Source: Pseudomonadales bacterium
GTDB taxonomy: Bacteria > Pseudomonadota > Gammaproteobacteria > Pseudomonadales > Azotimanducaceae
Assembly (NCBI GenBank): GCA_028285415.1
Contig: JANQPF010000005.1
Location: 124,001-188,000 of the forward strand
Direction of reading: 5' to 3'
DNA length: 64,000 bases
In this document: positions 1-64,000 of the stretch, one piece after another
Layout: every line of letters starts with the position of its first letter
Numbering within the stretch: position 1 is the first letter of the stretch
Program-made: the position numbers and the translations under genes
The notes under the pieces: model-generated
Database searches by the model: none
Told to the model about the DNA's origin: nothing
What the model saw: the letters and a program-made list of their open reading frames with translations, nothing else

Positions 1-1
1 T

Positions 2-160
2 TGTATGGGCAACCGTCTTGCGGAAATGCAGCTCAGAGTGCTGTGGGAAGAGATCATGCAGCGATTCCGTTTCGTGGAGGTCGTCGGTGAGGTGGAACGC
101 GTCCAGTCGAGCTTCGTGCGCGGCTATGCCACCATGCCGGTGAAGGTACATCCCTGGTAA
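2..160 (+). CDS. Cytochrome P450, C-terminal fragment
   Basis: Only the last 52 residues lie in the window; the gene continues upstream. The fragment begins at the haem-ligating cysteine and reads CMGNRLAEMQ, which fits the distal half of the P450 signature FGxGxHxCxGxxLAxxE. It ends in VKVHPW, a normal bacterial P450 terminus. Known for the family: the cysteine thiolate binds haem and the soluble enzyme uses ferredoxin-type partners to hydroxylate small hydrophobic molecules. The substrate cannot be inferred. An MFS gene follows 52 bases downstream on the same strand, but a strong stem-loop separates them, so co-transcription is uncertain. Confidence 0.85.
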   Translation, partial: CMGNRLAEMQLRVLWEEIMQRFRFVEVVGEVERVQSSFVRGYATMPVKVHPW

Positions 161-163
161 ACC

Positions 164-188
164 GCGTGCCGGCGTCATGCCGGCACGC
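164..188 (+). terminator. Stem-loop after the P450 gene
   Basis: A perfect 10-bp inverted repeat, GCGTGCCGGC with a five-base loop (174-178) and GCCGGCACGC, starts four bases after the P450 stop codon. No T tract follows, so it may be a weak or Rho-assisted terminator or an mRNA 3' stabiliser rather than a classical intrinsic terminator. Confidence 0.5.
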
Positions 189-212
189 CTACGTCGACAA
201 TAGGACCTCGCG

Positions 213-1460
213 GTGCGCTGGTACTACGGCTGGAACGTCGTGGCCGCGACGATCGTTTTTCAGGCGCTGGTGTTTGGCACCGGAATCTACTGTTTCACCT
301 TCTGGGTGGCGTATTGGACGACTGACTTCGACGTCGGCCGTAGCGACGTCATGCTCGTCTTCATTGGTCTGCAGATTGGCCTGGGCGCGTTTGCGCCGTT
401 TGCCGGGCGAGCCATAGACCGCCATTCGGCACGACTTCTGATCAGCGTGGGTGCGGTGTGTTTCTCTCTGGCGCTGGTGCTGGCGGCCTTTGCCACCGCG
501 CTGTGGCAGATCTGGGTGCTGTTTTTCACGCTGGCGGTGGCCGGGCTACTGCTGGCTGGGCCGTTGGCGAGCCAGACGCTGACGGCGCGCTGGTTCGATC
601 GCCGGCGTGGTCTGGCGCTCGGTATCTCCACCACGGGTACATCGGTGGGTGGATTTGTCATGCCGATCATCATGACGGCGTTACAGGCCGAGTACGGCTG
701 GCGTGATGCAAACACGATGGTTGCTGTCCTGATTGTCGTGGCAGTGGTGCCCGCGGCGTGGCTTCTCATCAAAGACTCCCCCGCGGCTGCGGGGATGCCG
801 GGTGAAGGGGCCAAGGATGCGGCGGCTGACCTGCCGCCACCACTCGAGCATCCCGAAACGGTTGCCGGCATTCTCAAGCGTCGTGTGTTCTGGGGTATTG
901 TCCTGTCCTTCACGCCGATCGCCGTGGCGTTTGGCGGTGCGCAACAGAACCTGGCGCCGTATACCGCCGACTATGGCATCAGCGCGGTCGACACCTCCTA
1001 CCTGGTTTCCGTCATGGCGTTTGTCATGGTCATATCCAAGCTTTTCTTCGGCTCAATGGCGGATCGCTGGGATCACCGGGTTCTGCTGTGGCTCATGTGT
1101 GTGGCGCTCGGGGTGGCGTTTGCTCTGATGCTGACCGGGGTGAGCTATCCGCGCCTCCTGGTCGTCAGCGCCTTGCTCGGTGTATCGGCAGGCGGTTTCC
1201 TGCCGCTCATAGCGGCGGTGGTGAGCCAGCGTTTCGGGATCAGCTCTTTCGGACTTGTCATGGGCATGGTCGGGCCGTTTACGGCTGTTGCGGCCGTGGG
1301 TCCCTGGCTGGCCGGCTACGTGCGGGACAACTACGGCAGCTATGAGGGAGCGTGGGAGATTTTTGCCCTGCTCCTGATACCTGCCGCGCTCGCCGCGCTG
1401 TTGCTGAAAGAAAGGACAACGTCTGCGACCATTGGCGTGTCGGATACATCGAGACAATGA
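213..1460 (+). CDS. MFS transporter, monocarboxylate/oxalate-like
   Basis: A 415-residue major facilitator protein with about twelve predicted membrane helices; the loop between helices 2 and 3 reads GRAIDRHSARLL, a form of the MFS A-motif. A second A-motif-like loop, GSMADRWDHR, follows the long central cytoplasmic loop (about residues 195-225). The start is GTG at 213, preceded by AGGACC. The overall pattern (short N terminus beginning YYGWNVV, length near 415) resembles the MCT/oxalate-formate subgroup. The substrate is unknown. It may import or export a compound handled by the upstream P450, but this is inference from adjacency only. The stop lies 11 bases before the next gene. Confidence 0.85.
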   Translation: MRWYYGWNVVAATIVFQALVFGTGIYCFTFWVAYWTTDFDVGRSDVMLVFIGLQIGLGAFAPFAGRAIDRHSARLLISVGAVCFSLALVLAAFATALWQIWVLFFTLAVAGLLLAGPLASQTLTARWFDRRRGLALGISTTGTSVGGFVMPIIMTALQAEYGWRDANTMVAVLIVVAVVPAAWLLIKDSPAAAGMPGEGAKDAAADLPPPLEHPETVAGILKRRVFWGIVLSFTPIAVAFGGAQQNLAPYTADYGISAVDTSYLVSVMAFVMVISKLFFGSMADRWDHRVLLWLMCVALGVAFALMLTGVSYPRLLVVSALLGVSAGGFLPLIAAVVSQRFGISSFGLVMGMVGPFTAVAAVGPWLAGYVRDNYGSYEGAWEIFALLLIPAALAALLLKERTTSATIGVSDTSRQ

Positions 1461-1471
1461 GGAGGTGGTCC

Positions 1472-1996
1472 ATGCGTAGTGTTTACTGTGTGATGCTTGT
1501 CCTGACTGGCATTGCTACGCACGCCCAGACCGAGCGGAACCCTGATGCGCCGGCTGAGACCGCGCAGTTCGAGTTTCTGCTCGGTGATCACGACGTGACC
1601 CTGCATGCCTGGACGGGTTCGGGTTGGACGCCACCACGGCCGGTGAATGCCCGCTGGCGAGGATGGTACGGGCTCGACGGCCACGCGATCTACGACGAGT
1701 GGCAGGACCCCACGAGCGGTGCTGGGATCAACGTACGGGTGTACGACCCTGAGTCCGAAGTCTGGAAGATGATGTGGCTCAGCACCCCGGCACGGCAGGT
1801 GCAGGATCTGCGGGCTGAGCTGCGCGACGGCCGTCTGACCATGTGGCAGGTCCACCCACCGCGCGAGGGTTGGAAGGCGGAGTTCGAAATCCTGGACGCC
1901 TGCCGCTGGGCGCGGGTCAGTTACCTGCAGGATGCCGAAGATGAGTGGACGCCGCAGTTCCGTCTGGAGGCAACCCGGCGCAACTGCGCCTCCTGA
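1472..1996 (+). CDS. Small secreted protein, DUF1579-like
   Basis: A 174-residue protein. The ATG at 1472 is chosen because GGAGG lies 6 bases upstream and because it opens a clean signal peptide (MRSVYCVMLVLTGIATHAQ, cleavage after about residue 19). The reading frame is open further upstream, but that part overlaps the MFS gene. The mature protein contains FEFLLGDHDVTLHAW followed by a run of Trp-rich strands (ARWRGWYGLDG, VWKMMWLS), a pattern seen in DUF1579/lipocalin-like small-molecule-binding barrels. The assignment is tentative. It is probably translated with the MFS gene, whose stop is 11 bases upstream. It is likely periplasmic; no catalytic motif is visible. Confidence 0.65.
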   Translation: MRSVYCVMLVLTGIATHAQTERNPDAPAETAQFEFLLGDHDVTLHAWTGSGWTPPRPVNARWRGWYGLDGHAIYDEWQDPTSGAGINVRVYDPESEVWKMMWLSTPARQVQDLRAELRDGRLTMWQVHPPREGWKAEFEILDACRWARVSYLQDAEDEWTPQFRLEATRRNCAS

Positions 1997-2099
1997 CCCG
2001 CGCGGCTCCGGATCTTCGGACAGCGGCAGGCACCCTGTCGCGCCCTGCAATTGATTTCTATAAGCTAGCCCGCATCAAAGCAACCTCCGGTCTGTACCC

Positions 2100-3191
2100 A
2101 TGCGAACCACGCTCACTGCGTTCGTATTCCTGTTATTCGCCTGTGCGCAGGGGCCTGAAGACTCGCCTGAACCTGTGAAACGCGTCAAGGTTATTGAAGT
2201 TGGCAAAACTTCAGAAGGACAGCTGCGCCGTATTTCGGGACGGGTGGTCGCGGCAGACACCTCGAGGCTGAGCTTCGGCGTGGGCGGCACGCTGGCGCGC
2301 ATCAACGTGGGACCGGGAGATCGGTTCGAAGCCGGCCAGGTGCTTGCGAGTCTGGACGCTGAACCGCTGCGAATTGCTGCTGAGCAAAGCCGCGCGCAGC
2401 TGACGAGCGCCAGGGCCAAACACCGGGAAGCAGAGCAGGGTCTCAAGCGGATCCGCGAGCTGCTCACAAGAGGCGTTGCATCTCAGGCTGATGTAGACGC
2501 TGCCCTCGCGGATTTCGAGAGCGCGCAGGGCAACGTCCGCGCCGAGCAGGCGAACGTTGAACGCAAAGAACGCGATCTTGGATTGGTCAACCTCATGGCG
2601 CCGTTCGATGGTCAGGTGACGGAACGCGGGGCTGAGGCGTTCGAGGAGGTGAGCGCAAGCCAGGCGGTTCTGACGGTGCAGAGCGAAGGTGCGCTCGAGG
2701 TTGAGGTGGGTATCCCCGAAACGCTGATTCGTTTCATCGACTATGGTCAGGCGGTGACGGTCAGTTTTCCCAGCGACGCCAGCGACGTTCCGGCCGTAGT
2801 GACCGAGATCGGTGCTCGGACGGAAACGGGTGCGGCTTACCCGGTTGCGGTCCGTCTTGCGGAAAGCGCAGACCTGCGCGCGGGCATGACCGCCAGCGTC
2901 ACGTTCAACATTGGACTGGCCGAGCAGGAAGGACCGGTCTATCTCATTCCGCTGTCGGCGATCGCCATTGACGCCATCCCGAATCCGGCCGCCGGTGTCG
3001 AAGCGCCTGTCTACGTTGTCGCGGACGGTCAGCTCACGACGCGCATGGTTCGTATTGGCGATGTGCGCGATAACGAGCTGGAAGTATATGCCGGCCTCAA
3101 TGCGGGCGATCTTGTCGTCAGCGCCGGTGTACCGTTCCTCTTCGACGGCATGCCGGTGGCCATCTGGAACGGTGATCTCGTGGATGGATAA
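2100..3191 (+). CDS. RND efflux membrane fusion lipoprotein
   Basis: A 363-residue HlyD/AcrA-type periplasmic adaptor. The N terminus carries a lipoprotein signal with lipobox LFAC (Cys near residue 17). The order of parts fits the family: a short beta-barrel and lipoyl half-motif (about residues 45-85, GGTLARINVGPGDRFEAGQV), an alpha-helical hairpin (about 90-155), the second lipoyl half-motif (MAPFDGQVTERGAEAFEEV) and C-terminal barrel domains. It links the inner-membrane pump to an outer-membrane channel. Its last 8 bases overlap the start of the RND permease gene, so the two are translationally coupled. No TolC-type channel gene is in the window, so a channel encoded elsewhere must be used. 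Confidence 0.9.
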   Translation: MRTTLTAFVFLLFACAQGPEDSPEPVKRVKVIEVGKTSEGQLRRISGRVVAADTSRLSFGVGGTLARINVGPGDRFEAGQVLASLDAEPLRIAAEQSRAQLTSARAKHREAEQGLKRIRELLTRGVASQADVDAALADFESAQGNVRAEQANVERKERDLGLVNLMAPFDGQVTERGAEAFEEVSASQAVLTVQSEGALEVEVGIPETLIRFIDYGQAVTVSFPSDASDVPAVVTEIGARTETGAAYPVAVRLAESADLRAGMTASVTFNIGLAEQEGPVYLIPLSAIAIDAIPNPAAGVEAPVYVVADGQLTTRMVRIGDVRDNELEVYAGLNAGDLVVSAGVPFLFDGMPVAIWNGDLVDG

Positions 3192-6100
3192 GTTCGCACG
3201 GTTTGCGATCGAGCATGAACGGTTTACCGCGCTTGTGCTGTTGGCGATCCTGCTTGCCGGCTTCAGCGTCTATCTCACCCAGCCGCGGCAGGAGGATCCG
3301 CAGATCACCATCCGCTCGGCTCAGGTCATGGCGCAGTTTCCGGGATTGTCGCCGGAACGTGTCGAGGCGCTGATTACCAAACCCATCGAGAACGAGATCA
3401 AAGCCATATCGGAAATCGAAGAGATTTCCTCGATGTCCACCACGGGACTGGCGATTGTGATCCCCGAGGCGGCTATTCGGTACACGGAGATGGCACCGAT
3501 ATGGGCGAAGCTCAGAAACAAGATGGACGATCTTGCCCCGAGCCTGCCCGAGGGCACGCAGGGCCCTGTCGTCAACGACGACTACGGCCAGGTCTCGGTG
3601 GTGACAATGGCGCTGACGGGTGACGACTACTCGCTGCGCGAGCTCGAACAGGTGGCAGAGGACCTCGCTGACCGGCTCAATCTCCTCCCGCTCGTCGCCA
3701 AAGTCGAGCTCTACGGGGTCCAGGAAGAGCGCATCTGGCTCGAATTCGATCCTGCGTTTGTCGCGCAGTTTGGCGTTACCGCGGCAAACGTCGTCGGCGC
3801 GATGAACGCGCAGAACGTTGTCCTGCCGGGCGGCACCGTGAACGCAGATGGCGAACGCGTGGTCATCGAGCCTTCCGGTAACTTCGAAAGCGTGGCAGAG
3901 ATCGAAAACCTGGCGATCGAGGCGAAGGACGGCACCATTCTTTATCTACAGGATCTCGCCACCGTACGCCGGGGTTATGTCGATCCACCCAACGCGCCGG
4001 CGTTTTACAACGGTAAACCCGCCATTGTGCTGGGCCTCGTCATGGTCGAATCATCCAACGTCGTGGCACTGGGTGAACAGGTGCGACAGAGCCTCGGTGA
4101 GATCACGCCGCTCCTGCCTGTCGGGATGAACCTCGACATTGCCATTTTTCAGCCGGATCTGGTGCACGAGTCGGTCTCGAGCGCAACCGAAAACCTGCTG
4201 CAAACCGTTGCGGTTGTGCTGGTGGTTGTGATGTGGTTCCTCGGCTGGAAAACCGGTCTCATTGTCGGCGCCATGGTGCCGCTCACGATGATGGTCACTT
4301 TGATCATCATGTCGGTGACCGGTATTGAGCTTCACCGCGTCTCCATAGCCGCGATCATCGTTGCTCTGGGTCTCCTTGTGGACAATGGCGTCGTGGTTGC
4401 CGAAGACATCCGTAAGCAGCTCGATGAAGGTGTCGATCGGTTGACCGCAGCGCTCGCCGCGCCCCGTATCCTGGCGATCCCGCTACTGACGAGCTCGCTG
4501 ACGACTGTGGCCGCCTTCCTGCCGCTCGTTCTGATTGAAGACGGCAGCGGTGAGTTTTTACGCTCGCTTGGTCAGGTGCTCGCGTTTGCACTGCTCGGCA
4601 GCTGGCTCATATCCATCACGGTGACACCCGCGCTGTGTTACTGGTTTCTGAGTAGCGCGGCAGCTACGCCGGAGGATGGAGATAAGGCACCGGTCGGCGC
4701 GCTCGCCTTTTACGATGGTGCGCTCCGCTGGATGCTGGCCCACCGTCTCTTGTTTGTGCTCGTCATGGTGGGTCTCCTGGCAGGTGCAGTGGCACTCTTC
4801 GGCACGGTGAAGCAGCGCTCGCTGGGTCCGTCCGAACGCAATCAGTTTGCGGTGTATCTTGATCTACCGGCGGAGGCCCACGTCGATCAAACCATCGCGG
4901 CCGCGCGCAAACTTGCCGGATTTCTGAATGATCCCAGCCAGAACCCGGAGGTGACCGACCTCCTTGCGTACGTGGGAGCTGGTGGGCCGCGCTTCTTTCT
5001 CGCGTTGAGCCCGAACGACCCGCAGCCCAACAAGGCTTTTCTCGTGGTCAATACGGAGACGGCGGAGCAGCTCCCCGACGTCATGTCGCGGGTTGATCGC
5101 TTCTTCGTGAGTGATATGCCGAACGCAAGCGGACGCTCGGAAGTGCTGTTCCTTGGACCGGCAGCGCTGGGTACGGTGGAGCTTCGCATCATCGGATCTG
5201 ACACCGCTGAGCTGCGTCGTCTGGCCGAAGCGCACAAGATGGCGTTCCGCTCCGTTCCCGGCGTACAGGCCGTTCGCGACGACTGGGAAAACTCCGTGCT
5301 GAAACTTCGTGTCGACATGGACCAGGACCGCGCGCGGCGCGCGGGTGTGACCACTGAGGACGTAGCGCGCACGCTCACCGCCCACTTCGATGGTTTGGGT
5401 GTTTCCAGCTACCGGGAAGACGATCGCTCCATTCCGATCATGGTGCGTGCCGAAGCCGATGCTCGAGGCAGTCTCGATCGCTTGCGCGCGGTGGAAGTCC
5501 GCTCTGCCTCGGGCGGCGCGGTACCTCTCATTCAAGTGGCTGATATCAACGGCGAAATCGAACCCAGCCGAATACGGCGAATCGATCAGGAACGTGCAAT
5601 CACCGTCGCCGCGAAACACCCGGATCTGACGGCCATTGAGCTTTACGATGCCATCATTCCGGCATTGGCTGAGATCCAGCTTCCTCCGGGATACCGGGTT
5701 TCGCTCGAGGGTGAGATCAAAGGTGCTGCGGAGTCGAATACGAAGCTGCTTGGATTTGCCCCGCATGCGCTCTTCATTATCGTTGCGCTGCTGGTGCTGC
5801 AGTTCAACTCGTTCCGACGTCCGGCCATCATTCTGCTGACGATACCGCTGGTGCTGATCGGCGCCGTAGCAGCGCTGGCCGCCACGCAGGCGTTTTTTGA
5901 TTTTACCGCCATGCTCGGCTTATTCAGTCTGGCGGGCATCATCATCAACAACGGTATTGTGCTGATCGACCGGGTGGATCAGAGCCGCGCGGCCGGTCTG
6001 GAGGTGGACGCTGCGGTCCGGGAAGCGGCGCTCGTGCGCGCCCGGCCGATCATCATGACCACCATCACGACGGTGGTCGGCTTGCTGCCACTGGCGCTCT

Positions 6101-6222
6101 TTGGCGGCGAGTTCTGGTTCGGCATGGCGGTGGTCATCATGGGCGGTTTAGCGGTAGGCACGCTGCTGACGCTGGGTTTTGTGCCGGTGCTCTATTCGCT
6201 GCTGTTCGCCAGGCGGGCCTGA
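3184..6222 (+). CDS. RND efflux transporter permease (HAE1 family)
   Basis: A 1012-residue inner-membrane proton-driven pump. The ATG at 3184 is chosen over the much earlier open-frame start because it overlaps the adaptor stop and gives the typical N terminus (MDKFARFAIEHERFTALVLL) with the first membrane helix at once. Features seen: TM1, a large periplasmic loop containing SAQVMAQFPGLSPERVEALI, the block of helices TM2-6 with LVDNGVVVAEDI carrying the acidic residue of the proton relay, then the second repeat ending in TM8-12. Length is near the family norm. The substrate could be drugs, lipids or aromatic metabolites. It forms one operon with the fusion protein. Confidence 0.93.
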   Translation: MDKFARFAIEHERFTALVLLAILLAGFSVYLTQPRQEDPQITIRSAQVMAQFPGLSPERVEALITKPIENEIKAISEIEEISSMSTTGLAIVIPEAAIRYTEMAPIWAKLRNKMDDLAPSLPEGTQGPVVNDDYGQVSVVTMALTGDDYSLRELEQVAEDLADRLNLLPLVAKVELYGVQEERIWLEFDPAFVAQFGVTAANVVGAMNAQNVVLPGGTVNADGERVVIEPSGNFESVAEIENLAIEAKDGTILYLQDLATVRRGYVDPPNAPAFYNGKPAIVLGLVMVESSNVVALGEQVRQSLGEITPLLPVGMNLDIAIFQPDLVHESVSSATENLLQTVAVVLVVVMWFLGWKTGLIVGAMVPLTMMVTLIIMSVTGIELHRVSIAAIIVALGLLVDNGVVVAEDIRKQLDEGVDRLTAALAAPRILAIPLLTSSLTTVAAFLPLVLIEDGSGEFLRSLGQVLAFALLGSWLISITVTPALCYWFLSSAAATPEDGDKAPVGALAFYDGALRWMLAHRLLFVLVMVGLLAGAVALFGTVKQRSLGPSERNQFAVYLDLPAEAHVDQTIAAARKLAGFLNDPSQNPEVTDLLAYVGAGGPRFFLALSPNDPQPNKAFLVVNTETAEQLPDVMSRVDRFFVSDMPNASGRSEVLFLGPAALGTVELRIIGSDTAELRRLAEAHKMAFRSVPGVQAVRDDWENSVLKLRVDMDQDRARRAGVTTEDVARTLTAHFDGLGVSSYREDDRSIPIMVRAEADARGSLDRLRAVEVRSASGGAVPLIQVADINGEIEPSRIRRIDQERAITVAAKHPDLTAIELYDAIIPALAEIQLPPGYRVSLEGEIKGAAESNTKLLGFAPHALFIIVALLVLQFNSFRRPAIILLTIPLVLIGAVAALAATQAFFDFTAMLGLFSLAGIIINNGIVLIDRVDQSRAAGLEVDAAVREAALVRARPIIMTTITTVVGLLPLALFGGEFWFGMAVVIMGGLAVGTLLTLGFVPVLYSLLFARRA

Positions 6223-6260
6223 TACTGGCTTACAAACCCTCACTTTTCATCTGATCTCAC

Positions 6261-6274
6261 TTGATCCAAATCAA
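6261..6274. promoter_or_regulatory. FNR/ANR/DNR-type operator
   Basis: TTGATCCAAATCAA is an exact match to the FNR-family consensus TTGAT-N4-ATCAA. It lies 58 bases upstream of the luciferase-like gene in the 109-base gap after the RND operon. If it acts as a class II activator site (centre at -41.5), transcription would start near 6309; a weak -10 candidate (CAGGAT, 6296-6301) sits at that spacing. This predicts induction under low oxygen (FNR/ANR) or nitric oxide (DNR). Which regulator binds cannot be told from the box. Confidence 0.75.
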
Positions 6275-6331
6275 ATCCAGGCGTTTTGACTGCTTCAGGA
6301 TGGTCGTGCCCGCCATTTTGAGGAGTCGACC

Positions 6332-7441
6332 ATGGAGTTCAGTCTGTTCTATTTCGCCAATGACGAGGCTGAAGCTACAGATCCAAACAAGTACCGGCTG
6401 ATCCTGGAATCCGCGCAGTGGGCCGACCGCAACGGCTTTGTCCGCGTCTGGACCCCGGAACGCCACTTTCACAGCTTTGGCGGCCTTTCACCCAATCCGT
6501 CGGTGCTCGCCTCGGCTCTGGCCGCTTGCACGGAACGAATACAGCTCTGCTCAGGCAGCGTCGTCCTGCCGCTGCACGACCCCATCAGGGTTGCTGAAGA
6601 GTGGGCGGTGGTCGACAACATATCCGGCGGCCGCGTGGGGCTGGGTCTTGCGAGCGGCTGGGTGCCGAACGACTTTGTCATCGATGGGCACCAGGCCGAC
6701 TTTGCCTGCCGCAAGCAGGTGTTCGAAGACAAGATCCGGCTGCTGCAGCGGCTCTGGGCAGGTGAAAAGCACACGTTGATCAACCCGCATGGCGAGGAAG
6801 TCAGCGTGCAAACGATCCCGCGTCCGCTGCAACCCGAGGTGCCGATCTGGATCACCGCAGCTGCCAATCCGGAAACCTTCCGCCAGGCGGGAGAAATGGG
6901 TGTGAACTTGTTGACGCACCTGCTGGGACAGACAACGCAGGCGCTGGCCGAAAAGATAGCGGTCTATCGTGAAGCGTGGCGCGACGCGGGGCATCCTGGC
7001 AGCGGCACGATGACCGTCATGCTGCACACGCTCGTGGGCTCCAGTGATGAAGAGGTTCACGAGGTTGCCCGTGACCCGATGAAGCGTTACCTGGCCGGTT
7101 CTCTGAACCTCGCGCAGGAACATCTCGAGTCGGTGCCGTTTCTCAAGAGAGGTGGCGACATCGATCTCGAAAACGTCTCGGATGAGCTGGTTGATCAGGT
7201 GCTGGAGGCGTCGTTCGAGAAGTATTTCCACATGGGCAGCCTGCTTGGGTCGTATGAGAAGTGTCTCGACACCGTTGACGCGCTGACGGCGATTGACGTC
7301 GACGAGGTAGCCTGCCTGATCGACTTTGGTGTGGACACCGACACGGTGCTCGCCTCTCTCGAGAAGCTGAACGTCGTGCGCGTGTTGGCGAATGATCCTA
7401 CGATCGATGAGCCTGAGCCGATGCAGGCACAACGAGTATGA
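6332..7441 (+). CDS. MupA/Atu3671-type luciferase-like monooxygenase
   Basis: A 369-residue FMN-dependent luciferase-like (LLM) TIM-barrel oxygenase. It matches the subgroup usually found inside or beside NRPS/PKS pathways: N terminus EFSLFYFAND, then VWTPERHFHSFGGLSPNPSV, later LGLASGWVPNDF and the RPLQPEVPIWITAA strand. The ATG at 6332 has AGGAG six bases upstream. In this family reduced FMN and O2 oxygenate small substrates, sometimes carrier-bound ones. Here there is no carrier-protein, NRPS or PKS gene nearby. Its stop overlaps the diiron oxygenase start (ATGA), implying coupled expression and a shared pathway. An FNR-type box lies upstream, which is odd for an O2-using enzyme. Function beyond oxygenation is unknown. 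Confidence 0.85.
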   Translation: MEFSLFYFANDEAEATDPNKYRLILESAQWADRNGFVRVWTPERHFHSFGGLSPNPSVLASALAACTERIQLCSGSVVLPLHDPIRVAEEWAVVDNISGGRVGLGLASGWVPNDFVIDGHQADFACRKQVFEDKIRLLQRLWAGEKHTLINPHGEEVSVQTIPRPLQPEVPIWITAAANPETFRQAGEMGVNLLTHLLGQTTQALAEKIAVYREAWRDAGHPGSGTMTVMLHTLVGSSDEEVHEVARDPMKRYLAGSLNLAQEHLESVPFLKRGGDIDLENVSDELVDQVLEASFEKYFHMGSLLGSYEKCLDTVDALTAIDVDEVACLIDFGVDTDTVLASLEKLNVVRVLANDPTIDEPEPMQAQRV

Positions 7442-8325
7442 CCATGAATATGTGCTCATTTGAGAATACGAACCAGCTCGCAGCCAGGCTGAATGCCAAG
7501 TCTCGCGAAGGGTTTTACAACGTTTACGAGTCGTTCGACTGGCCGGAGACGCTGGCATCGGACTTTCTTGCAGTTCCCTTGGAATACACGACGCTCTACG
7601 GCACCGAGGTTTGGAGTGACCTGAGCGATGAGCAGAAGCGGAAGCTCACGATTACGGATACGGCGAATCTGTTTTCCAACACGCTTAACGGGGAACGACT
7701 GGTTGTAGGGGGGATGTCGCCGCAGCTCTACGGTAAGCACGCTCCCGCGGAGATTACGGAGTATCTCCATCACTTCCTCGACGAAGAAAACAAGCACATG
7801 ATCATGTTCGGCATCTTCTGCCGGAAATACATTGGTCGCGTCTACCCTGAAAAGCGACTTTCGTTTGCGATAAAAGACTATGCGCCTGGGGAGGAGCTCC
7901 TGCGCTTCTACACGCAAATCATGGTGGTAGAGGCTTACGGGGATTTTTACAACGTTCGAGCCATGAACGACGACCAATGCGATCCGTTGGTTCGTGACAT
8001 CAGTCGAGTGCATCATATCGACGAGGCACGCCACCTTTCCTTTGATCGTGCCTATATCACAGAGCTCGCAGCGCAGTATGTCCGGACCTGGGACGAGGCA
8101 ACGCTCGCCGGATTTCGTTCCTGGCTGGCCGAGTACATGCGCGTCATGTGGGTGACGTTTTACAATCCGGTGGCGTACAAGGATGCGGGTATTCCCGATG
8201 CCTATGAAGCCGCAAGAACTGCCATGGCCAGCGAATACCAGACGCAGCTGCGAGAAAAGATCTCTGCGGGCGTCGTCAAGTTTTTCATGAAGTGTGGTCT
8301 CCTGGATGCGCAGCCGGTACTGTGA
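7438..8325 (+). CDS. AurF-like diiron oxygenase
   Basis: A 295-residue ferritin-like helical protein resembling p-aminobenzoate N-oxygenase AurF. All seven expected diiron ligands can be placed: Glu86, Glu117-x2-His120 (EENKH), Glu165 (VVEAYGDFYN) and His192-x3-Glu196-x2-His199 (HHIDEARH). The 27-residue spacing between the third Glu and the His-x3-Glu-x2-His motif matches AurF. Known relatives oxidise amines to hydroxylamines, nitroso or nitro groups, or hydroxylate carrier-bound amino acids. The start overlaps the LLM stop; a second ATG two codons in is also possible. The substrate is unknown. Being coupled to an LLM oxygenase suggests consecutive oxidations of one small molecule, possibly on nitrogen; this is inference. 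Confidence 0.82.
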   Translation: MTMNMCSFENTNQLAARLNAKSREGFYNVYESFDWPETLASDFLAVPLEYTTLYGTEVWSDLSDEQKRKLTITDTANLFSNTLNGERLVVGGMSPQLYGKHAPAEITEYLHHFLDEENKHMIMFGIFCRKYIGRVYPEKRLSFAIKDYAPGEELLRFYTQIMVVEAYGDFYNVRAMNDDQCDPLVRDISRVHHIDEARHLSFDRAYITELAAQYVRTWDEATLAGFRSWLAEYMRVMWVTFYNPVAYKDAGIPDAYEAARTAMASEYQTQLREKISAGVVKFFMKCGLLDAQPVL

Positions 8326-8392
8326 CGCGGTGCCCTGCGCCTAGGGGATTTCCCCCATGGTCCGATGCGGACAATGGGTCACACTGCGCGGC

Positions 8393-9760
8393 ATGAAAGC
8401 CCTATTTGCACCCGACATCATCGCCCGCTACAACGTCAACGGCGCGCGCTACACCTCTTACCCGACGGCCAACGTGTTTCACGATCTCGGCGCCGGACCT
8501 TACGAACAGGCGCTCGACGGTATCGCCGACGGCCGGCCTCTCTCGCTATACCTGCACGTGCCGTTCTGCGACACCATCTGCTACTACTGCGCGTGTAACA
8601 AAATCAACACCGGCAACAAGAAGCACGCTGAGGCTTACATCGATCGGCTGATTCGTGAAATGGTGATGCAGGCTGATCATCTCAGTGGTTCACATCCCGT
8701 GGAGCAGCTGCACTTTGGCGGCGGTACGCCGACGTTTCTCGACGACAATCAGTTCAGGCGGGTGTTTGCGGGGCTCCGCGAACACTTTGAGCTCATGAGC
8801 GACGAACGGCGGGATTACTCGATAGAGATAGACCCACGGGGTCTACCCGTCGAGCGGATTGCTACCCTGGCTGAGCTTGGTCTCAACCGCATGAGCGTAG
8901 GCGTGCAGGACTTCGATCCGGCAGTGCAGGAAGCGGTCAACCGGATACAGTCGGAGGCCGAAACCCTCGCGGTGGTGGATGCGGCGCGCGCCAACGGTTT
9001 CGGTTCGATCAACGTGGATCTCATCTACGGATTGCCGTTGCAGACGGCGGCAGGCTTCGAACGCAGTCTCGATCGGGTGCTGGCGCTGGCGCCGGACCGG
9101 ATCTCCCTCTACAACTACGCGCATCTGCCGGAACGGTTCAAAACTCAGCGCCAGATCAAAGCGCAGGACCTTCCCTCACCGGAGACGAAGCTTGATCTCC
9201 TGGGCAAAGCCATCGAGCACTTCAACGTTGCCGGCTACGAATACGTCGGCATGGATCACTTCGCGAAGGCCACCGATCATCTGATTGCCGCCCAGCAGGA
9301 CGGCAGCCTGCAGCGCAACTTCCAGGGCTACACGACCCACGGACAGTGTGAGCTCATTGCGCTCGGCGTGAGCTCGATCAGTAAAGTTGGGCGCGTCTAT
9401 GCGCAGAACAGTAAAACTCTGGAGGCGTACTACGCGGCCATCGATGACGGACGGCTGGCGACGGAGCGCGGCTACGTGTTGACCCCGGACGACGAGGTGG
9501 TAGCCGATGCCATCCAGCGCATCATGTGCCACTTTCACGTTGATGTCAGCGATTTCAACAAGACGCATGGCGTGGACTTCTGGCAGCGGTTTGAATGCGC
9601 GTGGCCGGGTTTGAACGAGATGGCGGAAGAGGGGCTCATTGAGCTGTCCGAATCGAGTATTCGGATCACGCCAACCGGGCGCTTTCTCGTCCGCAACGTT
9701 TGTATGCTCTTTGATGCTCACTTACCTGCACAGTCCCAGGGTTTTTCCAAAACGGTGTAA
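8393..9760 (+). CDS. hemN: Oxygen-independent coproporphyrinogen III oxidase
   Basis: A 455-residue radical-SAM enzyme that decarboxylates coproporphyrinogen III to protoporphyrinogen IX without oxygen. The ATG at 8393 gives the standard N terminus (RYNVNGARYTSYPTANVF); an earlier in-frame GTG-type start would add a 12-residue tail with no support. The radical-SAM cluster motif C59-x3-C63-x2-C66-x-C68 is intact (VPFCDTICYYCACNK), followed by GGGTPTFL and the HemN-specific C-terminal region. Length matches true HemN rather than the shorter HemW. It lies 67 bases after the diiron gene on the same strand and may share the FNR-type promoter at 6261, which fits known ANR/FNR control of hemN. Confidence 0.95.
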   Translation: MKALFAPDIIARYNVNGARYTSYPTANVFHDLGAGPYEQALDGIADGRPLSLYLHVPFCDTICYYCACNKINTGNKKHAEAYIDRLIREMVMQADHLSGSHPVEQLHFGGGTPTFLDDNQFRRVFAGLREHFELMSDERRDYSIEIDPRGLPVERIATLAELGLNRMSVGVQDFDPAVQEAVNRIQSEAETLAVVDAARANGFGSINVDLIYGLPLQTAAGFERSLDRVLALAPDRISLYNYAHLPERFKTQRQIKAQDLPSPETKLDLLGKAIEHFNVAGYEYVGMDHFAKATDHLIAAQQDGSLQRNFQGYTTHGQCELIALGVSSISKVGRVYAQNSKTLEAYYAAIDDGRLATERGYVLTPDDEVVADAIQRIMCHFHVDVSDFNKTHGVDFWQRFECAWPGLNEMAEEGLIELSESSIRITPTGRFLVRNVCMLFDAHLPAQSQGFSKTV

Positions 9761-9841
9761 CCCCTTGCCCTCCAACCCCTGAAACGAGTAGTGTCGCGCT
9801 GCCTGAATCATCAGCGGTGCAACCAGGGAGGTTGAGCAACT

Positions 9842-11302
9842 GTGAAAACTTGGATTTTTTTAGGGTGCCTGCTCCTCGCCTTGCCGTTGCTTGCAGCGGA
9901 AGACAGTCTGCGAGCTGCGCTCAAGGAACAGGTCTTTGAAGAGGCGGAACAGGCGCTGGCTGAGGCCAACGACGCGTCCGCCAGCGTGCTGACCCCGGAA
10001 ACCTACCGGCGAGCCGGAGAACTTTACAAGCGCGCAGATGACGCGTTTACGAGGGGTGCGGACGTCGACCGGGTGCGGAATATCCTCAGAGAGGCCACCG
10101 GCCTTTTCAGGGAGGCAGCAACTACCGCGGCCACAGTTGAGCAATTCGTGAACGCCGCGTTCCAGGCGCGTCGCGACGCGCTGCAAGCCGAGGCCCAGAA
10201 TCGCTCACCGGAGATCTGGAACAAAGCTGAAGTTCAGTTTTACGAAGCCACGTCCCGGGCGGAAAAAGGTCGCGAATCCCGAGTCGGTCAATACGCTGAG
10301 AAAGCAGAAACGCTCTACCGCGATGCGGAGCTTGCTTCCATCGAAACGGTACTGTTCACCGAGATTGACGAAGAAATTGCCCTGGCGAAGGACCTCGATG
10401 CCGATGACTGGGCGCCAAAATCTTATCAATCGGCGATTGACCTTCTGGCCCAGGCGCGCCAGGTACTGGCTAGAAGCCGCTACGACACGGACCAGCCCAG
10501 AAACCTCGCCAAGCAGGCTAAACATCAGGCGCTGCATGCACAATATGTTTCCCGGTTGGCGGACGATATCGACGATAACGATCTGACGCTCGAGGACGTG
10601 CTCCTCGAATGGGAGTCCGTTCTGGAACCCCTCGGCGAGCAGCTCGATGTACCCATGTACTTCGACGATGGTCCCAGCGTTTCAGTCAACCTGCTTGATG
10701 TTGCGCTTCGGGAGAGAAATACGCGCCTCAATCAGCTTGCGCAGGACGCGAGCACGCTGCAGCAACGCGTGAAGCTGCTGCAGGAGGAATTGCTTCTTGC
10801 GCAGTCCGAGCTCGAAAATCGAGAGGCGGCGCAAGCGCGTCTGGACCGTCGCCTTGCCCAGCAGGAGGAGCGGGAACGCATGCTTCAGCTGATAGAACAC
10901 CTGTTCAATGAGAACGAAGCTGAGGTTGTCCGTGCGGAGAACCGGCTGATCATACGCATGGTTGGACTTGGATTTGCGAGTGGCAGTGCCAAGGTGGAAA
11001 CCCGTCACCACGCGATTCTTGCAAAACTCCAGGAAGCCATTGGAAGGTTTCCAGAGGCGCCGATTACCATCGAGGGGCACACTGACTCTTATGGTGCGGA
11101 CACGGACAATCAACAGCTGTCCGTGCGCCGGGCGGAAGCGGTAGCGAGCTACCTTCGCAGTCAGGGGAGTGTTGGCACGTTACAACTCTCGGCGACCGGT
11201 TTTGGTGAAACACGCCCCATCGCCAACAACGAGACGGCGGATGGGCGCTGGAAGAACCGTCGTATAGACGTGGTCATTTATCCGTCCTGGTGGGCGAGCT
11301 GA
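9842..11302 (+). CDS. OmpA-family protein with long helical stalk
   Basis: A 486-residue exported protein starting at GTG 9842 (GGGAGG upstream). It has a signal peptide (MKTWIFLGCLLLALPLLA), a long Ala/Glu/Arg-rich helical region (about residues 25-345, with a strong coiled-coil stretch near 285-345), and a C-terminal OmpA-like peptidoglycan-binding domain (about 365-482) containing IEGHTDSYGADTDNQQLSV-x-RA and the NRRIDV end. Repeated AEx(L/F)Y-type helices suggest a TPR-like or DUF4398-like stalk. It probably anchors the outer membrane or a periplasmic partner to the cell wall. It follows hemN by 81 bases. Its 3' end overlaps the convergent cobA by 25 bases. Confidence 0.8.
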   Translation: MKTWIFLGCLLLALPLLAAEDSLRAALKEQVFEEAEQALAEANDASASVLTPETYRRAGELYKRADDAFTRGADVDRVRNILREATGLFREAATTAATVEQFVNAAFQARRDALQAEAQNRSPEIWNKAEVQFYEATSRAEKGRESRVGQYAEKAETLYRDAELASIETVLFTEIDEEIALAKDLDADDWAPKSYQSAIDLLAQARQVLARSRYDTDQPRNLAKQAKHQALHAQYVSRLADDIDDNDLTLEDVLLEWESVLEPLGEQLDVPMYFDDGPSVSVNLLDVALRERNTRLNQLAQDASTLQQRVKLLQEELLLAQSELENREAAQARLDRRLAQQEERERMLQLIEHLFNENEAEVVRAENRLIIRMVGLGFASGSAKVETRHHAILAKLQEAIGRFPEAPITIEGHTDSYGADTDNQQLSVRRAEAVASYLRSQGSVGTLQLSATGFGETRPIANNETADGRWKNRRIDVVIYPSWWAS

Positions 11303-12084
11303 TTCGAAAGTGACCCGCAGGATCGAGCGAACAGCGCGTTGCAATCGATTGTCGGTGCTGACAAATGGCTGGCGCGGTGATGCATGATCAGCAGTGCGGG
11401 GGCTGACACCTCTGCCAGCTGAGGATGTTCGAGGATGGCCCCGAGCGTGCTGTGTAATACGAGTTGATCCGGCTGTGTGGCGCGTGAAACGACGGTAAAC
11501 GGCGTGCTGGGGGGGCGACCCCGCTCAGTCAAGCCGGTCACAATGTCGCTCAAGACGGATAAACCCATGTAGATGGCTACCGTCTGACTGGGTTGCAGCA
11601 ACAGATCCCAGTCGATGCATAACCGGCCTGATCGACGATGCGCGGTGATCAGCGTTATTGCCTGATTGTGATCCCGGTGGGTAAGCGGTATGCCTGTGAT
11701 TGCGGCCGCGCCTTGTGCGGCGGTGATGCCGGGCACCACCTCCCAGGGAATGCCTGCGGCGTCCAGCGCGTCACACTCTTCTCCACCGCGGCCGAAGATG
11801 AATGGATCCCCGCCTTTGAGCCGCACTACTTTCAGGCCCAGCGCCGCTTTTTCCACGAGCACCTGGTTGATGGTGTCCTGAGACATGGCGTGCAGGTGCT
11901 TGCGTTTCCCGGCGTAGATGAGCTCACAGAATTCTGAAGGTATGGATAAGAGGGCTTTGTTGACGAGCCTGTCGTATACCACCACGTCAGCCTGGCTGAG
12001 GTAGCGGTGCCCCTTGATGGTCAGCAGTTCCGGGTCGCCGGGACCCGCACCGATCAGATAGACACTGCCGTCTCGTAAGGTCAT
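11278..12084 (-). CDS. cobA: Uroporphyrinogen-III C-methyltransferase
   Basis: A 268-residue SUMT that adds two SAM-derived methyl groups to uroporphyrinogen III, giving precorrin-2 for siroheme. Seen: VYLIGAGPGDPELLTIKG at the N terminus, YAGKR, VVRLKGGDPFIFGRGGEE and the VPGITAAQGAAAITGIPLTHR region, all diagnostic. It lacks the CysG dehydrogenase/ferrochelatase half, so those steps must be encoded elsewhere. Its ATG overlaps the nasA stop (ATGA) at the end of the nitrate operon; here it supplies siroheme for NirB, as in other nasA-linked copies. It overlaps the convergent OmpA-family gene by 25 bases at the 3' end. Confidence 0.95.
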   Translation of the reverse strand: MTLRDGSVYLIGAGPGDPELLTIKGHRYLSQADVVVYDRLVNKALLSIPSEFCELIYAGKRKHLHAMSQDTINQVLVEKAALGLKVVRLKGGDPFIFGRGGEECDALDAAGIPWEVVPGITAAQGAAAITGIPLTHRDHNQAITLITAHRRSGRLCIDWDLLLQPSQTVAIYMGLSVLSDIVTGLTERGRPPSTPFTVVSRATQPDQLVLHSTLGAILEHPQLAEVSAPALLIMHHRASHLSAPTIDCNALFARSCGSLSNQLAHQDG

Positions 12085-14699
12085 ACCACTGCAGCCAAAT
12101 CGTCGGTTCTGAAACTTTCAACGAGCTGGGACAGCTCGTGGCGGCAGGAGCCGCAATTGGTCCCGCAAGACAGAGCATCGCCGAGTTCAGCGACGCTGCT
12201 GGCACCGGCTCTCAACCCACGGAGAATGGCCTGTTCAGTCACCTGGAAGCAGGTGCAGATGCAGCGGGAAGTGTCGAGGGTACCCGGAGGAACGCTGGAC
12301 AATCGTTGCCAGTCTTCAGTCTCAACCTCCAGCTGAGCGGCGAGGTGCCGCCAGGTCGGTAGTTGGCTGTAACGATCCGATCCGAACAGCAGCCATTTTG
12401 GTTCATCCTCGGCTCTACCCAACGCGCGAAAACGATCGCTCCCCTGCATGGTGACGATGTCCGTCGCGTCCAGGAGCGATAACATGACTTCCAGATTGTC
12501 GGCTGCGACCTCGAAGCACATGGCATTCGGACCAGGAAGGCGCGACCAGAATTGAATGCCGGAACGTTCGAATTCTTCGCGCTCGACCGGTTCCAGAGTC
12601 ACCAGTCTCATCCGCCAGCGTACGGTCACGGGCTTGCAGTCAACGGCAGCGTGTTTGCTCTCCGGTTGTCCCGAGATTGGATCGGTGGCCGATTCAACAA
12701 GCTGACACACGTTGGCGCGTCCGGAAAACTGATCGTTCCAGTGAATGGGGGCGAACAAAGATCCCGGTTTGACATCGGTTGTCACGTCTGCGATGAGACG
12801 AATTTGCCCCAGGGAGTTCTCTACTTGAACAACGTCGCCTTCGTTGATGTTGCGAGGAGCTGCGTCGTGCGGGTGGATTTGCAACGCGGGCACCCAGGCG
12901 TCCTGAAAGAGATCCGTAACAGCACCGGTTCTCGTCATGGTGTGCCATTGGTCGCGATAGCGCCCGGTGTTGAGGACCAGAGGAGTCGCTGCGGAGGTCT
13001 GCTGGAATGGCCTTTGGGGCGTCACGGCGACGAATCGTGCACGCCCGTCGGGCGTGGAGAAGCGGTTGTTGGCAAAAGGTCGCGTCTTTGGCCATTGCAT
13101 TGGCACCATGCGGTCGTATTCGGTTGCAGCGAGGTTCACGAGGTGGCCCAGATCGAACGCGCGCTTACCGTTGTTTTCGAACGCGGAAAGACGCGCGTGC
13201 TCGTCGAAGATCTGTGCCGGAGTGGTGTAGTCGAACGCCTCCTCAAAACCCATCCTCGCCGCAACCTGGCATACGATCCACCAGTCGGACTTTGCCTCCC
13301 CTGGTGGCGCGATTAGACGCCGCTGCCTGGACAGACAACGCTCCGAATTGGTTACGGTGCCGTCTTTTTCTCCCCAACCCTGTGCGGGCAGGAGCACGTC
13401 CGCATAAGCGTTCGTGTCGGTTGCAGCGATGCAGTCTGAAACCACAACGGTTGGGCAGGCTGACAGCGCGTCGCGGATGGCATTGCTGTCCGGCAGGCTG
13501 ACAGCCGGATTGGTACCCATGATCCAGATGGCTTTGATTGTCCCATCAGCAACGGCCGCAAACATGTCTACTGCTTTCAGACCAGGTTCGCTGGCCATGT
13601 TGGGCGCCTGCCAGAACCGGCCGACACGGTCGACATCGGTAGCGTTGAAATCCATATGGGCAGCGAGCTGGTTTGCCATCCCGCCGACTTCCCGGCCGCC
13701 CATGGCGTTCGGCTGGCCGGTGATGGAGAAAGGACCGCAGCCGCTTCGACCAATGCGTCCGGTTGCCAGATGACAGTTGATGATGGCGTTTGCTTTGTCC
13801 GTCCCCTGGGAGGACTGATTCACGCCTTGCGAGAAGACCGTAACCACCCGTTCGGTTTCGGCAAACCACTCGAAAAAGGTCATGAGATCCGGCTCTGAGA
13901 GGCCGGTCTGCACGCACGCGTTGACCACGTCAGTTTTTACGTGCTGGCGGGTTTTGTCCCAGCCGCAGCTATGCTCGGCGATGAACTCATGATCCACGCG
14001 TCCGCTATCAGCAAGGTAGGTGAGCAAAGCGTTGAAGAGCGCAACGTCGGAGCCCGGCTCGATAGCGAGGTGCAGGTCGGCAATCGCGCAGGTGGGCGTC
14101 ACCTTGGGGTCGATGACAACAACCCGGGTGCCCTGGCGCTCTCGCGCTGCCGCCAGCCGTTGGTAGGCAACCGGATGTGCCCAGGCCATGTTTGATCCGC
14201 TCAGGATGACGAGTTCGGCAGTCTCGAGATCGGCGTATTCACACGGCACAACGTCCTCACCGAACGCGCGCTTGTGGGCGGCGACTGCAGATGCCATGCA
14301 AAGACGGGAATTGGTATCGACGTTGGCACCGCCGAGGAACCCTTTCATCAGCTTGTTGGCAACGTAGTAGTCTTCGGTGAGTAGCTGTCCGGACAGGTAA
14401 AAAGCAATCGATTCGGGGCCATGCTCATCGAGGGCATCCATGAACCTTTGTGCTACGAAGTCCAGAGCGGTATTCCAGTCGGTCTCCGCACCCGCTATCC
14501 GGGGCGTCAGCAGCCTGTCTTCCGTACCGGTGGTCGCAGCGAGATTGGTGCCCTTGATGCAGAGCTTGCCCTGGTTTGCGGGGTGAGCGCTGTCACCCTC
14601 AACGGCAATCAAGGCATCGTTCGAAACCCTTGCGCGGACGCCGCAGCCGACACCGCAATAAGGGCAGGTGGTTGCAATCCCCTCAGTCGTGGATGACAA
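12081..14699 (-). CDS. nasA: Assimilatory nitrate reductase, catalytic subunit
   Basis: An 872-residue cytoplasmic molybdenum bis-MGD enzyme reducing nitrate to nitrite. The frame is open further upstream, but a TTG at 14699, preceded by GGGAG at a 6-base spacing and overlapping the nirD stop, gives the correct N terminus. The 4Fe-4S motif follows: C12-x2-C15-x3-C19 and C47. The molybdopterin oxidoreductase and molydop-binding domains fill residues about 60-700. The C-terminal region (about 815-865) is a BFD-like [2Fe-2S] domain with CICTC and CGTNCGSC, the electron entry used in many NasA/NarB proteins. The electron donor is likely the flavoprotein at 17549-18718. The non-ATG start is inferred from context. 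Confidence 0.93.
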   Translation of the reverse strand: MSSTTEGIATTCPYCGVGCGVRARVSNDALIAVEGDSAHPANQGKLCIKGTNLAATTGTEDRLLTPRIAGAETDWNTALDFVAQRFMDALDEHGPESIAFYLSGQLLTEDYYVANKLMKGFLGGANVDTNSRLCMASAVAAHKRAFGEDVVPCEYADLETAELVILSGSNMAWAHPVAYQRLAAARERQGTRVVVIDPKVTPTCAIADLHLAIEPGSDVALFNALLTYLADSGRVDHEFIAEHSCGWDKTRQHVKTDVVNACVQTGLSEPDLMTFFEWFAETERVVTVFSQGVNQSSQGTDKANAIINCHLATGRIGRSGCGPFSITGQPNAMGGREVGGMANQLAAHMDFNATDVDRVGRFWQAPNMASEPGLKAVDMFAAVADGTIKAIWIMGTNPAVSLPDSNAIRDALSACPTVVVSDCIAATDTNAYADVLLPAQGWGEKDGTVTNSERCLSRQRRLIAPPGEAKSDWWIVCQVAARMGFEEAFDYTTPAQIFDEHARLSAFENNGKRAFDLGHLVNLAATEYDRMVPMQWPKTRPFANNRFSTPDGRARFVAVTPQRPFQQTSAATPLVLNTGRYRDQWHTMTRTGAVTDLFQDAWVPALQIHPHDAAPRNINEGDVVQVENSLGQIRLIADVTTDVKPGSLFAPIHWNDQFSGRANVCQLVESATDPISGQPESKHAAVDCKPVTVRWRMRLVTLEPVEREEFERSGIQFWSRLPGPNAMCFEVAADNLEVMLSLLDATDIVTMQGSDRFRALGRAEDEPKWLLFGSDRYSQLPTWRHLAAQLEVETEDWQRLSSVPPGTLDTSRCICTCFQVTEQAILRGLRAGASSVAELGDALSCGTNCGSCRHELSQLVESFRTDDLAAVV

Positions 14700-15024
14700 C
14701 CTGATCTCCCGCAATGGCAACCGGATACACCGGGAGCACAGTGTCCGGTTCCTCGAGACAACGTCCGTCGCGCAGGCTGAAGTGTTGCTTGTAGAGCGGG
14801 GAGGCAACAACCAGCGTTCCGGCACGGTCGCCCACAATGCCCCGCGAGATGACGTTTGCGCCACCGAGAGGGTCATAGTTCCCGACGCCGTACACGCAGG
14901 GCTCCTGATCCGGCAGGTAAAACAGCGCAATCTGCTCGCCGTTCCAGATCACGGCGGTTCCGGAGCCCGGTGTGAGGTCCGCAACTGAACAGAGAGGGGA
15001 TGCTGTCACGGACTGTTCGCTCAT
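14683..15024 (-). CDS. nirD: Nitrite reductase [NAD(P)H] small subunit
   Basis: A 113-residue Rieske-fold small subunit of the cytoplasmic siroheme nitrite reductase. It has the NirD core YDPLGGANVISRGIVGD followed by VASPLYKQHFSLRDG. The Cys/His ligands of a true Rieske cluster are absent, which is normal for NirD. The ATG overlaps the nirB stop by four bases, and the nirD stop overlaps the probable nasA start, so nirB, nirD and nasA are translationally coupled. NirD assists NirB in the six-electron reduction of nitrite to ammonium. Confidence 0.95.
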   Translation of the reverse strand: MSEQSVTASPLCSVADLTPGSGTAVIWNGEQIALFYLPDQEPCVYGVGNYDPLGGANVISRGIVGDRAGTLVVASPLYKQHFSLRDGRCLEEPDTVLPVYPVAIAGDQVVIHD

Positions 15025-17540
15025 ACTTCCACGGCCAGGTTGATGAGTTCTTCTTCACGCGCGGGCCGCTTCTGCCCGCGCTCGCGAACGAAACGCACGC
15101 CGGGATCCGGCTCGTCCGAGTTCGCGAATGCGCGAAAGCGTTTCAGCTGCTCCGGATCCTCGATGGTCGTCTTCCACTCGCACTGGTACGTGCCGACGAT
15201 ACTGGCCATCTGTGCTTCGAGCTCAGCGCCAATGCCGAGGCTGTCGTCTATGACCACTTCCCGTGCATAGTCCAGCCCGCCTTCCAGGGACTCGAGCCAA
15301 ACCGATGTGCGCTGCAGCCGATCGGCGGTACGAACGTAGAACATGAGGAAACGGTCGATGTAGCGAATCAGCGTGGCATCGTCCAGATCGGTGGCAAAGA
15401 GATCGGCGTGGCGCGGTCGCATGCCACCATTGCCGCCTACGTACAGGTTCCAGCCGCCTTCGGTAGCGATGACGCCCACGTCTTTGCTCTGAGCTTCGGC
15501 GCACTCACGCGTGCAGCCCGAAACGGCGAGTTTCAGCTTGTGCGGTGAACGCAAGCCCTTGTAGCGGTTCTCCAGCGTTAGCGCCATGCCCACCGAGTCC
15601 TGCACGCCGTAGCGGCACCAGGTGCTGCCGACGCAGGATTTCACGGTTCGCAGAGACTTCCCGTAAGCGTGTCCGGTTTCGAAACCGGCATCGACCAGCT
15701 CGCGCCAGATGAGCGGCAGCTCGTGGGCGTGTGCGCCAAAGAGATCAATGCGCTGACCGCCGGTAATTTTCGTATAAAGATCGTAGCGCTTGGCGACTTC
15801 CCCGATGGCGATCAGCTTGTCAGGCGTAATTTCACCGCCCGGGATGCGCGGCACAACCGAGTAGGTGCCGTTCTTCTGCATGTTCGCCAGCATGTGATCA
15901 TTCGTGTCCTGCAGGCCCACATGCTGTGCGTCCAGCACGTAGTCGTTGTACAGGGATGCAAATATCGATGCGGCGGCCGGTTTACAGATGTCACAGCCGA
16001 GCCCCTGACCGTGCCTGGACAGGAGCGTCGGCATGTCGCGAATCTGCTCGACCTGACAGATGTGGAACAGTTCCTGGCGGGTGTGGGCGAAGTGCTCGCA
16101 GATGGATTTATCCACCGCGATGCCCTGTGCCTCGAGCTCCGTATCAAACACGGACTTGAGAAGCGCGGCACAGCCCCCGCAACCGGTGCTCGCCCGCGTG
16201 GTGGACTTGAGCTCACCCAGATCCACACACCCCTTTGCCACGGAAGCGACAATCTCCCCTTTCGTGACGTTGTGGCATGAACACACAGCGGCGCTGTCGG
16301 GTAGCAGATCGGCGCTCAAACCACCCCCTTCCGCCGCCGAGACGAGCAGTGACTCGGGTGCGTCCGGTAGCGGCAGATGGTTCAGATAGTGTTGGAGGAT
16401 CTGATCGTACGGCTCCGTGTCGCCGACAAGGACGGCGCCGGTGATGAAACGGCCGTCCGCACTGACGTTCATGCGCCGATACACGTTGCGCACGGGATCG
16501 CGATAGGTGTAGGCCTGGCTGCTTTCGTCTGCGCCGTGGGCATCGCCGATGGAGCCGACCTCGACACCGAGGAGCTTCAGCTTGGTGCTCATGTCGGCTC
16601 CCGTGAAGCGCTCTGTACCGCTGGAGAGCGTAGCTACGGCTGTTTCAGCCATTCTATAGCCAGGGGCAACCAACCCGAAGATGCGGTTGTCGTATAGCGC
16701 ACACTCACCGATGGCAAGCACGTCCGGATGGCTCGTGACGCATTGCTCATCGACGACAATCCCGCCACGTGGACCGACTTCCAGGTCAGCATCCCGCGCG
16801 AGTTGGTCCTGCGGACGAATACCTGCCGAAAAGACGACCAGATCGGTCTCGAGCGTACTGCCGTTGGCAAAGCGCAGGATGAGCCGGTTATCTTCTGCGG
16901 CAATCTCCTGTGTGGCCGTATCGGTATGGACGGTCACGTCGAGCGCTTCGATGTGCTCGCGCAGAACTGCACTGCCGGTTGTGTCAAGCTGTACGCCCAT
17001 GAGTCCGGGAGCAAACTCCACCACGTGGGTGTCGAGTCCGAGGTTCTTGAGCGCGTTGGCACATTCGAGCCCGAGCAGACCTCCGCCAATCACCACTCCG
17101 GTGCTGGCGTTTTCGGCCGCTGATCGAATTGCGTCCAGATCTTCGATGGTCCGATAGACGAAACATCCTTTGAGAGTGTTTCCCGGTATCGGCGGCACGA
17201 AAGGGTAGGAACCGGTTGCCATGACGAGCTTGTCATACTGGAGGCGTGTGTTGTCTGCGAGTTCAATCTCATGCTGGCCTGTGTCCACAGACACAACGGC
17301 GGAACCCAGGCGTACCTCAATACCGAGACGCTTGTATTGCTCTTCGGTAGCAAGCGCCAGATCCGCAGGTGCTTTACCGGCGAAAAGCTCCGAAAGATGA
17401 ACGCGGTCGTATGCGCAACGCGGCTCTTCACCGACTATGACAATATTCGCTTCGCTCCCCTCCGTCGCCAGGGTGGTGGCGAAATGATGGCCGACCATGC
17501 CGTTGCCGATGATTACTACGTTGTCTGTTTTGTCATTCAC
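15021..17540 (-). CDS. nirB: Nitrite reductase [NAD(P)H] large subunit
   Basis: An 839-residue enzyme that reduces nitrite to ammonium. Domains in order: an FAD/NAD(P)H-binding oxidoreductase (residues 1-about 400, GNGMVG near the start and VVIGGGLLGLE at about 149), a BFD [2Fe-2S] domain with C420-x-C422 and C454-x2-C457, a second BFD-like segment near 516-519 (CDIC), and the ferredoxin-like/sirohaem-4Fe-4S half with C636-x5-C642 and C676-x3-C680 as cluster and sirohaem ligands. Length is typical. The gene lies 8 bases after the flavoprotein gene and overlaps nirD. Siroheme comes via CobA at the operon end. Confidence 0.97.
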   Translation of the reverse strand: MNDKTDNVVIIGNGMVGHHFATTLATEGSEANIVIVGEEPRCAYDRVHLSELFAGKAPADLALATEEQYKRLGIEVRLGSAVVSVDTGQHEIELADNTRLQYDKLVMATGSYPFVPPIPGNTLKGCFVYRTIEDLDAIRSAAENASTGVVIGGGLLGLECANALKNLGLDTHVVEFAPGLMGVQLDTTGSAVLREHIEALDVTVHTDTATQEIAAEDNRLILRFANGSTLETDLVVFSAGIRPQDQLARDADLEVGPRGGIVVDEQCVTSHPDVLAIGECALYDNRIFGLVAPGYRMAETAVATLSSGTERFTGADMSTKLKLLGVEVGSIGDAHGADESSQAYTYRDPVRNVYRRMNVSADGRFITGAVLVGDTEPYDQILQHYLNHLPLPDAPESLLVSAAEGGGLSADLLPDSAAVCSCHNVTKGEIVASVAKGCVDLGELKSTTRASTGCGGCAALLKSVFDTELEAQGIAVDKSICEHFAHTRQELFHICQVEQIRDMPTLLSRHGQGLGCDICKPAAASIFASLYNDYVLDAQHVGLQDTNDHMLANMQKNGTYSVVPRIPGGEITPDKLIAIGEVAKRYDLYTKITGGQRIDLFGAHAHELPLIWRELVDAGFETGHAYGKSLRTVKSCVGSTWCRYGVQDSVGMALTLENRYKGLRSPHKLKLAVSGCTRECAEAQSKDVGVIATEGGWNLYVGGNGGMRPRHADLFATDLDDATLIRYIDRFLMFYVRTADRLQRTSVWLESLEGGLDYAREVVIDDSLGIGAELEAQMASIVGTYQCEWKTTIEDPEQLKRFRAFANSDEPDPGVRFVRERGQKRPAREEELINLAVEV

Positions 17541-17548
17541 TGCCGCTC

Positions 17549-18718
17549 CTAATATCCAAATGCCAGCTGTTCGCGCGTGCTGCTGTCCGTAAACGAATTG
17601 ATCTGCGCGGCGATCTTCGCAGCCCCATTGATTCGGCCGAAAAGGACCGCGCCAATCAGGGTGCTTCCCTGGAAGAAGAGTCGTCGGTAGATGCCGTGTG
17701 TTCGATCGCGGATGACCACATCTTCCGTTGCGCCCTCAGGGCGCGTCTGCCCGGCGCTGAAGAGCGCAAGGTGTTCGAGCTTGAGGTGCGTGCTCGGGAC
17801 GAAATCAGGCATGCGTGCGTCGCCACCGCTCAGGTTCTCCGCCAGCACGTCGGCTTGCTGATTCACCAGTGCAACGAGTCCTGCTCGCTGTCCGGACATG
17901 TTGGCGCATTCGCCGATGGCGCAAACGCCAGGTATTTGGGTCTGCAGACGATCGTCGACGAGGATGCCGAGGTTGCATGGCACGCCGGCAGTCTGAGCGA
18001 GTTCAACTCGCGGCGTGGTGCCTGTCGCAAGCAGCAGGAGGTCGGTCTCCAGTGAGACTCCGTTGTCGAGCGTCACTGCGTTGATATGCTTGTCGCCTTC
18101 GACCGCGGCGATACTGGCCTCCAGCGAGAGCCCGATGCCACGAGCCCTCAGGTGATCGGCAAGAAGCTCAGCGCTCTGATCATCCAGCTGCCGGTGCATC
18201 AGCGCACTGCCCCGGTGCACGACGTGAACGTCGAGGCCCTGACGCGACAGCGCGTCTGCCGTTTCAAGACCGAGCAGCCCGCCACCCAGCACGACAGCTC
18301 GGCTGGCGCGGTGCATCTCGGAGCGCAGCTCGTCCGCGTTGGCGAGCGTTCGCAGCGGCATCACGCCGGGTAGATGAATACCTGGAATGGGAGGTATTGG
18401 AGCGGTTGATCCGGTAGCAAAGACCAGGTTCTCGAACTGAAGACGCTCGTGCCCGGCGACGGCCACGCGCCGCTGCAGGTCTATCGCATCGATTCTGGTT
18501 TCGGTCAGAGTAGTTAGATCAACGCTTTCAGGAGTCTGCATCTGGTGTCGTGTGCACGCGCCGGCCACGTAGTCCGGCAGCAACACGCGGTTGTAGCCGA
18601 GATCGGGTTCATCACCCGCGATGATCACGGATGCGTCGGGTTTCCTCGAGACCAGGCGTTGCGCCAACCTGGCCCCGGCCATACCGCCACCTACGATGAG
18701 AACCTCGCAGACCCTCAT
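17549..18718 (-). CDS. FAD/NAD(P)H oxidoreductase, probable NasA partner
   Basis: A 389-residue pyridine-nucleotide-disulphide-type flavoprotein resembling rubredoxin reductases and the N-terminal part of NirB. It shows an FAD Rossmann motif (VLIVGGGMAGARLAQ), the second nucleotide-binding motif VVLGGGLLGLETADAL near residue 140, and the TDLLLLATGTTPR and PGVCAIGECA signatures. It lacks the active-site cysteine pair of disulphide reductases. Its ATG overlaps the ABC ATPase stop, and it precedes nirB by 8 bases. Role by inference: transfer of electrons from NAD(P)H to the BFD cluster of NasA, as for NasB/NasC-type electron-transfer subunits. A function with NirB is less likely, because NirB carries its own flavin domain. 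Confidence 0.8.
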   Translation of the reverse strand: MRVCEVLIVGGGMAGARLAQRLVSRKPDASVIIAGDEPDLGYNRVLLPDYVAGACTRHQMQTPESVDLTTLTETRIDAIDLQRRVAVAGHERLQFENLVFATGSTAPIPPIPGIHLPGVMPLRTLANADELRSEMHRASRAVVLGGGLLGLETADALSRQGLDVHVVHRGSALMHRQLDDQSAELLADHLRARGIGLSLEASIAAVEGDKHINAVTLDNGVSLETDLLLLATGTTPRVELAQTAGVPCNLGILVDDRLQTQIPGVCAIGECANMSGQRAGLVALVNQQADVLAENLSGGDARMPDFVPSTHLKLEHLALFSAGQTRPEGATEDVVIRDRTHGIYRRLFFQGSTLIGAVLFGRINGAAKIAAQINSFTDSSTREQLAFGY

Positions 18719-19554
18719 CAGGCAGCTTCTGACTGTGCCGCCACGTTCTCGTTCGGATTTTCTCCCGTGTCTGGCTTCTGGTGCGCGGCGTACAGGAAGT
18801 CCAATACCAGGCGGCGGCAGTGATTGAACTGGGCGTCCTCGGCGAGTGCCAGCCGCTCTCTCGGACGCGCCAGATTGACGTCGACAATCTGACCAACGCG
18901 TGCTGCCGGGCCGTTGGACATCATGACAATCCGGTCTGACAGGAGCACGGCTTCATCGACATCATGTGTAATCATGATGACGGTATTCCCGAGCTCACGG
19001 TGAATCTCCATGGTAGTGTCCTGCAGCTGTGCTCTCGTCAGCGCGTCGAGCGCGCCGAAGGGCTCGTCCATCAGCAGAAGCTTTGGCTGCATGGCGAGTG
19101 CTCGGGCGATACCAACGCGTTGCTTCATGCCGCCGGATATCTCGTGAGGCATCTTGCCGGCGGCGTGGCTCATGTTCACCAGAGCCAGGTTGTGTTCGAT
19201 CCACTCGTGCATCTCGGCCTTCGACTTGGTTTTCTTGAAGACCGTTTTCACAGCGAGCGCGACGTTGCCGTACACGGTCAACCAGGGCATGAGCGCGTGA
19301 TTCTGAAAGACCACCGCTCGATCGGGGCCCGGCTCCGTAATTTGCTTGTTGTCGAGAAAGACGCCTCCGGAAGTGACATCAAGAAGTCCTGCAACGATGT
19401 TGAGCACCGTCGATTTGCCGCAGCCCGAATGACCGATGAGGGAGATGAACTCACCCTCCGAGATTTTGAGATCCACTTCGCGCAGCGCCTCGAAAGAACC
19501 GCTGTCTGTATGGAAAGTTTTGCTGATCTGGCTGATGTCGAGAAAATGTGTCAT
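18718..19554 (-). CDS. nrtD: Nitrate ABC transporter, ATP-binding protein
   Basis: A 278-residue ABC ATPase of the nitrate/sulfonate/taurine class that powers nitrate uptake. Seen: Walker A GHSGCGKST near residue 42, Q-loop, signature ISGGMKQRVGIARAL, Walker B LLLMDEPFGALD and the switch His in MITHDVDEA. A single ATPase is present, unlike cyanobacterial systems with a fused NrtC sensor. It begins 13 bases after the permease stop and overlaps the flavoprotein start by one base. Confidence 0.93.
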   Translation of the reverse strand: MTHFLDISQISKTFHTDSGSFEALREVDLKISEGEFISLIGHSGCGKSTVLNIVAGLLDVTSGGVFLDNKQITEPGPDRAVVFQNHALMPWLTVYGNVALAVKTVFKKTKSKAEMHEWIEHNLALVNMSHAAGKMPHEISGGMKQRVGIARALAMQPKLLLMDEPFGALDALTRAQLQDTTMEIHRELGNTVIMITHDVDEAVLLSDRIVMMSNGPAARVGQIVDVNLARPRERLALAEDAQFNHCRRLVLDFLYAAHQKPDTGENPNENVAAQSEAA

Positions 19555-19567
19555 GAGGTCTGCTCTG

Positions 19568-20539
19568 TTAACGTAAAACTGCGGACTTGTCCCAGCTCAC
19601 CCGGCGTTGCAGGAGCAGCATGCAGCGGTCCAATGCAAAGCCAATCAGCCCGATGGTGACAACCGCCACCATGATGCGGGCCAGAGAGTTGGAAGAGCCG
19701 TTTTGGAATTCGTCCCAGATGAATTTTCCGAGCCCCGGGTTCTGCGCGAGCATCTCAGCGGCGATGAGCACCATCCAACCTGTTGCAAGCGACAATCGCA
19801 GCCCGGTGAAAATCATGGGTACCGACGAGGGCAGGACAATCTTGGCAACATGAGTCATTGGCGGGAGCTTGATGACCTTGCCAACGTTGACCAGATCGCG
19901 ATCGATACCGGCAACGCCAACCGTCGTATTGATGACCGTTGGCCACAGGCAGCAGAGCGCGACGGTGAATGCGGAATTCAGAAAGGACTTCTCGAACATG
20001 GGGTCATCACTGACGTACAGTGCGGAGACCACCATGGTTACCAGCGGCAGCCAGGCAAGCGGCGACACCGGTTTGAACACCTGAATGATTGGATTGAATG
20101 CCTGATAGATCCGCTCGTTCAGCCCACAGGCAATCCCAAGAGGAATGGCGACGGCTGATGCCAGTACGAATCCGAACATGACGGTGTAAAGGCTCGTGAA
20201 AATCTGGTCGAGAAAGCTCGGTTTGCCCGTGTAGCTCCTCCACTTCACTTCTGCGTCCGGGTTCTTTGCGAGCTTTTCGGCGTTGCGCTTCTCCTGGCGC
20301 TCGTGGAACCGCTCAGCCTTCTCCCGTTGCTCTAGATGCTCTTCATAAAGCGAATTCGACTGTTCCCAGACCTGGGCAGGTCCGGGAAACTTGCCGAGCG
20401 ACGTATCGATGTTGTTTGCTGTGATGTGCCAGATCAGGAGGAAAAACGCGATGCCTGCGGCAGGCACTACGCCGCGCGCGAACAGCATGGGTAAGCGGCG
20501 ACCGGCGGCCTCCAGATTGATGCTGGCGAGGGTAATCAC
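19568..20539 (-). CDS. nrtB: Nitrate ABC transporter, permease
   Basis: A 323-residue inner-membrane permease. One N-terminal helix (about residues 20-42) is followed by a charged cytoplasmic/periplasmic linker rich in Glu and Lys (about 60-100), and then five to six helices with the ABC permease EAA-like loop ([14 protein letters not shown] region, about 240-260). The long linker is usual in NrtB/CmpB proteins. The GTG start at 20539 overlaps the nrtA stop (GTGA). It forms the channel for nitrate, probably as a homodimer, with NrtD. Confidence 0.92.
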
Positions 20540-21912
20540 AGGACTTCGTCCTTAAGCCCAATCGGAAACTTCTCCAGGTAGGCGTTTGGCGAGCGGCCGT
20601 CGAAAGTAATGCCGTCGATGAACTCGGTCTGCGGAGGGCGATAACCGGTCTCGTTGTCAAAATCCGGAAAGTCCGCGGCGGTCATATGGCCCTCAGCGAT
20701 CAGTTCCTTGGCAGCAATGACATATAAATCAGGGCGGTAAACCTGCTTCGCGACTGAGTCATACCAGGAGTCTTCTTTCGGTTCTGCGATCTGGCCCCAG
20801 CGGCGCATTTGTGAGAGATACCAGACGGCGTCCGAGTAGTACGGGTAAGTGGCGAAGTAGCGGAAGAAGACGTTGAAATCGGGGACGTCGCGCTTGTCAC
20901 CTTTCTCGTATTCGAACGTGCCGGTCATCGAGTTGGCGATGACCTCGGCGTCCGCCCCGACGTATTCGCTGCGCGCGAGAATGTTCACAGCCTCCATACG
21001 GTTGGCATTGTCGTTTTCGTCCAGCCACTTGGCTGCGCGCAGGAGTGCCTTCACGACACGAATTGTGGTGTTTGGATATTTTTCGGTGAACTCCTTTGTC
21101 ATGCCGAACACTTTTTCCGGATTGTCTTTCCAGATCTCGTAGTCGGTAATGACCGGAACGCCAATGCCTTTGAAGACCGCCTGCTGATTCCAGGGCTCAC
21201 CCACGCAATAGCCATAGATGGTCCCGGCTTCCAGAGTTGCAGGCATTTGCGGTGGTGGCGTCACAGAAAGCAGTACGTCGGCGTCCAGCTGTCCGCTGAT
21301 GTCGCCCTTGTGAGGGGCATAGAATCCGGGGTGGAGCCCGCCCGCTGCAAGCCAGTAGCGGAGTTCGTAGTTGTGCGTAGACACCGGGAAAACCATGCCC
21401 ATGTTGAACGGCTTGCCTTCGGCCAGGTAGCTCTCCACCACCGGCTTGAGATAATCGGCTTTGATCGGGTGTTGCGGTCTGCCGTCAGCCTGCTTGGGAA
21501 TGTTGGGCTTCATGGCTTCCCAGATGGCGTTGGAGACGGTGATGCCGTTGCCGTTCAGGTCCATTGAGAAGGGCGTGACAATGTGGGCCTTGGTGCCGAA
21601 GCCGATGGTGGCTGCCAGGGGTTGTCCCGCCAGCATGTGCGCGCCGTCCAGTTGTCCGTCGATGACGCCGTCTAGGAGCACCTTCCAGTTGGCCTGGGCT
21701 TCAATCGTCACGTACAGACCTTCGTCCTCGAAGTAGCCGTTCTCGTAAGCGATCGCGATGGGTGCCATGTCGGTCAGTTTGATGAAGCCGAACGTCAGCT
21801 CGTCCTTTTCGGGCTCTCCGATTTCTGCGAAGACATCTGCGCTGCCTAGAGTCAGGCTCAGAACGATGCTCGCGATGCCCATGGTAAAAACTGTCTTGAT
21901 ACTACTGCGCAA
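20536..21912 (-). CDS. nrtA: Nitrate ABC transporter, substrate-binding protein
   Basis: A 458-residue periplasmic nitrate-binding protein of the NrtA/CmpA family. The frame opens at a TTG at 21948, but the TTG at 21912 is preferred: AGGAG lies 6 bases upstream and the protein then starts directly with a signal peptide ([20 protein letters not shown], cleavage near DVFA). Diagnostic regions: [35 protein letters not shown] and [12 protein letters not shown]. This is the first gene of the operon nrtABD-flavoprotein-nirBD-nasA-cobA. A sigma54-like promoter and a terminator hairpin lie in its 5' leader, and the sensor NasS upstream is its paralogue. Confidence 0.94.
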
Positions 21913-21943
21913 AATTGACTCCTGAGTTCCGAAGATTCCTGCT

Positions 21944-21997
21944 CCCAAAACGACAAACGCCTGTCGCTCGTAAGTCTCGACTTGCGAACGACAGGCG
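21944..21997 (-). terminator. Attenuator hairpin in the nrtA leader
   Basis: Read on the minus strand, 19-base arms (21997-21979 and 21976-21958) pair almost completely, with one G-U wobble and one C-A mismatch. The tract TTTGTCGTTTTG follows immediately. The hairpin lies about 45 bases before the nrtA start and downstream of the predicted sigma54 promoter, so it would stop transcription inside the leader. NasT, encoded nearby, is an ANTAR protein of the type known to prevent such termination in nas leaders when nitrate is present. I could not place the two-hairpin ANTAR target unambiguously. Confidence 0.7.
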
Positions 21998-22061
21998 CCT
22001 TTGCCCGAATTGGTGAGTTGTAAGGGGCCGTTACGTAATCGGCGGGTCCCGCCTCTGGTAA

Positions 22062-22078
22062 TACAAGAGGCGTGCCAG
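22062..22078 (-). promoter_or_regulatory. Sigma54-type promoter of the nrtA operon
   Basis: Minus-strand CTGGCACGCCTCTTGTA matches the -24/-12 consensus YTGGCACG-N4-TTGCW at all positions of the -24 box, with exact spacing; the -12 element is TTGTA instead of TTGCA. Transcription would start near 22051, leaving a leader of about 140 bases that contains the attenuator. This predicts NtrC-dependent expression under nitrogen limitation. No clear NtrC dyad was found upstream of it. Confidence 0.65.
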
Positions 22079-22104
22079 TTAAGGATTACAGCCGTTAAGC
22101 ATTG

Positions 22105-22149
22105 AAAAAACAGGCGCTTACGGAGGTCCTTCGTGACCTCGCAGGCGCC
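22105..22149 (-). terminator. Intrinsic terminator after nasS
   Basis: On the minus strand, GGCGC and GAGGTC pair with GACCTC and GCGCC around the six-base loop ACGAAG; a run of six T follows (22110-22105). It begins 19 bases after the nasS stop and precedes the nrtA promoter, so it separates the porin-nasT-nasS unit from the structural operon. Confidence 0.75.
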
Positions 22150-22167
22150 GGCATGGCACGGGTTGTA

Positions 22168-23268
22168 CTATTTTGGGGCGGCGGGGGATGCGAATGCCTT
22201 GAGATGGGGCAGCGTGGCATCGTAAAGATCGGGTCGGCACACCTGTTCAGCCAGCGTCTGAGTGTCTGCTACCGGTTTGCCCGTAAGCTCAGCGCATTCG
22301 TTGATGAGGCTGACAGTTTCTGCGAGCTGCGGACGGTTGACCTCGTCACCGTAGAAGAGGTGGAAGTTCGGTACCCCGGTGCTTGCGGACGTCGCGTGAT
22401 CCCGCAGGCAGCCGGTGAGCGAAGGCAGGATTCGGGATGCGGGTATATTCAGATATTCCGGTGCCGCCAGCATTCTGGACGCGCTTGTTGCGTTCTCGCG
22501 GCAGGCGAGCCACGCGCATGCACGGAGCAGCGCAACGCGCAGCCTGAGATGAGTATTCGGATGCACGCGATGCCACTCTTCGCTGACGGCCAATACTTTC
22601 TCGGGCGCGCCCGACCATACATCGACGCCCATCGCAGCAATTCCGCCCAAACCGCCAATCACAGCAACGGTGTTCCAGGGTTCGCCGACACAATACCCAT
22701 CGATCACCCCAGACCGCAGACTGTCCACCATCTGAACAGGGGGTACGACGATCAGGCGGATGTCCCGGTCGGGATCGATACCTGCGGTTCGCAGCCATCG
22801 GCGCAACAGCACGGTGTGGGTCGAGAAAGCGTGGACGGTGGCGAACGTGAAGGAAAGATTCCGCGTCTTCATGACCAGCGCCAGCGCTTCGGCAATTGAC
22901 GCGCACTCGCCGCGATCGCGCAGTGACTGGCACTCGGCCCATAACGGCTGGCTCAGGGTAATTGCATTACCGTTCTTGGAAAGCACGAGGCCGGTGAGAA
23001 TGGGTGCCCTGATCCCGCTGACGCCAAGCGTCGACATGGCGGGCAGCGGTGCGAGCATCTGTGCTGCATCCAGGTTGCCGGCTGCCAGCTTATCCCTGGC
23101 GTTCGCCCACGAAATCTCCTGGTGCAGGGATACGGACATGCCCATCTGGGTAAACAAGCCGAGCTCCTGCGCGACGATCAGAGGCGCGGCATCGGTCAGA
23201 CGCAGGTAGCCGAGGTTGAGGTTCTCTTTCTCGGGGACGGGTAGTTCATGGTTTGTCTTGTCGTTCAT
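22168..23268 (-). CDS. nasS: Nitrate sensor protein NasS
   Basis: A 366-residue NrtA-like protein with no signal peptide, so it is cytoplasmic, as expected of NasS. The ATG at 23268 lies 4 bases after the nasT stop; a TTG 30 bases earlier would overlap nasT and is less likely. It shares with NrtA the LGYLRLTDAAPLIVAQELG start and [12 protein letters not shown]. Known for NasS: without nitrate or nitrite it sequesters NasT, and ligand binding frees NasT to act on leader RNA. The gene is directly downstream of nasT and is closed by a strong terminator. Confidence 0.93.
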   Translation of the reverse strand: MNDKTNHELPVPEKENLNLGYLRLTDAAPLIVAQELGLFTQMGMSVSLHQEISWANARDKLAAGNLDAAQMLAPLPAMSTLGVSGIRAPILTGLVLSKNGNAITLSQPLWAECQSLRDRGECASIAEALALVMKTRNLSFTFATVHAFSTHTVLLRRWLRTAGIDPDRDIRLIVVPPVQMVDSLRSGVIDGYCVGEPWNTVAVIGGLGGIAAMGVDVWSGAPEKVLAVSEEWHRVHPNTHLRLRVALLRACAWLACRENATSASRMLAAPEYLNIPASRILPSLTGCLRDHATSASTGVPNFHLFYGDEVNRPQLAETVSLINECAELTGKPVADTQTLAEQVCRPDLYDATLPHLKAFASPAAPK

Positions 23269-23272
23269 GAGG

Positions 23273-23869
23273 TCACGCTTTTCTACGTTCGGAAGCAAGT
23301 ACCTGACGGGCGATGTCCGCGAGGCGTACCCCGCAGTTCATTGCCTGGTGGCGCAGCTGTGAGTAGGCGTCGTCTTCGGAGAGATCAAGTGCGTCCATGA
23401 GGTAGTGTTTTGCCTTGTCGATGATCTGACGGTCATCCAGCTGCGAGCGGGTTTCGTCGAGTTTGTTTTTGAGCCCCTGGAAGCTCTGAAACTGTGCGAT
23501 CGCAACTTGAATGATGGGTCTGACTTTTGCGGGGTCGATACTGCCGACCAGGTAGGTCGACACCCCGGCGTCGACGGCTCGTTTGATGTAATCGGGGTCC
23601 TGCTCTTCGCTGAACATGACCACCGGCGTAGGTTGATGCCGTGCGACGACAGATAAGCTCTCCAGAATGTCGCGTCCGGGCGATTCCATGTCGATGACAA
23701 TGACATCTGGTTCGGCATCCGATATTGCCTTCAGCACGCGCATAGGCTCCGACAGGATGCCGCAGGTTTCGAACCCGAGGTCCGCCAAACACTGTTTAAC
23801 CCACTCAGCGCGCTGCGGATCGTCGTCCACCAACATGATCCGCAGCGGCCGGGGTGTGTGATCCGACAC
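23273..23869 (-). CDS. nasT: ANTAR antitermination regulator NasT
   Basis: A 198-residue response-regulator-like protein with a C-terminal ANTAR RNA-binding domain. The receiver fold spans about residues 10-125, with the acidic cluster D15-D17 and D60 in VIVIDMES. The ANTAR domain (about 135-195) shows IDKAKHYLMDALDLSEDDAY. The start is GTG. Known role: NasT binds a two-hairpin RNA motif in nas leaders and allows read-through of the terminator. Two candidate leaders with terminators are visible, before nrtA and before the porin. The gene lies 57 bases after the porin stop with no obvious terminator between, so nasT may be co-transcribed with the porin. Confidence 0.95.
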   Translation of the reverse strand: MSDHTPRPLRIMLVDDDPQRAEWVKQCLADLGFETCGILSEPMRVLKAISDAEPDVIVIDMESPGRDILESLSVVARHQPTPVVMFSEEQDPDYIKRAVDAGVSTYLVGSIDPAKVRPIIQVAIAQFQSFQGLKNKLDETRSQLDDRQIIDKAKHYLMDALDLSEDDAYSQLRHQAMNCGVRLADIARQVLASERRKA

Positions 23870-23926
23870 TTCCGTACTGCTTAAACTTGTTGCTTGTGCC
23901 TGCGAGGCTGCAAGGAAGATGCCAGG

Positions 23927-25135
23927 TCAGAGGTTCACGATGACCGAGAACCAGAGTTTGCTCGTGTCGGTGGCGAAATCATCGGCGGAATAGTCCGCGT
24001 ACTTCAGCTGCAGGTTCACCCCTTTTACCGGGCTGTAGTTTGCGACCAGGTTGATCTCGTCCCCGTAGTCGGTGCTGCCTTCGTCAGCGCTGAGGTCGTG
24101 GTAGGTGGCGGCAACTTTGACCGGACCAAGACTGCCTGCAAGGCCAAAATAGATGTCTTCGATGCCGTCGGCGGGTGTAACGAGGAACTTGTCAGCCCAG
24201 CCCTGGAATTTATGCAGCGTGGCGAGCGGTGTGCGAAAGGCAGCGTTGCCATCATCGCTGCCTAGAAGCTCGTAGCCCGCGTTCAGTGTGACAGGGCCTG
24301 CTTTGATGGCAGCCCCGGCAGCCAGAAAATCTGCGTCGTAGTCGAGAGGAGAATCGGCGTAGTCTGACTGTGTGGCATAGGTGGCGTTGAGTTTGGCGGG
24401 TCCGAATTCGCCCCGGTAGCTCAGACCGTAGGTAGCTGTCGAATTCGGCACGCCGTTGTCGTTGTCGAAATCCAGTAGATAAGTGAACGCTTCGAAAGTC
24501 TGCTTTTCTGCAGCTTCCAGGGACGCCGTCAGGAAGTGAGAATTACTGCGCCAGTCGGACGGCTGTGCGCCGTCGTTGGGGCCAAAGATGCGGTTCACGT
24601 TCCAGACGTAGCTGTAGTCGATTTTGATGGCTTCCGACGCCTTGATCTCGGCCCGCAGGGCGTCGAAAGTTTGTTCGTTCTGCCGCCAGCCGACGCCGCC
24701 TACGAAGCGCTGATCGCCAATCAGGATGCGCTGTCGGCCCGCGGTGGTAGTGAAGCCGTCGCCCGTGTATTTGATGTAAGCCTGATTGAGGTCGAATCCT
24801 TCGGGGTCTGCGACCACCGGGTAGGTCGTGCGCCCGTTTTCGGTCGAGTTGTAGTCTTCAGGTCCAATCAAGGCGACGTAGTCGGCTTCGACGCCGTATT
24901 GCCATGACCCCATCTCGGCGGATGTGAACGTCACGCGACCGCGCAGCGTGGAGGCCGTGGCCTCGTCGTCAATGCCGTTCTGGTCGACCTGTTCCAGCCG
25001 ATAGCGCAGATTCAGTTTGACCTCACCTTCTGCCGTGCCGCGCCTTAGCTCTTCGAGCGCGGATGCCGCCATCGCGGTTTGACTGACAAGACTCATCACG
25101 CTTAGAACCGCCACTGCGATGTGTCGAACTCTCAT
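23927..25135 (-). CDS. Outer-membrane porin, alginate-export-like
   Basis: A 402-residue beta-barrel protein. The ATG at 25135 is chosen because GGAG lies 6 bases upstream and a signal peptide follows (MRVRHIAVAVLSVMSLVSQ, cleavage after TAMA). Alternating amphipathic strands run to a C terminus ending LWFSVIVNL; the last residue is Leu rather than the usual Phe. Regions such as TTAGRQRILIGDQRFVGGVG resemble the alginate-export/OprB-like porins. Its place next to nasTS and its nas-like leader suggest diffusion of nitrate or nitrite across the outer membrane; this is inference from context. Confidence 0.8.
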   Translation of the reverse strand: MRVRHIAVAVLSVMSLVSQTAMAASALEELRRGTAEGEVKLNLRYRLEQVDQNGIDDEATASTLRGRVTFTSAEMGSWQYGVEADYVALIGPEDYNSTENGRTTYPVVADPEGFDLNQAYIKYTGDGFTTTAGRQRILIGDQRFVGGVGWRQNEQTFDALRAEIKASEAIKIDYSYVWNVNRIFGPNDGAQPSDWRSNSHFLTASLEAAEKQTFEAFTYLLDFDNDNGVPNSTATYGLSYRGEFGPAKLNATYATQSDYADSPLDYDADFLAAGAAIKAGPVTLNAGYELLGSDDGNAAFRTPLATLHKFQGWADKFLVTPADGIEDIYFGLAGSLGPVKVAATYHDLSADEGSTDYGDEINLVANYSPVKGVNLQLKYADYSADDFATDTSKLWFSVIVNL

Positions 25136-25149
25136 GCTTTTCTCCAAAT

Positions 25150-25186
25150 AAAAAAAACGCCCAACGCCTTGGAGGGCGTTGAGCGT
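25150..25186 (-). terminator. Attenuator hairpin in the porin leader
   Basis: On the minus strand, ACGCTCAACGCC pairs with GGCGTTGGGCGT (12 bp, one wobble) around the six-base loop CTCCAA; eight T follow (25157-25150). The T run ends only 4 bases before the GGAG ribosome-binding site of the porin gene. No promoter fits between hairpin and start codon, so transcripts must cross it. That makes it an attenuator rather than a simple end of the upstream gene, parallel to the nrtA leader. Confidence 0.7.
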
Positions 25187-25242
25187 CGTTGCTTCGCTTT
25201 GTATTGAGTTGTCGGGTTGCCTACGAACCCGTCGAAAGATTA

Positions 25243-25259
25243 TTCAAAAAGCGGGCCAA
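25243..25259 (-). promoter_or_regulatory. Sigma54-like promoter of the porin-nasTS unit
   Basis: Minus-strand TTGGCCCGCTTTTTGAA keeps the GG and TTG of the -24/-12 elements at exact 12-base spacing, with departures at C54-type position A to C and at the -12 base (A for C). It is weaker than the nrtA site. Start of transcription would be near 25232, some 45 bases before the attenuator. Confidence 0.4.
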
Positions 25260-25310
25260 GTCGCTCAGCGGCGTCTATTCAGTGGCTCGGACGTGTGGCT
25301 GCTCAGCGCT

Positions 25311-25327
25311 TGCACAAGAATCGTGCG
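25311..25327. promoter_or_regulatory. NtrC-like enhancer dyad
   Basis: TGCAC-AAGAATC-GTGCG matches the NtrC-binding half-sites TGCAC-N7-GTGCA at nine of ten positions. It lies about 60-70 bases upstream of the sigma54-like element for the porin, a usual enhancer distance. NtrC binding would join porin and nasTS expression to nitrogen status. Confidence 0.45.
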
Positions 25328-25362
25328 CACCGGCGGCTCCGTGCCCGGAAATGTAACGTCCC

Positions 25363-26082
25363 CTAGTGATAATCAGCCAGATTGCGAAGCAGGTGCGCGG
25401 CACCGTTCGGATCGTTGATGACGGCGTCAGTACCGAATAGCCGCTCCTTCTGACCGCCGTAGAGCTCCCGGTTTCGACCCAGTGGTGCGAGCTCTTCCGC
25501 CCGCGCCCGCGCAACGTCGAGCAACGTGTCCGTACCTGCGGTCTGCTGCACGATGCCGGCGCTGAGCGCATCGGGTCCGGTCCAGCGGCGCGCCAGCTGT
25601 ACGGTTTCGAAAAAGGCGTTCATCGGCAGCTTGTGACGAAAGAGCGCAAGCTCGGGCTTCGGGATGGCCATACCCAGCTGCATCTCGTTGGCGCAGATGA
25701 AACCGCGATCCTCGCGCATGATGCGCACGTCATGGCACAGCGCACTCATGAAACCGGCGCCGAATGCGTGGCCGTTGATCGCGGCGATGGTCGGCATGGG
25801 AAACGTGATGATGCGGCTCATGAGCTTCATGAACTCATCGCCGAATACACCGCGATCGCCGGCTTCGGGGTGTGCGTCCGGGTTCTGGACCCAGTCGAGG
25901 TCCAGGCCGTTCGAGTAAAACTTATCGCTCGCCGCCGTGGTGATGAGCGCGGCGGGCCCTTCCGTTGCCTCCGCTTCGTCCAGCGCCTTGGCAATTTCCC
26001 GCACGAACGTGGTGTTCCAGCGGTTCTCGCCCGCGTCCATCGTCAGCGTGAAGACGTCGCCGTCTTTCGTCAGATCAATCAT
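25363..26082 (-). CDS. Enoyl-CoA hydratase/isomerase family protein
   Basis: A 239-residue crotonase-fold protein, shorter than the usual 255-265. It shows the N-terminal FTLTMDAGENRWN strand, an oxyanion-hole region FYSNGLDLDWV, and AINGHAFGAGFMSALCHDVR. The usual Glu of the second hydratase site is not obvious, so it may act as an isomerase or on an unusual acyl-CoA. It stands alone on the minus strand between the porin leader and the MmyB-like regulator, 30 bases after the latter's stop, so it may be co-transcribed with that gene. Confidence 0.85.
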   Translation of the reverse strand: MIDLTKDGDVFTLTMDAGENRWNTTFVREIAKALDEAEATEGPAALITTAASDKFYSNGLDLDWVQNPDAHPEAGDRGVFGDEFMKLMSRIITFPMPTIAAINGHAFGAGFMSALCHDVRIMREDRGFICANEMQLGMAIPKPELALFRHKLPMNAFFETVQLARRWTGPDALSAGIVQQTAGTDTLLDVARARAEELAPLGRNRELYGGQKERLFGTDAVINDPNGAAHLLRNLADYH

Positions 26083-26112
26083 TTTGTGTCCCGCCTGAAA
26101 AGCGAAATGCTA

Positions 26113-26937
26113 TCACGAAGCCCCAGCGGCCAGGGTTTCGAGCTTCTCCCGTGTTGCATCGTCGGCCGGATAGAAGAGTTCGACGGAAAGTTCCTCCAGC
26201 GTCACGTCCGTCGCACCGCCAAAGTGCGCCAGCATGGTGAAGAGACGATACTCGTCCTCACCTTTTCGCATCACCATCTGCAGCGCCGGTGCGGGATTGC
26301 CCGACCAGACGGTGCGCCAGTCGTCAGGCGCCTTGGGGTGGCCCAGAATCTCTTCGATGAGCACCGGCAGATACTCGTCTTTTGGATTGGCCAGAAGCGC
26401 GCGACGGGCGCGGCTCAGAAAGCTCGCCACCAGGTCCTCCCAGTTGTCGATGAAAGGTGCAAAACCCGCCTCCGACAGGCACAGCCGCGCCATCTGAAAC
26501 TCTTCCGGATTGCCCATCTCCGCAAGTGCGGCAAAGGGATCGACAAACTGACCGAAGAAGGTGAGCGCCGCGTTGTTGGCCATCACCATGTTCCAACGGC
26601 CATCGAGCACGAGCGCCGGATAAGGCTCGGCATGTTTCAGCGTCTGGTCGAGTGCGTCGCGGAAGACCCGGTGGGATTCGCCGTCAAGGTCCCCTTCGGC
26701 GAAGGCGGCGGTAAAACCGGCGCTTTGCAGGAGACTGTTCTGTTCGCGCAGTGGAATATCCAGGCTGTTGGCAAGCGCCAGCACCATCGGCCGGCTTGGA
26801 TTGGCCCGCCCGGTCTCGAGGAAACTCACATGACGCTGCGAGACGCCAGCGCGGTGGGCCAGGTCCAGCTGGCTGATGTGCCGGTGCTGGCGCCACTGTT
26901 TGAGCATCGCAGCGAAAATGGGGGTGGCTTCGGCCAT
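26113..26937 (-). CDS. XRE/MmyB-type helix-turn-helix regulator
   Basis: A 274-residue regulator. The ATG at 26937 follows AGGAGG and GGAG; the frame is open upstream but that part is unlikely to be used. Residues about 10-65 form an XRE HTH (ISQLDLAHRAGVSQRHVSFL), then the MmyB-like ligand domain (about 95-265), a PAS-like fold reported to bind fatty acids in relatives, with the RLCLSEAGFAPFIDNW region. It is divergent from the DUF2834 gene at 27076, and the 138-base gap between them is the likely operator region. The neighbouring enoyl-CoA hydratase would suit acyl-type effectors. Confidence 0.87.
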   Translation of the reverse strand: MAEATPIFAAMLKQWRQHRHISQLDLAHRAGVSQRHVSFLETGRANPSRPMVLALANSLDIPLREQNSLLQSAGFTAAFAEGDLDGESHRVFRDALDQTLKHAEPYPALVLDGRWNMVMANNAALTFFGQFVDPFAALAEMGNPEEFQMARLCLSEAGFAPFIDNWEDLVASFLSRARRALLANPKDEYLPVLIEEILGHPKAPDDWRTVWSGNPAPALQMVMRKGEDEYRLFTMLAHFGGATDVTLEELSVELFYPADDATREKLETLAAGAS

Positions 26938-27075
26938 GGCTCCTTTCCTCCTGGGGACCTTCGTATGAAAGCGCGTTCGGCGCGTCTTTTCGATTACGTG
27001 TGAGGTAATTGCCAATACTACGCCTCTGCCATTACGGTAGCACTCGACTACGCGATGGAGAAGGAGAAGCAGGCA

Positions 27076-27372
27076 ATGAAAACCGTCTACTTAATCTGGG
27101 CCATCATCGGTACCGTCATTCCGGTGATGTTTTTTCTCGGTGTGTTTCACGATGAGATGGTGGGTCTTGCGGGATTCATCCCGGCAATATTCGCGAACGG
27201 TCCTGCCGGCGGCTTTACCGCGGATCTTCTGATTACGTCGTTCGTGTTCTGGACCTACATGTTCACGACCAGAGAAGGACCGTCACCCTGGCCGTTTGTG
27301 GTGATGAATCTTTGCGTCGGGTTGTCGCTTGCGCTGCCGGCGTACCTCTATTGGCGCACGGCGCAGGCGTGA
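27076..27372 (+). CDS. Small membrane protein, DUF2834 family
   Basis: A 98-residue protein with three predicted membrane helices (MKTVYLIWAIIGTVIPVMFF, the central ITSFVFWTYMF and the C-terminal MNLCVGLSLALPAYLYW). The ATG at 27076 is preferred over the one at 27055 because a GGAG lies just upstream and it opens the first helix directly. The spacing of conserved DEM, GGFTADLLITS and GPSPWPFVVMN resembles DUF2834, a family of unknown function. It is divergent from the MmyB-like regulator, which may control it. Confidence 0.7.
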   Translation: MKTVYLIWAIIGTVIPVMFFLGVFHDEMVGLAGFIPAIFANGPAGGFTADLLITSFVFWTYMFTTREGPSPWPFVVMNLCVGLSLALPAYLYWRTAQA

Positions 27373-27373
27373 G

Positions 27374-27799
27374 TCACATGTTGGGAAGATCAAACTTGTT
27401 GCGCTCGCTGTGCGCGCGCAGGAGCTCCCAGATGGCGGCGTCGAGCGTGGCGTCGTGTTCCTCCGCCCAGGCGTGCACGTCAATGAGGTGCTCGAAAGCT
27501 TCCCCGTGCAAGGCCGTCACGGGGTCGAGATGGTAGGACGCTGGCGCCTTGGCAAGATATGTCTGACGCGCCTCGTGTCTGGGTACGTCAGCGCCCAGCT
27601 TGGCGAACAGGGCGTTGATCTCCTGCATGTCCTGCATGCGGTTGTCGACCGCGCGCTCGTAGTCCTGGGCCATCGTGAGCAGGAGTCCGGTGATGAGGCC
27701 GGCGTCCGCCTGCGTGAACTCGGTGTTGAGCGCAGGCATGAGGTCGGTCGCAATGCGCAGCGCCAGATCCGCAAGGGTTTTGCCGGGGGCAGGGATCAC
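27374..27799 (-). CDS. Hypothetical protein, possibly DUF6285-like
   Basis: A 141-residue, mostly helical cytoplasmic protein. The GTG at 27799 overlaps the phosphotransferase stop (GTGA) and has GGAGG seven bases upstream, inside that gene; this decides the start. The sequence (LADLALRIATDLMPALNTEF then LTMAQDYERAVDNRMQDMQE) resembles the small DUF6285 partner often encoded with acyl-CoA-dehydrogenase-associated phosphotransferases. The match is from memory of pattern and position and needs a profile search. The stop lies one base from the convergent DUF2834 stop. Confidence 0.65.
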   Translation of the reverse strand: MIPAPGKTLADLALRIATDLMPALNTEFTQADAGLITGLLLTMAQDYERAVDNRMQDMQEINALFAKLGADVPRHEARQTYLAKAPASYHLDPVTALHGEAFEHLIDVHAWAEEHDATLDAAIWELLRAHSERNKFDLPNM

Positions 27800-28833
27800 A
27801 GGAGTGCCTCCGCGTATTGATGCCGTGATTCTGGCGACAAGCGATCCAACAGGATTCGATTCTGCCGGTCGATCATCGGCCATCCAGCAATGGCTAGAAT
27901 GGGCTCTTTTGTCGTGCCGTTGACGTAGTCCTCGGCGGACGAGATCCATATGGCAATGGCTTTGACGGAGGCAAAGATCTGCCACCAGCGGAACGCGTCG
28001 CGATCGACCGTCATGCCGCTCGCTTCTTCCCAGATGGCAAGGGCGTCAGCGCGTGGCAGCAGCCGTCCGGCATGGTGCAGATCGGGAGACCACAAGGGAT
28101 CGAGGGACCAGGCCAGATCTTCCAGCGGATCGCCAATATGCGCCATTTCCCAGTCCAGCACGGCGAGAATCTCTCCTTCGTCGGAATACAGGTAATTGCC
28201 CGTGCGATAGTCGCCGTGGACGAGCGCCAGATGCGTTGGCGGGGGTGGCAGATGGCGCTCGAGCCAGCGCAGCGCCGCCTGGGCAATCGGCTGCGGATGC
28301 AGGGCGTCGCTGTTGATGACCTCTCGCCAGTATGTAAGCTCGTGCGCCGCGGCATGCTCCGGCACGTCCATGAAGTCGATGCCGAGCGCGTCGTAGCTGT
28401 ATCGGGCCATGTTGCCCAGCAGCTGCCACTTACGTGTGCCGAGCTTTTTGAGATGTGGCTGCATATCGGGCTCGTCGAGTCCGCCGGGCGACGCCTGCCC
28501 GCCGGGCACCAGGGCCATGATGGAGAATGGCCGTTCCAGATCCCCTGGCGATTCTTCCAGCACAATCGGCTCGGGTACCGGCATTGCGCCGTGGTGGTGA
28601 ATGGCCACGTAGGTGTTGTACTCGTGCGCCCGTTCCGTATCGATGAGACTGGACGGTGGGTCGCGCCGCAGAACCACGCCGAGCGGGTCGCCGTTGCGGT
28701 CGAGCTGGATGAGATAGGTTTCCCGGGACGCGCCCCCTGGAATCTGCGCAATGCCGCGGAGCTGGCAGTCTGCACCCCAGTGTTTGCCCAGGTAGCTGGC
28801 GGCCGAGCGGCCGATGTGTTCGAGATCCTGCAC
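27796..28833 (-). CDS. Phosphotransferase family protein (ACAD10-like)
   Basis: A 345-residue APH/choline-kinase-fold protein. The nucleotide region near the N terminus reads GGASRETYLIQL, and the catalytic loop with the metal-binding segment reads LVHGDYRTGNYLY followed by LAVLDWEMAHIGDP. This subgroup is commonly linked to acyl-CoA dehydrogenases and is thought to phosphorylate hydroxyacyl-CoA-type or alcohol substrates, as described for ACAD10/11. No acyl-CoA dehydrogenase is in the window. It is translationally coupled to the small downstream gene and divergent from the SDR gene. Confidence 0.85.
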   Translation of the reverse strand: MQDLEHIGRSAASYLGKHWGADCQLRGIAQIPGGASRETYLIQLDRNGDPLGVVLRRDPPSSLIDTERAHEYNTYVAIHHHGAMPVPEPIVLEESPGDLERPFSIMALVPGGQASPGGLDEPDMQPHLKKLGTRKWQLLGNMARYSYDALGIDFMDVPEHAAAHELTYWREVINSDALHPQPIAQAALRWLERHLPPPPTHLALVHGDYRTGNYLYSDEGEILAVLDWEMAHIGDPLEDLAWSLDPLWSPDLHHAGRLLPRADALAIWEEASGMTVDRDAFRWWQIFASVKAIAIWISSAEDYVNGTTKEPILAIAGWPMIDRQNRILLDRLSPESRHQYAEALL

Positions 28834-28980
28834 GCGCTCACACTAACCGGCGTATTCGCGTGGTGCAACGCGCAGGCCAGCCGCCCATTGTCGGATTGCA
28901 TTGCGTCTGGCGTGCACATACATTGCCAGGTGACACGTGTTTCACATACGCCGCGCGCGCGGTGGTCTGGGGGAAGAATC

Positions 28981-29757
28981 ATGAGTTTGAGTGAACTGAG
29001 CCGTTCGGTGGATGGCTACGTTGTGCTGGTGACGGGTGCTGCCAGCGGTATGGGGGAGGCAACGGCCAAGCTTTTTGCCAGCGAAGGTGCCAGAGTGGCG
29101 GCGGTAGACGTCAACGAAGAGGGCCTGCAGCGCGTCGTCAGCGACATCGAGGCTGCCGGCAAGCCGGTCAGAGGCTGGACGCTGGATCTCACCGATGCGG
29201 ATGCGATCAAGCGGGTTACCGATGAAATTGCCGCGCATTTCGGCGGGCTCGACATGCTCATCAACAACGCCGGCATTTCCATCTTCTCGCCGATTGACGG
29301 GGAAGAATACGAACCCGCCTGGGACATGACCCTGAACGTGCTTCTCACCGCACACACCCGCACGATACGCGCCGCATTGCCTTATCTGCGTCAATCGAAA
29401 AACCCGCGCATCGTCAACATTGCTTCGACCGAAGGGCTGGGGGCAACCAAGTTCGGCAGTCCGTACACGGCGGCCAAGCACGGCGTGATTGGTCTCACAC
29501 GCTCGCTGGCGGTGGAGCTCGGGCCCGAAGGCATTACTGTGAATTGCATCTGTCCTGGACCGATCCGTACCGGGATGACCGAAGCGATACCCGAAGACCA
29601 AAAACAAACCTACGCACACCGCCGTGTGGCGCTCAAGCGGTATGCGGAACCCGAGGAAGTTGCCCACGGCACGCTCAATTTCTGCCTGCCGGCGTCGGGA
29701 TTCATGACCGGAGCGGCGTTGCCCGTGGATGGTGGCCTTACCATCAAGAACGCCTAG
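28981..29757 (+). CDS. SDR family oxidoreductase
   Basis: A 258-residue short-chain dehydrogenase/reductase. The ATG at 28981 follows GGGGGAAG; the much longer open frame upstream is the antisense of the phosphotransferase gene and is rejected. Seen: cofactor motif TGAASGMG at residues 18-25, Asp43 at the end of strand 2 (VDV, NAD preference), NNAG at 95-98, catalytic Ser149, Tyr162 and Lys166 (YTAAK), and the GPIRTGM loop. It oxidises or reduces an alcohol/ketone. It precedes the GPH-type carrier by 21 bases, so the two may form an operon. Confidence 0.9.
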   Translation: MSLSELSRSVDGYVVLVTGAASGMGEATAKLFASEGARVAAVDVNEEGLQRVVSDIEAAGKPVRGWTLDLTDADAIKRVTDEIAAHFGGLDMLINNAGISIFSPIDGEEYEPAWDMTLNVLLTAHTRTIRAALPYLRQSKNPRIVNIASTEGLGATKFGSPYTAAKHGVIGLTRSLAVELGPEGITVNCICPGPIRTGMTEAIPEDQKQTYAHRRVALKRYAEPEEVAHGTLNFCLPASGFMTGAALPVDGGLTIKNA

Positions 29758-29778
29758 CCGCAGCACAAAGGCAGTAAA

Positions 29779-31173
29779 GTGAGCAGTACCTCCCGCGTCC
29801 CGTGGCGCACCGTCATCGCCTACGGCGCGCCGGCAACCGGGGCAGGCTACATGTATCTGCTCATGAGCCTGTACATGATGAAGTTCGCGACGGACATCCT
29901 GCTGATTGCGCCGGCCGTCATGGGCATCATCTACAGCGCATCGCGCATCTGGGACGCCGTTTCCGATCCGCTGGTGGGATATCTCAGTGACCGCACGACA
30001 ACGCGCATGGGGCGCCGCCGGACCTGGATTCTCGCGAGCTTTGTCCCCATTGCCGCCACGTTTTACATGGTCTTTGCGCCGCCGGCGAGTCTGAGCAGCA
30101 GCGGGCTCATCGCATGGACAGCGGTTGCAGTCATCGGCTTTTATTCGGCGATGACGCTCTTCTTCGTGCCGCACCTGTCGCTCGGTGCGGAGCTGTCAGA
30201 TGACTATCACGAGCGCAGCCGCATGTTTGGCGCCAGACATGCCGCGTACATCATCGGCTCCATTCTCTCGCTGGTCAGCCTCTATTTCCTGATCAACGCT
30301 GAGTTTGCCGAAGACGGCGACGTGCGGGGGCTTGCGCAGGAACTGGGGCTGCTGTCAGTGATTGTGATGTCCGGTCTCGTCATCTTTGCGGTTTTGCGCC
30401 TCAGAGAACGCCCGGAGTTTCAGGGTCGCGTGCAGGCAAGCCCGGTGCAGGCTTTTCGTGACGTGTGGGGTAACCCTCACGCCCGGCTCCTGCTGATTGT
30501 CACTTTCATCGAGCACGTCGGATCGTCCGCCATTGCTGCCCTGACGCTCTACGTGACGCACTACGTGGTGGGAGCGCCCACCTGGGCGCCGTTCATCATC
30601 TTCGCCTACATGTTGCCTTCGAGCGCGTCCGTGCCCATGTGGGTACCGCTGTCACGACGCTTCGGCAAAATCAAAGTCTGGATGGGCGGCATGATCCTGA
30701 CCGGGCTCTCCTTCGGCGCCATGTTCCTGCTGCCGTTTTTCGACGATGTGACGACGCGCCTTGTGTGGATCATCGTGTGTGCATTCTTCGCAGGTCTTGC
30801 CAACGGTTGCGGGGGTACGATGGGCCCGTCCGTCCAGGGAGATGTCATCGACTACGATGAGCACCTGACGGGAGAACGGAAAGAGGGCGCCTACTTCGCC
30901 GCGTGGAATTTCGTACAGAAAGGGGCGCTTGGCCTCATGCTGCTGCTGACCGGTTTTGTACTGGAGTTTTCCGGCTTTGTGCCGAACGTGGAACAGACCA
31001 TGACCGTCAAAATGGCGATGGTGACGCTGTACGGAATGTTTCCGCTCGTCTGCTATGCGATAGGGGCCTATCTCTTCAGCAAGTTCACGCTGGACGAAAC
31101 GGCGCATGCCGAGATTCGTCGCTCCCTCGACGTCAAAAACGCCGGTAAAAGCTCCCAGGGAGCCAGCGCCTGA
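29779..31173 (+). CDS. MFS transporter, GPH cation-symporter family
   Basis: A 464-residue carrier with about twelve helices, related to melibiose/glucuronide sodium symporters. Diagnostic segments: SRIWDAVSDPLVGYLSDRT in helix 2 and loop 2-3, GRRRTWILAS after it, and QGDVIDYDEHLTGERKEGAY in the second half. The start is GTG at 29779 with AAAGG upstream. It lies 21 bases after the SDR gene; its substrate may be a glycoside, uronide or steroid-like compound, but this cannot be read from the sequence. It converges on the hemG-like gene with only 15 bases between stops. Confidence 0.88.
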   Translation: MSSTSRVPWRTVIAYGAPATGAGYMYLLMSLYMMKFATDILLIAPAVMGIIYSASRIWDAVSDPLVGYLSDRTTTRMGRRRTWILASFVPIAATFYMVFAPPASLSSSGLIAWTAVAVIGFYSAMTLFFVPHLSLGAELSDDYHERSRMFGARHAAYIIGSILSLVSLYFLINAEFAEDGDVRGLAQELGLLSVIVMSGLVIFAVLRLRERPEFQGRVQASPVQAFRDVWGNPHARLLLIVTFIEHVGSSAIAALTLYVTHYVVGAPTWAPFIIFAYMLPSSASVPMWVPLSRRFGKIKVWMGGMILTGLSFGAMFLLPFFDDVTTRLVWIIVCAFFAGLANGCGGTMGPSVQGDVIDYDEHLTGERKEGAYFAAWNFVQKGALGLMLLLTGFVLEFSGFVPNVEQTMTVKMAMVTLYGMFPLVCYAIGAYLFSKFTLDETAHAEIRRSLDVKNAGKSSQGASA

Positions 31174-31188
31174 CGGTGAACACTGCGC

Positions 31189-31758
31189 TCAGTGGCCGGT
31201 GAGCTGACGATTTTTCTCGCCCAGGAGTCTCCCCGCATACGCCTCAACCTGCTCCCAATCGGTGTATTCGTAGTCCCGCGACGGGTCGGTCTCCGTCCCC
31301 GCCTGCTTTGCGATGCGCTGCATGAGCCAGCGTATCGGTCGTGAGTATCTGGAGTACGTCAGGGCGCCTGCAATCATCTCACAGTCGTCGAAAGGAACCT
31401 TCAGTGCGGCGTCTATCTTGCTGCGGGATTCGCCAAGCCACGCTGCCTTCTGTTGCGGATCCGTTGCCGCCGCGCTCAGAAGAACCAGGAAGAAAGAGCG
31501 CGGTCGCTCGGCAATCTCCTCGGCATGGCGATTGATGAAACGCACAATCTCCTTCTCCAGGCCGCCCGCGTGCATGGAAGCGCCGAAGACGAGTAGATCG
31601 AAAGCGCTCAGATTACCGGCGAGCGTTTCGATGTCCGTGGCCGCATTGATCAACGTGACGTCCGCGCCTGCCCGCTCGAAGTGCTCACTGAGACGGTTGG
31701 CCACTTTTTCCGTCTGACCCTCCCGGGTGGCAAAGGCGATGAGTACCCTGGGCGACAT
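31189..31758 (-). CDS. hemG: Flavodoxin-fold protoporphyrinogen oxidase, HemG-like
   Basis: A 189-residue flavodoxin-fold protein. The FMN-phosphate loop is TREGQTEKVA near residue 11; the region LLVFGASMHAGGLEKEIVRF and the C-terminal SRDYEYTDWEQVEAYA are typical of HemG, which passes electrons from protoporphyrinogen IX to quinones. The long insert loop of HemG is represented by the segment around residues 120-150. It lies 11 bases downstream of an enoyl-CoA hydratase gene and is probably co-transcribed with it. Together with hemN it gives the cell an O2-independent route for late haem synthesis. A generic flavodoxin is the alternative. Confidence 0.75.
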   Translation of the reverse strand: MSPRVLIAFATREGQTEKVANRLSEHFERAGADVTLINAATDIETLAGNLSAFDLLVFGASMHAGGLEKEIVRFINRHAEEIAERPRSFFLVLLSAAATDPQQKAAWLGESRSKIDAALKVPFDDCEMIAGALTYSRYSRPIRWLMQRIAKQAGTETDPSRDYEYTDWEQVEAYAGRLLGEKNRQLTGH

Positions 31759-31769
31759 GCCTGATCGCG

Positions 31770-32552
31770 TCAGCGCCCGACGAAATTACCCGGACGGCGT
31801 TCGGCAACCGCGCGCACGCCTTCCTTGTGATCTTCCGTGAGGCCGAGCATGTACTGTTCTGCGTTCTCGTGATCCGTTTGTGCTTTCACCGCAGCGGCCA
31901 GTCCCGTGCGCATCGTTGTCCGGACCGAACGCACGGCAAGCGGTGCGTTCTCGGCAATTTCCGCAGCCAGCTTGATCGCTTCGTCGCGCAGACTCTCCCT
32001 GTCGGTGAGGACGTCTGCGAGACCAATCCGGTACGCCTCTTCACCGCCGATGCGTCGACCGGTCAGAAAAAGCAGTTGCGCCTGCTGATGGCCAATGAGT
32101 CGCGGCAGCGTGTGGGTGAGACCGAAGCCCGGATGGAAGCCGAGCTTGACGAAGTTCGCCGTGAAGCGTGCTTCCGGACAAACCACCCGGAAATCCGGCA
32201 TTACCGCAAGGCCAAACCCACCACCCACGGCGGCGCCCTGTATAGCACCGATCACCGGCAGCTTCGCCTCGAAAAGGCGGGTTGCCGCCGCGTACAGCGG
32301 GTTGGGCGCGTTGGGGTCGCGGTCTTCGCGGACGACGTTCTCCTCGCTTCTGGAAAAATCGTTGCCCGCGCAGAAGTGTTTGCCCTCGGAGCACAGCACA
32401 ATCGCGCGCACGTCATCGCCGGCTTCCAGCTCGGTAAATGCGTCGGCAAGATTGTTGATCAGCTCTGCTGTAAAAAAGTTGTTGGGCCCGCGTTGGATTT
32501 CCACGACCGCAACTTTGTTATCGACGGTGATGCCGAGATCTTTGTATTGCAT
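31770..32552 (-). CDS. Enoyl-CoA hydratase/isomerase family protein
   Basis: A 260-residue crotonase-fold enzyme of normal length. Seen: the oxyanion loop HFCAGNDFS, AIQGAAVGGGFGLAVMPDFR, and NFVKLGFHPGFGLTHTLPRLIG, with Gly/Pro in place of the second catalytic Glu, so an isomerase, dehalogenase or hydrolase activity is also possible. It is divergent from the MBL-fold gene (86 bases between starts) and is followed by the HemG-like gene at 11 bases. Confidence 0.88.
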   Translation of the reverse strand: MQYKDLGITVDNKVAVVEIQRGPNNFFTAELINNLADAFTELEAGDDVRAIVLCSEGKHFCAGNDFSRSEENVVREDRDPNAPNPLYAAATRLFEAKLPVIGAIQGAAVGGGFGLAVMPDFRVVCPEARFTANFVKLGFHPGFGLTHTLPRLIGHQQAQLLFLTGRRIGGEEAYRIGLADVLTDRESLRDEAIKLAAEIAENAPLAVRSVRTTMRTGLAAAVKAQTDHENAEQYMLGLTEDHKEGVRAVAERRPGNFVGR

Positions 32553-32637
32553 GCTCTCCCCCTCAACGTAAGCCCTTGATGTTTGACCAGGCGTGGTGAT
32601 TTTGCAACGCTTGGGGCTGGTTGGAGGGAGCTAGAGC

Positions 32638-33480
32638 ATGTTGAGGTGGCAGATTGGTGACGTGAAGGTCACCCAGATTGTGGAGCTGACGACCGCGTCT
32701 CTTGGGCCGCACCTATTGCCGCAGGCCACACCCGAAGTGCTCGGCGCCATCCCCTGGATGCACCCCTTCGTGGATGAGCACAATAAGCTGCTGCTATCCA
32801 TTCACTCGCTAGTCGTCGAGAGCCAGGACCAGACGATCATGGTCGATACCTGCATCGGCAACGACAAGCCGCGCGCCTACCCGCGGTGGAACCTGATGCA
32901 GAATGACTTCCTCGACAGGTTTGCCGCGGCCGGCTTCGCCACTGACCAGATTGATACCGTGCTGTGCACACACATGCACGTCGATCACGTCGGCTGGAAC
33001 ACACGGCTCGTGGATGGCGCCTGGGTGCCGACCTTCGAGCGAGCCGACTACCTCTTTGCCGAAGACGAGTGGCATCACTGGCGGGAAGAAGAGCAGGAAT
33101 ACGGCCCGGTGATCGAGGACTCGGTGCAGCCGATTTTCGACGCCGGCAAGGCTGTGCTCGTCCAACCCGAACATCGGGTCACCGACGAGGTGTGGCTCGA
33201 GCCGACGCCGGGACATACCCCTGGCCACGTCAGTATCCACATCGCCTCGCAGGGCGAGGAAGCGGTCATTACCGGCGACATGATTCACCACCCCTGCCAG
33301 ATCAGGCACCCGGACTGGTCCAGTCTTGCCGATTTCGACGCCCACATGGCCGCACATACCCGGGGTGCGTTCGTGGAGCGGTATGCAAACCGTCCGGTGC
33401 TCATCATCGGCACACACTTTGCCGGGCCAACCGCCGGGCGCATTGTTGCGGACGGCGAGACGTACCGGCTCGACTACTGA
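32638..33480 (+). CDS. MBL-fold metallohydrolase
   Basis: A 280-residue metallo-beta-lactamase-fold hydrolase. The zinc motif HxHxDH is seen as THMHVDHVGW near residue 117, with the later ligands in TPGHTPGHVSIHI, ITGDMIHHP and the final GTHFAGPTAG. The pattern resembles quorum-quenching lactonase-like and aryl-sulfatase-like members of the superfamily; no lactone or sulfate substrate can be chosen from sequence. A GNAT acetyltransferase gene starts 11 bases downstream. Confidence 0.88.
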   Translation: MLRWQIGDVKVTQIVELTTASLGPHLLPQATPEVLGAIPWMHPFVDEHNKLLLSIHSLVVESQDQTIMVDTCIGNDKPRAYPRWNLMQNDFLDRFAAAGFATDQIDTVLCTHMHVDHVGWNTRLVDGAWVPTFERADYLFAEDEWHHWREEEQEYGPVIEDSVQPIFDAGKAVLVQPEHRVTDEVWLEPTPGHTPGHVSIHIASQGEEAVITGDMIHHPCQIRHPDWSSLADFDAHMAAHTRGAFVERYANRPVLIIGTHFAGPTAGRIVADGETYRLDY

Positions 33481-33491
33481 ATTTACCGAAA

Positions 33492-34025
33492 ATGACAACC
33501 ACCATCGAAGCGCTTGTGCCCGAAAAAGTGGCGCAATACGACGCCCATTTCAGCCGCCACCGTGCGGAGTCGGGTCGCGGCGATTACCACTTCATGCCGT
33601 TTGAGCCAGACGATCCGGAGGGTCCTCGCGGGCTTGACCCGCGTATGCTGGAATTGCCGCTCGACGACGTTGGCTGGCAGCGCTGGTGGGTCGCCCGCCC
33701 GGCGGGTGAGGACAGGGTGATCGGCCACGTGGATCTCAAAGGGCAGCACCTCAAAGCTGCGCTCCACCGCTGCGAGCTTGGTATTGGCATCGAACGTGCC
33801 TGGCGAGGCCAGGGGCTCGGCCGCAGGCTCATGGCTGCGGCGATCGATTTTGCGCGGGACACGCCGTCCATCGAATGGGTGGACCTGCGGGTATTCGGCC
33901 ACAATCTGAACGCACGGGCGCTCTATCAGGCGCTCGGTTTCGAGGAAATTGGCCTGGTGCGTGACCTCGTGCGGATCGAGGGTGAGTCGATCGACGACGT
34001 GATGATGACGTTGAACGTCAGCTGA
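33492..34025 (+). CDS. GNAT family N-acetyltransferase
   Basis: A 177-residue acetyltransferase. The ATG at 33492 is 11 bases after the MBL stop; the longer open frame is antisense/out-of-frame MBL sequence. The acetyl-CoA pyrophosphate loop is GQGLGRRLMAAAI (about residue 100), preceded by the strand LGIGIERAWR, and followed by VDLRVFGHNLNARALYQALGFEE, the classical GNAT C-terminal half. Its substrate is unknown. It ends 5 bases before the convergent DJ-1-type gene. Confidence 0.9.
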   Translation: MTTTIEALVPEKVAQYDAHFSRHRAESGRGDYHFMPFEPDDPEGPRGLDPRMLELPLDDVGWQRWWVARPAGEDRVIGHVDLKGQHLKAALHRCELGIGIERAWRGQGLGRRLMAAAIDFARDTPSIEWVDLRVFGHNLNARALYQALGFEEIGLVRDLVRIEGESIDDVMMTLNVS

Positions 34026-34030
34026 CGGGA

Positions 34031-34657
34031 TCAGCCAAGGAGCGCCGCATCTCCCTGATTGAGGAGTTCCACGAACGGATCCGTGTCTGCATCCGTATGC
34101 CACTGGTATTCCGTAAACGCCGCCGCCTGCTGCGCGCGTTCAACACCGAACAACCGCTCGATGACCGCCAGCGACATGTCCGTACCGGCGGAAACACCGG
34201 ATGAAGTGACGTATTGGCCGGCGTCCACCCACCGGGCGTTTTCCGCCCAATCGACGCGATCACTCTGCGCTACCGCCAGGTTGAAGAACATTTTGTTCGA
34301 GGTAGCACGCAACCCGTCGAGAAGACCCGCTTTGGCGAGCAGTGCCGAACCCGTGCACACGCTCATATTGACCTCAGCCTGAGGGCAACGCTCGCGCAGA
34401 AAGCCGAGGAGCTGCTCGTTTTCGAGCTCTGGAATGGTGCCAATACCGCCGGGCAGCAGCGTGAGGTCGAGCTCCGGCGCGTCGTTGAAGTTGAACTCCG
34501 CAAGCGTCTTGGGACCGGCCGATGACTTGACCGGCCCTTTCTCTTCGGCGATGACCACAATCTCGAGGTCAGCGCCCATTACACCGAACATCTCCAGCGG
34601 CCCGTAGGCGTCCAGCAGTTCGAAGTCGTTGTACAGAATTGCGCCCAGTCGCTTCAT
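34031..34657 (-). CDS. DJ-1/PfpI family protein
   Basis: A 208-residue class I glutamine-amidotransferase-like protein. The nucleophile elbow is VCTGSALLAKAGLLDG with Cys near residue 100; an acidic residue near the N terminus (YNDFELLDAYGPLEMF) and SSGVSAGTDMSLAVI complete the pattern of isonitrile-hydratase-like/regulatory-type DJ-1 proteins without the AraC domain. It may act as a hydratase, glyoxalase-like enzyme or chaperone. Confidence 0.87.
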   Translation of the reverse strand: MKRLGAILYNDFELLDAYGPLEMFGVMGADLEIVVIAEEKGPVKSSAGPKTLAEFNFNDAPELDLTLLPGGIGTIPELENEQLLGFLRERCPQAEVNMSVCTGSALLAKAGLLDGLRATSNKMFFNLAVAQSDRVDWAENARWVDAGQYVTSSGVSAGTDMSLAVIERLFGVERAQQAAAFTEYQWHTDADTDPFVELLNQGDAALLG

Positions 34658-34839
34658 TTTCAGAGCCTCGTCTTGTCAATCCGGTGATGGCGCATGGTGC
34701 CGCAAACGGTTCTTCACGCCAACCGCTGGTTCTTCGCAGCCGTACTGTGTATGTTGACTTGTTAATAAATGCGTCAGAAGCGCGTCTGTGTTATCATGCC
34801 CGGCTTGCTTCCGCCCACCCAGTATTGAGATCGCTTTTT

Positions 34840-36099
34840 TTGGCCACACGTGACATTCGACAGGCGCTTTCGGTCCGCAACTTCATGTGGTTGTGGATCG
34901 GCAGCTTAGGCTCGTCGTTTGCCATGAACATGCAGATCATCGCGCGGGGCTGGCTGGTTTTCGAAATCACGGAATCGCCGATGGACCTGGCCTGGGTGAC
35001 GATGTCATTCATGGTGCCGACGGTGCTCTTCTCGCTCTACGGCGGCGTGCTGGCCGACCGCATGAGAAAGAAGCGCGTCATTATCTACGCCCAGGCGCTC
35101 AACTGTCTGGCCACCGTGGCCATGGCCATAATCATCTTTTCCGGTACCGTGTCGTTCTGGGACTTCATCTGGTTCGGTTTCTTCAACGGCGCGGTGCTGG
35201 CGCTCTCCATGCCGGCGCGCCAGGCGTTTGTACCGGAGCTCATTCCTAACCATCTCCTGTTTGCCGCCATGGGCTTGAATACGACGGGTTGGAATCTGGC
35301 GCGTATCGTGGGCCCTGCGTTTGCGGGGCTCCTCATCGCTCTCATTGCGGGTGGTGACAAAACGTCGACGTTCGGTGTGGGCATTGTTTATATCGTCATT
35401 GCGTCGCTCTATTTCATCTCAGCCGTGACGATGCTCCTCATCGATCAGACCGGTAAGGTCAAGCAGGACGGGAAAGCGAGCGCGCTCAGCGATATGAAAG
35501 AGGGTCTCGCCTACGTGGTCCAGCACCCGCCGGTGTTTGGCCTCATCATTCTGTCGATCATCCCGTTTCTCTTCGGCATGCCGCTCAACACGCTCCTCCC
35601 GGCGTTCAACGAAGAAGTGATGGGCGGTGGCCCGGACGATCTCGGCTTCCTGGTCTCCGCCATGGGTCTCGGCGCCATCGTCGGATCGCTATTGATGGCT
35701 ACGATGGGTGATCTCCGGAACAAAGCGGTATGGCTTTTAGTCACGTGTGTGGGTTGGGGCGCGGTAACATCCGCCTTCGGCATGTCACAGACCGCCTGGC
35801 TCGTCTTCGTGCTCATTGCCTTCATTGGCCTCATCAGCAGTTGGAACATGTCGCTCAATCGCGGGATGCTGCAGATGCAGGTGGACGACCAGATGCGCGG
35901 GCGCATCATGAGCATCGACATGATGTCTCACGGCCTCATGCCGTTGGGCGTCTTTCCCATCAGCTGGGTGGCGGAGAACTATGACGTCGGCACGGCGCTT
36001 GTCGTCAGCGGATCGGCGTTCATGGTGCTGACGCTCCTGTGTTACCTGTTCATCCCCTCTGTTCGTGTGACGGATCGGCTTCGGGAGAAACCTGCATGA
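34840..36099 (+). CDS. MFS transporter, enterobactin-exporter-like
   Basis: A 419-residue major facilitator of the EntS/DHA3 type. The frame is open to 34639, but the first 67 codons have no membrane character; a TTG at 34840 gives the usual N terminus (ATRDIRQALSVRNFMWLWIG). The weak GAGA upstream makes the start uncertain. The MFS A-motif appears as GGVLADRMRKKR, and the second half ends with QMRGRIMSIDMMSHGLMPLG, typical of this subgroup. It overlaps the GFA-family gene (ATGA). Confidence 0.85.
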   Translation: MATRDIRQALSVRNFMWLWIGSLGSSFAMNMQIIARGWLVFEITESPMDLAWVTMSFMVPTVLFSLYGGVLADRMRKKRVIIYAQALNCLATVAMAIIIFSGTVSFWDFIWFGFFNGAVLALSMPARQAFVPELIPNHLLFAAMGLNTTGWNLARIVGPAFAGLLIALIAGGDKTSTFGVGIVYIVIASLYFISAVTMLLIDQTGKVKQDGKASALSDMKEGLAYVVQHPPVFGLIILSIIPFLFGMPLNTLLPAFNEEVMGGGPDDLGFLVSAMGLGAIVGSLLMATMGDLRNKAVWLLVTCVGWGAVTSAFGMSQTAWLVFVLIAFIGLISSWNMSLNRGMLQMQVDDQMRGRIMSIDMMSHGLMPLGVFPISWVAENYDVGTALVVSGSAFMVLTLLCYLFIPSVRVTDRLREKPA

Positions 36100-36527
36100 C
36101 GACAGATAACGGGCATAGCGGCGGCTGTCTGTGCGGCGCGGTGCGGTTCCGGGTCGAGCGCATTCATCTGACGGGCATCAACTGTTACTGCGAGATGTGT
36201 CGCAAGGCGCACGGCGGGGCGTTCTCGACCCACGTGCCGATGCGGCGCGACCAGTTTGTCCTGACCAGCGGCTCGCTGGCGGTCTTCAACTCATCAGCAG
36301 AGGGACGTCGTGAATACTGCCCTGACTGCGGTACGCACGTTCTGGTGCACGGGCAGACCGCGGACGGTTCCGTTGCGGTTCCGGCGGGCACGTTCGACGG
36401 TGATCCGCCCATTTCTCTGGTCAGCCACATTTTCGTTCGCGACAAAGTCGGCTGGTACGAGATTGCAGACGATCTGCCGCAGTTCGATGGATGGCCGCCG
36501 GGCGTGGTAAATACCCATCCTGCTTAG
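36096..36527 (+). CDS. GFA family protein (DUF636 zinc fold)
   Basis: A 143-residue Mss4-like zinc protein of the glutathione-dependent formaldehyde-activating family. Zinc-binding cysteines are seen in GGCLCGAVRF (residues 9-18), CYCEMCRKAHG and YCPDCGTHV. The ATG at 36096 overlaps the MFS stop. Members bind zinc and are annotated as formaldehyde-activating or carbon-sulfur lyase-like, but few are characterised. The stop overlaps that of the convergent acyl-CoA synthetase by four bases. Confidence 0.9.
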   Translation: MTTDNGHSGGCLCGAVRFRVERIHLTGINCYCEMCRKAHGGAFSTHVPMRRDQFVLTSGSLAVFNSSAEGRREYCPDCGTHVLVHGQTADGSVAVPAGTFDGDPPISLVSHIFVRDKVGWYEIADDLPQFDGWPPGVVNTHPA

Positions 36528-38194
36528 CCCAGGTCGGCAATCGCCTCTTCGCGGATCTGACGTTTGAGGATCTTGCCGGATGCGATGCGCGGCAGCGGAT
36601 TGGTGCTGAAGCGCAGATAGCGGGGAATCTTGAATTTTGCGAGTCGCGCTTCGAGAAACTCGCGCAGGGCGGTCTCATCGAGCGTTTCTTCGGTATGCAC
36701 CGTAGCGCCGACCTCCTCACCGAGGCGCTCGTCGGGGACGGCGTAGACCGAAACTTCGAGCACCAGGGGGTGTTCGAGGAGTGCCGCTTCCACCTCTCCA
36801 CAGCCGATGTTCTCGCCGCCGCGAATGATGAGGTCCTTGATGCGATCGACTATATAGAGGTAACCGGCTTCGTCGATGTAGGCGACGTCGCCGGTATGCA
36901 ACCAGCCGTCGGTGAAGGTCTCGGCATTGGCTTCCGGGCGGTTCCAGTAGCCCGGGATCACAGATACACCGCGAATGAGGAGCTCGCCGCGTTCATTGGC
37001 GCCCAGCTCGTTACCTTTCTCGTCGACAATCTTCAGGTCGACAACCGCGGAAGCCCGTCCCGAACTCGCCGGATGCGTGAGGTAGTCATCGCCGCCGATA
37101 CCCGTGCCGATGGCGTTGGTTTCGGTCATGCCCCATCCGGTGTTGGGTTTGGCGGTCGTAAACGCGGCGTCGATGTCGCGTACCTGTTCCGGCGCGCGGG
37201 GTGCGCCTCCGCCCCCGACTGTCAAAAGCGTGCTGAGATCGCGATTGGACCGCCGCGCTGCGTGTACCAGATCGCCCGTCATCGCGGCGGGCGCCACGAA
37301 GGATGAGATCTGTTCGCGCTCGATGAGCTCAGCGGCCTCGTCCGCCTGCCATTTGTACATGCTGACCATTTTGCGCTGCGCCCGGTAGGACATCAGAAAT
37401 ACGGCATGTGAGCCTGTGGCGTGGAAGAGCGGCACGGCCAGAAGGGTGGCGGGTGGATAGGACAGCTCCGGCGGCGTGAGGTCATTCATCAGGAGGGTGC
37501 TCTGACCATCGAGCTCCCAGGAAAAGAGCGCGCTCAGGATGTTGCGATGGGTGGCAACCGCACCTTTAGGGAATCCGGTGGACCCGGAGGTATAGAAGAT
37601 GGTGGCCGGGTCCTCAGGCAGCACGTCGACGTCCGGCATGGGGGTGTCTTCGGGATAGGTACTGATGACCTTACTGAACTCGATGCCGGGATGTTCAGCT
37701 GTAGCGGGTCGCACCGCGATGATGCTCACGCTCAGGTCCCCACACTGGCTCAGACGCTCGAGCCGTTCCTGGTCGGCGAGGATGACCTTTGCCCCGCAGT
37801 CTTCGAGGCCCATTTCGATCTCCTCCGCTTCCCACCACGCGTTCATGGCCACCGCTATGGCGCCGATGGAGGTTGCGGCGGTGAACCCGATGATCCACTC
37901 GGGGTAATTCCGCATGGAGATGGCCACCCGGTCGCCTTTGACGACGCCGTGGTCTGCCATGAGCGCCGCCGCCAGGCGGCTGGCCAGCTGGTACATCTGG
38001 GCAAACGTATAGCGCTCTTCTTCGTAAACGAAGCAGGTGGCATCGCTCACCGTTTCCGCAAAGAGCATCCGCAGCGAAGCGGGTGCATTCACGAAGGCGC
38101 GACAGGGGACGCCGTTGATGTCTAGGGATTCGAGTTCATAAGGCTCGCCTCTGGCCGTCAGCCGGGCCAGAGATTCCTGGCGAGTCATGGGCAT
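36524..38194 (-). CDS. AMP-dependent acyl-CoA synthetase
   Basis: A 556-residue ANL-superfamily ligase that activates a carboxylic acid with ATP and CoA. Phosphate loop TSGSTGFPKG at residues 202-211, GWGMTETNA about 350, the hinge region YIVDRIKDLIIRGGENI about 455, and the C-terminal catalytic Lys541 in ASGKILKRQ are all intact. The N-terminal insert ELESLDINGVPCRAF resembles ligases for long or cyclic acids. It starts 24 bases after the Baeyer-Villiger gene stop, so the pair could degrade a cyclic ketone through a hydroxy acid; that pathway is inference. Confidence 0.92.
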   Translation of the reverse strand: MPMTRQESLARLTARGEPYELESLDINGVPCRAFVNAPASLRMLFAETVSDATCFVYEEERYTFAQMYQLASRLAAALMADHGVVKGDRVAISMRNYPEWIIGFTAATSIGAIAVAMNAWWEAEEIEMGLEDCGAKVILADQERLERLSQCGDLSVSIIAVRPATAEHPGIEFSKVISTYPEDTPMPDVDVLPEDPATIFYTSGSTGFPKGAVATHRNILSALFSWELDGQSTLLMNDLTPPELSYPPATLLAVPLFHATGSHAVFLMSYRAQRKMVSMYKWQADEAAELIEREQISSFVAPAAMTGDLVHAARRSNRDLSTLLTVGGGGAPRAPEQVRDIDAAFTTAKPNTGWGMTETNAIGTGIGGDDYLTHPASSGRASAVVDLKIVDEKGNELGANERGELLIRGVSVIPGYWNRPEANAETFTDGWLHTGDVAYIDEAGYLYIVDRIKDLIIRGGENIGCGEVEAALLEHPLVLEVSVYAVPDERLGEEVGATVHTEETLDETALREFLEARLAKFKIPRYLRFSTNPLPRIASGKILKRQIREEAIADLG

Positions 38195-38218
38195 CGTCTG
38201 GATCTCCTCGGTCGGAAG

Positions 38219-39901
38219 TCAGGTGAATTGGAAACCTTCGTAGCTGTTCGCGACAACTTGCTCACAGCGTTCCCGGTACCGCGGGTAGCCACCCACGTAA
38301 GGCATGAATATGCGCGGCTTACCGGGAATGTTGGCGCCGAGATACCACGAGTTGCAGCTGGGTGCCGTGTACATGGTGCCTTCCGCCACTTCGTTGACAT
38401 GGGCCACCCATTCAGTCTCCGCGGCGGCAGTCGGTTCCATGGTCGCGAGACCGTTGTCGCGCAGATAAGTGATTGCATCACCGATCCAGTTCACGTGCTG
38501 CTCGATGGCCACCAGCATATTGCAGAGCACCGAAGGGCTCCCGGGTCCGGTTACCGTGAAAAGATTGGGAAAGCCCTGCATCTGCAGACCCAGGTAGGCG
38601 ACGGGACCGTGCTCCCACTTTTCATTCAGGGTGTGGCCGCCTCGGCCGGAAACGTTGGCTTTCAGGAGTGCCCCCGTCATCGCATCGAAACCCGTGGCGT
38701 AGACGAGCACGTCGAGATCGTAGTGCTCGTCACCCACCTGCACGCCGGTGGGCGTGATCTCACGGATGGATTCCTGTTCCAGATCCACCAGGGTGACGTT
38801 GTCCCGGTTGAACGTGTCGTAGTAGTCGCGATCGAGAACCTGGCGTTTGCAGCCGATGCCGTAGTCTTTGGGGCAGAGGCTCTCCGCAGTCTCGGGGTCC
38901 TTCACCATGTAACGCACGGCGTTGCGGAAGAGCTCGTTGGCGATGTCGTTGGCCTCCGGGTCGGTGTAGACGTCACGGAAATTCAGAAGCTCGTTGAGCC
39001 CCCGCTCGATAACCCGTTGGCGCCGCTCTGCCGGAGACAGGTCCTTGATGTTGTTGTTGCCGCCGCGGAAGTTCGGCTGCCCGTCGGGCGGCACGTCTGC
39101 TATGGCGCCGGGATCGGTATCCGCGGCGGCGCGCTGGACGCTTTTGACCGGACGGAAGTTGGACACCCCGCCGGCGTTCGATTGCTGCATGTCGCGGATG
39201 GCGCGGTAGTTGTCCTTGAATTCCTGCTGCACCGCATCTCGCATGGCTTTGCGGTTGGCGGGCACGGTGTAAACCGGCGTACGCTGGAAGACATGGAGCG
39301 TCTCCGCCTGCCTGGCGAGCTCGGGAATCGCCTGCACACCGGAAGAGCCTGTGCCGATGATGCCAACGCGCTTACCGGTCAGATCGACGTCCTCGTGGGG
39401 CCAGAGACCCGTGTGCAATTCGAGACCGGCGAACGTGTCAGCGCCTGGGATGCCGGGTTTATTGGGGACCGAAAGACAGCCCGTGGCCATGACGCAGAAC
39501 GGCGCGCGGTGGGTTTCGTTGTCGTCGGTTGTAATTTCCCAGCCCCGGGTTGCCTCATCCCAGGTCACCGAGATGACCCGCGTGTTGAAAGTGATGTGCT
39601 CACGTAGTTTGAATTTATCGGCGATGTGATTGGCGTAGCGCAGTATGTCGGGCTGTGCGGAGAAAACTTCCGGCCAGTCCCATTCCTGCTCGAGCTCCTC
39701 GGAGAAACCGAACGAGTATTCGAGGCTCGGTACGTCGCAACGCGCGCCGGGGTAACGGTTCCAGTACCACGTGCCGCCGACGTCGCTGCCGGCCTCGAAC
39801 ACCTGCACGTTCAAGCCGAGCTCGCGGAAACGGTGAATGGCGTACATGCCGGCAAAGCCGGCGCCAACGACGATGACGTCCACGGGCGGACTTTCCCGCA
39901 T
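38219..39901 (-). CDS. Baeyer-Villiger-type flavin monooxygenase
   Basis: A 560-residue FAD- and NADPH-dependent monooxygenase. The ATG at 39901 follows AAGGGGAG. FAD motif GAGFAG at residues 13-18, the type I BVMO fingerprint F157-x-G-x3-H163-x3-W167-P168 (FAGLELHTGLWP) and a second Rossmann motif GTGSSGVQAI are intact. Such enzymes insert oxygen beside a carbonyl to make esters or lactones; size and the DVGGTWYWNRYPGARCD segment fit cyclohexanone/steroid-type BVMOs. It is the first gene of a pair with the acyl-CoA synthetase. Confidence 0.93.
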   Translation of the reverse strand: MRESPPVDVIVVGAGFAGMYAIHRFRELGLNVQVFEAGSDVGGTWYWNRYPGARCDVPSLEYSFGFSEELEQEWDWPEVFSAQPDILRYANHIADKFKLREHITFNTRVISVTWDEATRGWEITTDDNETHRAPFCVMATGCLSVPNKPGIPGADTFAGLELHTGLWPHEDVDLTGKRVGIIGTGSSGVQAIPELARQAETLHVFQRTPVYTVPANRKAMRDAVQQEFKDNYRAIRDMQQSNAGGVSNFRPVKSVQRAAADTDPGAIADVPPDGQPNFRGGNNNIKDLSPAERRQRVIERGLNELLNFRDVYTDPEANDIANELFRNAVRYMVKDPETAESLCPKDYGIGCKRQVLDRDYYDTFNRDNVTLVDLEQESIREITPTGVQVGDEHYDLDVLVYATGFDAMTGALLKANVSGRGGHTLNEKWEHGPVAYLGLQMQGFPNLFTVTGPGSPSVLCNMLVAIEQHVNWIGDAITYLRDNGLATMEPTAAAETEWVAHVNEVAEGTMYTAPSCNSWYLGANIPGKPRIFMPYVGGYPRYRERCEQVVANSYEGFQFT

Positions 39902-40054
39902 AGGGCTCCCCTTCTGACCTCGCAGCACGCAGTTTAACCCAAGCGCTGCCCATGCGTGCAGATCCGCCAAACGGATCCGCCCAACAGATGCTCGATGCTT
40001 CTTCCAGACGCCTTGTGTACCCTAAGGGATTCGTCCGTATAGAGGATTCAACCC

Positions 40055-41917
40055 ATGCAGTGGGATCTGGTGATTCAGGGTGCCACGGTGTTCGACGGCT
40101 CCGGCAGTCCCGGCCGCGTGCTGGATGTGGCCGTGCGTGACGGCAGGGTTGCGGCGCTCGGGGAGAATCTGCCCACCGAATCCGCTGCGGCGACTGAAAA
40201 CGCGAGCGGACGCTGGCTGACGCCGGGGCTTCTCGACATCCATACGCATGAGGATCTCGAAGTGGAGCTCGACCCCGGCCTTCCCGAGGTGGTGCGCCAC
40301 GGTACCACCAGCGTTGTTGTCGGCAACTGCAGCATCGGTCTCGCGTTTGGTGCGCAGCGTACGAACGATCAGGACCCCATTGTCGACTGCTTCGCGCGAG
40401 TCGAGAACATTCCCAAGACGGTCCTGCGCAAAGCCGCCGACAAGGCCACCTGGGACAATCCACGAGACTACATGACACATCTCGATGAGCTGCCGCTGTC
40501 CGCCAGCATTGCACCGCTCATGCCGCACTCGATGCTGCGAATTGAGGTCATGGGGTTGAACGACAGCATCACGCGAGATCCGACGAAGGCGGAAATCGAT
40601 CGGATGGCCGGCATTCTCGAAGAGAGCATGCAGGAGGGTTACATCGGCATGTCCACAGACGGCCTGCCGCTGCACTTCCTTGCCAATCAGCCCAACGTCC
40701 AGAAACGCATCCCGACGCAGTACGCGCCGTTCGAAGAGTACAAGACGCTCACCAACGTGCTGCGTAAGCACGATCGCGTCTGGCAGATGACGCCGGCAAC
40801 GGATGACGGCAAGCTCACGGTGCAGCTTTTCATGCTTTCCAGCGGCCGTCTTTACGGCAAGCCCCTCAAGGTCACGGCACTGGCTGCGCTCGACACGGTC
40901 AACAACCGGCAGACGAGAACCCAGGCCCTCATGTTCGCAAACTTGTTGAACTCGAAAGCCATGGACGGCAATTTCCGCATGCAATGTCTCGCAGCGCCGT
41001 TCAAGATTTATTCCGAAGGCGTAGTGAGCCCGCTTGCCGAAGCCAATCCGCTGATGCGCCAACTCATCGAGACGGAGCTGGAAGACGCCGAGGCACGGCG
41101 GAAGATTCTCGAAAACCCTGAGTTCATCGACGCGTTTCGGGAAATGTGGGCAGCCGGTAAGTCCGGATTCAACGTCGGCCATCTGCGCCGCAAGCTGCGG
41201 ATGGAAGGTGAATTCCTGACGCGCGACCTCAACGACATGGAGCTCTTCCGCGTGCCGGTTGCTGGCTGGGTGGGGCAGACGCTGGCATTTGCCTATCAGC
41301 GTTATCTCGCCTGGTTACAGAACGAAGCCATCGCAGACGACGAAGAGGAGCGGCGCGTGTTTGCGGCCATTGGCCGGGACATTCGCGACGACGCTGAGTT
41401 CTTCCTGGCGCTCCTGCACCACTACGACAGGGACCTGTACTGGTCGTATACCTCCGCGAACCGGAATCCGGACGTCGTGAAGCAGCTGCTGCTGCATCCC
41501 AAGCTGCTGCCCGGTTTCAACGACAGTGGCGCGCATGTGACGAATATGGCGTTCTTCGACGGCAACCTGCGCGCGCTGAAAATTGCACTCGACGACAGCG
41601 AGGCGACGTTCAGTCACATGGTTGGACGGCTCACGCGCGAACCCGCGGAATTCTTCGGGCTCGATGTGGGCACGCTCGAGGTGGGTGCCCGTGCGGACAT
41701 GGCGCTCATCAACCCGGATGCGCTGCGTGCCTACGACGGCGAGACTTCCGTTGAATACGTCTACCGCGACATTTTCGATTGTCATCAGCTGGTGAACCGT
41801 TCGGAAGGCGTCGTCGACCGTGTCTATGTCGGCGGCCAGGCCGTCTGGCGTGAAGACGGATTCACGAGCGAACACGGCAACGCCCACCTGGGCCGGGCCC
41901 TGAAGGCGGGCGGCTGA
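40055..41917 (+). CDS. Amidohydrolase, N-acyl-D-amino-acid deacylase-like
   Basis: A 620-residue metal-dependent amidohydrolase. Start strand DLVIQGATVFDGSG and zinc motif DIHTHED near residue 67 are typical, as is the HGTTSVVVGNCSIG segment of the D-aminoacylase subgroup. Later parts include the MTPATDD strand, FNDSGAHVTNM and the C-terminal GARADMALINPD barrel. It is about 120 residues longer than true D-aminoacylases and lies in the group annotated as amidohydrolase 3-like in catabolic regions. It is followed by a metallophosphoesterase 3 bases later, so the two are probably co-translated. Confidence 0.85.
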   Translation: MQWDLVIQGATVFDGSGSPGRVLDVAVRDGRVAALGENLPTESAAATENASGRWLTPGLLDIHTHEDLEVELDPGLPEVVRHGTTSVVVGNCSIGLAFGAQRTNDQDPIVDCFARVENIPKTVLRKAADKATWDNPRDYMTHLDELPLSASIAPLMPHSMLRIEVMGLNDSITRDPTKAEIDRMAGILEESMQEGYIGMSTDGLPLHFLANQPNVQKRIPTQYAPFEEYKTLTNVLRKHDRVWQMTPATDDGKLTVQLFMLSSGRLYGKPLKVTALAALDTVNNRQTRTQALMFANLLNSKAMDGNFRMQCLAAPFKIYSEGVVSPLAEANPLMRQLIETELEDAEARRKILENPEFIDAFREMWAAGKSGFNVGHLRRKLRMEGEFLTRDLNDMELFRVPVAGWVGQTLAFAYQRYLAWLQNEAIADDEEERRVFAAIGRDIRDDAEFFLALLHHYDRDLYWSYTSANRNPDVVKQLLLHPKLLPGFNDSGAHVTNMAFFDGNLRALKIALDDSEATFSHMVGRLTREPAEFFGLDVGTLEVGARADMALINPDALRAYDGETSVEYVYRDIFDCHQLVNRSEGVVDRVYVGGQAVWREDGFTSEHGNAHLGRALKAGG

Positions 41918-41920
41918 AGC

Positions 41921-42517
41921 TTGGCTACCCGAATTGGTCTGATCTCAGACACCCACATTCCCGAAGCACGAGACAGTCTCTGGCCGCAGATTTACGACGC
42001 CTTTGCGGGGGTCGATATGATTTTCCACGCCGGTGATATCCATGAGCTTTATGTGCTTGACGAGCTGGAAACCATTGCGCCGGTCTGGGCCGCGCGCGGC
42101 AACGGTGAGGACGGCAGCGGCGGAAGGCCCGTTCAGCCGGAAGATCCGCGGGTGAAATATGCCTGGACGCTAGACATCGAAGGCCTCGTGGTCGGGCTGA
42201 CGCACTATGTGCCCGTGCCGGAAAGACCACCCAACTTTACGATGGCGCACTGGCTCGAACGGTTTTTCCCGGACCGTCGTCCGGATGTGATTGTCTCGGG
42301 TGATACACACCGGGAGGCGATCGCCTGGGTGGACGGCATCTACTGTGTGAATCCCGGTTCACCAACCTATCCGCACAACTACGACACGCAACTTGGCACC
42401 ATCGGTTTCCTCGACATCGACGACGGCGAAGCCGTGGGAAGCGTTTACCTGCTTGTCGAGAACGGCATCGAGCCGTTCGACTGGGATGCTACGCCCCCCT
42501 GGAAGTTGAGGCGCTAG
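41921..42517 (+). CDS. Metallophosphoesterase, YfcE/MJ0936-like
   Basis: A 198-residue calcineurin-like phosphodiesterase. Metal ligands are seen in GLISDTHIPEA, IFHAGDIHELYV, ARGNGEDG (normally GNxD/GNCD), SGDTHREAI and NPGSPTYPHN. The start is TTG at 41921, three bases after the amidohydrolase stop. Small relatives hydrolyse phosphodiesters such as bis-pNPP in vitro; the natural substrate is unknown. It ends inside the last codons of the convergent HDOD gene. Confidence 0.87.
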   Translation: MATRIGLISDTHIPEARDSLWPQIYDAFAGVDMIFHAGDIHELYVLDELETIAPVWAARGNGEDGSGGRPVQPEDPRVKYAWTLDIEGLVVGLTHYVPVPERPPNFTMAHWLERFFPDRRPDVIVSGDTHREAIAWVDGIYCVNPGSPTYPHNYDTQLGTIGFLDIDDGEAVGSVYLLVENGIEPFDWDATPPWKLRR

Positions 42518-43761
42518 GTCAGAAGGGCTTTCAGCTCGGCGAGTTCCTGCTGAGCTTCTTCCAGAATGGAAACGCTGACCGCAGCGGAGAGTCCGTAAGC
42601 GGACAGCTGGCTGAACGCCGGGGTCTCGTCGATGCGCGGCAGATCCGCAAAGCGTTTTGCTTTGATGAGCCCGTGCAGGTGCGCAACGATGAGAATGTCG
42701 GTGTAGTCGGCTTTGCCGTCGTGCTGGTAGTACCAGTTTTCCTGGTGAAGCGCGCCCGTCGAGAAATCTTCCAACCCCCATTGGGTCAGTATCTGAGCGC
42801 TCAGTTCCGGCACCATATTGGCGAGCACGGCGTCGAGAATCCCCGGGGCCTTCTCGAGCTCTGGAAACTGATCGGCCAGTTCCAGCACCGGCACCGCGCC
42901 GATTTCATGCAGTAGACCAAGCAGCAGGCCTTTGGCGTTGTCGAAATCGCGCGACAGGCGCGCAAGCACGGTTGCGTAGGCGCCCACTTCGACGGCATGT
43001 CGCCACATCGTGTTGAGCCGCGTACGAATCCAGGGCCGGCGTGCGGTAAAGAGCGACTTTGCCGCGAGGGTCATCACGAGTGTCCGCGTTTGCTGCAGCC
43101 CCAGGCGAATGATGGCGGCATTCAGCGTCTCGACGTTTTCAGCACCGCGGAAGAGGGCGCTGTTGGCAATCTTGAGAAGTCCCCCTGCAATGGCAGGATC
43201 CGCGCTGATGAGGCGTGCAAGGTCGCTGATCGCAAAGTCAGGATCCTGCATGGCTTGACTGATGCGGGCTGAGACACCGGGTAAGGCGGGGATCTGCAGC
43301 TCGCCGCTCTGTCTGAGGCGCATGACCTCCAGCGCAAACCGGTGGCTTTGCCAGGTACCGCCGCCCATCTCCGTGCCGCCGAGGAAACGGGCAGGCTTTG
43401 GCTTTTCTGCAATCCGCTTGAGGAAAGACTGCTCGAGACGCACGAGCTTGCTTTCGAGTCGCGGCAGCACGGTGTATCTGGCCGGGCGCAGATTGGCGAC
43501 CGGGTAGCCGGCGTCTTCGTCGGCAGCGGTCAGGCTTCTGTCTTCCTGGCCGTCGCGGCGCAGCGTGACTTCGCCATCGATGAGAAACCAGGCGTATGGC
43601 GAGCTTTCCCCTTCGTTGAGAATGGGGTCAGCGGCAGAGGCGACGACCATGGCCGCGTGTACCTGCGCGTCTTTGAATGCCTCCGCGGGTGCGTCGCGGA
43701 AGTAGGCGTGGGATTGCAGCAGACGCTGCAGGGTTCCGGCGTGTACGGGCTGGTTCTGCAT
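42514..43761 (-). CDS. HDOD-domain signalling protein
   Basis: A 415-residue protein. The N-terminal part (about residues 20-130) resembles a degenerate cyclic-nucleotide-binding fold (ILNEGESSPYAWFLIDGEVT), and residues about 155-350 form an HDOD domain (IPALPGVSARISQAMQDPDF, then IAGGLLKIANSALFRG and LLLGLLHEIGAVPVLEL). HDOD proteins lack the full HD metal site and act as scaffolds in two-component or cyclic-nucleotide signalling. The combination suggests a sensor-effector adaptor. It stands alone on the minus strand, downstream of a 28-bp perfect palindrome. Confidence 0.87.
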   Translation of the reverse strand: MQNQPVHAGTLQRLLQSHAYFRDAPAEAFKDAQVHAAMVVASAADPILNEGESSPYAWFLIDGEVTLRRDGQEDRSLTAADEDAGYPVANLRPARYTVLPRLESKLVRLEQSFLKRIAEKPKPARFLGGTEMGGGTWQSHRFALEVMRLRQSGELQIPALPGVSARISQAMQDPDFAISDLARLISADPAIAGGLLKIANSALFRGAENVETLNAAIIRLGLQQTRTLVMTLAAKSLFTARRPWIRTRLNTMWRHAVEVGAYATVLARLSRDFDNAKGLLLGLLHEIGAVPVLELADQFPELEKAPGILDAVLANMVPELSAQILTQWGLEDFSTGALHQENWYYQHDGKADYTDILIVAHLHGLIKAKRFADLPRIDETPAFSQLSAYGLSAAVSVSILEEAQQELAELKALLT

Positions 43762-43874
43762 TGCAACTCTGATTCTTGTGTCCTGACGATGGGAGCCTCC
43801 GAATCGTTCCGAAAGCTCGGCTCTTTAAGTATAGGCAGGACGCTGCGCGCAGCAGGGATGTGAAATGTGATCGA

Positions 43875-43902
43875 CCCCTCAGGGTGTGCACACCCTGAGG
43901 GG
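43875..43902. repeat. 28-bp perfect palindrome
   Basis: CCCCTCAGGGTG-TGCA-CACCCTGAGGGG is self-complementary over all 28 bases. It lies between the small membrane-protein gene (stop at 43923, minus strand) and the HDOD start at 43761. There is no T run on either side. It could be a terminator stem for the small genes or an operator for the HDOD gene. Confidence 0.7.
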
Positions 43903-43922
43903 CGCGAATGCGCGCAAATCGG

Positions 43923-44087
43923 TTATTTCGATGGCGTTCGGTGTCGCCTCGTGAGCAGGTAGAACCAGAAAACGGCTTCGAAGACCATGCCAGCGATGAT
44001 CAGCGCAGTGGCTGCGCTCTGCAAGCCAAGCGCATAGCATACGACGGCGGCAACGAAGCTCAGGACGAGGACCAGATGGCGTCGCAT
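43923..44087 (-). CDS. Small two-helix membrane protein
   Basis: A 54-residue protein with two predicted helices (HLVLVLSFVAAVVCYALGL and ATALIIAGMVFEAVFWFYLL) and a basic tail. The ATG at 44087 is preferred; one at 44111 would overlap the upstream gene and add eight polar residues. No ribosome-binding site is clear for either. It follows the PLDc_N-like gene directly, as a likely second member of an operon. Function unknown. Confidence 0.5.
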   Translation of the reverse strand: MRRHLVLVLSFVAAVVCYALGLQSAATALIIAGMVFEAVFWFYLLTRRHRTPSK

Positions 44088-44094
44088 GGCGATA

Positions 44095-44316
44095 TCAGCG
44101 GTCGTAACCATACCGTTCGCGGGGGCGGCTGATCGGCGCCAGCAGCATGTAGAAAACCCACGCGAACCAGGTGATGAAGATCACCGCCAGAACCCAGGCC
44201 AGTTTTTCGCGGCCGGTCGTTTTGTCGGAGGCGGCAATCAGAATGATGGGCAACAGCCACACGACTGCGCAGATGATGAAGGCCGTAAAGGCAAATAAGG
44301 CGCCCAGGACGTCCAT
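44095..44316 (-). CDS. Small membrane protein, PLDc_N-like
   Basis: A 73-residue protein with two helices (ALFAFTAFIICAVVWLLPII and LAWVLAVIFITWFAWVFYML) separated by a short charged loop DKTTGREK. The helix-loop-helix with the LAWxLxVIFIxWFGxxxY-like second helix matches the N-terminal cardiolipin-synthase/phospholipase D domain family, usually found as a stand-alone protein. The role is unknown; it likely sits in the inner membrane. Confidence 0.7.
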   Translation of the reverse strand: MDVLGALFAFTAFIICAVVWLLPIILIAASDKTTGREKLAWVLAVIFITWFAWVFYMLLAPISRPRERYGYDR

Positions 44317-44495
44317 AGGCTTATCTCGCTCCTTGGATGGTTAGTGCTCTACTTGGATAGTGCAAGGAGTGGGCCAACCGAAATATGGATGAAATCAAGG
44401 ACTTAGCGAGAGATACATGCGCAAACCAGGGGGATTTCGCCATATCCTGGCGGAATTGACCACGACTCGTCCTGAATGTGCCGCTGAGCGTGGAC

Positions 44496-44870
44496 TCAAG
44501 GCGCAGACGCGAGCAGGGTCAGGACATTGCCGTCGGGATCCCTGAAATGAGCCAGCACACCACCCCAGGGTTGTTCGGTCGGTGGGCTCGTGAAATCGAC
44601 GCCGGCATCCCTCATGCGCGCGTATTCGCCATGAATGTCGTCTACTTCGATTGAGGTACCGACGAACCGGCCCACGAGCTCAGCTGCCTCCGGATCCTCA
44701 GGGTTGCACCTTTCCAGCCCGATATAGGCGGGTCCGAGCTTAAATTGTGCCCAGCCCATGTCATCGTTGCTGAACTCGAGCGGAAAGCCCACTGTGTCCC
44801 GATAGAAAGCCAATGCGCGTTGCCAGTCTGTCGTAAAGACCCGCACCGCATAGAGACGAAACCTGCTCAC
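44496..44870 (-). CDS. VOC-fold (glyoxalase/dioxygenase-like) protein
   Basis: A 124-residue protein with two beta-alpha-beta-beta-beta modules. Features seen: VFTTDWQRALAFYRDTVGFP, YIGLERCNPEDPEA, SIEVDDIHGEYARMR and AHFRDPDGNVLTLL. Such proteins bind divalent metals and act as isomerases, dioxygenases or resistance proteins, or have no known activity. It overlaps the start of the next gene downstream in the reading direction only by four bases on its 5' side (44867-44870). Confidence 0.85.
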   Translation of the reverse strand: MSRFRLYAVRVFTTDWQRALAFYRDTVGFPLEFSNDDMGWAQFKLGPAYIGLERCNPEDPEAAELVGRFVGTSIEVDDIHGEYARMRDAGVDFTSPPTEQPWGGVLAHFRDPDGNVLTLLASAP

Positions 44871-45217
44871 TTGGCCTCCGGCGATGTTTCCGGGGGCCGC
44901 GTCTGGGATGTGACGAACGTCAGCGGGACCTTGATGTTGAGCGGATTGGAGAAAGACCAGCGGCTTCCGGACATCTGCACCATCCCAACCCGCATCGCCT
45001 GCTGAATCTCTTTGTTGCGGGGGCGGGACGGTAGAAACACGCCGACGAAGTAGGCAAGGATCAGGGCGACGAACGCAAACTCGATCCAGCGGGGGAGATC
45101 CAACGCGATCGCCGCAAGCCAGCCCGCGAGAATGCCGTACATGAGCCAGCCGTACATGCTCTGGTACTGGTAGGTGACGTGCGTATCGGTGCGGCTGATT
45201 TCTTTGAAAATCTGCAT
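44867..45217 (-). CDS. Hypothetical two-helix membrane protein
   Basis: A 116-residue protein with two predicted helices (SMYGWLMYGILAGWLAAIAL and IEFAFVALILAYFVGVFL) and a polar C-terminal half (about residues 70-116) ending in a Pro/Glu-rich tail. No family is recognised. It lies between a PspB-like gene (10 bases upstream) and the VOC gene, which it overlaps by four bases, so the three may form an operon. Confidence 0.6.
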   Translation of the reverse strand: MQIFKEISRTDTHVTYQYQSMYGWLMYGILAGWLAAIALDLPRWIEFAFVALILAYFVGVFLPSRPRNKEIQQAMRVGMVQMSGSRWSFSNPLNIKVPLTFVTSQTRPPETSPEAK

Positions 45218-45227
45218 GGCAAGCGCG

Positions 45228-45473
45228 TTAGAGCTGCGCGATGCGTCTTTTCAAGTCGTAGCCTTCGTCCACCACAATCGCCTCCAGGGCTTCGATGCGT
45301 GCCTGCAGTCGGAGCACGTGCTGGTGTTGCGTTTGGCCATCGCGTGCGGCGAGCTCCGCCAGCTGGTTTGCCGTATGCGACTTGTAAGCAAAGTACTGCT
45401 TCAGGAAAAGCGCCAGTAGAAAGGGGCTTGCGACGGCGAGTAATACCAGCGCCAGCTCGAGAATGCTCTGCAT
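45228..45473 (-). CDS. Small PspB-like membrane protein
   Basis: An 81-residue protein. The ATG at 45473 is chosen because it opens directly into a membrane helix (LELALVLLAVASPFLLALFL); the longer frame upstream has no coding character. The C-terminal half is an amphipathic coiled-coil (VLRLQARIEALEAIVVDEGY) of the kind seen in PspB and envelope-stress proteins. The resemblance is in architecture more than in sequence. No pspA or pspC is nearby. Confidence 0.55.
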   Translation of the reverse strand: MQSILELALVLLAVASPFLLALFLKQYFAYKSHTANQLAELAARDGQTQHQHVLRLQARIEALEAIVVDEGYDLKRRIAQL

Positions 45474-45583
45474 GATGTATTGCCTCTGTGATCTATCCAG
45501 TAGAGTCGAGACTATTCGAAAAACGGTTCTTGGACCAACCGGCCTGATAAACTGCCACGACTGGCGATGGGGGGGATTTTTCG

Positions 45584-46078
45584 ATGACACATCACGGTAT
45601 GCATCACCTGGGTCTGGCCACTCACGATATGGAGGCGACGCTCGATTTCTACGAGAACGTCTTGGGCTTTCCAACCAGAGTCTGCGATCTCATCAGCACG
45701 GAGGCGGGCGGCACAATACGCCACGCATTTCTCGACGTGGGCAACGGTGAGATGGTTGCCTTCATGGAATGTAACGACGTGCCCGGGATTGCGGCGGATT
45801 TTGATACCGGCCTGAACCGTGGTCTGGGTATTAAGGGTGGTGTCATTCATTTTGCCTTCAAAGCTCTGGACGAGGACGACCTGGTCGAGCGGCAGGCGGA
45901 CCTGCGGGCCAAAGGGGTTGAGGTGTCCGACGTGGTCGACCACGGTTGGTGTAAGAGCATCTACTTCCGCGATCCCAATCATCTGCAGCTCGAGTACTGT
46001 GTCGTCACCCAGACGCTTGGAGAAGCGCATCTCGCGGATCGCAGCGATGCCGACTGGAACGCGTTAGCGCGGCGTTAG
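45584..46078 (+). CDS. VOC-fold protein
   Basis: A 164-residue glyoxalase/bleomycin-resistance-fold protein. The first module begins MHHLGLATHDMEATLDFY with a possible His metal ligand, and the second has GGVIHFAFKALDEDDLVER then YFRDPNHLQLEYC with the usual Glu. The ATG follows GGGGGG. It is transcribed away from the PspB-like gene. Ring-cleaving or isomerase activity is possible; the substrate is not known. Confidence 0.87.
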   Translation: MTHHGMHHLGLATHDMEATLDFYENVLGFPTRVCDLISTEAGGTIRHAFLDVGNGEMVAFMECNDVPGIAADFDTGLNRGLGIKGGVIHFAFKALDEDDLVERQADLRAKGVEVSDVVDHGWCKSIYFRDPNHLQLEYCVVTQTLGEAHLADRSDADWNALARR

Positions 46079-46094
46079 CGTCCGGCCAATCGAA

Positions 46095-46481
46095 TCACGG
46101 GTCTGCCGACGAGAGATGCCAGCGGCGGTAAAACAGCAGACAAACGGCGCCAATGGCAGTGCCAAGAAACTCCCGAGCCGATTCGACATAGGGTTTTTCA
46201 GCAGACATCCCGCCGGTGAGCGAGGCGTAGTCGCCGGACCTCATGTAGTCGACGAAGCCGGGGAAGGAAAGCAACAAAGCGGCGCTCACCAATCCGACCA
46301 CAATCCCGAACGGTACCGGCAGGCGCATGCCGAAGATTCGCGATGCGGGGACCACCGCGATGGCCAGGTACACGGTCAGCCACAGCAGCGGATCCGGATC
46401 GTTCATCTGGATTGCAGCCATAACGACAAAAAGTATGGCGACGCCACCGTTGCCAATCGATGCTATTACGCTTGTTCTCAA
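46095..46481 (-). CDS. TMEM220-like membrane protein
   Basis: A 128-residue protein with about four predicted helices. The first helix is followed by AAIQMNDPDPLLWLTVYLAI, a signature of the transmembrane-220 family (QxNDPDPxxW), which has no known function. A short polar loop holds SLTGGMSAEKPYVESAREF before the last helix, as in bacterial members. It lies 16 bases from the convergent VOC gene stop. Confidence 0.65.
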   Translation of the reverse strand: MRTSVIASIGNGGVAILFVVMAAIQMNDPDPLLWLTVYLAIAVVPASRIFGMRLPVPFGIVVGLVSAALLLSFPGFVDYMRSGDYASLTGGMSAEKPYVESAREFLGTAIGAVCLLFYRRWHLSSADP

Positions 46482-46527
46482 CTGATCAGGCCAGTAGTCC
46501 GGGACGGTCAGCCGCGCCCGTCATTGC

Positions 46528-46920
46528 TCAGGCCGGGCGGTGGATGCCGCAGATCTTATGGCCGTCGGGATCCAGGAAGTAGCACAAGTGCATCAGGCCC
46601 ATCGTGCCTTCACGGGGGCCGGGCGGGTCTTCCACGCTCGTCCCGCCGTTCGCCACCGCCGCGTCGTGCAGTTCTTGAACCTGTTCCGGCGAGTTGCAGA
46701 CGAATCCGATGGTGGAACCGTTGGCAGTCGTTGGCGGCTGTCCGTTGATCGGCTCGCTGATGCTGAACGTCGATCCGTCGTGGATATAGAAAAGCCGTGT
46801 CTGGCCAGTATCGTTCACGTGCTCCATGGGCTCACCCGCTCCGAGCACGCCGAGAACGGCGTTGTAGAAGTTTTTAGTTTTCCCGATGTCGCTCGAGCCG
46901 ATCATGACATGATTGATCAT
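46528..46920 (-). CDS. VOC-fold protein
   Basis: A 130-residue protein of the glyoxalase-like fold. Pattern: INHVMIGSSDIGKTKNFYNA with the His ligand at the start, TFSISEPINGQPPTTANGST, and CYFLDPDGHKICGIHRP with the second half-site. It resembles the small, stand-alone VOC proteins common in proteobacteria that lack an assigned reaction. It is the third VOC gene in 2.5 kb, but the sequences are dissimilar and do not look like recent duplicates. Confidence 0.87.
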   Translation of the reverse strand: MINHVMIGSSDIGKTKNFYNAVLGVLGAGEPMEHVNDTGQTRLFYIHDGSTFSISEPINGQPPTTANGSTIGFVCNSPEQVQELHDAAVANGGTSVEDPPGPREGTMGLMHLCYFLDPDGHKICGIHRPA

Positions 46921-47006
46921 TACGTCCTCTCCGTCTGGCGTGTCAAAACAACGGTGCTCAGACTATCGGTTTCCCTGAGTTGGAGGCAACTCAAAATTGG
47001 CGCCAT

Positions 47007-47639
47007 TCAGGGTTTCGGCTCGGGGCTTTCCGCGAGGGCTTTCAAACGGACGAGAAAGCGATCCCGCCACATCGCATCCGTTCTCCGGTGAAAGTCAGCG
47101 GACTCGCGCGTCGAGCGGAGGGGATTGTCCCCCTCCCCCTGCCAGGTGTAGCGTCTCGACATTGTCAACGCCATTTCGCACCCATCCGAAGTGTTGTGCA
47201 GCGTCATGACGCCAATTCCGGTTCCGAGCTCGCCCTCTAAAGTCATTGGCAGATTCACGATGGCGACCATCTCGTGGGGAACGACCCGGGTCACCTGGAT
47301 CCTGAAATCTTGACCTGCGTATAGGCGCAGCACCTGACCTTCAGTGCCGGGTGTGCCGGCAACCGTGGACAGCTCAAAGTCGTACATCCACGACTTGAAG
47401 TCAATCAGGTGGGGCCAGACTGCTTCGCGGGGGGCGTCGATCTGAACCCGGTAGTGAGCGACGAAGTTGTAGGTGTCGCTCGAAGGCTCCGGGGTCAGAG
47501 CAGCACTGCGATGCCTTTCGTCTGCAGCGGCAATGGCGGCGGTCCAAACCAGGAGGACGGTGCAAACGAGCCGCGCAACCGCACAGGTTGACAAGGCGCG
47601 CGGTATTGAATCAGTCACCGTTGCGGGACAATGGGTCAC
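47007..47639 (-). CDS. Secreted SRPBCC-fold protein
   Basis: A 210-residue protein. A hydrophobic stretch at about residues 20-38 (ARLVCTVLLVWTAAIAAA) acts as a signal peptide. Residues about 55-200 resemble the polyketide-cyclase/START-like lipid-binding fold (YRVQIDAPREAVWPHLIDF, then SWMYDFELS, and a long C-terminal helix). The GTG start overlaps the pcm stop (GTGA), so both proteins are coupled and both appear exported. It may bind a hydrophobic ligand in the periplasm. Confidence 0.75.
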   Translation of the reverse strand: MTHCPATVTDSIPRALSTCAVARLVCTVLLVWTAAIAAADERHRSAALTPEPSSDTYNFVAHYRVQIDAPREAVWPHLIDFKSWMYDFELSTVAGTPGTEGQVLRLYAGQDFRIQVTRVVPHEMVAIVNLPMTLEGELGTGIGVMTLHNTSDGCEMALTMSRRYTWQGEGDNPLRSTRESADFHRRTDAMWRDRFLVRLKALAESPEPKP

Positions 47640-48373
47640 CGTTCTCCCGTGAGCGGGACGAACACCACCGGCAGAACGTCGCGGGTGTGAACGTCACCGT
47701 CCTCATCTTTGATCAACAGCGTGAGCATCTGACCTCGATTCTGCTCACCAATGGGTAAAACCATCCGCCCGCCGGGTTTCAGCTGCTCGACCAGCTTGAC
47801 CGGGATATCGGGTCCCGCAGCCGTGACCATGATGCCGTCGTACGGACCGGCTTCCGGCCAGCCGTGCCAGCCGTCACCCGTTCGGGTGTGCACGTTGGTG
47901 AAGCCGTGAGCCTGAAGCTTGGCCTGCGCCTCAGCGGCGAGCTCGGGAATGATTTCTACGGTATGCACCTGCGCGGCCAGCTTGCCGAGCACCGCAGCCT
48001 GATAGCCGGAGCCGGTACCAATCTCCAGCACCCGGTCGTCAGGGCCGACCTCCAGCAGGTGGGTCATCAGCGCGACGATAAAAGGTTGGGATATGGTCTG
48101 CCCGTAGCCAATAGACAACGGACGATTGAAGTAGGCGGCGGTCTGGCTTTGCGTTGGCACGTAGTCGACGCGCGGCACGCTGCGCATTGCCTCCATGACC
48201 CGGGGGTCTGGTGCACTGATCCCGGTGTAGTCTGCCGTATCTCTGAAGTCGGCCTCGATGGCCTCTAGCATGTATTCCATGGGACCGCGGGTCTCCGCAG
48301 TGGACACAATCTGGAGACTGAGCAGCGCACCGATGGCGCAAGTCCTGCCGGCTCTAAGAAGGAAGGTATTCAT
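47636..48373 (-). CDS. pcm: Protein-L-isoaspartate O-methyltransferase, exported
   Basis: A 245-residue PCMT that methylates isoaspartyl residues for repair. Core motifs are intact: RVDYVPTQSQTAAYFNRPL, YGQTISQPFIVALMTHLLEV, the SAM loop RVLEIGTGSGYQAAVLGKL, and GGRMVLPIG. The ATG at 48373 opens an N-terminal signal-like segment (FLLRAGRTCAIGALLSLQIV), as in other secreted proteobacterial Pcm. SAM must then be available in the periplasm, or the segment anchors it. It is divergent from the acidic-peptide gene at 48586 and is coupled to the SRPBCC gene. Confidence 0.92.
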   Translation of the reverse strand: MNTFLLRAGRTCAIGALLSLQIVSTAETRGPMEYMLEAIEADFRDTADYTGISAPDPRVMEAMRSVPRVDYVPTQSQTAAYFNRPLSIGYGQTISQPFIVALMTHLLEVGPDDRVLEIGTGSGYQAAVLGKLAAQVHTVEIIPELAAEAQAKLQAHGFTNVHTRTGDGWHGWPEAGPYDGIMVTAAGPDIPVKLVEQLKPGGRMVLPIGEQNRGQMLTLLIKDEDGDVHTRDVLPVVFVPLTGER

Positions 48374-48585
48374 CTTGCGCGCCCCGAATCCCGGAGATGG
48401 GGAAAGATTACGGCAAGATGACACGGATTGGCACTGCACCATTTCCAACGCGCTGCTCGAGCCATCGGCACGCTATTGGTGCAGCCCGCCCCGAAAATGC
48501 CGGCCAAACCGGGGTAAATACTGGCACGCTCTTTGCTGAATAGATGGCGACGCCCCGGGCGGGCTTACGCAACAGGAATCAGTTC

Positions 48586-48729
48586 ATGGAATTAGAGCTC
48601 ATCGACTTCGAGAACGCAGAGACCATCGACATCGCGGTCTCCTGCAGCGCACTGTTTGATCAATACGATGATCCTGAGTACGCCGTGCAGGCAGACGATT
48701 ACGAAAATCTCTACCCGAGCATCGCTTAA
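48586..48729 (+). CDS. Small acidic peptide without Lys or Arg
   Basis: A 47-residue peptide: ATG at 48586 with AGGA eight bases upstream (an in-frame ATG at 48544 would add a basic leader of 14 residues). It has about thirteen Asp/Glu, no Lys or Arg, one Cys (residue 20), four Tyr, and a C-terminal half rich in Asp and Tyr. A stem-loop follows the stop by 16 bases. It is divergent from the exported pcm gene (212-base gap). It could be a modified-peptide precursor or a small acidic regulator; no family is recognised, and it may not be expressed. Confidence 0.45.
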   Translation: MELELIDFENAETIDIAVSCSALFDQYDDPEYAVQADDYENLYPSIA

Positions 48730-48745
48730 CGCCGAGTACGTGTCG

Positions 48746-48785
48746 TCCCCCGGCAATTCTTTCCTCTCCCCTCTGTGCCGGGGGA
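48746..48785 (+). terminator. Stem-loop after the acidic-peptide gene
   Basis: TCCCCCGGCA (48746-48755) pairs perfectly with TGCCGGGGGA (48776-48785) around a 20-base pyrimidine-rich loop. The following sequence is TGACGCTTCTTTC with no continuous T run, so termination is plausible but not classical. It lies 16 bases after the stop of the acidic peptide and 20 bases from the convergent small membrane gene. Confidence 0.5.
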
Positions 48786-48804
48786 TGACGCTTCTTTCGA
48801 ACCC

Positions 48805-48990
48805 TCAGCCGTGCAGGTACTGCACGCCATCCATCAGATACCAGATCAACCACACGGCGAGCGACAGCAGTACGCCGCCGACGGCTCTCATCTGCATGAC
48901 GACCGCACCTCCCGAGCGCTGCCCGAGATAGATCCAGACGAGCATCCAGATTGTGATGCCCAGGGGTATCGACCAGTAGGGGAACGTCAT
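48805..48990 (-). CDS. Small two-helix membrane protein
   Basis: A 61-residue protein with two predicted helices (IPLGITIWMLVWIYLG and GGVLLSLAVWLIWYLMDG). The short loop QRSGGAVVMQMRAV lies between them. It is tightly linked to the next gene (12 bases from the stop at 49003), so the two may be expressed together. No known family is recognised. Confidence 0.55.
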   Translation of the reverse strand: MTFPYWSIPLGITIWMLVWIYLGQRSGGAVVMQMRAVGGVLLSLAVWLIWYLMDGVQYLHG

Positions 48991-49002
48991 CGGACGTGCG
49001 CC

Positions 49003-49266
49003 TCAGAGGACGTGTTTGATGACAAGATGACTTGCGGTGATGCCCACACCCGTGCCGACCCCGATAGCAAGCAACCCGGACACCTCCATCAGTAGCGCAA
49101 CCCAGGTAAAGACGGAGGACAGCACAACCGGCACCACGAAATGCCCGACACCGATGCTGCCCCTGACCCGGGGAGAGTCGTGCCTGCGCTTGGTCGATGA
49201 GGCATGCTTTTCCTTGCTGATAAGCTCGTCAGCGAGTTGGTTCGCAGTTTCTCGGTCCATAGGCAC
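49003..49266 (-). CDS. Small membrane protein with charged N-terminal half
   Basis: An 87-residue protein. The first 35 residues are hydrophilic (NQLADELISKEKHASSTKRR) and the rest holds two helices (FVVPVVLSSVFTWVALLM and LAIGVGTGVGITASHLVI). No family is recognised; it probably spans the inner membrane with a cytoplasmic N terminus. It is divergent from the phosphotransferase gene at 49386 and ahead of another small membrane gene. Confidence 0.55.
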   Translation of the reverse strand: MPMDRETANQLADELISKEKHASSTKRRHDSPRVRGSIGVGHFVVPVVLSSVFTWVALLMEVSGLLAIGVGTGVGITASHLVIKHVL

Positions 49267-49385
49267 GTCTCGAAAGCCTCCCGTGCATCGTTCGTCTCCG
49301 AGAACACATTCTGCCAGGCTTTATCTGCCGGATGTGGCGGTTTATCACACCTCGGGACTGACATGTCATTGGGTAGAATGTTGTC

Positions 49386-50261
49386 ATGGAGATCGACGTA
49401 GGGCTCGTCAAAACGCTCGTTGGAACCCAGTTCCCGCAATGGGCCGGGCTGCCCATCTCGCCCGTGAAACTGAGCGGATGGGACAACCGCACGTTTCACC
49501 TCGGACCCGACATGTCGATTCGACTGCCGAGCGCGGAGGCGTACGCCGGAGCAGTCCACCGGGAACAGAAGTGGCTACCCGAGCTTGCATCGCAGCTGCC
49601 GTTGCCTATCCCGCAGCCGCTTGCGATGGGACAACCTGGCGAAGGTTATCCCTGGCATTGGTCGGTTTACCGCTGGCTTCCGGGTGAGATCGCGACCCGC
49701 GAAAGCGTGGCTGATCTGCAGACGCTGGCGGTCGATCTGGCGGGATTCTTACGCGCGCTGCAATCAATCGATCCGACCGGTGGACCCCGGCGCAGGTTGC
49801 GCGGCGGGAGCCTGGCGCTCTGGCGGTCACAGGCGGAAGAAGCGCTCGCGCTGCTTGCCGCCGCCGGATCGATAGACGCCGAAGCTGCGACGGACATCTG
49901 GAACACCGCCATTGAATCGCCCCTCAATGAATCGCCGGTCTGGTTTCACGGCGATGTTGCGGCTGGCAACCTGCTGGTGCAGGAAGGCAGATTGTCGGCG
50001 GTGATCGATTTTGGTGGGCTGGGCGTTGGCGATCCCGCCTGCGATGTGACGATTGCCTGGACCCTGCTCGATCCGCACGGTCGACGTGCATTTCGAGACG
50101 CGCTGGGTGTCAGTGACGCAGTCTGGAACAGGGGTCGGGGTTGGGCGCTGTGGAAGGCGATGATAGTGGTCGCAGGATTGATCGAGACGAACGCCATCGA
50201 AGCCGCCTCGTCGCAATATGCCATTGACCAGCTTCTTATCGACTACCGGGCTAGTGAGTAA
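49386..50261 (+). CDS. Aminoglycoside phosphotransferase family protein
   Basis: A 291-residue kinase-fold protein. The catalytic loop WFHGDVAAGNLLV and the metal segment AVIDFGGLGVGDPACD are intact. The N-terminal half shows KLSGWDNRTFHLG and LPSAEAYAGAVHREQKWLPE, a pattern shared by members annotated as aminoglycoside or macrolide phosphotransferases. Many such proteins phosphorylate other small alcohols, so a resistance function should not be assumed. It ends 35 bases before a BlaI-regulated promoter. Confidence 0.85.
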   Translation: MEIDVGLVKTLVGTQFPQWAGLPISPVKLSGWDNRTFHLGPDMSIRLPSAEAYAGAVHREQKWLPELASQLPLPIPQPLAMGQPGEGYPWHWSVYRWLPGEIATRESVADLQTLAVDLAGFLRALQSIDPTGGPRRRLRGGSLALWRSQAEEALALLAAAGSIDAEAATDIWNTAIESPLNESPVWFHGDVAAGNLLVQEGRLSAVIDFGGLGVGDPACDVTIAWTLLDPHGRRAFRDALGVSDAVWNRGRGWALWKAMIVVAGLIETNAIEAASSQYAIDQLLIDYRASE

Positions 50262-50295
50262 ATACGTCTGAGCGAACGCTGACCGAAGGCGAGGC

Positions 50296-50324
50296 TTGAA
50301 AATATCTACATTTGTAGATATCGT
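50296..50324 (+). promoter_or_regulatory. Sigma70-type promoter of the BlaI operon
   Basis: TTGAAA (50296-50301), a 17-base spacer and TATCGT (50319-50324) form a reasonable -35/-10 pair. The first BlaI-like operator fills the spacer and reaches the -10 element, and the second covers the expected start near 50331. Repressor binding would block RNA polymerase directly. Confidence 0.65.
50303..50320. promoter_or_regulatory. BlaI-like operator 1
   Basis: TATCTACATTTGTAGATA is a dyad with 8-bp half-sites around TT and contains TACANNTGTA, the core of BlaI/MecI operators. It lies inside the promoter of the blaI-like gene, so autorepression is expected. Confidence 0.8.
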
Positions 50325-50326
50325 TC

Positions 50327-50340
50327 TCTACATCTGTAGA
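50327..50340. promoter_or_regulatory. BlaI-like operator 2
   Basis: TCTACATCTGTAGA repeats the TACANNTGTA core with 6-bp half-sites. Its centre is 22 bases (about two helix turns) from that of operator 1, as in typical bla/mec loci with tandem sites. It lies 14 bases before the repressor start codon. Confidence 0.8.
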
Positions 50341-50353
50341 TGAAGGCGGCGAA

Positions 50354-50734
50354 ATGAGCTTGTCTGATTTTGAGGTTGATGTGATGAACGTGGTCTGGCG
50401 TTTTGGCGAATGCACGGCTCCGCAGGTTCACCGAGAGGTTGAAAAGCGCAAGCCGGTCACTTACTCGACGGTGAAGACCATCATCGATCGACTGGAAAAG
50501 AAGGGTGCCATTCAGCGGACAAGGACTGAAGGACGAACCATCTTTTTTAAACCCACCATTGCACCTTCGGAAGTACAGACCAATCTTGTGGACAAGCTCC
50601 TGGGGACAATATTTGCGGGCGATCGGAGACCGCTTTTCTCCCGCCTGCTGAGCGCTGAAGCGCTGACCCGGGACGATCTGGAGTTCCTTTCGAAGTTGAT
50701 TGACAAACGGCGGGAGGAGTTCAGAGATGATTGA
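50354..50734 (+). CDS. BlaI/MecI-family repressor
   Basis: A 126-residue winged-helix repressor: LSDFEVDVMNVVWRFGECTA, then PVTYSTVKTIIDRLEKKGAI and a C-terminal dimerisation/cleavage region (LLSAEALTRDDLEFLSKLID). Known relatives dimerise on TACANNTGTA operators and are inactivated by proteolysis when the paired M56 protease is triggered. Two such operators lie directly upstream, and the stop overlaps the M56 gene start by 8 bases. This is a complete BlaI-type switch apart from a classical penicillin sensor. Confidence 0.93.
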   Translation: MSLSDFEVDVMNVVWRFGECTAPQVHREVEKRKPVTYSTVKTIIDRLEKKGAIQRTRTEGRTIFFKPTIAPSEVQTNLVDKLLGTIFAGDRRPLFSRLLSAEALTRDDLEFLSKLIDKRREEFRDD

Positions 50735-52298
50735 GTACACACTGAATGGTTTGCTCGTTGTCTGCATCGGGCTTGCCCTCCTCAGAACGCTTGATCCTGC
50801 GCGTGCCCGGGTGCGCCTCTACGTGTGTCTGGTTGCCATAGCGCTCGCGGTCATTCCCTGGTACTGGATGGGCAGCTGGTTACCTCAACCCTGGACCAGA
50901 AGTGTAGACAACCAACTGTTCCCGGCGCCCGCTGTGGAAGTTGCGATGCAGCCGATGCTTGATGCTTCCATCGCAGCAACCGACGCACCGGCATTGGTGT
51001 ACTGGTTGGCAGGGGCGCTCACTCTCGTCGGGGTGCTCGCATTTGCGCGGATCGTCCACCAACAGTACATGCTCGTTCGATCCTGGCGGCGCATTGGCAA
51101 GCGAAGCGCCGAGCTGTCGGCGCATGCGGACAACATTCCAGTTTGGCTTGTGCCTCGTGAAAACCAGGCAGTGGCAACCTTGTTCGGCGCTCGTGAAATA
51201 TTCATCGGGGAGCTGCTTGCGCGTCACCCGGACGTAGACGTCGCTCTGGCCCATGAGGTAGCGCACCATCGGCTCAGACACCCGCATTACGAATGGCTGA
51301 TGACGCTGCTCCGTTGTGTGTTCTGGTGGCATCCTGTCGTCTGGTTTTATGTGGCTCGCGCGAGAAAGGAGATGGAGATCGAATGTGACGAACACTGCGT
51401 CAAGATGTTGGGTACGTCCGTCTATCGAACAAGCCTTGCGCGGCTTTTAATGGACGTTGAAGCCGCGCCTGTCGGTGCGGCTTTTGGCGGGCGCGGCAGT
51501 TTTAACGTTGAGCGATTACGACGGCTTTCCAGGACTACTGCCATGGGTTGGACGCGTAGGCTGGCTGCGCTTTTCTTATTCGGTGGTGGTGTGCTTGGCT
51601 TTGTTTTCGTGCATGCCGATGCGTCACCAAGCGCTGAGCAGCGTCACAAGGGGTGGAACGTTCGCTATGACAACGTGACCTTAACACAGGCGTTAGAGCA
51701 GATCGCGGAGATGGGTGGTGTCGATATCTACCTGGATCCACGGATACGCGACACCCCCTTCACGTTTGAAGCATCGGAGGTTACAAGCTGGCAGCCACTG
51801 ATTGAAGGCGTTGTCAGCGAGTTTGACGACGTTGTCTGGGTACTGCGTGCGGGCGCCGTCTTTGTGGGTAGTCGCCAATCTGTCAACGACGATTCCTGGC
51901 TGGCGGAGGCGACTGTACTGCGCAGTCATGGCGTCGGCATCTTTGCAGAACAGATCAAAACACCAGATGCAGAAGCCGAGACACTCTTCATCGATATCAA
52001 GTTTGAGGAGCGCTTTGCCCAGGATGACTACAACACCAGTGAAATGGCGGTTTTAATCAGTCTGGATCAAGCTGCGGCGATTCGACAAGGGGACGTACAC
52101 ATGACGTTCGACGCATCGGGTGACGCTAACCTGCTCGATGTCGGGTTCTTTAGAGTGTTACCCGACAGCACGTTGAGCGAGGTAGGGCGCGGTTCCATGG
52201 GCATCGAGGACGGTGTGACACAGCATTTCACCTGGCCACGAGTTGACGACATTGGCTACCAGCTATGGCTGACTGTCGAAAAGCGTCAGCCGCAATAG
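50727..52298 (+). CDS. M56 (BlaR1-type) metalloprotease with STN-like domain
   Basis: A 523-residue membrane protease. The ATG at 50727 overlaps the repressor stop and follows GGGAGGAG. Helices lie near residues 5-20, 33-50, 90-110 and 280-297. The zinc site is HEVAH (His176, Glu177, His180), with Glu219 a probable third ligand. After the last helix, residues about 308-385 (RYDNVTLTQALEQIAEMGGV, then LDPRIRDTPFTF) resemble an STN secretin/TonB short domain, followed by about 140 residues of unknown fold. The penicillin-binding sensor of BlaR1 is absent, so the inducing signal is probably not a beta-lactam acylation. Confidence 0.88.
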   Translation: MIEYTLNGLLVVCIGLALLRTLDPARARVRLYVCLVAIALAVIPWYWMGSWLPQPWTRSVDNQLFPAPAVEVAMQPMLDASIAATDAPALVYWLAGALTLVGVLAFARIVHQQYMLVRSWRRIGKRSAELSAHADNIPVWLVPRENQAVATLFGAREIFIGELLARHPDVDVALAHEVAHHRLRHPHYEWLMTLLRCVFWWHPVVWFYVARARKEMEIECDEHCVKMLGTSVYRTSLARLLMDVEAAPVGAAFGGRGSFNVERLRRLSRTTAMGWTRRLAALFLFGGGVLGFVFVHADASPSAEQRHKGWNVRYDNVTLTQALEQIAEMGGVDIYLDPRIRDTPFTFEASEVTSWQPLIEGVVSEFDDVVWVLRAGAVFVGSRQSVNDDSWLAEATVLRSHGVGIFAEQIKTPDAEAETLFIDIKFEERFAQDDYNTSEMAVLISLDQAAAIRQGDVHMTFDASGDANLLDVGFFRVLPDSTLSEVGRGSMGIEDGVTQHFTWPRVDDIGYQLWLTVEKRQPQ

Positions 52299-52308
52299 GA
52301 CGCAGCTC

Positions 52309-53367
52309 TTGAGGTGTTTAGCCGCTGTTGGTGCGCTACTGCTCTTGACCGGATGTGACGCGCATTCGGAAGAATCTGACAATGCCACAGCCCGACCGGC
52401 CCTCGAACGAGCGGCGGACGACCTGTCGCTGGCGATCGGCGAGGGACAATTCCCGGGACTGACATCGATGATGGTGTCCTACGCTGGGCAGCCGCTTGCT
52501 GAAGCTTATGGCGATGGTGTGTCCAGGCGTGATCGCCATGACATACGCTCGGCCACCAAGAGCATTACGGCGATTCTCATCGGACAACTCCTCGAAGACG
52601 GCCTCATTGCCGATGTACACACGCGTGTAGCCACGCTGTTGCCGGAACCTTTTGCTGAGCTCCCGCATGACGATCCCAGGCGATCGATCACCATCGAAGA
52701 CCTCCTGACCATGCGCTCGGGTCTTGCCTGCGATGACTGGGTACCCGCCTCGGTGGGTCACGAAGACAAGATGTACGAGACCGACGACTGGACCGCCTTC
52801 CTCCTGAACCAGCCGCTCGCGCACGACATTGGTGAGCACTTCAGCTATTGCACTGGCGGTGTCATCCTGCTGGGTCGGGTGATTGAAGGCGTCACCGGGG
52901 AGACAGTCACCGAGTATGCGGACCGGAAGCTCTTCGGTCCGCTGGGGATGCAAAGCGCGGTATGGGCAACAACGCCCGAGGGCGGAACCGATACGGGCGG
53001 ACACCTTGAGCTGACGGCGCGCGATTTCCATCAGATTGGCGTGCTCATCGCCAATGGCGGTACGTATGGAGAAAGAAGAATTCTCGATCAGCAGTGGCTA
53101 CACGAGATGATCGGCGTTCAAACCGATGTCTACGAGCGTCGATCGCGCTACGGATACTTGTGGTGGATCGACGAACAGGCGATGGGGGACAAAACGGTTC
53201 GCTATGTCTACGCACATGGCAATGGAGGCAACTTCGTCTTCGTCGTGCCCGAATTCGGGTTAGTGGCGTCCTTCACGGGCACCAATTTCGGGAGCCGTCT
53301 CCAGTTTCAGCCCCTGGAGATTTTTCTCTCGACGCTGCTACCAGCGCTCATGGAGGAACGCCCCTAG
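52309..53367 (+). CDS. Serine hydrolase, class C beta-lactamase-like lipoprotein
   Basis: A 352-residue protein. The start is TTG at 52309, ten bases after the M56 stop. The N terminus is a lipoprotein signal with LTGC (Cys16). The active-site motif S81-A-T-K84 is intact; Y180-C-T takes the place of Tyr-x-Asn, and H303-G-N-G-G takes the place of Lys-Thr-Gly. Such Ser-x2-Lys proteins include class C beta-lactamases, esterases and peptidases, and the altered third motif favours an esterase or amidase. As part of the BlaI unit it may be the controlled effector. Confidence 0.85.
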   Translation: MRCLAAVGALLLLTGCDAHSEESDNATARPALERAADDLSLAIGEGQFPGLTSMMVSYAGQPLAEAYGDGVSRRDRHDIRSATKSITAILIGQLLEDGLIADVHTRVATLLPEPFAELPHDDPRRSITIEDLLTMRSGLACDDWVPASVGHEDKMYETDDWTAFLLNQPLAHDIGEHFSYCTGGVILLGRVIEGVTGETVTEYADRKLFGPLGMQSAVWATTPEGGTDTGGHLELTARDFHQIGVLIANGGTYGERRILDQQWLHEMIGVQTDVYERRSRYGYLWWIDEQAMGDKTVRYVYAHGNGGNFVFVVPEFGLVASFTGTNFGSRLQFQPLEIFLSTLLPALMEERP

Positions 53368-53512
53368 ACCCCGGCCAGGCCCAGTCCAGACCTGTTCGTT
53401 CGTGGGACAAGTACGGCGTTGTAGTTTCTCAACGGTTGAGGCATAAACCGCATTGGGGAAGGAGTAGTGCAAGTACTTCTCCAAAGGACCGTACAAGGAA
53501 AGTAGAACTCCA

Positions 53513-55450
53513 ATGTGGTGGATGGCCGTCGACGCGTTTGTGGGCATTGCGTGTGCAGTTGTCGCGCTGTACGTGGCCCGCTTTCCACCGCCGGCACGAG
53601 TAGCAAAACCCACCTACGGATCCATCCTCCATGCGTTTCTTTTTGCCGCAGGGGATGCCGCCGCCCGCATCTGGGCTCAGAATGACGTTGCGGCCTGGCT
53701 TGCCACGTGCGTGCTTTATGTCGGACTGACGGGGCTCATTTATTTCTGGTGGGTGATGGCGCTGCGGATTGCCAGTCAGACCCTGTCGCAGAGGTATATT
53801 CGAACTCAGCACATTGAATGGTTCGTGGGCGCTGGGCAGCTTGCGTGGCTGGCCGTCATGTTCAGCAATCCCTGGCATGGTGCGTTTGTGGAACTCGATC
53901 CGCAGCGAAATATCTACCAGACGCTCTGGTACGGCTACTCGGGTTACCAGTACCTCCTTCTAGCCAGCATTCTGGTCCTGATGGCCCGCAGCGCTCGACG
54001 CGCCCACCACTGGGTCGATCGCAACCAGGCGACGATGGTGTTCATCGGCACCTGTATGCCGGTCCTTGGGAACGTGATTTATGTCGGCGCACCCGAGCCC
54101 CTGCCGTTTGACCCGACGCAGCTCGGTGTGGCGGGCTGTATTGCGATGAACATCTTTGCGATCTACCGCTTTCGGTTGCACGTGGGGTCGACGGTTTCGC
54201 TGGGGGATGCCATGGATTGGGACGCAACCCCCAGCTTGCTGACCGACAACGTGGGGCGTCTGGTCCATATCAATGACAACGGCCGTACGCTTCTGCCGGA
54301 TCTCGAGCGGGGCAGCCTGGTGGCCGAAACGCTTGCCGAAGTGCTGGTGGACACCCGGACCGGCCGTCCGTTTGCGCCAGGGGCGTTCGAATACGACTTT
54401 GCGACGTCGCGCATTGGCCTGCAGGGTGTCCACCACATCCGCCTTGCAGGAACGGAACAACGCTTGCGCATGCGGGCGGTGCCGGTAGGCAATCAGCTGA
54501 CGGCCACGGGCACGTTGATTCAGTTTCTGCTGGATGCGTCAGATCACCCGGAAGACGCGCTCGTCGCGCAACCGGAGCCTCAACTCGAGGTGGGCGTGAC
54601 GATCGGCCAGATTGATGACGTCGACGGCGGAGCGGTACCAGCGACAGCCTGGCCCAGAATGGTGCCCAGTGGAGCAGGTAAACGCCCGCGGCTGAGCGAG
54701 CGTGATCGACCGAGTCCGGTGCGCCACATTGCCGGCGGTGTGGCGCACGAGTTCAACAACATGCTGACCAGTGTCATGGGGAACGCGGAGCTCGCGCGGT
54801 TACGCCTCGGCAGCGGTGATGAGAAGGTGCAGCGATCCCTCTCTGAGATCATCAACAGCTCCGAGCGCGGCGCGGAACTCGTCGCCAAGCTGCTGTTGTA
54901 TACCGGTCAGACGACACCCACGTTGGAGACGCTCAACGTGTCTGACGTTGTGCTCGGGGTCATCGACGCCTGCCGTTCGATGCTCGAAGGCGTGTCGCTG
55001 CGAGTCCTCGTTCCTGACGCCGTGCCTGTCATCCGCGCGGATGCGGGCCAGGTGGAACAGGCGTTTACCGAGATCCTCAAAAACGCGGTGCAGGCGCTGG
55101 ACTCGAAAGACGTTGCCGGTGACAAGCGGGTTTCGATCGAAACGGGTGAGCGGATGATTGGCCCGGAAGATCTCAAAACGATGCACAATGGCACCAACGT
55201 CGCGGCGGGAACGTTTGTCTATCTGCGCGTTTCCGACAACGGTGCGGGCATGTCTGATGCCGTGCGAAGCAGGGCGCTGCTGCCGTTTTTCAGCAAAGAG
55301 AGGTCTCACAGCGGTTTGAGCCTTGCTGCCGTGGACGGCATTGTGCGATTGCATGAGGGCGTCATCGAAATCGATAGCGTCGAGGGTCGCGGCACAGTGG
55401 TGACGCTCTACTTCCCGCCCGTCGCCGAGGCAATATCCCGGTCTAAGTGA
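53513..55450 (+). CDS. 7TM sensor histidine kinase
   Basis: A 645-residue kinase. About seven N-terminal helices (residues 1-225) form a membrane sensor of the histidine-kinase 7TM type; a PAS-like region follows (about 235-345). The dimerisation/phosphoacceptor domain has HIAGGVAHEFNNMLTSVMGN with the His near residue 410, and the HATPase domain shows EILKNAVQAL (N box), DNGAGM (G1) and the G2 motif region HSGLSLAAV. No response regulator is adjacent. The start at ATG 53513 follows GGAAAG. It lies 145 bases after the BlaI unit, probably separate from it. Confidence 0.9.
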   Translation: MWWMAVDAFVGIACAVVALYVARFPPPARVAKPTYGSILHAFLFAAGDAAARIWAQNDVAAWLATCVLYVGLTGLIYFWWVMALRIASQTLSQRYIRTQHIEWFVGAGQLAWLAVMFSNPWHGAFVELDPQRNIYQTLWYGYSGYQYLLLASILVLMARSARRAHHWVDRNQATMVFIGTCMPVLGNVIYVGAPEPLPFDPTQLGVAGCIAMNIFAIYRFRLHVGSTVSLGDAMDWDATPSLLTDNVGRLVHINDNGRTLLPDLERGSLVAETLAEVLVDTRTGRPFAPGAFEYDFATSRIGLQGVHHIRLAGTEQRLRMRAVPVGNQLTATGTLIQFLLDASDHPEDALVAQPEPQLEVGVTIGQIDDVDGGAVPATAWPRMVPSGAGKRPRLSERDRPSPVRHIAGGVAHEFNNMLTSVMGNAELARLRLGSGDEKVQRSLSEIINSSERGAELVAKLLLYTGQTTPTLETLNVSDVVLGVIDACRSMLEGVSLRVLVPDAVPVIRADAGQVEQAFTEILKNAVQALDSKDVAGDKRVSIETGERMIGPEDLKTMHNGTNVAAGTFVYLRVSDNGAGMSDAVRSRALLPFFSKERSHSGLSLAAVDGIVRLHEGVIEIDSVEGRGTVVTLYFPPVAEAISRSK

Positions 55451-55483
55451 CCGCGGCCTCCGGAACACCCAGATGCAGCTGGC

Positions 55484-56230
55484 ATGAAGCGAATCCTGAC
55501 AGGCCTCGTGGCCGCCGGCCTCTTGATTGGCGGCGGCTGGTACCTGTACCGGCTTCTGCCTTTGCTGACTGCAGACAACGAAGGGGCACCGAAAGTTGTA
55601 CTTCTGCATGGCTTAGGACGCTCGGCGTCGTCAATGCTGCTTCTGGAAAGCGCGTTAACCGGCGCGGGCTTCGATGTGTACAACATCGACTACGAATCAA
55701 CCCGTTTCGACATCCCGGAGCTGGTGGGCAGCGTCGGGGCTCAGATTGCGGCGTGCTGCCTGGAGAGTGAGCAACCGGTTCACTTTGTCGGGCATTCGCT
55801 CGGCGGGCTGATTGCGCGGGCGTACCTGGCGGAACATCGACCGCACAATCTGGCCCGGGTGGTGCTCCTTGGTACCCCCAACAAAGGCAGCGAGCTGGCT
55901 GACCCGACCGTGATTACGCAGCTGCCCGACGCGCTGGTCGAGTTTGCAGGACCGGCGGCGAGAGCGTTGACCACCGGTGTGGAAGGTTTCCCGGCAAGTC
56001 TGCCGTTACCTGACTACGCCGTTGGCGTGATCGCAGGTACACGCAGCGTTGCGATGGCGGACGAGTACCTTCCCCTCCCGAACGATGGCCTGGTGAGCGT
56101 TGAAAGTGCGAAAATCGAGGGCATGAGCGACTACGTTTCGTTTGACGTCTCGCACTGGGAGCTTCGCACGGATGCCAGGGTGGCGAAGCAGGTCGTCGCC
56201 TATCTGAAACGCGGCACCTTTGAGCGGTGA
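55484..56230 (+). CDS. Alpha/beta hydrolase, lipase-like
   Basis: A 248-residue hydrolase. An N-terminal helix (LTGLVAAGLLIGGGWYLYRL) acts as a signal anchor. The nucleophile elbow is FVGHSLGGLIARAYL with Ser near residue 109; an oxyanion strand reads VVLLHGLGRSASSM, and the segment VVLLGTPNKGSELADPTVI is shared with bacterial lipases and PGAP1-like enzymes. An Asp and the His (SHWELRT) for the triad lie in the C-terminal third. It probably faces the periplasm and acts on lipid esters. The LpxR-like gene follows 39 bases downstream. Confidence 0.88.
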   Translation: MKRILTGLVAAGLLIGGGWYLYRLLPLLTADNEGAPKVVLLHGLGRSASSMLLLESALTGAGFDVYNIDYESTRFDIPELVGSVGAQIAACCLESEQPVHFVGHSLGGLIARAYLAEHRPHNLARVVLLGTPNKGSELADPTVITQLPDALVEFAGPAARALTTGVEGFPASLPLPDYAVGVIAGTRSVAMADEYLPLPNDGLVSVESAKIEGMSDYVSFDVSHWELRTDARVAKQVVAYLKRGTFER

Positions 56231-56269
56231 TGAGCGCACCGCATTACCTCAACGAGGTGGAGGAAGGCA

Positions 56270-57265
56270 GTGTGTAACGTGCGCGTGATCTGGTCCTTGC
56301 TGCTGTTCGCCGCGGCACCGGCATGGGCACACGATGGCGCCGTGTCCGTCCTGATCGAAAACGATTTTTTTACCGGCAGTGACAGCAACTACACGAATGG
56401 CATCGGCATTTCCTGGTCGAGCGACGACGTCGCACGTTACGATGCCGAGAGCGTCGTGCACCGGTGGGCATCGTTCTGGTCATTTCTTCCCGGGACTGCA
56501 GGTGCAAACTCCACGCACGTCTCCTGGACGCTTGCCCAGGAGATGCATACACCGGATGACATCACCAATCCCAACCCGTCTCCAGACGACACGCCCTACG
56601 CCGGGGTGCTGTATCTCGACAACGTGCTGTATTCCATCCATGACGACTGGGGCCAGGCGTGGCATCTGCGCGTTGGACTGGTCGGGCCTTCCTCGCATGC
56701 CGATTCTACCCAGCGCAGATTTCATAAATGGATTGGCGTCGACAAGCCGGAGGGATGGTCCACGCAAATGCCTGACGAGCCTATCGTCAACGTGGGTTAC
56801 AGCATCAGCGGGACGATGGTGGAGAGCTCGTTCGGGCGGACCGGCTCCTGGCGTGTCATGCCTTTGTTGAGTGCTGAAGCCGGCAACTACACGACTGCGG
56901 TGGGCTTTGGTTTTCTGGCGGAGGTGGGTTGGAACGTGCCGACTTCGCTCCCATCCAGCTCGCTGAGAAACGGGCTCGATACCGCGAACGCGGTCGCCGC
57001 CGGACCACAGCGCGAGTGGTCCGTATCGTTCTATGCGGGCGTTGGCGGCTACGCGGTGGCTCACTACCTGCCGTTTGACGGTACCGTGTTCAAGAACAGC
57101 CGCTCGGTCGAGTCCGACTCTCTGGCCTCAATGGTCAGCGGCGGTCTCTCCATCAGAAAGGAGGCGTTTGTCGTGAGTCTTGGCGTCTCTTATCTGAACT
57201 CGTCGTTTCGCAACGTCCGCGATGGATTGGACTTTGGCACGCTGTCTGTTGTTTGGTATCCGTGA
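56270..57265 (+). CDS. LpxR-like lipid A deacylase family protein
   Basis: A 331-residue outer-membrane beta-barrel. The start is GTG at 56270 after GGAAGG; a signal peptide ends at AWA (about residue 20). The DUF2219/LpxR signature is seen as VSVLIENDFFTGSDSNYTNG, with the conserved Asn-Asp and TNG; the following segment PDDTPYAGVLYLDN is also characteristic. LpxR removes the 3'-acyloxyacyl chain of lipid A in some pathogens; most environmental homologues are uncharacterised, so activity is inferred. It forms a likely operon with the upstream hydrolase. Confidence 0.85.
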   Translation: MCNVRVIWSLLLFAAAPAWAHDGAVSVLIENDFFTGSDSNYTNGIGISWSSDDVARYDAESVVHRWASFWSFLPGTAGANSTHVSWTLAQEMHTPDDITNPNPSPDDTPYAGVLYLDNVLYSIHDDWGQAWHLRVGLVGPSSHADSTQRRFHKWIGVDKPEGWSTQMPDEPIVNVGYSISGTMVESSFGRTGSWRVMPLLSAEAGNYTTAVGFGFLAEVGWNVPTSLPSSSLRNGLDTANAVAAGPQREWSVSFYAGVGGYAVAHYLPFDGTVFKNSRSVESDSLASMVSGGLSIRKEAFVVSLGVSYLNSSFRNVRDGLDFGTLSVVWYP

Positions 57266-57282
57266 TTTTCCGGGAGTAGCAG

Positions 57283-57842
57283 ATGCAGGTCATTGGCGCA
57301 GGGATGTCCAGAACCGGGACGATGTCGACCCACGCCGCGCTGGAGCGACTGGGATTTCGGTGTTACCACATGACGGAAGTGGCTCGCGCGGGCGGGCATC
57401 TTGAGGCGTGGCACCGCTACCTGTCGGGCGCCGGGCCAATGGACTGGCCGATTCTGTTTCAAAACTATGAGGCGACCGTGGACACGCCCAGCTGCCTTTT
57501 TTACCGGGAGATCATGGCAGCGTTTCCCGACGCCAGGGTGGTGCTGACGCTCAGAGACCCGGATAAGTGGTATGACAGCCTGGTAACGCTTGCCTCGGCG
57601 CTTGAAGAGTTCCGCCCGATGGTGCTGGAATCGAGGCGGCTCGGTCAGTTCCTCACGATCACTGACGAGGTAGGACAGCGACTCACATCGGGAGATTTCT
57701 CACGCGAACACTGCATCAAGTTCAGGATGGCTGGGGACCGCTATGCGCGTTTCTTGAAAGACCCGTACCATTGGAACCGTTTCCCTATCTCAATGAAGGC
57801 CGAGCGACAATCCACGCGTTTGTGCGTGAGGCCCTTCTGTGA
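57283..57842 (+). pseudogene. P-loop sulfotransferase with internal deletion and frameshift
   Basis: The first part (57283-about 57725) encodes a sulfotransferase-family protein with the PAPS loop GAGMSRTGTMST and VVLTLRDPDKWYDSLV. Past codon 145 the frame departs from the family, while another frame reads DGWGPLCAFLERPVPLEPF and then a normal C terminus (PYLNEGRATIHAFVREAL) to a TGA at 57840-57842. About 20 family residues between EHCIKF and QDGW are missing, so a deletion with frameshift is likely. The continuing open frame to 58017 is antisense to the next gene and gives an unrelated tail. A sequencing or assembly error is an alternative. Confidence 0.7.
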
Positions 57843-58332
57843 CCGAAAGGTAGATCAACGCGTCGAATTCGGGTGGGTTCGAATCTTTGACGATGAAAAA
57901 TTTCTCGAAGCTGACGCCCGCTATCCGGTAGCCATGAGGCAGCAGTTGGGCGTTGATGGATGCAACGAACCGCGTTTTCAACAGCGCACTTTCGAAGGGT
58001 TTTCTGAGCGCCGTTAATGCTGGATTGTGCAGGTTACCGGCAGATTCGAGCGCTTCCTGCAGCTCTCGGGGGTGGTGCATTTCCAGATGATGTCGCAGGT
58101 CCGCCTGGATGGTGTCTGATTGGAATTTGACCAGCCGCCGCATGACGATGGTCTCGAGGCGCCTGGATTCGTTTGCAATGACGCCGCCAAGGTCAGCTAT
58201 GGGAGCGCCGCGGTTAGTGAGGATGAAGCTGTCCGGGCTTTCAAAGTGATCCTCGACTTCCCATGCCGAGGCCGAGGCACAGAACAGCAGAAACGGCAAC
58301 AAGCCAGCAATCTTGCGGTGTCGTCTGCTCAC
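57790..58332 (-). CDS. Hypothetical exported protein
   Basis: A 180-residue protein with a signal peptide (IAGLLPFLLFCASASAWEVE). The mature part is mostly mixed alpha/beta with Arg-rich helices (RRLETIVMRRLVKFQSDTI). No family is recognised. Its 3' end overlaps the convergent sulfotransferase remnant by 53 bases. The minus-strand genes from here to 60966 are small exported or membrane proteins of unknown role. Confidence 0.6.
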   Translation of the reverse strand: MSRRHRKIAGLLPFLLFCASASAWEVEDHFESPDSFILTNRGAPIADLGGVIANESRRLETIVMRRLVKFQSDTIQADLRHHLEMHHPRELQEALESAGNLHNPALTALRKPFESALLKTRFVASINAQLLPHGYRIAGVSFEKFFIVKDSNPPEFDALIYLSVTEGPHAQTRGLSLGLH

Positions 58333-58351
58333 GTTGCCCGACGTCCCCGCT

Positions 58352-58633
58352 TCAGCTGATTGGATTGACCAGAATGCTCCATTTGCTTCTCGGGGTTCGA
58401 AGGTTCTGCGGCATAGAAGATTCGGGCCGGTCGTCTTTCGGGATCAACTCCAGTCTGATAATGGGTTTGTTTGGATCGACGATCTCAATGTCTGTGATCG
58501 GTTCGGAAGCGGCCTTGCAGTCGACGCAGGCGGCGTTACTTTCCGAGCTCGCCGGTTCTGCAGCGGTTTCCTCGGCAAACGCAGCTCCAACCGGAATCAG
58601 CGCTAGCGACAGGAGTAGTAGGACCATCTTCAT
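58352..58633 (-). CDS. Small secreted protein with CxxC
   Basis: A 93-residue protein. A signal peptide (MKMVLLLLSLALIPVGAAFA) is followed by an acidic Ala/Ser-rich stretch, a single CVDC motif (residues 36-39) and a Pro-rich tail. The CxxC may bind metal or haem or form a disulfide; no haem motif is seen. It lies 19 bases upstream of the exported gene at 57790-58332. Function unknown. Confidence 0.6.
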   Translation of the reverse strand: MKMVLLLLSLALIPVGAAFAEETAAEPASSESNAACVDCKAASEPITDIEIVDPNKPIIRLELIPKDDRPESSMPQNLRTPRSKWSILVNPIS

Positions 58634-58705
58634 GGGCAGATCCTCTGGAAGTCACAAACCGAGCGTACACCAGAATACCCGGCGCTCCCAAGGTCTATCC
58701 CTCAA

Positions 58706-59095
58706 TCACTCCGGGAATCGACTCAAGTGCTCGTGAATGATCTGCAGCTCTCCGTTGACCCTGACGACGACGCGAGTTCCCCGTCCCTTGATCGTAAAAG
58801 TCTGACCGTCAAACTGGCCTTCCCAGTTGTAGGTGTACGTGGCGGTTGCCGAGTTCTGGTCTGCTGACAATACGTCTATGTCAGTCAGGAAGTACTTCTC
58901 GTTCTTCACGTTGGCCGATCCGTTCCAGGTTTTCTGAAATGCCCGTCTGACCGCCGCGCGGCCTCTGAAGTCGCCGTCGTTGAACCGGAAGAACGCGTTT
59001 TCGTGAACGTGGTTTTCGAGCAGATCGAAATCTTTCTCCGCAGCGAGTTGCTCGAATCGATGGAGAAACTCACGTACTTCATCTTCGGTGATCAT
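58706..59095 (-). CDS. SnoaL/NTF2-like protein
   Basis: A 129-residue cone-shaped NTF2-fold protein. The ATG at 59095 is chosen because GGAGG precedes it at 4 bases; longer alternatives at 59179 add a hydrophobic leader without such a site. Pattern: DEVREFLHRFEQLAAEKDFD, then GDFRGRAAVRRAFQKTW, and IIHEHLSRFP at the end, as in ketosteroid-isomerase-like proteins with the usual catalytic site not obvious. It may bind or isomerise a small hydrophobic molecule. Confidence 0.75.
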   Translation of the reverse strand: MITEDEVREFLHRFEQLAAEKDFDLLENHVHENAFFRFNDGDFRGRAAVRRAFQKTWNGSANVKNEKYFLTDIDVLSADQNSATATYTYNWEGQFDGQTFTIKGRGTRVVVRVNGELQIIHEHLSRFPE

Positions 59096-59192
59096 GTTAC
59101 CTCCGGTACCGATGGCCAGTTGAGGCCATGCCAGCATGTAGAGAATGAGTCCTGCTCGAATAGCGTGAAACACCTGCATACCCAAACGCTCG

Positions 59193-59549
59193 TCAGGCCT
59201 CGAGGGGTGCCCGTTCGTCGGGCTCCGGGGTTTGGTCAAACTGCACGGCAGCCACCGTCGTCTGACCGAGGGTAAGTGCCTTGCAGATGCGATGGCCGCC
59301 ATCCATCAGAGCGCCTTCTTCGTTGAGGATGACGGGATAGTTCAGATCAGCATCAACAATACGTTTCGTATGTCGGGCGATCTCTCTGAGCGAAGGCTCT
59401 CGAGATTCGAACCAGCAGTTCATTTCGACCTCGGGTATTGAGTCGATCTCTATGTCGAATACGGGAAGGTCTGCTGCCCGGGCCCAGAGATTCTGCGTAT
59501 ACCAGATGTGCCGTTCGTTCCCGATGATGCGCGTATGTCTTTCGGCCAT
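59193..59549 (-). CDS. Small ParB-like domain protein
   Basis: A 118-residue protein. The ATG at 59549 follows GAGGA and gives a compact protein without the unrelated upstream frame. The C-terminal half carries a ParB/sulfiredoxin-like core: NYPVILNEEGALMDGGHRIC followed by KALTLGQTTVAAVQF, with GGHR as the nucleotide-binding motif. No HTH or parA is nearby. ParB-like CTPase/nuclease domains alone occur in accessory regions and in serine-kinase-like enzymes; the role here is unknown. Confidence 0.7.
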   Translation of the reverse strand: MAERHTRIIGNERHIWYTQNLWARAADLPVFDIEIDSIPEVEMNCWFESREPSLREIARHTKRIVDADLNYPVILNEEGALMDGGHRICKALTLGQTTVAAVQFDQTPEPDERAPLEA

Positions 59550-59560
59550 GAAGGAGATCC

Positions 59561-59833
59561 TCAATCGGACAATCTCTTGATGAGATAGACGAAGGCCACG
59601 CTTGCGAGCAGATAGCCTAACAGAGTGTACCGGATGAGAAGGTGCTGAATTTCCGGATTGTTGTGCCCAAGTGCGTTGATCCCCACGAAAGCGCCGGCCA
59701 CAAGGCTCAAAGCCACCCACGCGAGTCCAAACCAGACCAGCGTTGCCCGGCGGTATCTGCGCGTCGCAACGCGATAGATACAGAATGCGGTAGAAAAGGC
59801 GAAGGCCACTGCGGCGGTCATCAGTAGAGCCAT
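59561..59833 (-). CDS. Small three-helix membrane protein
   Basis: A 90-residue protein with three predicted helices (LLMTAAVAFAFSTAFCIYRV, LVWFGLAWVALSLVAGAFVG and YTLLGYLLASVAFVYLIKRL). An Arg-rich loop (RRYRRA) lies after the first helix, placing it in the cytoplasm. No family is recognised. The stop lies 12 bases before the ParB-like start, so the two may be co-transcribed. Confidence 0.6.
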   Translation of the reverse strand: MALLMTAAVAFAFSTAFCIYRVATRRYRRATLVWFGLAWVALSLVAGAFVGINALGHNNPEIQHLLIRYTLLGYLLASVAFVYLIKRLSD

Positions 59834-59882
59834 TGGACCAACCTATTCTCGACACGGAACCGGATTCGACGGTAGCCACTGA

Positions 59883-60389
59883 TCAGCCGGTTTCACCCTG
59901 CTCTCCGAGCACGTGGTCCAGCACCAGACGCAGAAAGTTCATCACTGAAATACCGAATAGAAACCAGATGCCTGTCAGGTGGAGTGCCCCCGATGGCTCA
60001 TTGGGCCAGCCAATTGAATTTGACAGCGCAAACATGAGGGTGCCCAGGTTCAGTAAGTGCGCCGGTATGTTATAGAAGGTAGATGTTGTACCGGCGAGGA
60101 GTGCGCGATTCTTCACGACGTAGAGGGTGGCGGTCACCGAAACGATTAGAAAAATGATCCCACAGGTTCGCCACAAGGCTTCACCCTCCAGGTTCAGGCC
60201 AACCAACGCGAAGGGCAGCGCTGAGAGGAAGACGCAACATACGCTGGACGCGAGCATCAGCTTGATCAATATGGCACGCGATGCCAGGAAGCTGCCATCC
60301 GACCTGCTGAGTACGAAGAATACGCTGATGAATCCCGTAAACGTGATGGCAACTTCCGCCGTCGTCTCGAGAAAACTATGAATGTCCAT
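59883..60389 (-). CDS. Five-helix membrane protein
   Basis: A 168-residue protein. The ATG at 60389 opens the first helix (EVAITFTGFISVFFVLSRSD) after a short DIHSFLETT leader; the open frame upstream is non-coding in character. Four to five helices follow, including CCVFLSALPFALVGLNL and LWRTCGIIFLIVSVTATLYV. The EVAITFTGFIxVF start is common in a widespread family of bacterial membrane proteins without a known function. It precedes the three-helix gene by 50 bases. Confidence 0.65.
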   Translation of the reverse strand: MDIHSFLETTAEVAITFTGFISVFFVLSRSDGSFLASRAILIKLMLASSVCCVFLSALPFALVGLNLEGEALWRTCGIIFLIVSVTATLYVVKNRALLAGTTSTFYNIPAHLLNLGTLMFALSNSIGWPNEPSGALHLTGIWFLFGISVMNFLRLVLDHVLGEQGETG

Positions 60390-60477
60390 CAGAGTGCCAT
60401 CACCGCACCGACCTCCAGTCCGCTCGCTGAACCATCTACGCTGAGTTCGCTGCCTTGCGTGCGGGGAGCAGCATCGC

Positions 60478-60966
60478 TCATGAGCCGACCGCAGTTTCTC
60501 CGGGCTGCGCTGTGCTGTCGTCATCGTCCGGTACGGCTTCCTCAGGAAAGTAGTAAACCGCCCGTATGCGCGACCCCGAAAACTCATACACCGCCATCGA
60601 CTGTTGGGCGTTTTGTCCGTTGCTACCCATCCAGCTCGCCACTTCGACGGCGCTCACTCGCTCACCGCTGGACATCAGGCTGCGGACTTCCGACCGACAG
60701 CTTGGGCATGAATTGAAGTATTCGCTCATAGCTTCGACAAAAGCCGCTTTGCCTTCGAGCTCAACCGTCAACGTACTCCCGTTCACTGACAGCCACCTGA
60801 TGTCGTCCGCGACCAGCTCCGCCATTGCAGCTGGGTCGTGGGCGTTGAATGCAGCCAGAAACTGGCGCACAGCCTTGGTGTTCCGGTCTTCCTGGGAATT
60901 CTGCGCGACAGCAGCCAGCGCTGCGAACGCCAGCGCCGCGGTCAGGAAGACCCTCAAATTTCTCAT
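60478..60966 (-). CDS. Exported SnoaL-like protein
   Basis: A 162-residue protein. The ATG at 60966 follows GGAG (an upstream ATG at 60975 is also possible) and opens a signal peptide (VFLTAALAFAALAAVAQ). The mature part is an NTF2/SnoaL fold: AVRQFLAAFNAHDPAAMAEL, EGKAAFVEAMSEYF, VEVASWMGSNGQ and YEFSGSRIRAVYYF. This pattern fits periplasmic ketosteroid-isomerase-like proteins. The last residues are acidic (DDDD). Confidence 0.8.
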   Translation of the reverse strand: MRNLRVFLTAALAFAALAAVAQNSQEDRNTKAVRQFLAAFNAHDPAAMAELVADDIRWLSVNGSTLTVELEGKAAFVEAMSEYFNSCPSCRSEVRSLMSSGERVSAVEVASWMGSNGQNAQQSMAVYEFSGSRIRAVYYFPEEAVPDDDDSTAQPGETAVGS

Positions 60967-61020
60967 GGTGTTCTCCATAGACAAACAACACATCAGTGTC
61001 GTATTGGCGGCCCGGCTTCG

Positions 61021-61473
61021 CTAGGCAGACTCTTCCAACGATTTTTCGACGATTCCTGCGGGATCGGGAATGCGGCCCAGCTGTTGCAGGGCAAGGAGCG
61101 TATCCAGTACACCCGTCTGGCGACAGACCTTGCCGTCCCGCACGTCCATGATGACAACCTCGTCGTACTTAACAGGTTTGCCGGTTGCCGGTACCGGCCC
61201 CCAATCTTTGACCTGACGCCCGGTAATCGTGAAATGGAGCACCACGTGGTGCTCATCCGCGATAACCCGATGTATCGTCTCCTTGAAATCTTCGAATGTA
61301 TCGTGGGCAGAGTTGACGGCGTCGATGATCTGCTCTCTGCCTTCTCTCACGATGCGAGGCGAGTAATCGGAGACAAAGTCTTCCGTGTAATAGTCCGGGA
61401 TCTTCTCGAACTTCTTGTCGTTCCAGATATCCCGGTTGATGGCCAGTCCAAGCTGGCGATTTGCTTCAGACAT
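61021..61473 (-). CDS. SnoaL-like ester cyclase family protein
   Basis: A 150-residue NTF2-fold protein: NRDIWNDKKFEKIPDYYTED, then IIDAVNSAHDTFEDFKETIH and KYDEVVIMDVRDGKVCRQTG. The conserved YYxEDxV and the central His (HHVVLHFTITG) fit the polyketide-cyclase SnoaL group. It is cytoplasmic. The ATG lies at 61473 with GAGG about ten bases upstream. It is the third SnoaL-like gene within 2.8 kb, but the sequences differ. Confidence 0.82.
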   Translation of the reverse strand: MSEANRQLGLAINRDIWNDKKFEKIPDYYTEDFVSDYSPRIVREGREQIIDAVNSAHDTFEDFKETIHRVIADEHHVVLHFTITGRQVKDWGPVPATGKPVKYDEVVIMDVRDGKVCRQTGVLDTLLALQQLGRIPDPAGIVEKSLEESA

Positions 61474-61648
61474 AGGGGTAGGTAACCTCAGAATCCTGCG
61501 TGTTGAGCTGCGTGCGTTTCTGGTTGAGCATCACCTCGGCACCTCAATGGTTCTGTCTCGGCCAGCGTAAACGAATGTCCGGGTGTTGTAATCTCTTCGC
61601 ATCGCGTCGTGTTGATGCCGCACCTACTTTGGCTGCTGGTCTGATGGG

Positions 61649-61933
61649 TCACAGATCATCCCAGGAGATTCCATCGAAATTCGATTCTGCATAAGCAATT
61701 GCATCCCGCAACGTAGCGAAGTTGGGGATCATGTTCTTGAAAACGCCTGGATTTCCCGCAGCCTCATAGTGGATGGTGTACGTAGTGTTTTTTCGGTCGT
61801 CTCGTAAGTCCGACGGATCTTCGTAGTCGCCGGACCCGATAAATCTGGAGTCTTGAGTAATTCCGAGGCGGATTTGGGAAGCGCCCGCATAGAGACAGGT
61901 GCCGGTTCGCAAATACTTGCTATGGGATTCCAT
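61649..61933 (-). CDS. Small hypothetical protein
   Basis: A 94-residue soluble protein: basic, Tyr- and Asp-rich (DYEDPSDLRDDRKNTTYTIH). No signal peptide, membrane helix or known motif was seen. No clear ribosome-binding site precedes the ATG, so the call rests mainly on the open frame. Between its 5' end and the SnoaL-like stop the 175-base gap holds nothing recognised. Confidence 0.4.
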   Translation of the reverse strand: MESHSKYLRTGTCLYAGASQIRLGITQDSRFIGSGDYEDPSDLRDDRKNTTYTIHYEAAGNPGVFKNMIPNFATLRDAIAYAESNFDGISWDDL

Positions 61934-61993
61934 GCGGGAACCGTTTGGTAGGCGCGAGCGCCACCAGAGTTTCGGACTTCAGCACGCGCTTTC

Positions 61994-62419
61994 CTAGAGA
62001 TCGGGTCGGACGGGAGGGATGTCACCCAACGGCCAGTCACCGCCGTACATTCTGCTCCAAAGTCCGGTTGGCCCGAACATGACGACGTTGACGCCATCCG
62101 CAAGCGTCTCACCCGACTCGAGGCCTTCAGATAGAAGCGACTTAAGCTCCTGGTGTGCGTCAAACTGATCTATGGATCGACTCATGCGGGTGAGGGTGAT
62201 GTGGTAGGCATCGTCACCCGAACAGCTCAACGTCCAGCGCGTCACGGAGCCGCCGTTCTCGAGGAATTCCGGATCACCCATTGCCAGCCCGGGAGAAGCG
62301 CATTCTCCACCGCTGGCCTCCACCCATTCCATTGCCAGTGCTTGCGGGTCGCTCGAGTCGGAACAGCCGAACAGCAAGGCTGCGCCTGCCAGTGTGAAAG
62401 CGAGTGTTCTGCAGGTCAC
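61994..62419 (-). CDS. Small lipoprotein
   Basis: A 141-residue lipoprotein: the GTG at 62419 follows GGGGGA and opens a signal with lipobox LFGC (Cys near 17). The mature part has ECASPGLAMGDPEFL with two further Cys that may form a disulfide, and a Gly/Pro-rich C-terminal end. No family is recognised. The frame is open further upstream but without coding character. Confidence 0.6.
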   Translation of the reverse strand: MTCRTLAFTLAGAALLFGCSDSSDPQALAMEWVEASGGECASPGLAMGDPEFLENGGSVTRWTLSCSGDDAYHITLTRMSRSIDQFDAHQELKSLLSEGLESGETLADGVNVVMFGPTGLWSRMYGGDWPLGDIPPVRPDL

Positions 62420-62499
62420 GTCTGAGTCCCCCGTCTCTGAAAAACGCACAGGAATACGTCGAGCGAATCCATTACGTCGTATCGTCTGGCATCCAAGGC

Positions 62500-62922
62500 T
62501 CACTCCAGCAGGATTGCCCAACAGTTTTGGACGGCGTGCAGCATGGCGATGGTCCAGTAGGCTGATCCATCTTTGATGAGCCGAAAGTAATATGCAACCG
62601 CGTAAACGATCGCGCTGGGCAACGTATAGACGCAATACCAGATACCGTTTGTTATGTGCAGCCCGGAAAAAACGATGGTCGACACCAGGATCGGGAACAG
62701 TGGGTTCGTTGTGAACAGCCGTGCAAGGTGAATGGGTCCGGTCTGGGCAAGAAGGGTCTCGACGAGGGGGGCAATGACAACGGCGGTCAAAACCAGGCTG
62801 GCAAACGACAAGCTCTCGAGCCCTGCCATGTTGTGATGGGCACCTGCGGTTGCGATCAGCAAAGAAGCGAAGCTGTACTGCAGGACGAACGTTGCCGTTC
62901 CGGTGATCACCGCGAACGGCAC
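62500..62922 (-). CDS. Divergent CPBP-type intramembrane protein
   Basis: A 140-residue membrane protein with about four helices. APLVETLLAQ, FSGLHITNG and AMLHAVQNCWA align with the three motifs of CPBP/Rce1-like proteases (EExxxR, FxxxH, HxxxN), but the paired Glu and Arg are changed, so proteolysis is doubtful. Bacterial CPBP proteins include immunity and protein-sorting factors. The start is uncertain: GTG at 62922 is the first start codon, though the frame continues open to about 63045 with the plausible segment DTYSQIKRWLELP and no start codon. It may be a degenerating gene. Confidence 0.6.
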   Translation of the reverse strand: MPFAVITGTATFVLQYSFASLLIATAGAHHNMAGLESLSFASLVLTAVVIAPLVETLLAQTGPIHLARLFTTNPLFPILVSTIVFSGLHITNGIWYCVYTLPSAIVYAVAYYFRLIKDGSAYWTIAMLHAVQNCWAILLE

Positions 62923-63181
62923 CCTGGGAAGCTCTAGCCAGCGCTTTATTTGGGAATACGTATCGATGACAGGTAATGCTGTGTGGACGTACGGTAATCC
63001 ATCCGACGCTACGCGTGGATGCTCTCCAATTCTAGTTCTTGCTTCATCCCCACGTCAGGTCATCATGCGGCTATGGCAGGCGACGATTTGCCAAGTACGC
63101 CCCAGTGCCGCAAGCCAACCTGGCTGCAACGGGTCGAAAGGCTGAATTACAAACCATATTTGCAATCGGAGAGGAGGAACG

Positions 63182-63520
63182 ATGGAAGAGATCAGCTGGT
63201 CCGAATTCGAGAAAGTTGAACTCCGCGTTGGTCGAGTCGTCAGCGCTGAATCGTTTCCCGAAGCAAGGAAACCCGCGTACATCCTCCACGTCGACTTCGG
63301 CGACGCTCTGGGCATCAAGAAGTCGAGCGCTCAGATAACGGACCTGTACGAGCTGGATGCCCTCGTGGGCAAACTTGTGGTCGCCGTCGTCAACTTCCCG
63401 AAGAAGCAGATAGGGCCTGTCATGTCCGAATGCCTCGTCACCGGCTTCCATAATGGGGAAGGTCACGTCTCGCTTTGTGTGCCTGACGGTGAGGTGCCTC
63501 TCGGCTCGAAATTGCTGTGA
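63182..63520 (+). CDS. csaA: tRNA-binding domain protein CsaA
   Basis: A 112-residue OB-fold protein. The pattern FEKVELRVGRVVSAESFPEA, then YILHVDFGDALGIKKSSAQI and VVAVVNFPKKQIGPVMSECL is that of CsaA, a homodimeric tRNA-binding domain protein reported to have chaperone/secretion-related activity in Bacillus. The ATG follows GGAGAGGAGGAACG. It stands alone on the plus strand; the 259-base gap before it contains no other gene I could support. Confidence 0.92.
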   Translation: MEEISWSEFEKVELRVGRVVSAESFPEARKPAYILHVDFGDALGIKKSSAQITDLYELDALVGKLVVAVVNFPKKQIGPVMSECLVTGFHNGEGHVSLCVPDGEVPLGSKLL

Positions 63521-63560
63521 TCGCAGCCTCGCCCGATACCTTGGTCGGTTTGATCGGCCG

Positions 63561-64000
63561 CTAGTTGCTACATGAGTCGGCTGCGCTGGTCCGTTTTCGC
63601 AAGATGAACAGTAAGCACGTGTTCGTATCGAAGTCGGTTGGTCGCCTGTCCGGGGGGTTGTCTGCGATGCAGAGGCTCGCAATTCCGTCGGAGAGTTTGT
63701 AGATGCCGAGAGACGCAATACCCACAATCTCTGGATCTCCAGGGGCTTCGACGGGTGTGTGATCAAACCGTTTTGGCGTTGTATCGGTTTGCGCGGTCCA
63801 CGTCCCCGATTCGAACCAATTCCCTCCTGAAGTGATGGAGAAAGTCCCTTCAGCGTGGAAAGAGTAAACCGAAGCCCCATCTCCGCACAGACCCAGATCA
63901 CCGGTAACGTCGATTCCGTTTTCGATGATTGAGATCAACTCCCAGTCACCGACGAGTTCCTGGTCGGCTGCGTCCATCGGATCGGTTGCCGTCGCGAGTG
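63561..64000 (-). CDS. Lipocalin-like protein, 5' end outside the window
   Basis: An ORF whose reading frame runs off the right edge. An ATG at 63977 exists but has no ribosome-binding site, and the frame continues as LATATDP, so a signal peptide or lipoprotein leader probably lies outside. The visible part starts DQELVGDWELISIIENGIDV and has alternating strands (EGTFSITSGGNWFESGTWTA), as in lipocalin-like DUF families. Cys pairs near the C terminus (CIAD and CLLF) may form a disulfide. It is convergent with csaA. Confidence 0.6.
   Translation of the reverse strand, partial: LATATDPMDAADQELVGDWELISIIENGIDVTGDLGLCGDGASVYSFHAEGTFSITSGGNWFESGTWTAQTDTTPKRFDHTPVEAPGDPEIVGIASLGIYKLSDGIASLCIADNPPDRRPTDFDTNTCLLFILRKRTSAADSCSN

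Follow-up and report, generated by a model that had tools for sequence, protein, structure and literature searches.

A conserved FNR/ANR-type box with activation-like spacing precedes the genes of two predicted oxygenases in a gammaproteobacterial lineage

Textbooks present FNR as the regulator by which bacteria change to anaerobic life. CrtA and HemF are enzymes that use O2. FnrL is described to activate crtA (PMC5398030) and Anr to control hemF (PMC6588701). According to the abstract of the latter work the core Anr regulon includes hemN, qor/hemF, azu and oprG, with hemN being part of the core in five Pseudomonas species (PMC6588701). For the enzyme families that are considered below, the oxygenase domain of PuwE and the FMO domains of A-domains are assigned alpha-hydroxylation (PMC4219810, PMC10204066), and DnfA of dirammox is grouped with the AurF/CmlI N-oxygenases (PMC9136411).

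Here we analysed a locus in which an FNR/ANR-type box precedes two oxygenase genes. The window, i.e. the whole stretch of DNA that was analysed, comprises 64 kb. The locus contains the following features:

6261-6274, plus strand: FNR/ANR-type box TTGAT-N4-ATCAA with perfect palindromic half-sites, sequence TTGATCCAAATCAA
6296-6301, plus strand: -10-like hexamer CAGGAT (3/6 to TATAAT), 21 bases past the box, assigned from the xAxxxT spacing pattern in boxed starts
6320-6325, plus strand: Shine-Dalgarno-like GAGGAG ahead of the LLM start, read from the sequence
6332-7441, plus strand: stand-alone MupA/Atu3671-family FMN-dependent luciferase-like monooxygenase (LLM), TIGR04020
7438-8325, plus strand: AurF-family diiron oxygenase, 4-base overlap with the LLM stop, PF11583
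8393-9760 (alternative ATG 8357), plus strand: hemN, oxygen-independent coproporphyrinogen III oxidase, TIGR00538

The initial annotation had reported a perfect box before the LLM-diiron pair. We found it at 6261-6274, separated by 57 bases from the LLM start, as the sole perfect match to the TTGAT-N4-ATCAA palindrome of class II FNR/ANR promoters in the window. With up to one mismatch, 3 matches were obtained in the window versus 1.06 expected, a number that was reached in 8 of 100 shuffles. The genome of origin (G000, 5.97 Mb) holds 16 perfect boxes versus none for a reversed control pattern. Nine of these 16 lie inside ORFs, such that many perfect matches are not sites. When the 150 bases before the start were shuffled 20,000 times with preserved dinucleotides, a box this good appeared 4 times for our genome and 13 times and once, respectively, for the related genomes G031 and G085.

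A functional site should be retained in relatives. All three gammaproteobacterial genomes that were found with a close pair (G000, G031 and G085) carry a perfect (10/10) box, the centre of which is located 62-67 bases upstream of the first start. In G031 the perfect box is kept despite a reversed gene order, with AurF before LLM. G047, which has the LLM gene alone, retains 9 of 10 positions. Around the identical boxes the flanks have diverged, with 5-13 matches in 40 positions and 6-15 in 45. In Myxococcota no box was seen before the pair of G626 (best match 7/10) or at the LLM locus of G627, i.e. conservation before orthologous genes holds for the gammaproteobacteria and not for these two genomes. 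ORFs in the relatives were called by a simple script rather than a gene finder, and wrong-frame ORFs appear in GC-rich DNA. Since a few related bacteria retain the box before the same genes, the switch is probably real.

The spacing between an FNR site and the -10 element is informative about the mode of regulation. Ten of the 15 boxed starts had a hexamer of the form xAxxxT at 21 or 22 bases past the box, a count reached in none of 20,000 shuffles, and the other 5 lacked it. The first version of this test comprised 11 starts chosen by us; the 4 starts added later all lacked the hexamer. The 15 starts belong to boxes outside ORFs and close to a start, with a minority of the G025 boxes and none from G574. 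Splitting the original 11, after the pattern had already been noticed in the pooled set, gave the hexamer at fixed offset in all 4 LLM promoters (4 of 20,000 mononucleotide shuffles) and in 6 of the 7 other promoters (1 of 20,000). The spacing seen here is that of class II FNR activation. We thus consider it likely that an activator binds this box in a class II FNR/ANR-dependent promoter, with the site centred near -41 relative to a predicted transcription start near 6308. This agrees in spacing, with hexamers at the pair promoters that are weak compared to TATAAT (CAGGAT 3/6, TAGCCT 3/6 and, by hand count, CACCCT 2/6) and with a start that is itself predicted. Taken together, the sequence data support the view that the box is conserved ahead of the oxygenase genes and has a geometry typical of FNR-type activation.

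A matching regulator is available: an FNR/ANR-like protein with four cluster cysteines is encoded in all three pair genomes. In the 4 FNR-like proteins compared (G000, G031, G085, G025) C35, C38, C44 and C136 as well as E221-x2-S224-R225 are invariant. We take the former (CX2CX5C plus one) to be the cluster cysteines and the latter to be part of the DNA-reading helix. The proteins score 109, 123 and 133 bits, below the NCBIfam Fnr cut-off (NF008365, 228 bits), and are therefore named FNR/ANR-like. Between the gene of this regulator and an ompW-like gene, G000 has two perfect boxes; OprG is of the OmpW type. For Pseudomonas, oprG is listed in the Anr core (PMC6588701). Perfect boxes with the same geometry also precede the desaturase and nrdJ genes in addition to the ompW-like gene. 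No good box was found upstream of the cbb3-like oxidase genes (best 7/10 positions). G574 holds 5 perfect boxes, yet no FNR-like match at 1e-10.

The identities of both enzymes, proposed before from the open reading frames, were borne out by profile searches. The LLM scored 463.3 bits against TIGR04020 (cut-off 244.45), and its closest solved chain was 6ket (PuwE, E 1.8e-103). In a tree of 41 of the 52 listed matches (the 11 without a locus were left out and the stop in L209 was written as X) the 6 stand-alone rows make up one side of a branch with a support of 100/99. The LLM is 43-54% identical to the 35 other rows. This domain occurs for the most part within NRPS proteins, with the LLM representing a free-standing branch. 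TIGR04020 members would be expected as components or neighbours of an NRPS/PKS assembly line; here neither applies. In tblastn searches with our genome's own NRPS, PKS and AMP-ligase the LLM itself was the sole match at L038, L039, L040 and L214, and in the window there was besides it just an AMP-ligase-like stretch 27 kb away. The positive controls L045, L050 and L103 gave nearly full-length NRPS matches. The cassette is rare, a stand-alone LLM occurring in 4 of 206 genomes of the family.

The second protein scored 130.9 bits against PF11583 (cut-off 29.6) and had no NCBIfam match. Its predicted structure (pLDDT 89.6) matched best AurF among PDB chains (2jcd_B, TM 0.61, E 2.1e-5), and in the fold search it was 14-16% identical to the chains of AurF and CmlI; the PDB sequence search returned one chance-level match (E 0.84). 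E86, E117, H120, E165, H192, E196 and H199 are invariant in all 14 rows of the alignment. These seven candidate metal ligands follow the pattern E, E-x2-H, E, H-x3-E-x2-H, which we take to be that of the AurF diiron site. A search for viral relatives confirmed none. Plasmid relatives were found in 17 records, all below 60% identity. In three plasmid neighbourhoods that were inspected, a nitronate monooxygenase is encoded close to a diiron oxygenase.

The two enzymes tend to occur together. Among 377 sampled Myxococcota genomes the AurF type was found solely with LLM (17 of 17 AurF genomes, 3 of which, G626, G627 and G628, were reached via AurF itself), and among the 206 family genomes AurF came with LLM in 5 of 6 cases; these searches scored the best few candidates per genome. 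G047 has LLM without an AurF match and G043 AurF without an LLM match, such that the two enzymes need not always act together. Five of 6 genomes with a stand-alone LLM also hold an LLM within an ORF of 1,018-1,575 residues, and within the family the two forms are linked (3/4 vs 3/202, p 5.5e-5, leaving out G054 with its contig-edge ORF). The idea that LLM and AurF serve an NRPS pathway as spare copies was nonetheless set aside as main reading because G085 has solely the stand-alone LLM and G047 lacks AurF.

HemN is clearly identified (520.2 bits against the TIGR00538 equivalog, cut-off 324.95). It lies on the same strand, as annotated initially with gaps of at most 67 bases; the distance to AurF is 31 bases (ATG 8357) or 67 bases (ATG 8393), and no terminator- or promoter-like site was seen within it. 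The further claim that hemN belongs to the unit did not hold. It does not adjoin the pair in L038 (G031), L039 (G085) or L040 (G626), and G031 (90% complete) and G626 gave no hemN match at 1e-50. We therefore rejected hemN as part of the cassette. Overall, what stood of the initial interpretation is a box that is conserved (perfect in 3 of 3 gammaproteobacterial pair genomes, 9/10 in G047) and has FNR-type activation geometry; hemN as a member and, given that AurF is ahead of LLM in G031, a fixed gene order did not.

We consider it likely that the locus is a microaerobically induced two-oxygenase cassette under a class II FNR/ANR promoter. This explanation builds on the box, its conservation, the promoter spacing, the regulator cysteines, the protein families and the AurF-LLM co-occurrence, all of them read from sequence. 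From these we infer the activation, its signal, read-through into hemN, the two reactions and a shared substrate. When oxygen drops, the FNR/ANR-like protein would retain its [4Fe-4S] cluster, bind the box and turn on the LLM-AurF operon, with hemN being co-transcribed by read-through in our genome. The dose of two O2-using enzymes would thereby be raised at a time when some, albeit little, O2 is left. For the LLM, the most likely reaction is hydroxylation at the alpha carbon of an acyl or aminoacyl group that is bound as a thioester. The AurF-like protein would most likely oxidise this substrate or a related one, at its nitrogen or elsewhere.

Alternatively, the box could mainly be read by a DNR-like, NO-responsive regulator, making the pair an NO-responsive operon that might, for example, carry out N-oxidation or detoxification during denitrification. 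The sites of ANR and DNR resemble each other. In G000 a second Crp/Fnr-family regulator directly follows a COX1-family gene, and a box (TTGACATAGATCAA) lies upstream of this stretch. We read these as putative DNR-like regulator and putative norB; NO could then be the signal. However, both names are our own reading, since NCBIfam matched the regulator to FtrB at 76 bits (cut-off 211) and the putative norB to nothing. The half-site of the nor-side box is TTGAC rather than the TTGAT of the pair boxes, and none of the ompW-like, desaturase and nrdJ genes that share the perfect box geometry is an NO gene. We regard this alternative as unlikely.

FNR could also repress the pair, with the box shutting off O2-using enzymes in anoxia, much as repression by Anr has been suggested for the O2-using cio oxidase of Pseudomonas (PMC6588701). 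A repressor site is at odds with the class II activation spacing at 10 of 15 boxed starts, including all 4 LLM promoters, and with the lack of any sigma-70 promoter-like site on the plus strand between 6150 and 9950, which makes repression rather improbable. That hemN is the true FNR target, with the oxygenases as passengers inserted between box and hemN, would fit the finding that five Pseudomonas species have hemN in their core Anr regulon (PMC6588701) and the lack of another box (up to one mismatch) near hemN in the window. This explanation is already disfavoured and very improbable, as the box precedes LLM or AurF in G031, G085 and G047 and the pair stands without adjoining hemN in G031 and G085. 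A chance palindrome without function, for which the 9 of 16 perfect boxes inside ORFs and the 21 perfect boxes of G031 versus 5 in its reversed control would speak, is hardly credible given a box kept across diverged promoters with a fixed -10 spacing.

Beyond the microaerobic cassette, it is conceivable, and we propose it tentatively, that the lineage runs a microaerobic oxygenase programme in which the FNR/ANR-like protein turns on several O2-using enzymes, namely the LLM-AurF pair, a fatty acid desaturase and an FMO-like monooxygenase. Such a programme might keep oxidative chemistry going, or make an alpha- and N-oxidised metabolite solely at the oxic-anoxic boundary, the tailoring pair involved being akin to pairs that act in NRPS assembly lines. 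With a conserved FNR-type promoter ahead of oxygen-consuming enzymes, it becomes testable whether some bacteria employ the same switch to secure oxygen-dependent chemistry at low oxygen. The small free-standing pair is moreover a target for enzyme studies, its relatives being found mostly within or beside megasynthases.

How does the locus compare with described systems? Among the papers listed by a term-based literature search, none combines AurF and luciferase-like enzymes and none names the cassette in its title or the start of its abstract. With class II FNR/ANR promoters of gammaproteobacteria it shares the palindromic TTGAT-N4-ATCAA site, the spacing that places it near -41, and an FNR-like regulator gene adjoining an ompW-like gene with boxes between them. 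Its target differs: the abstract of PMC6588701 names 11 core Anr boxes, and a two-gene oxygenase cassette is not among them. The LLM belongs to the same TIGR04020 family as the MupA/Atu3671 monooxygenases, i.e. the PuwE oxygenase domain and the FMO domains inserted in A-domains, but is free-standing on its own branch, with a diiron partner, an FNR-type box and no adjoining NRPS/PKS. The AurF-like protein has PF11583, the predicted AurF-like fold and seven candidate metal ligands in common with the arylamine N-oxygenases AurF and CmlI, from which it differs in being just 14-16% identical. As for FnrL-crtA and Anr-hemF, an FNR-type protein would activate an O2-using enzyme when oxygen is low, with other enzymes in other pathways. 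In view of the hemF and crtA precedents, the principle of FNR-family control of O2-using enzymes is known; what looks new is the LLM-AurF cassette together with its conserved switch.

Features of the oxygenase locus (window coordinates)
6261-6274: FNR-type box TTGATCCAAATCAA, 57 bases upstream of the LLM ATG at 6332
6332-7441: LLM oxygenase, an FMN-dependent luciferase-like monooxygenase of the MupA/Atu3671 family (TIGR04020, 463 bits)
7438-8325: AurF-family diiron oxygenase (PF11583, 131 bits), overlapping the LLM gene by 4 bases
31 or 67 bases downstream of the AurF gene: hemN, oxygen-independent coproporphyrinogen III oxidase

On the opposite strand, at 11278-20539, lie ORFs whose translations resemble nitrate/nitrite assimilation and nitrate ABC transport genes.

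An AurF search of 206 family genomes (threshold 1e-30 or better) gave matches in six, with at least 60% identity in the own genome (G000) and in two gammaproteobacterial relatives (G031 and G085). In all three a perfect TTGAT-N4-ATCAA box was centred 62-67 bases upstream of the first gene, also in G031, where the gene order is AurF-LLM. When the 150 bases upstream of the start were dinucleotide-shuffled 20,000 times, an equally good box appeared in 4 (G000), 13 (G031) and 1 (G085) of the shuffled sequences. A further relative, G047, carries a stand-alone LLM and yielded no match in an AurF search of its genome. Its box agrees at 9 of the 10 scored half-site positions, is centred 76 bases before the start and was equalled in 173 of 20,000 such shuffles. 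When the promoters were aligned on the box, the box itself agreed at 9-10 of 10 positions, the flanks at only 5-13 of 40 and 6-15 of 45. The pair also occurs in two Myxococcota (AurF identity 61-64%). In G627, AurF at the edge of a contig is immediately preceded by the terminal part of an LLM, and the remainder of an LLM is on another contig; no box was seen at the LLM locus inspected. The G626 pair promoter likewise has no box (best 7/10). The initial annotation had looked to relatives for conservation of the box, and this was borne out among the gammaproteobacterial carriers and did not extend to the Myxococcota.

To characterize promoter geometry, 11 boxed starts were viewed together and only afterwards split into LLM and non-LLM promoters, the latter belonging to desaturase, FMO-like, ompW-like and nrdJ genes. 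The -10-like pattern xAxxxT stood 21 or 22 bases past the box in 4/4 LLM promoters (4 of 20,000 leader shuffles) and in six of the seven non-LLM promoters (1 of 20,000). After adding four boxed starts that were first left out, all without the hexamer, the count was 10/15, which none of 20,000 shuffles reached. In the pair promoters the hexamers are weak (CAGGAT, CACCCT, TAGCCT). A distance of 21-22 bases between box and -10 is typical of class II FNR activation. The pair box would thus be a class II activation site with transcription starting near 6308, close to the 6309 expected initially. A repressor site is disfavoured because the spacing, found in 10 of the 15 boxed starts, is that of class II activation.

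The own genome contains 16 perfect boxes, five of them at most 110 bases upstream of a start. Two of these five stand at fnr/ompW; the others precede the pair, a fatty acid desaturase gene (PF00487) and a gene for an FMO-like monooxygenase (PF00743). Nine further boxes lie within ORFs and two are intergenic, far from a convincing ORF start. G031 has 21 perfect boxes versus 5 reversed-control matches. Two are intergenic and at most 100 bases upstream of a start (pair and desaturase), two are as near a start but within another ORF (L152, L165), and all others lie within ORFs or farther from starts. Four of the five perfect boxes of G085 are at most 80 bases upstream of a start; the genes concerned are the pair, ompW, nrdJ and a putative acyl-CoA dehydrogenase gene. 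The desaturase box is perfect in G000:C23:131476-131489 (L012) and G031:C145:1664-1677 (L159), centred 64-66 bases upstream; the desaturase (PF00487 in L012) is a second O2-using enzyme with a box conserved in two genomes. The FMO-like box (G000:C26:51601-51614, L014) is centred 65 bases upstream, with TATGCT at -10.

A candidate regulator in the own genome is the FNR/ANR-like protein L056, whose gene is separated from the ompW-like gene by the two perfect boxes. Counterparts occur in G031, G025 and G085, and four cysteines and an E-x2-SR motif are invariant in all four proteins. Three of them scored 109-133 bits against NCBIfam, below the Fnr cut-off of 228, and we therefore keep the label FNR/ANR-like. 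At 1e-10 no FNR-like match was found in G626, G796 or G574, the last having five perfect boxes despite this; G627 and G982 gave only weak matches (46 and 51 bits). The own genome also encodes another Crp/Fnr-family regulator, downstream of a COX1-family gene, with box TTGACATAGATCAA upstream of the stretch. We read these two as DNR-like and norB, names of which the NCBIfam comparison confirms neither. The inducing signal may be O2 or NO, which the sequence does not separate.

The initial annotation had included hemN in the unit. This did not hold in relatives: no hemN adjoins the pair in G031 (L038), G085 (L039) or G626 (L040). Matches to hemN were found in four of nine genomes (G000, G085, G574, G627), in G085 directly downstream of an FNR-like gene. 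Since inspection of the AurF-hemN gap of the own genome showed neither a terminator-like nor a promoter-like site, read-through from the pair promoter into hemN is plausible there.

The AurF-like model (pLDDT 89.6) matched best AurF itself in the PDB (2jcd_B, TM 0.61, E 2.1e-5). Seven residues, candidate metal ligands by the AurF ligand pattern, are invariant in 14/14 aligned relatives. LLM is present in all 17 AurF genomes of a Myxococcota sample (37 of 377 genomes overall, p 1e-19) and in 5/6 AurF genomes of the family (8 of 206 overall, p 1e-7), with p-values that ignore kinship; G043 is the family exception. As AurF is found nearly always with LLM, both probably serve one pathway, and G047 suggests that LLM can do without AurF. 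Distant AurF relatives (about 33% identity) lie on plasmids near a nitronate monooxygenase gene in Agrobacterium vitis (L076), Tistrella (L077) and Streptomyces (L078), with a phosphopantetheinyl transferase in L076 and L078 and a carrier protein in L078.

Of the 52 listed LLM matches, 41 were placed in a tree. The six stand-alone LLMs form one side of a branch (support 100/99), and 32 of the other 35 belong to open reading frames 1,339-1,680 residues long. The large LLM protein of the own genome has the order formyltransferase - AMP-binding - LLM - AMP-binding - carrier. Nearly full-length counterparts occur in three further genomes (L045, L050, L103), each with an AurF-type gene within about 3 kb of this megaenzyme. 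At G000:C7:73500-112900 (L213, L100) a formyltransferase-adenylation-LLM-carrier protein and a PKS stand among glycosyltransferase-like ORFs; about 24 kb from the LLM of this locus, another AurF-type gene adjoins an AMP-ligase. Adjacent NRPS or PKS matches were absent from the pair loci L038, L039 and L040 and from the lone-LLM locus of G047 (L214), and the sole NRPS/PKS-type match in the window was an AMP-ligase-like stretch 27 kb from the pair.

The solved chain nearest to the LLM is 6ket, named PuwE. In the available text of the respective reports, 2-hydroxylation of an acyl chain is assigned to the PuwE oxygenase domain (PMC4219810) and alpha-hydroxylation of tethered glycine to embedded FMO domains (PMC10204066). 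The literature searched, as far as its text was available, held no description of a stand-alone LLM-AurF cassette or of its conserved box. O2-using enzymes under FNR-family control are already known: the available text describes an Anr box upstream of qor/hemF (PMC6588701) and activation of crtA by FnrL (PMC5398030).
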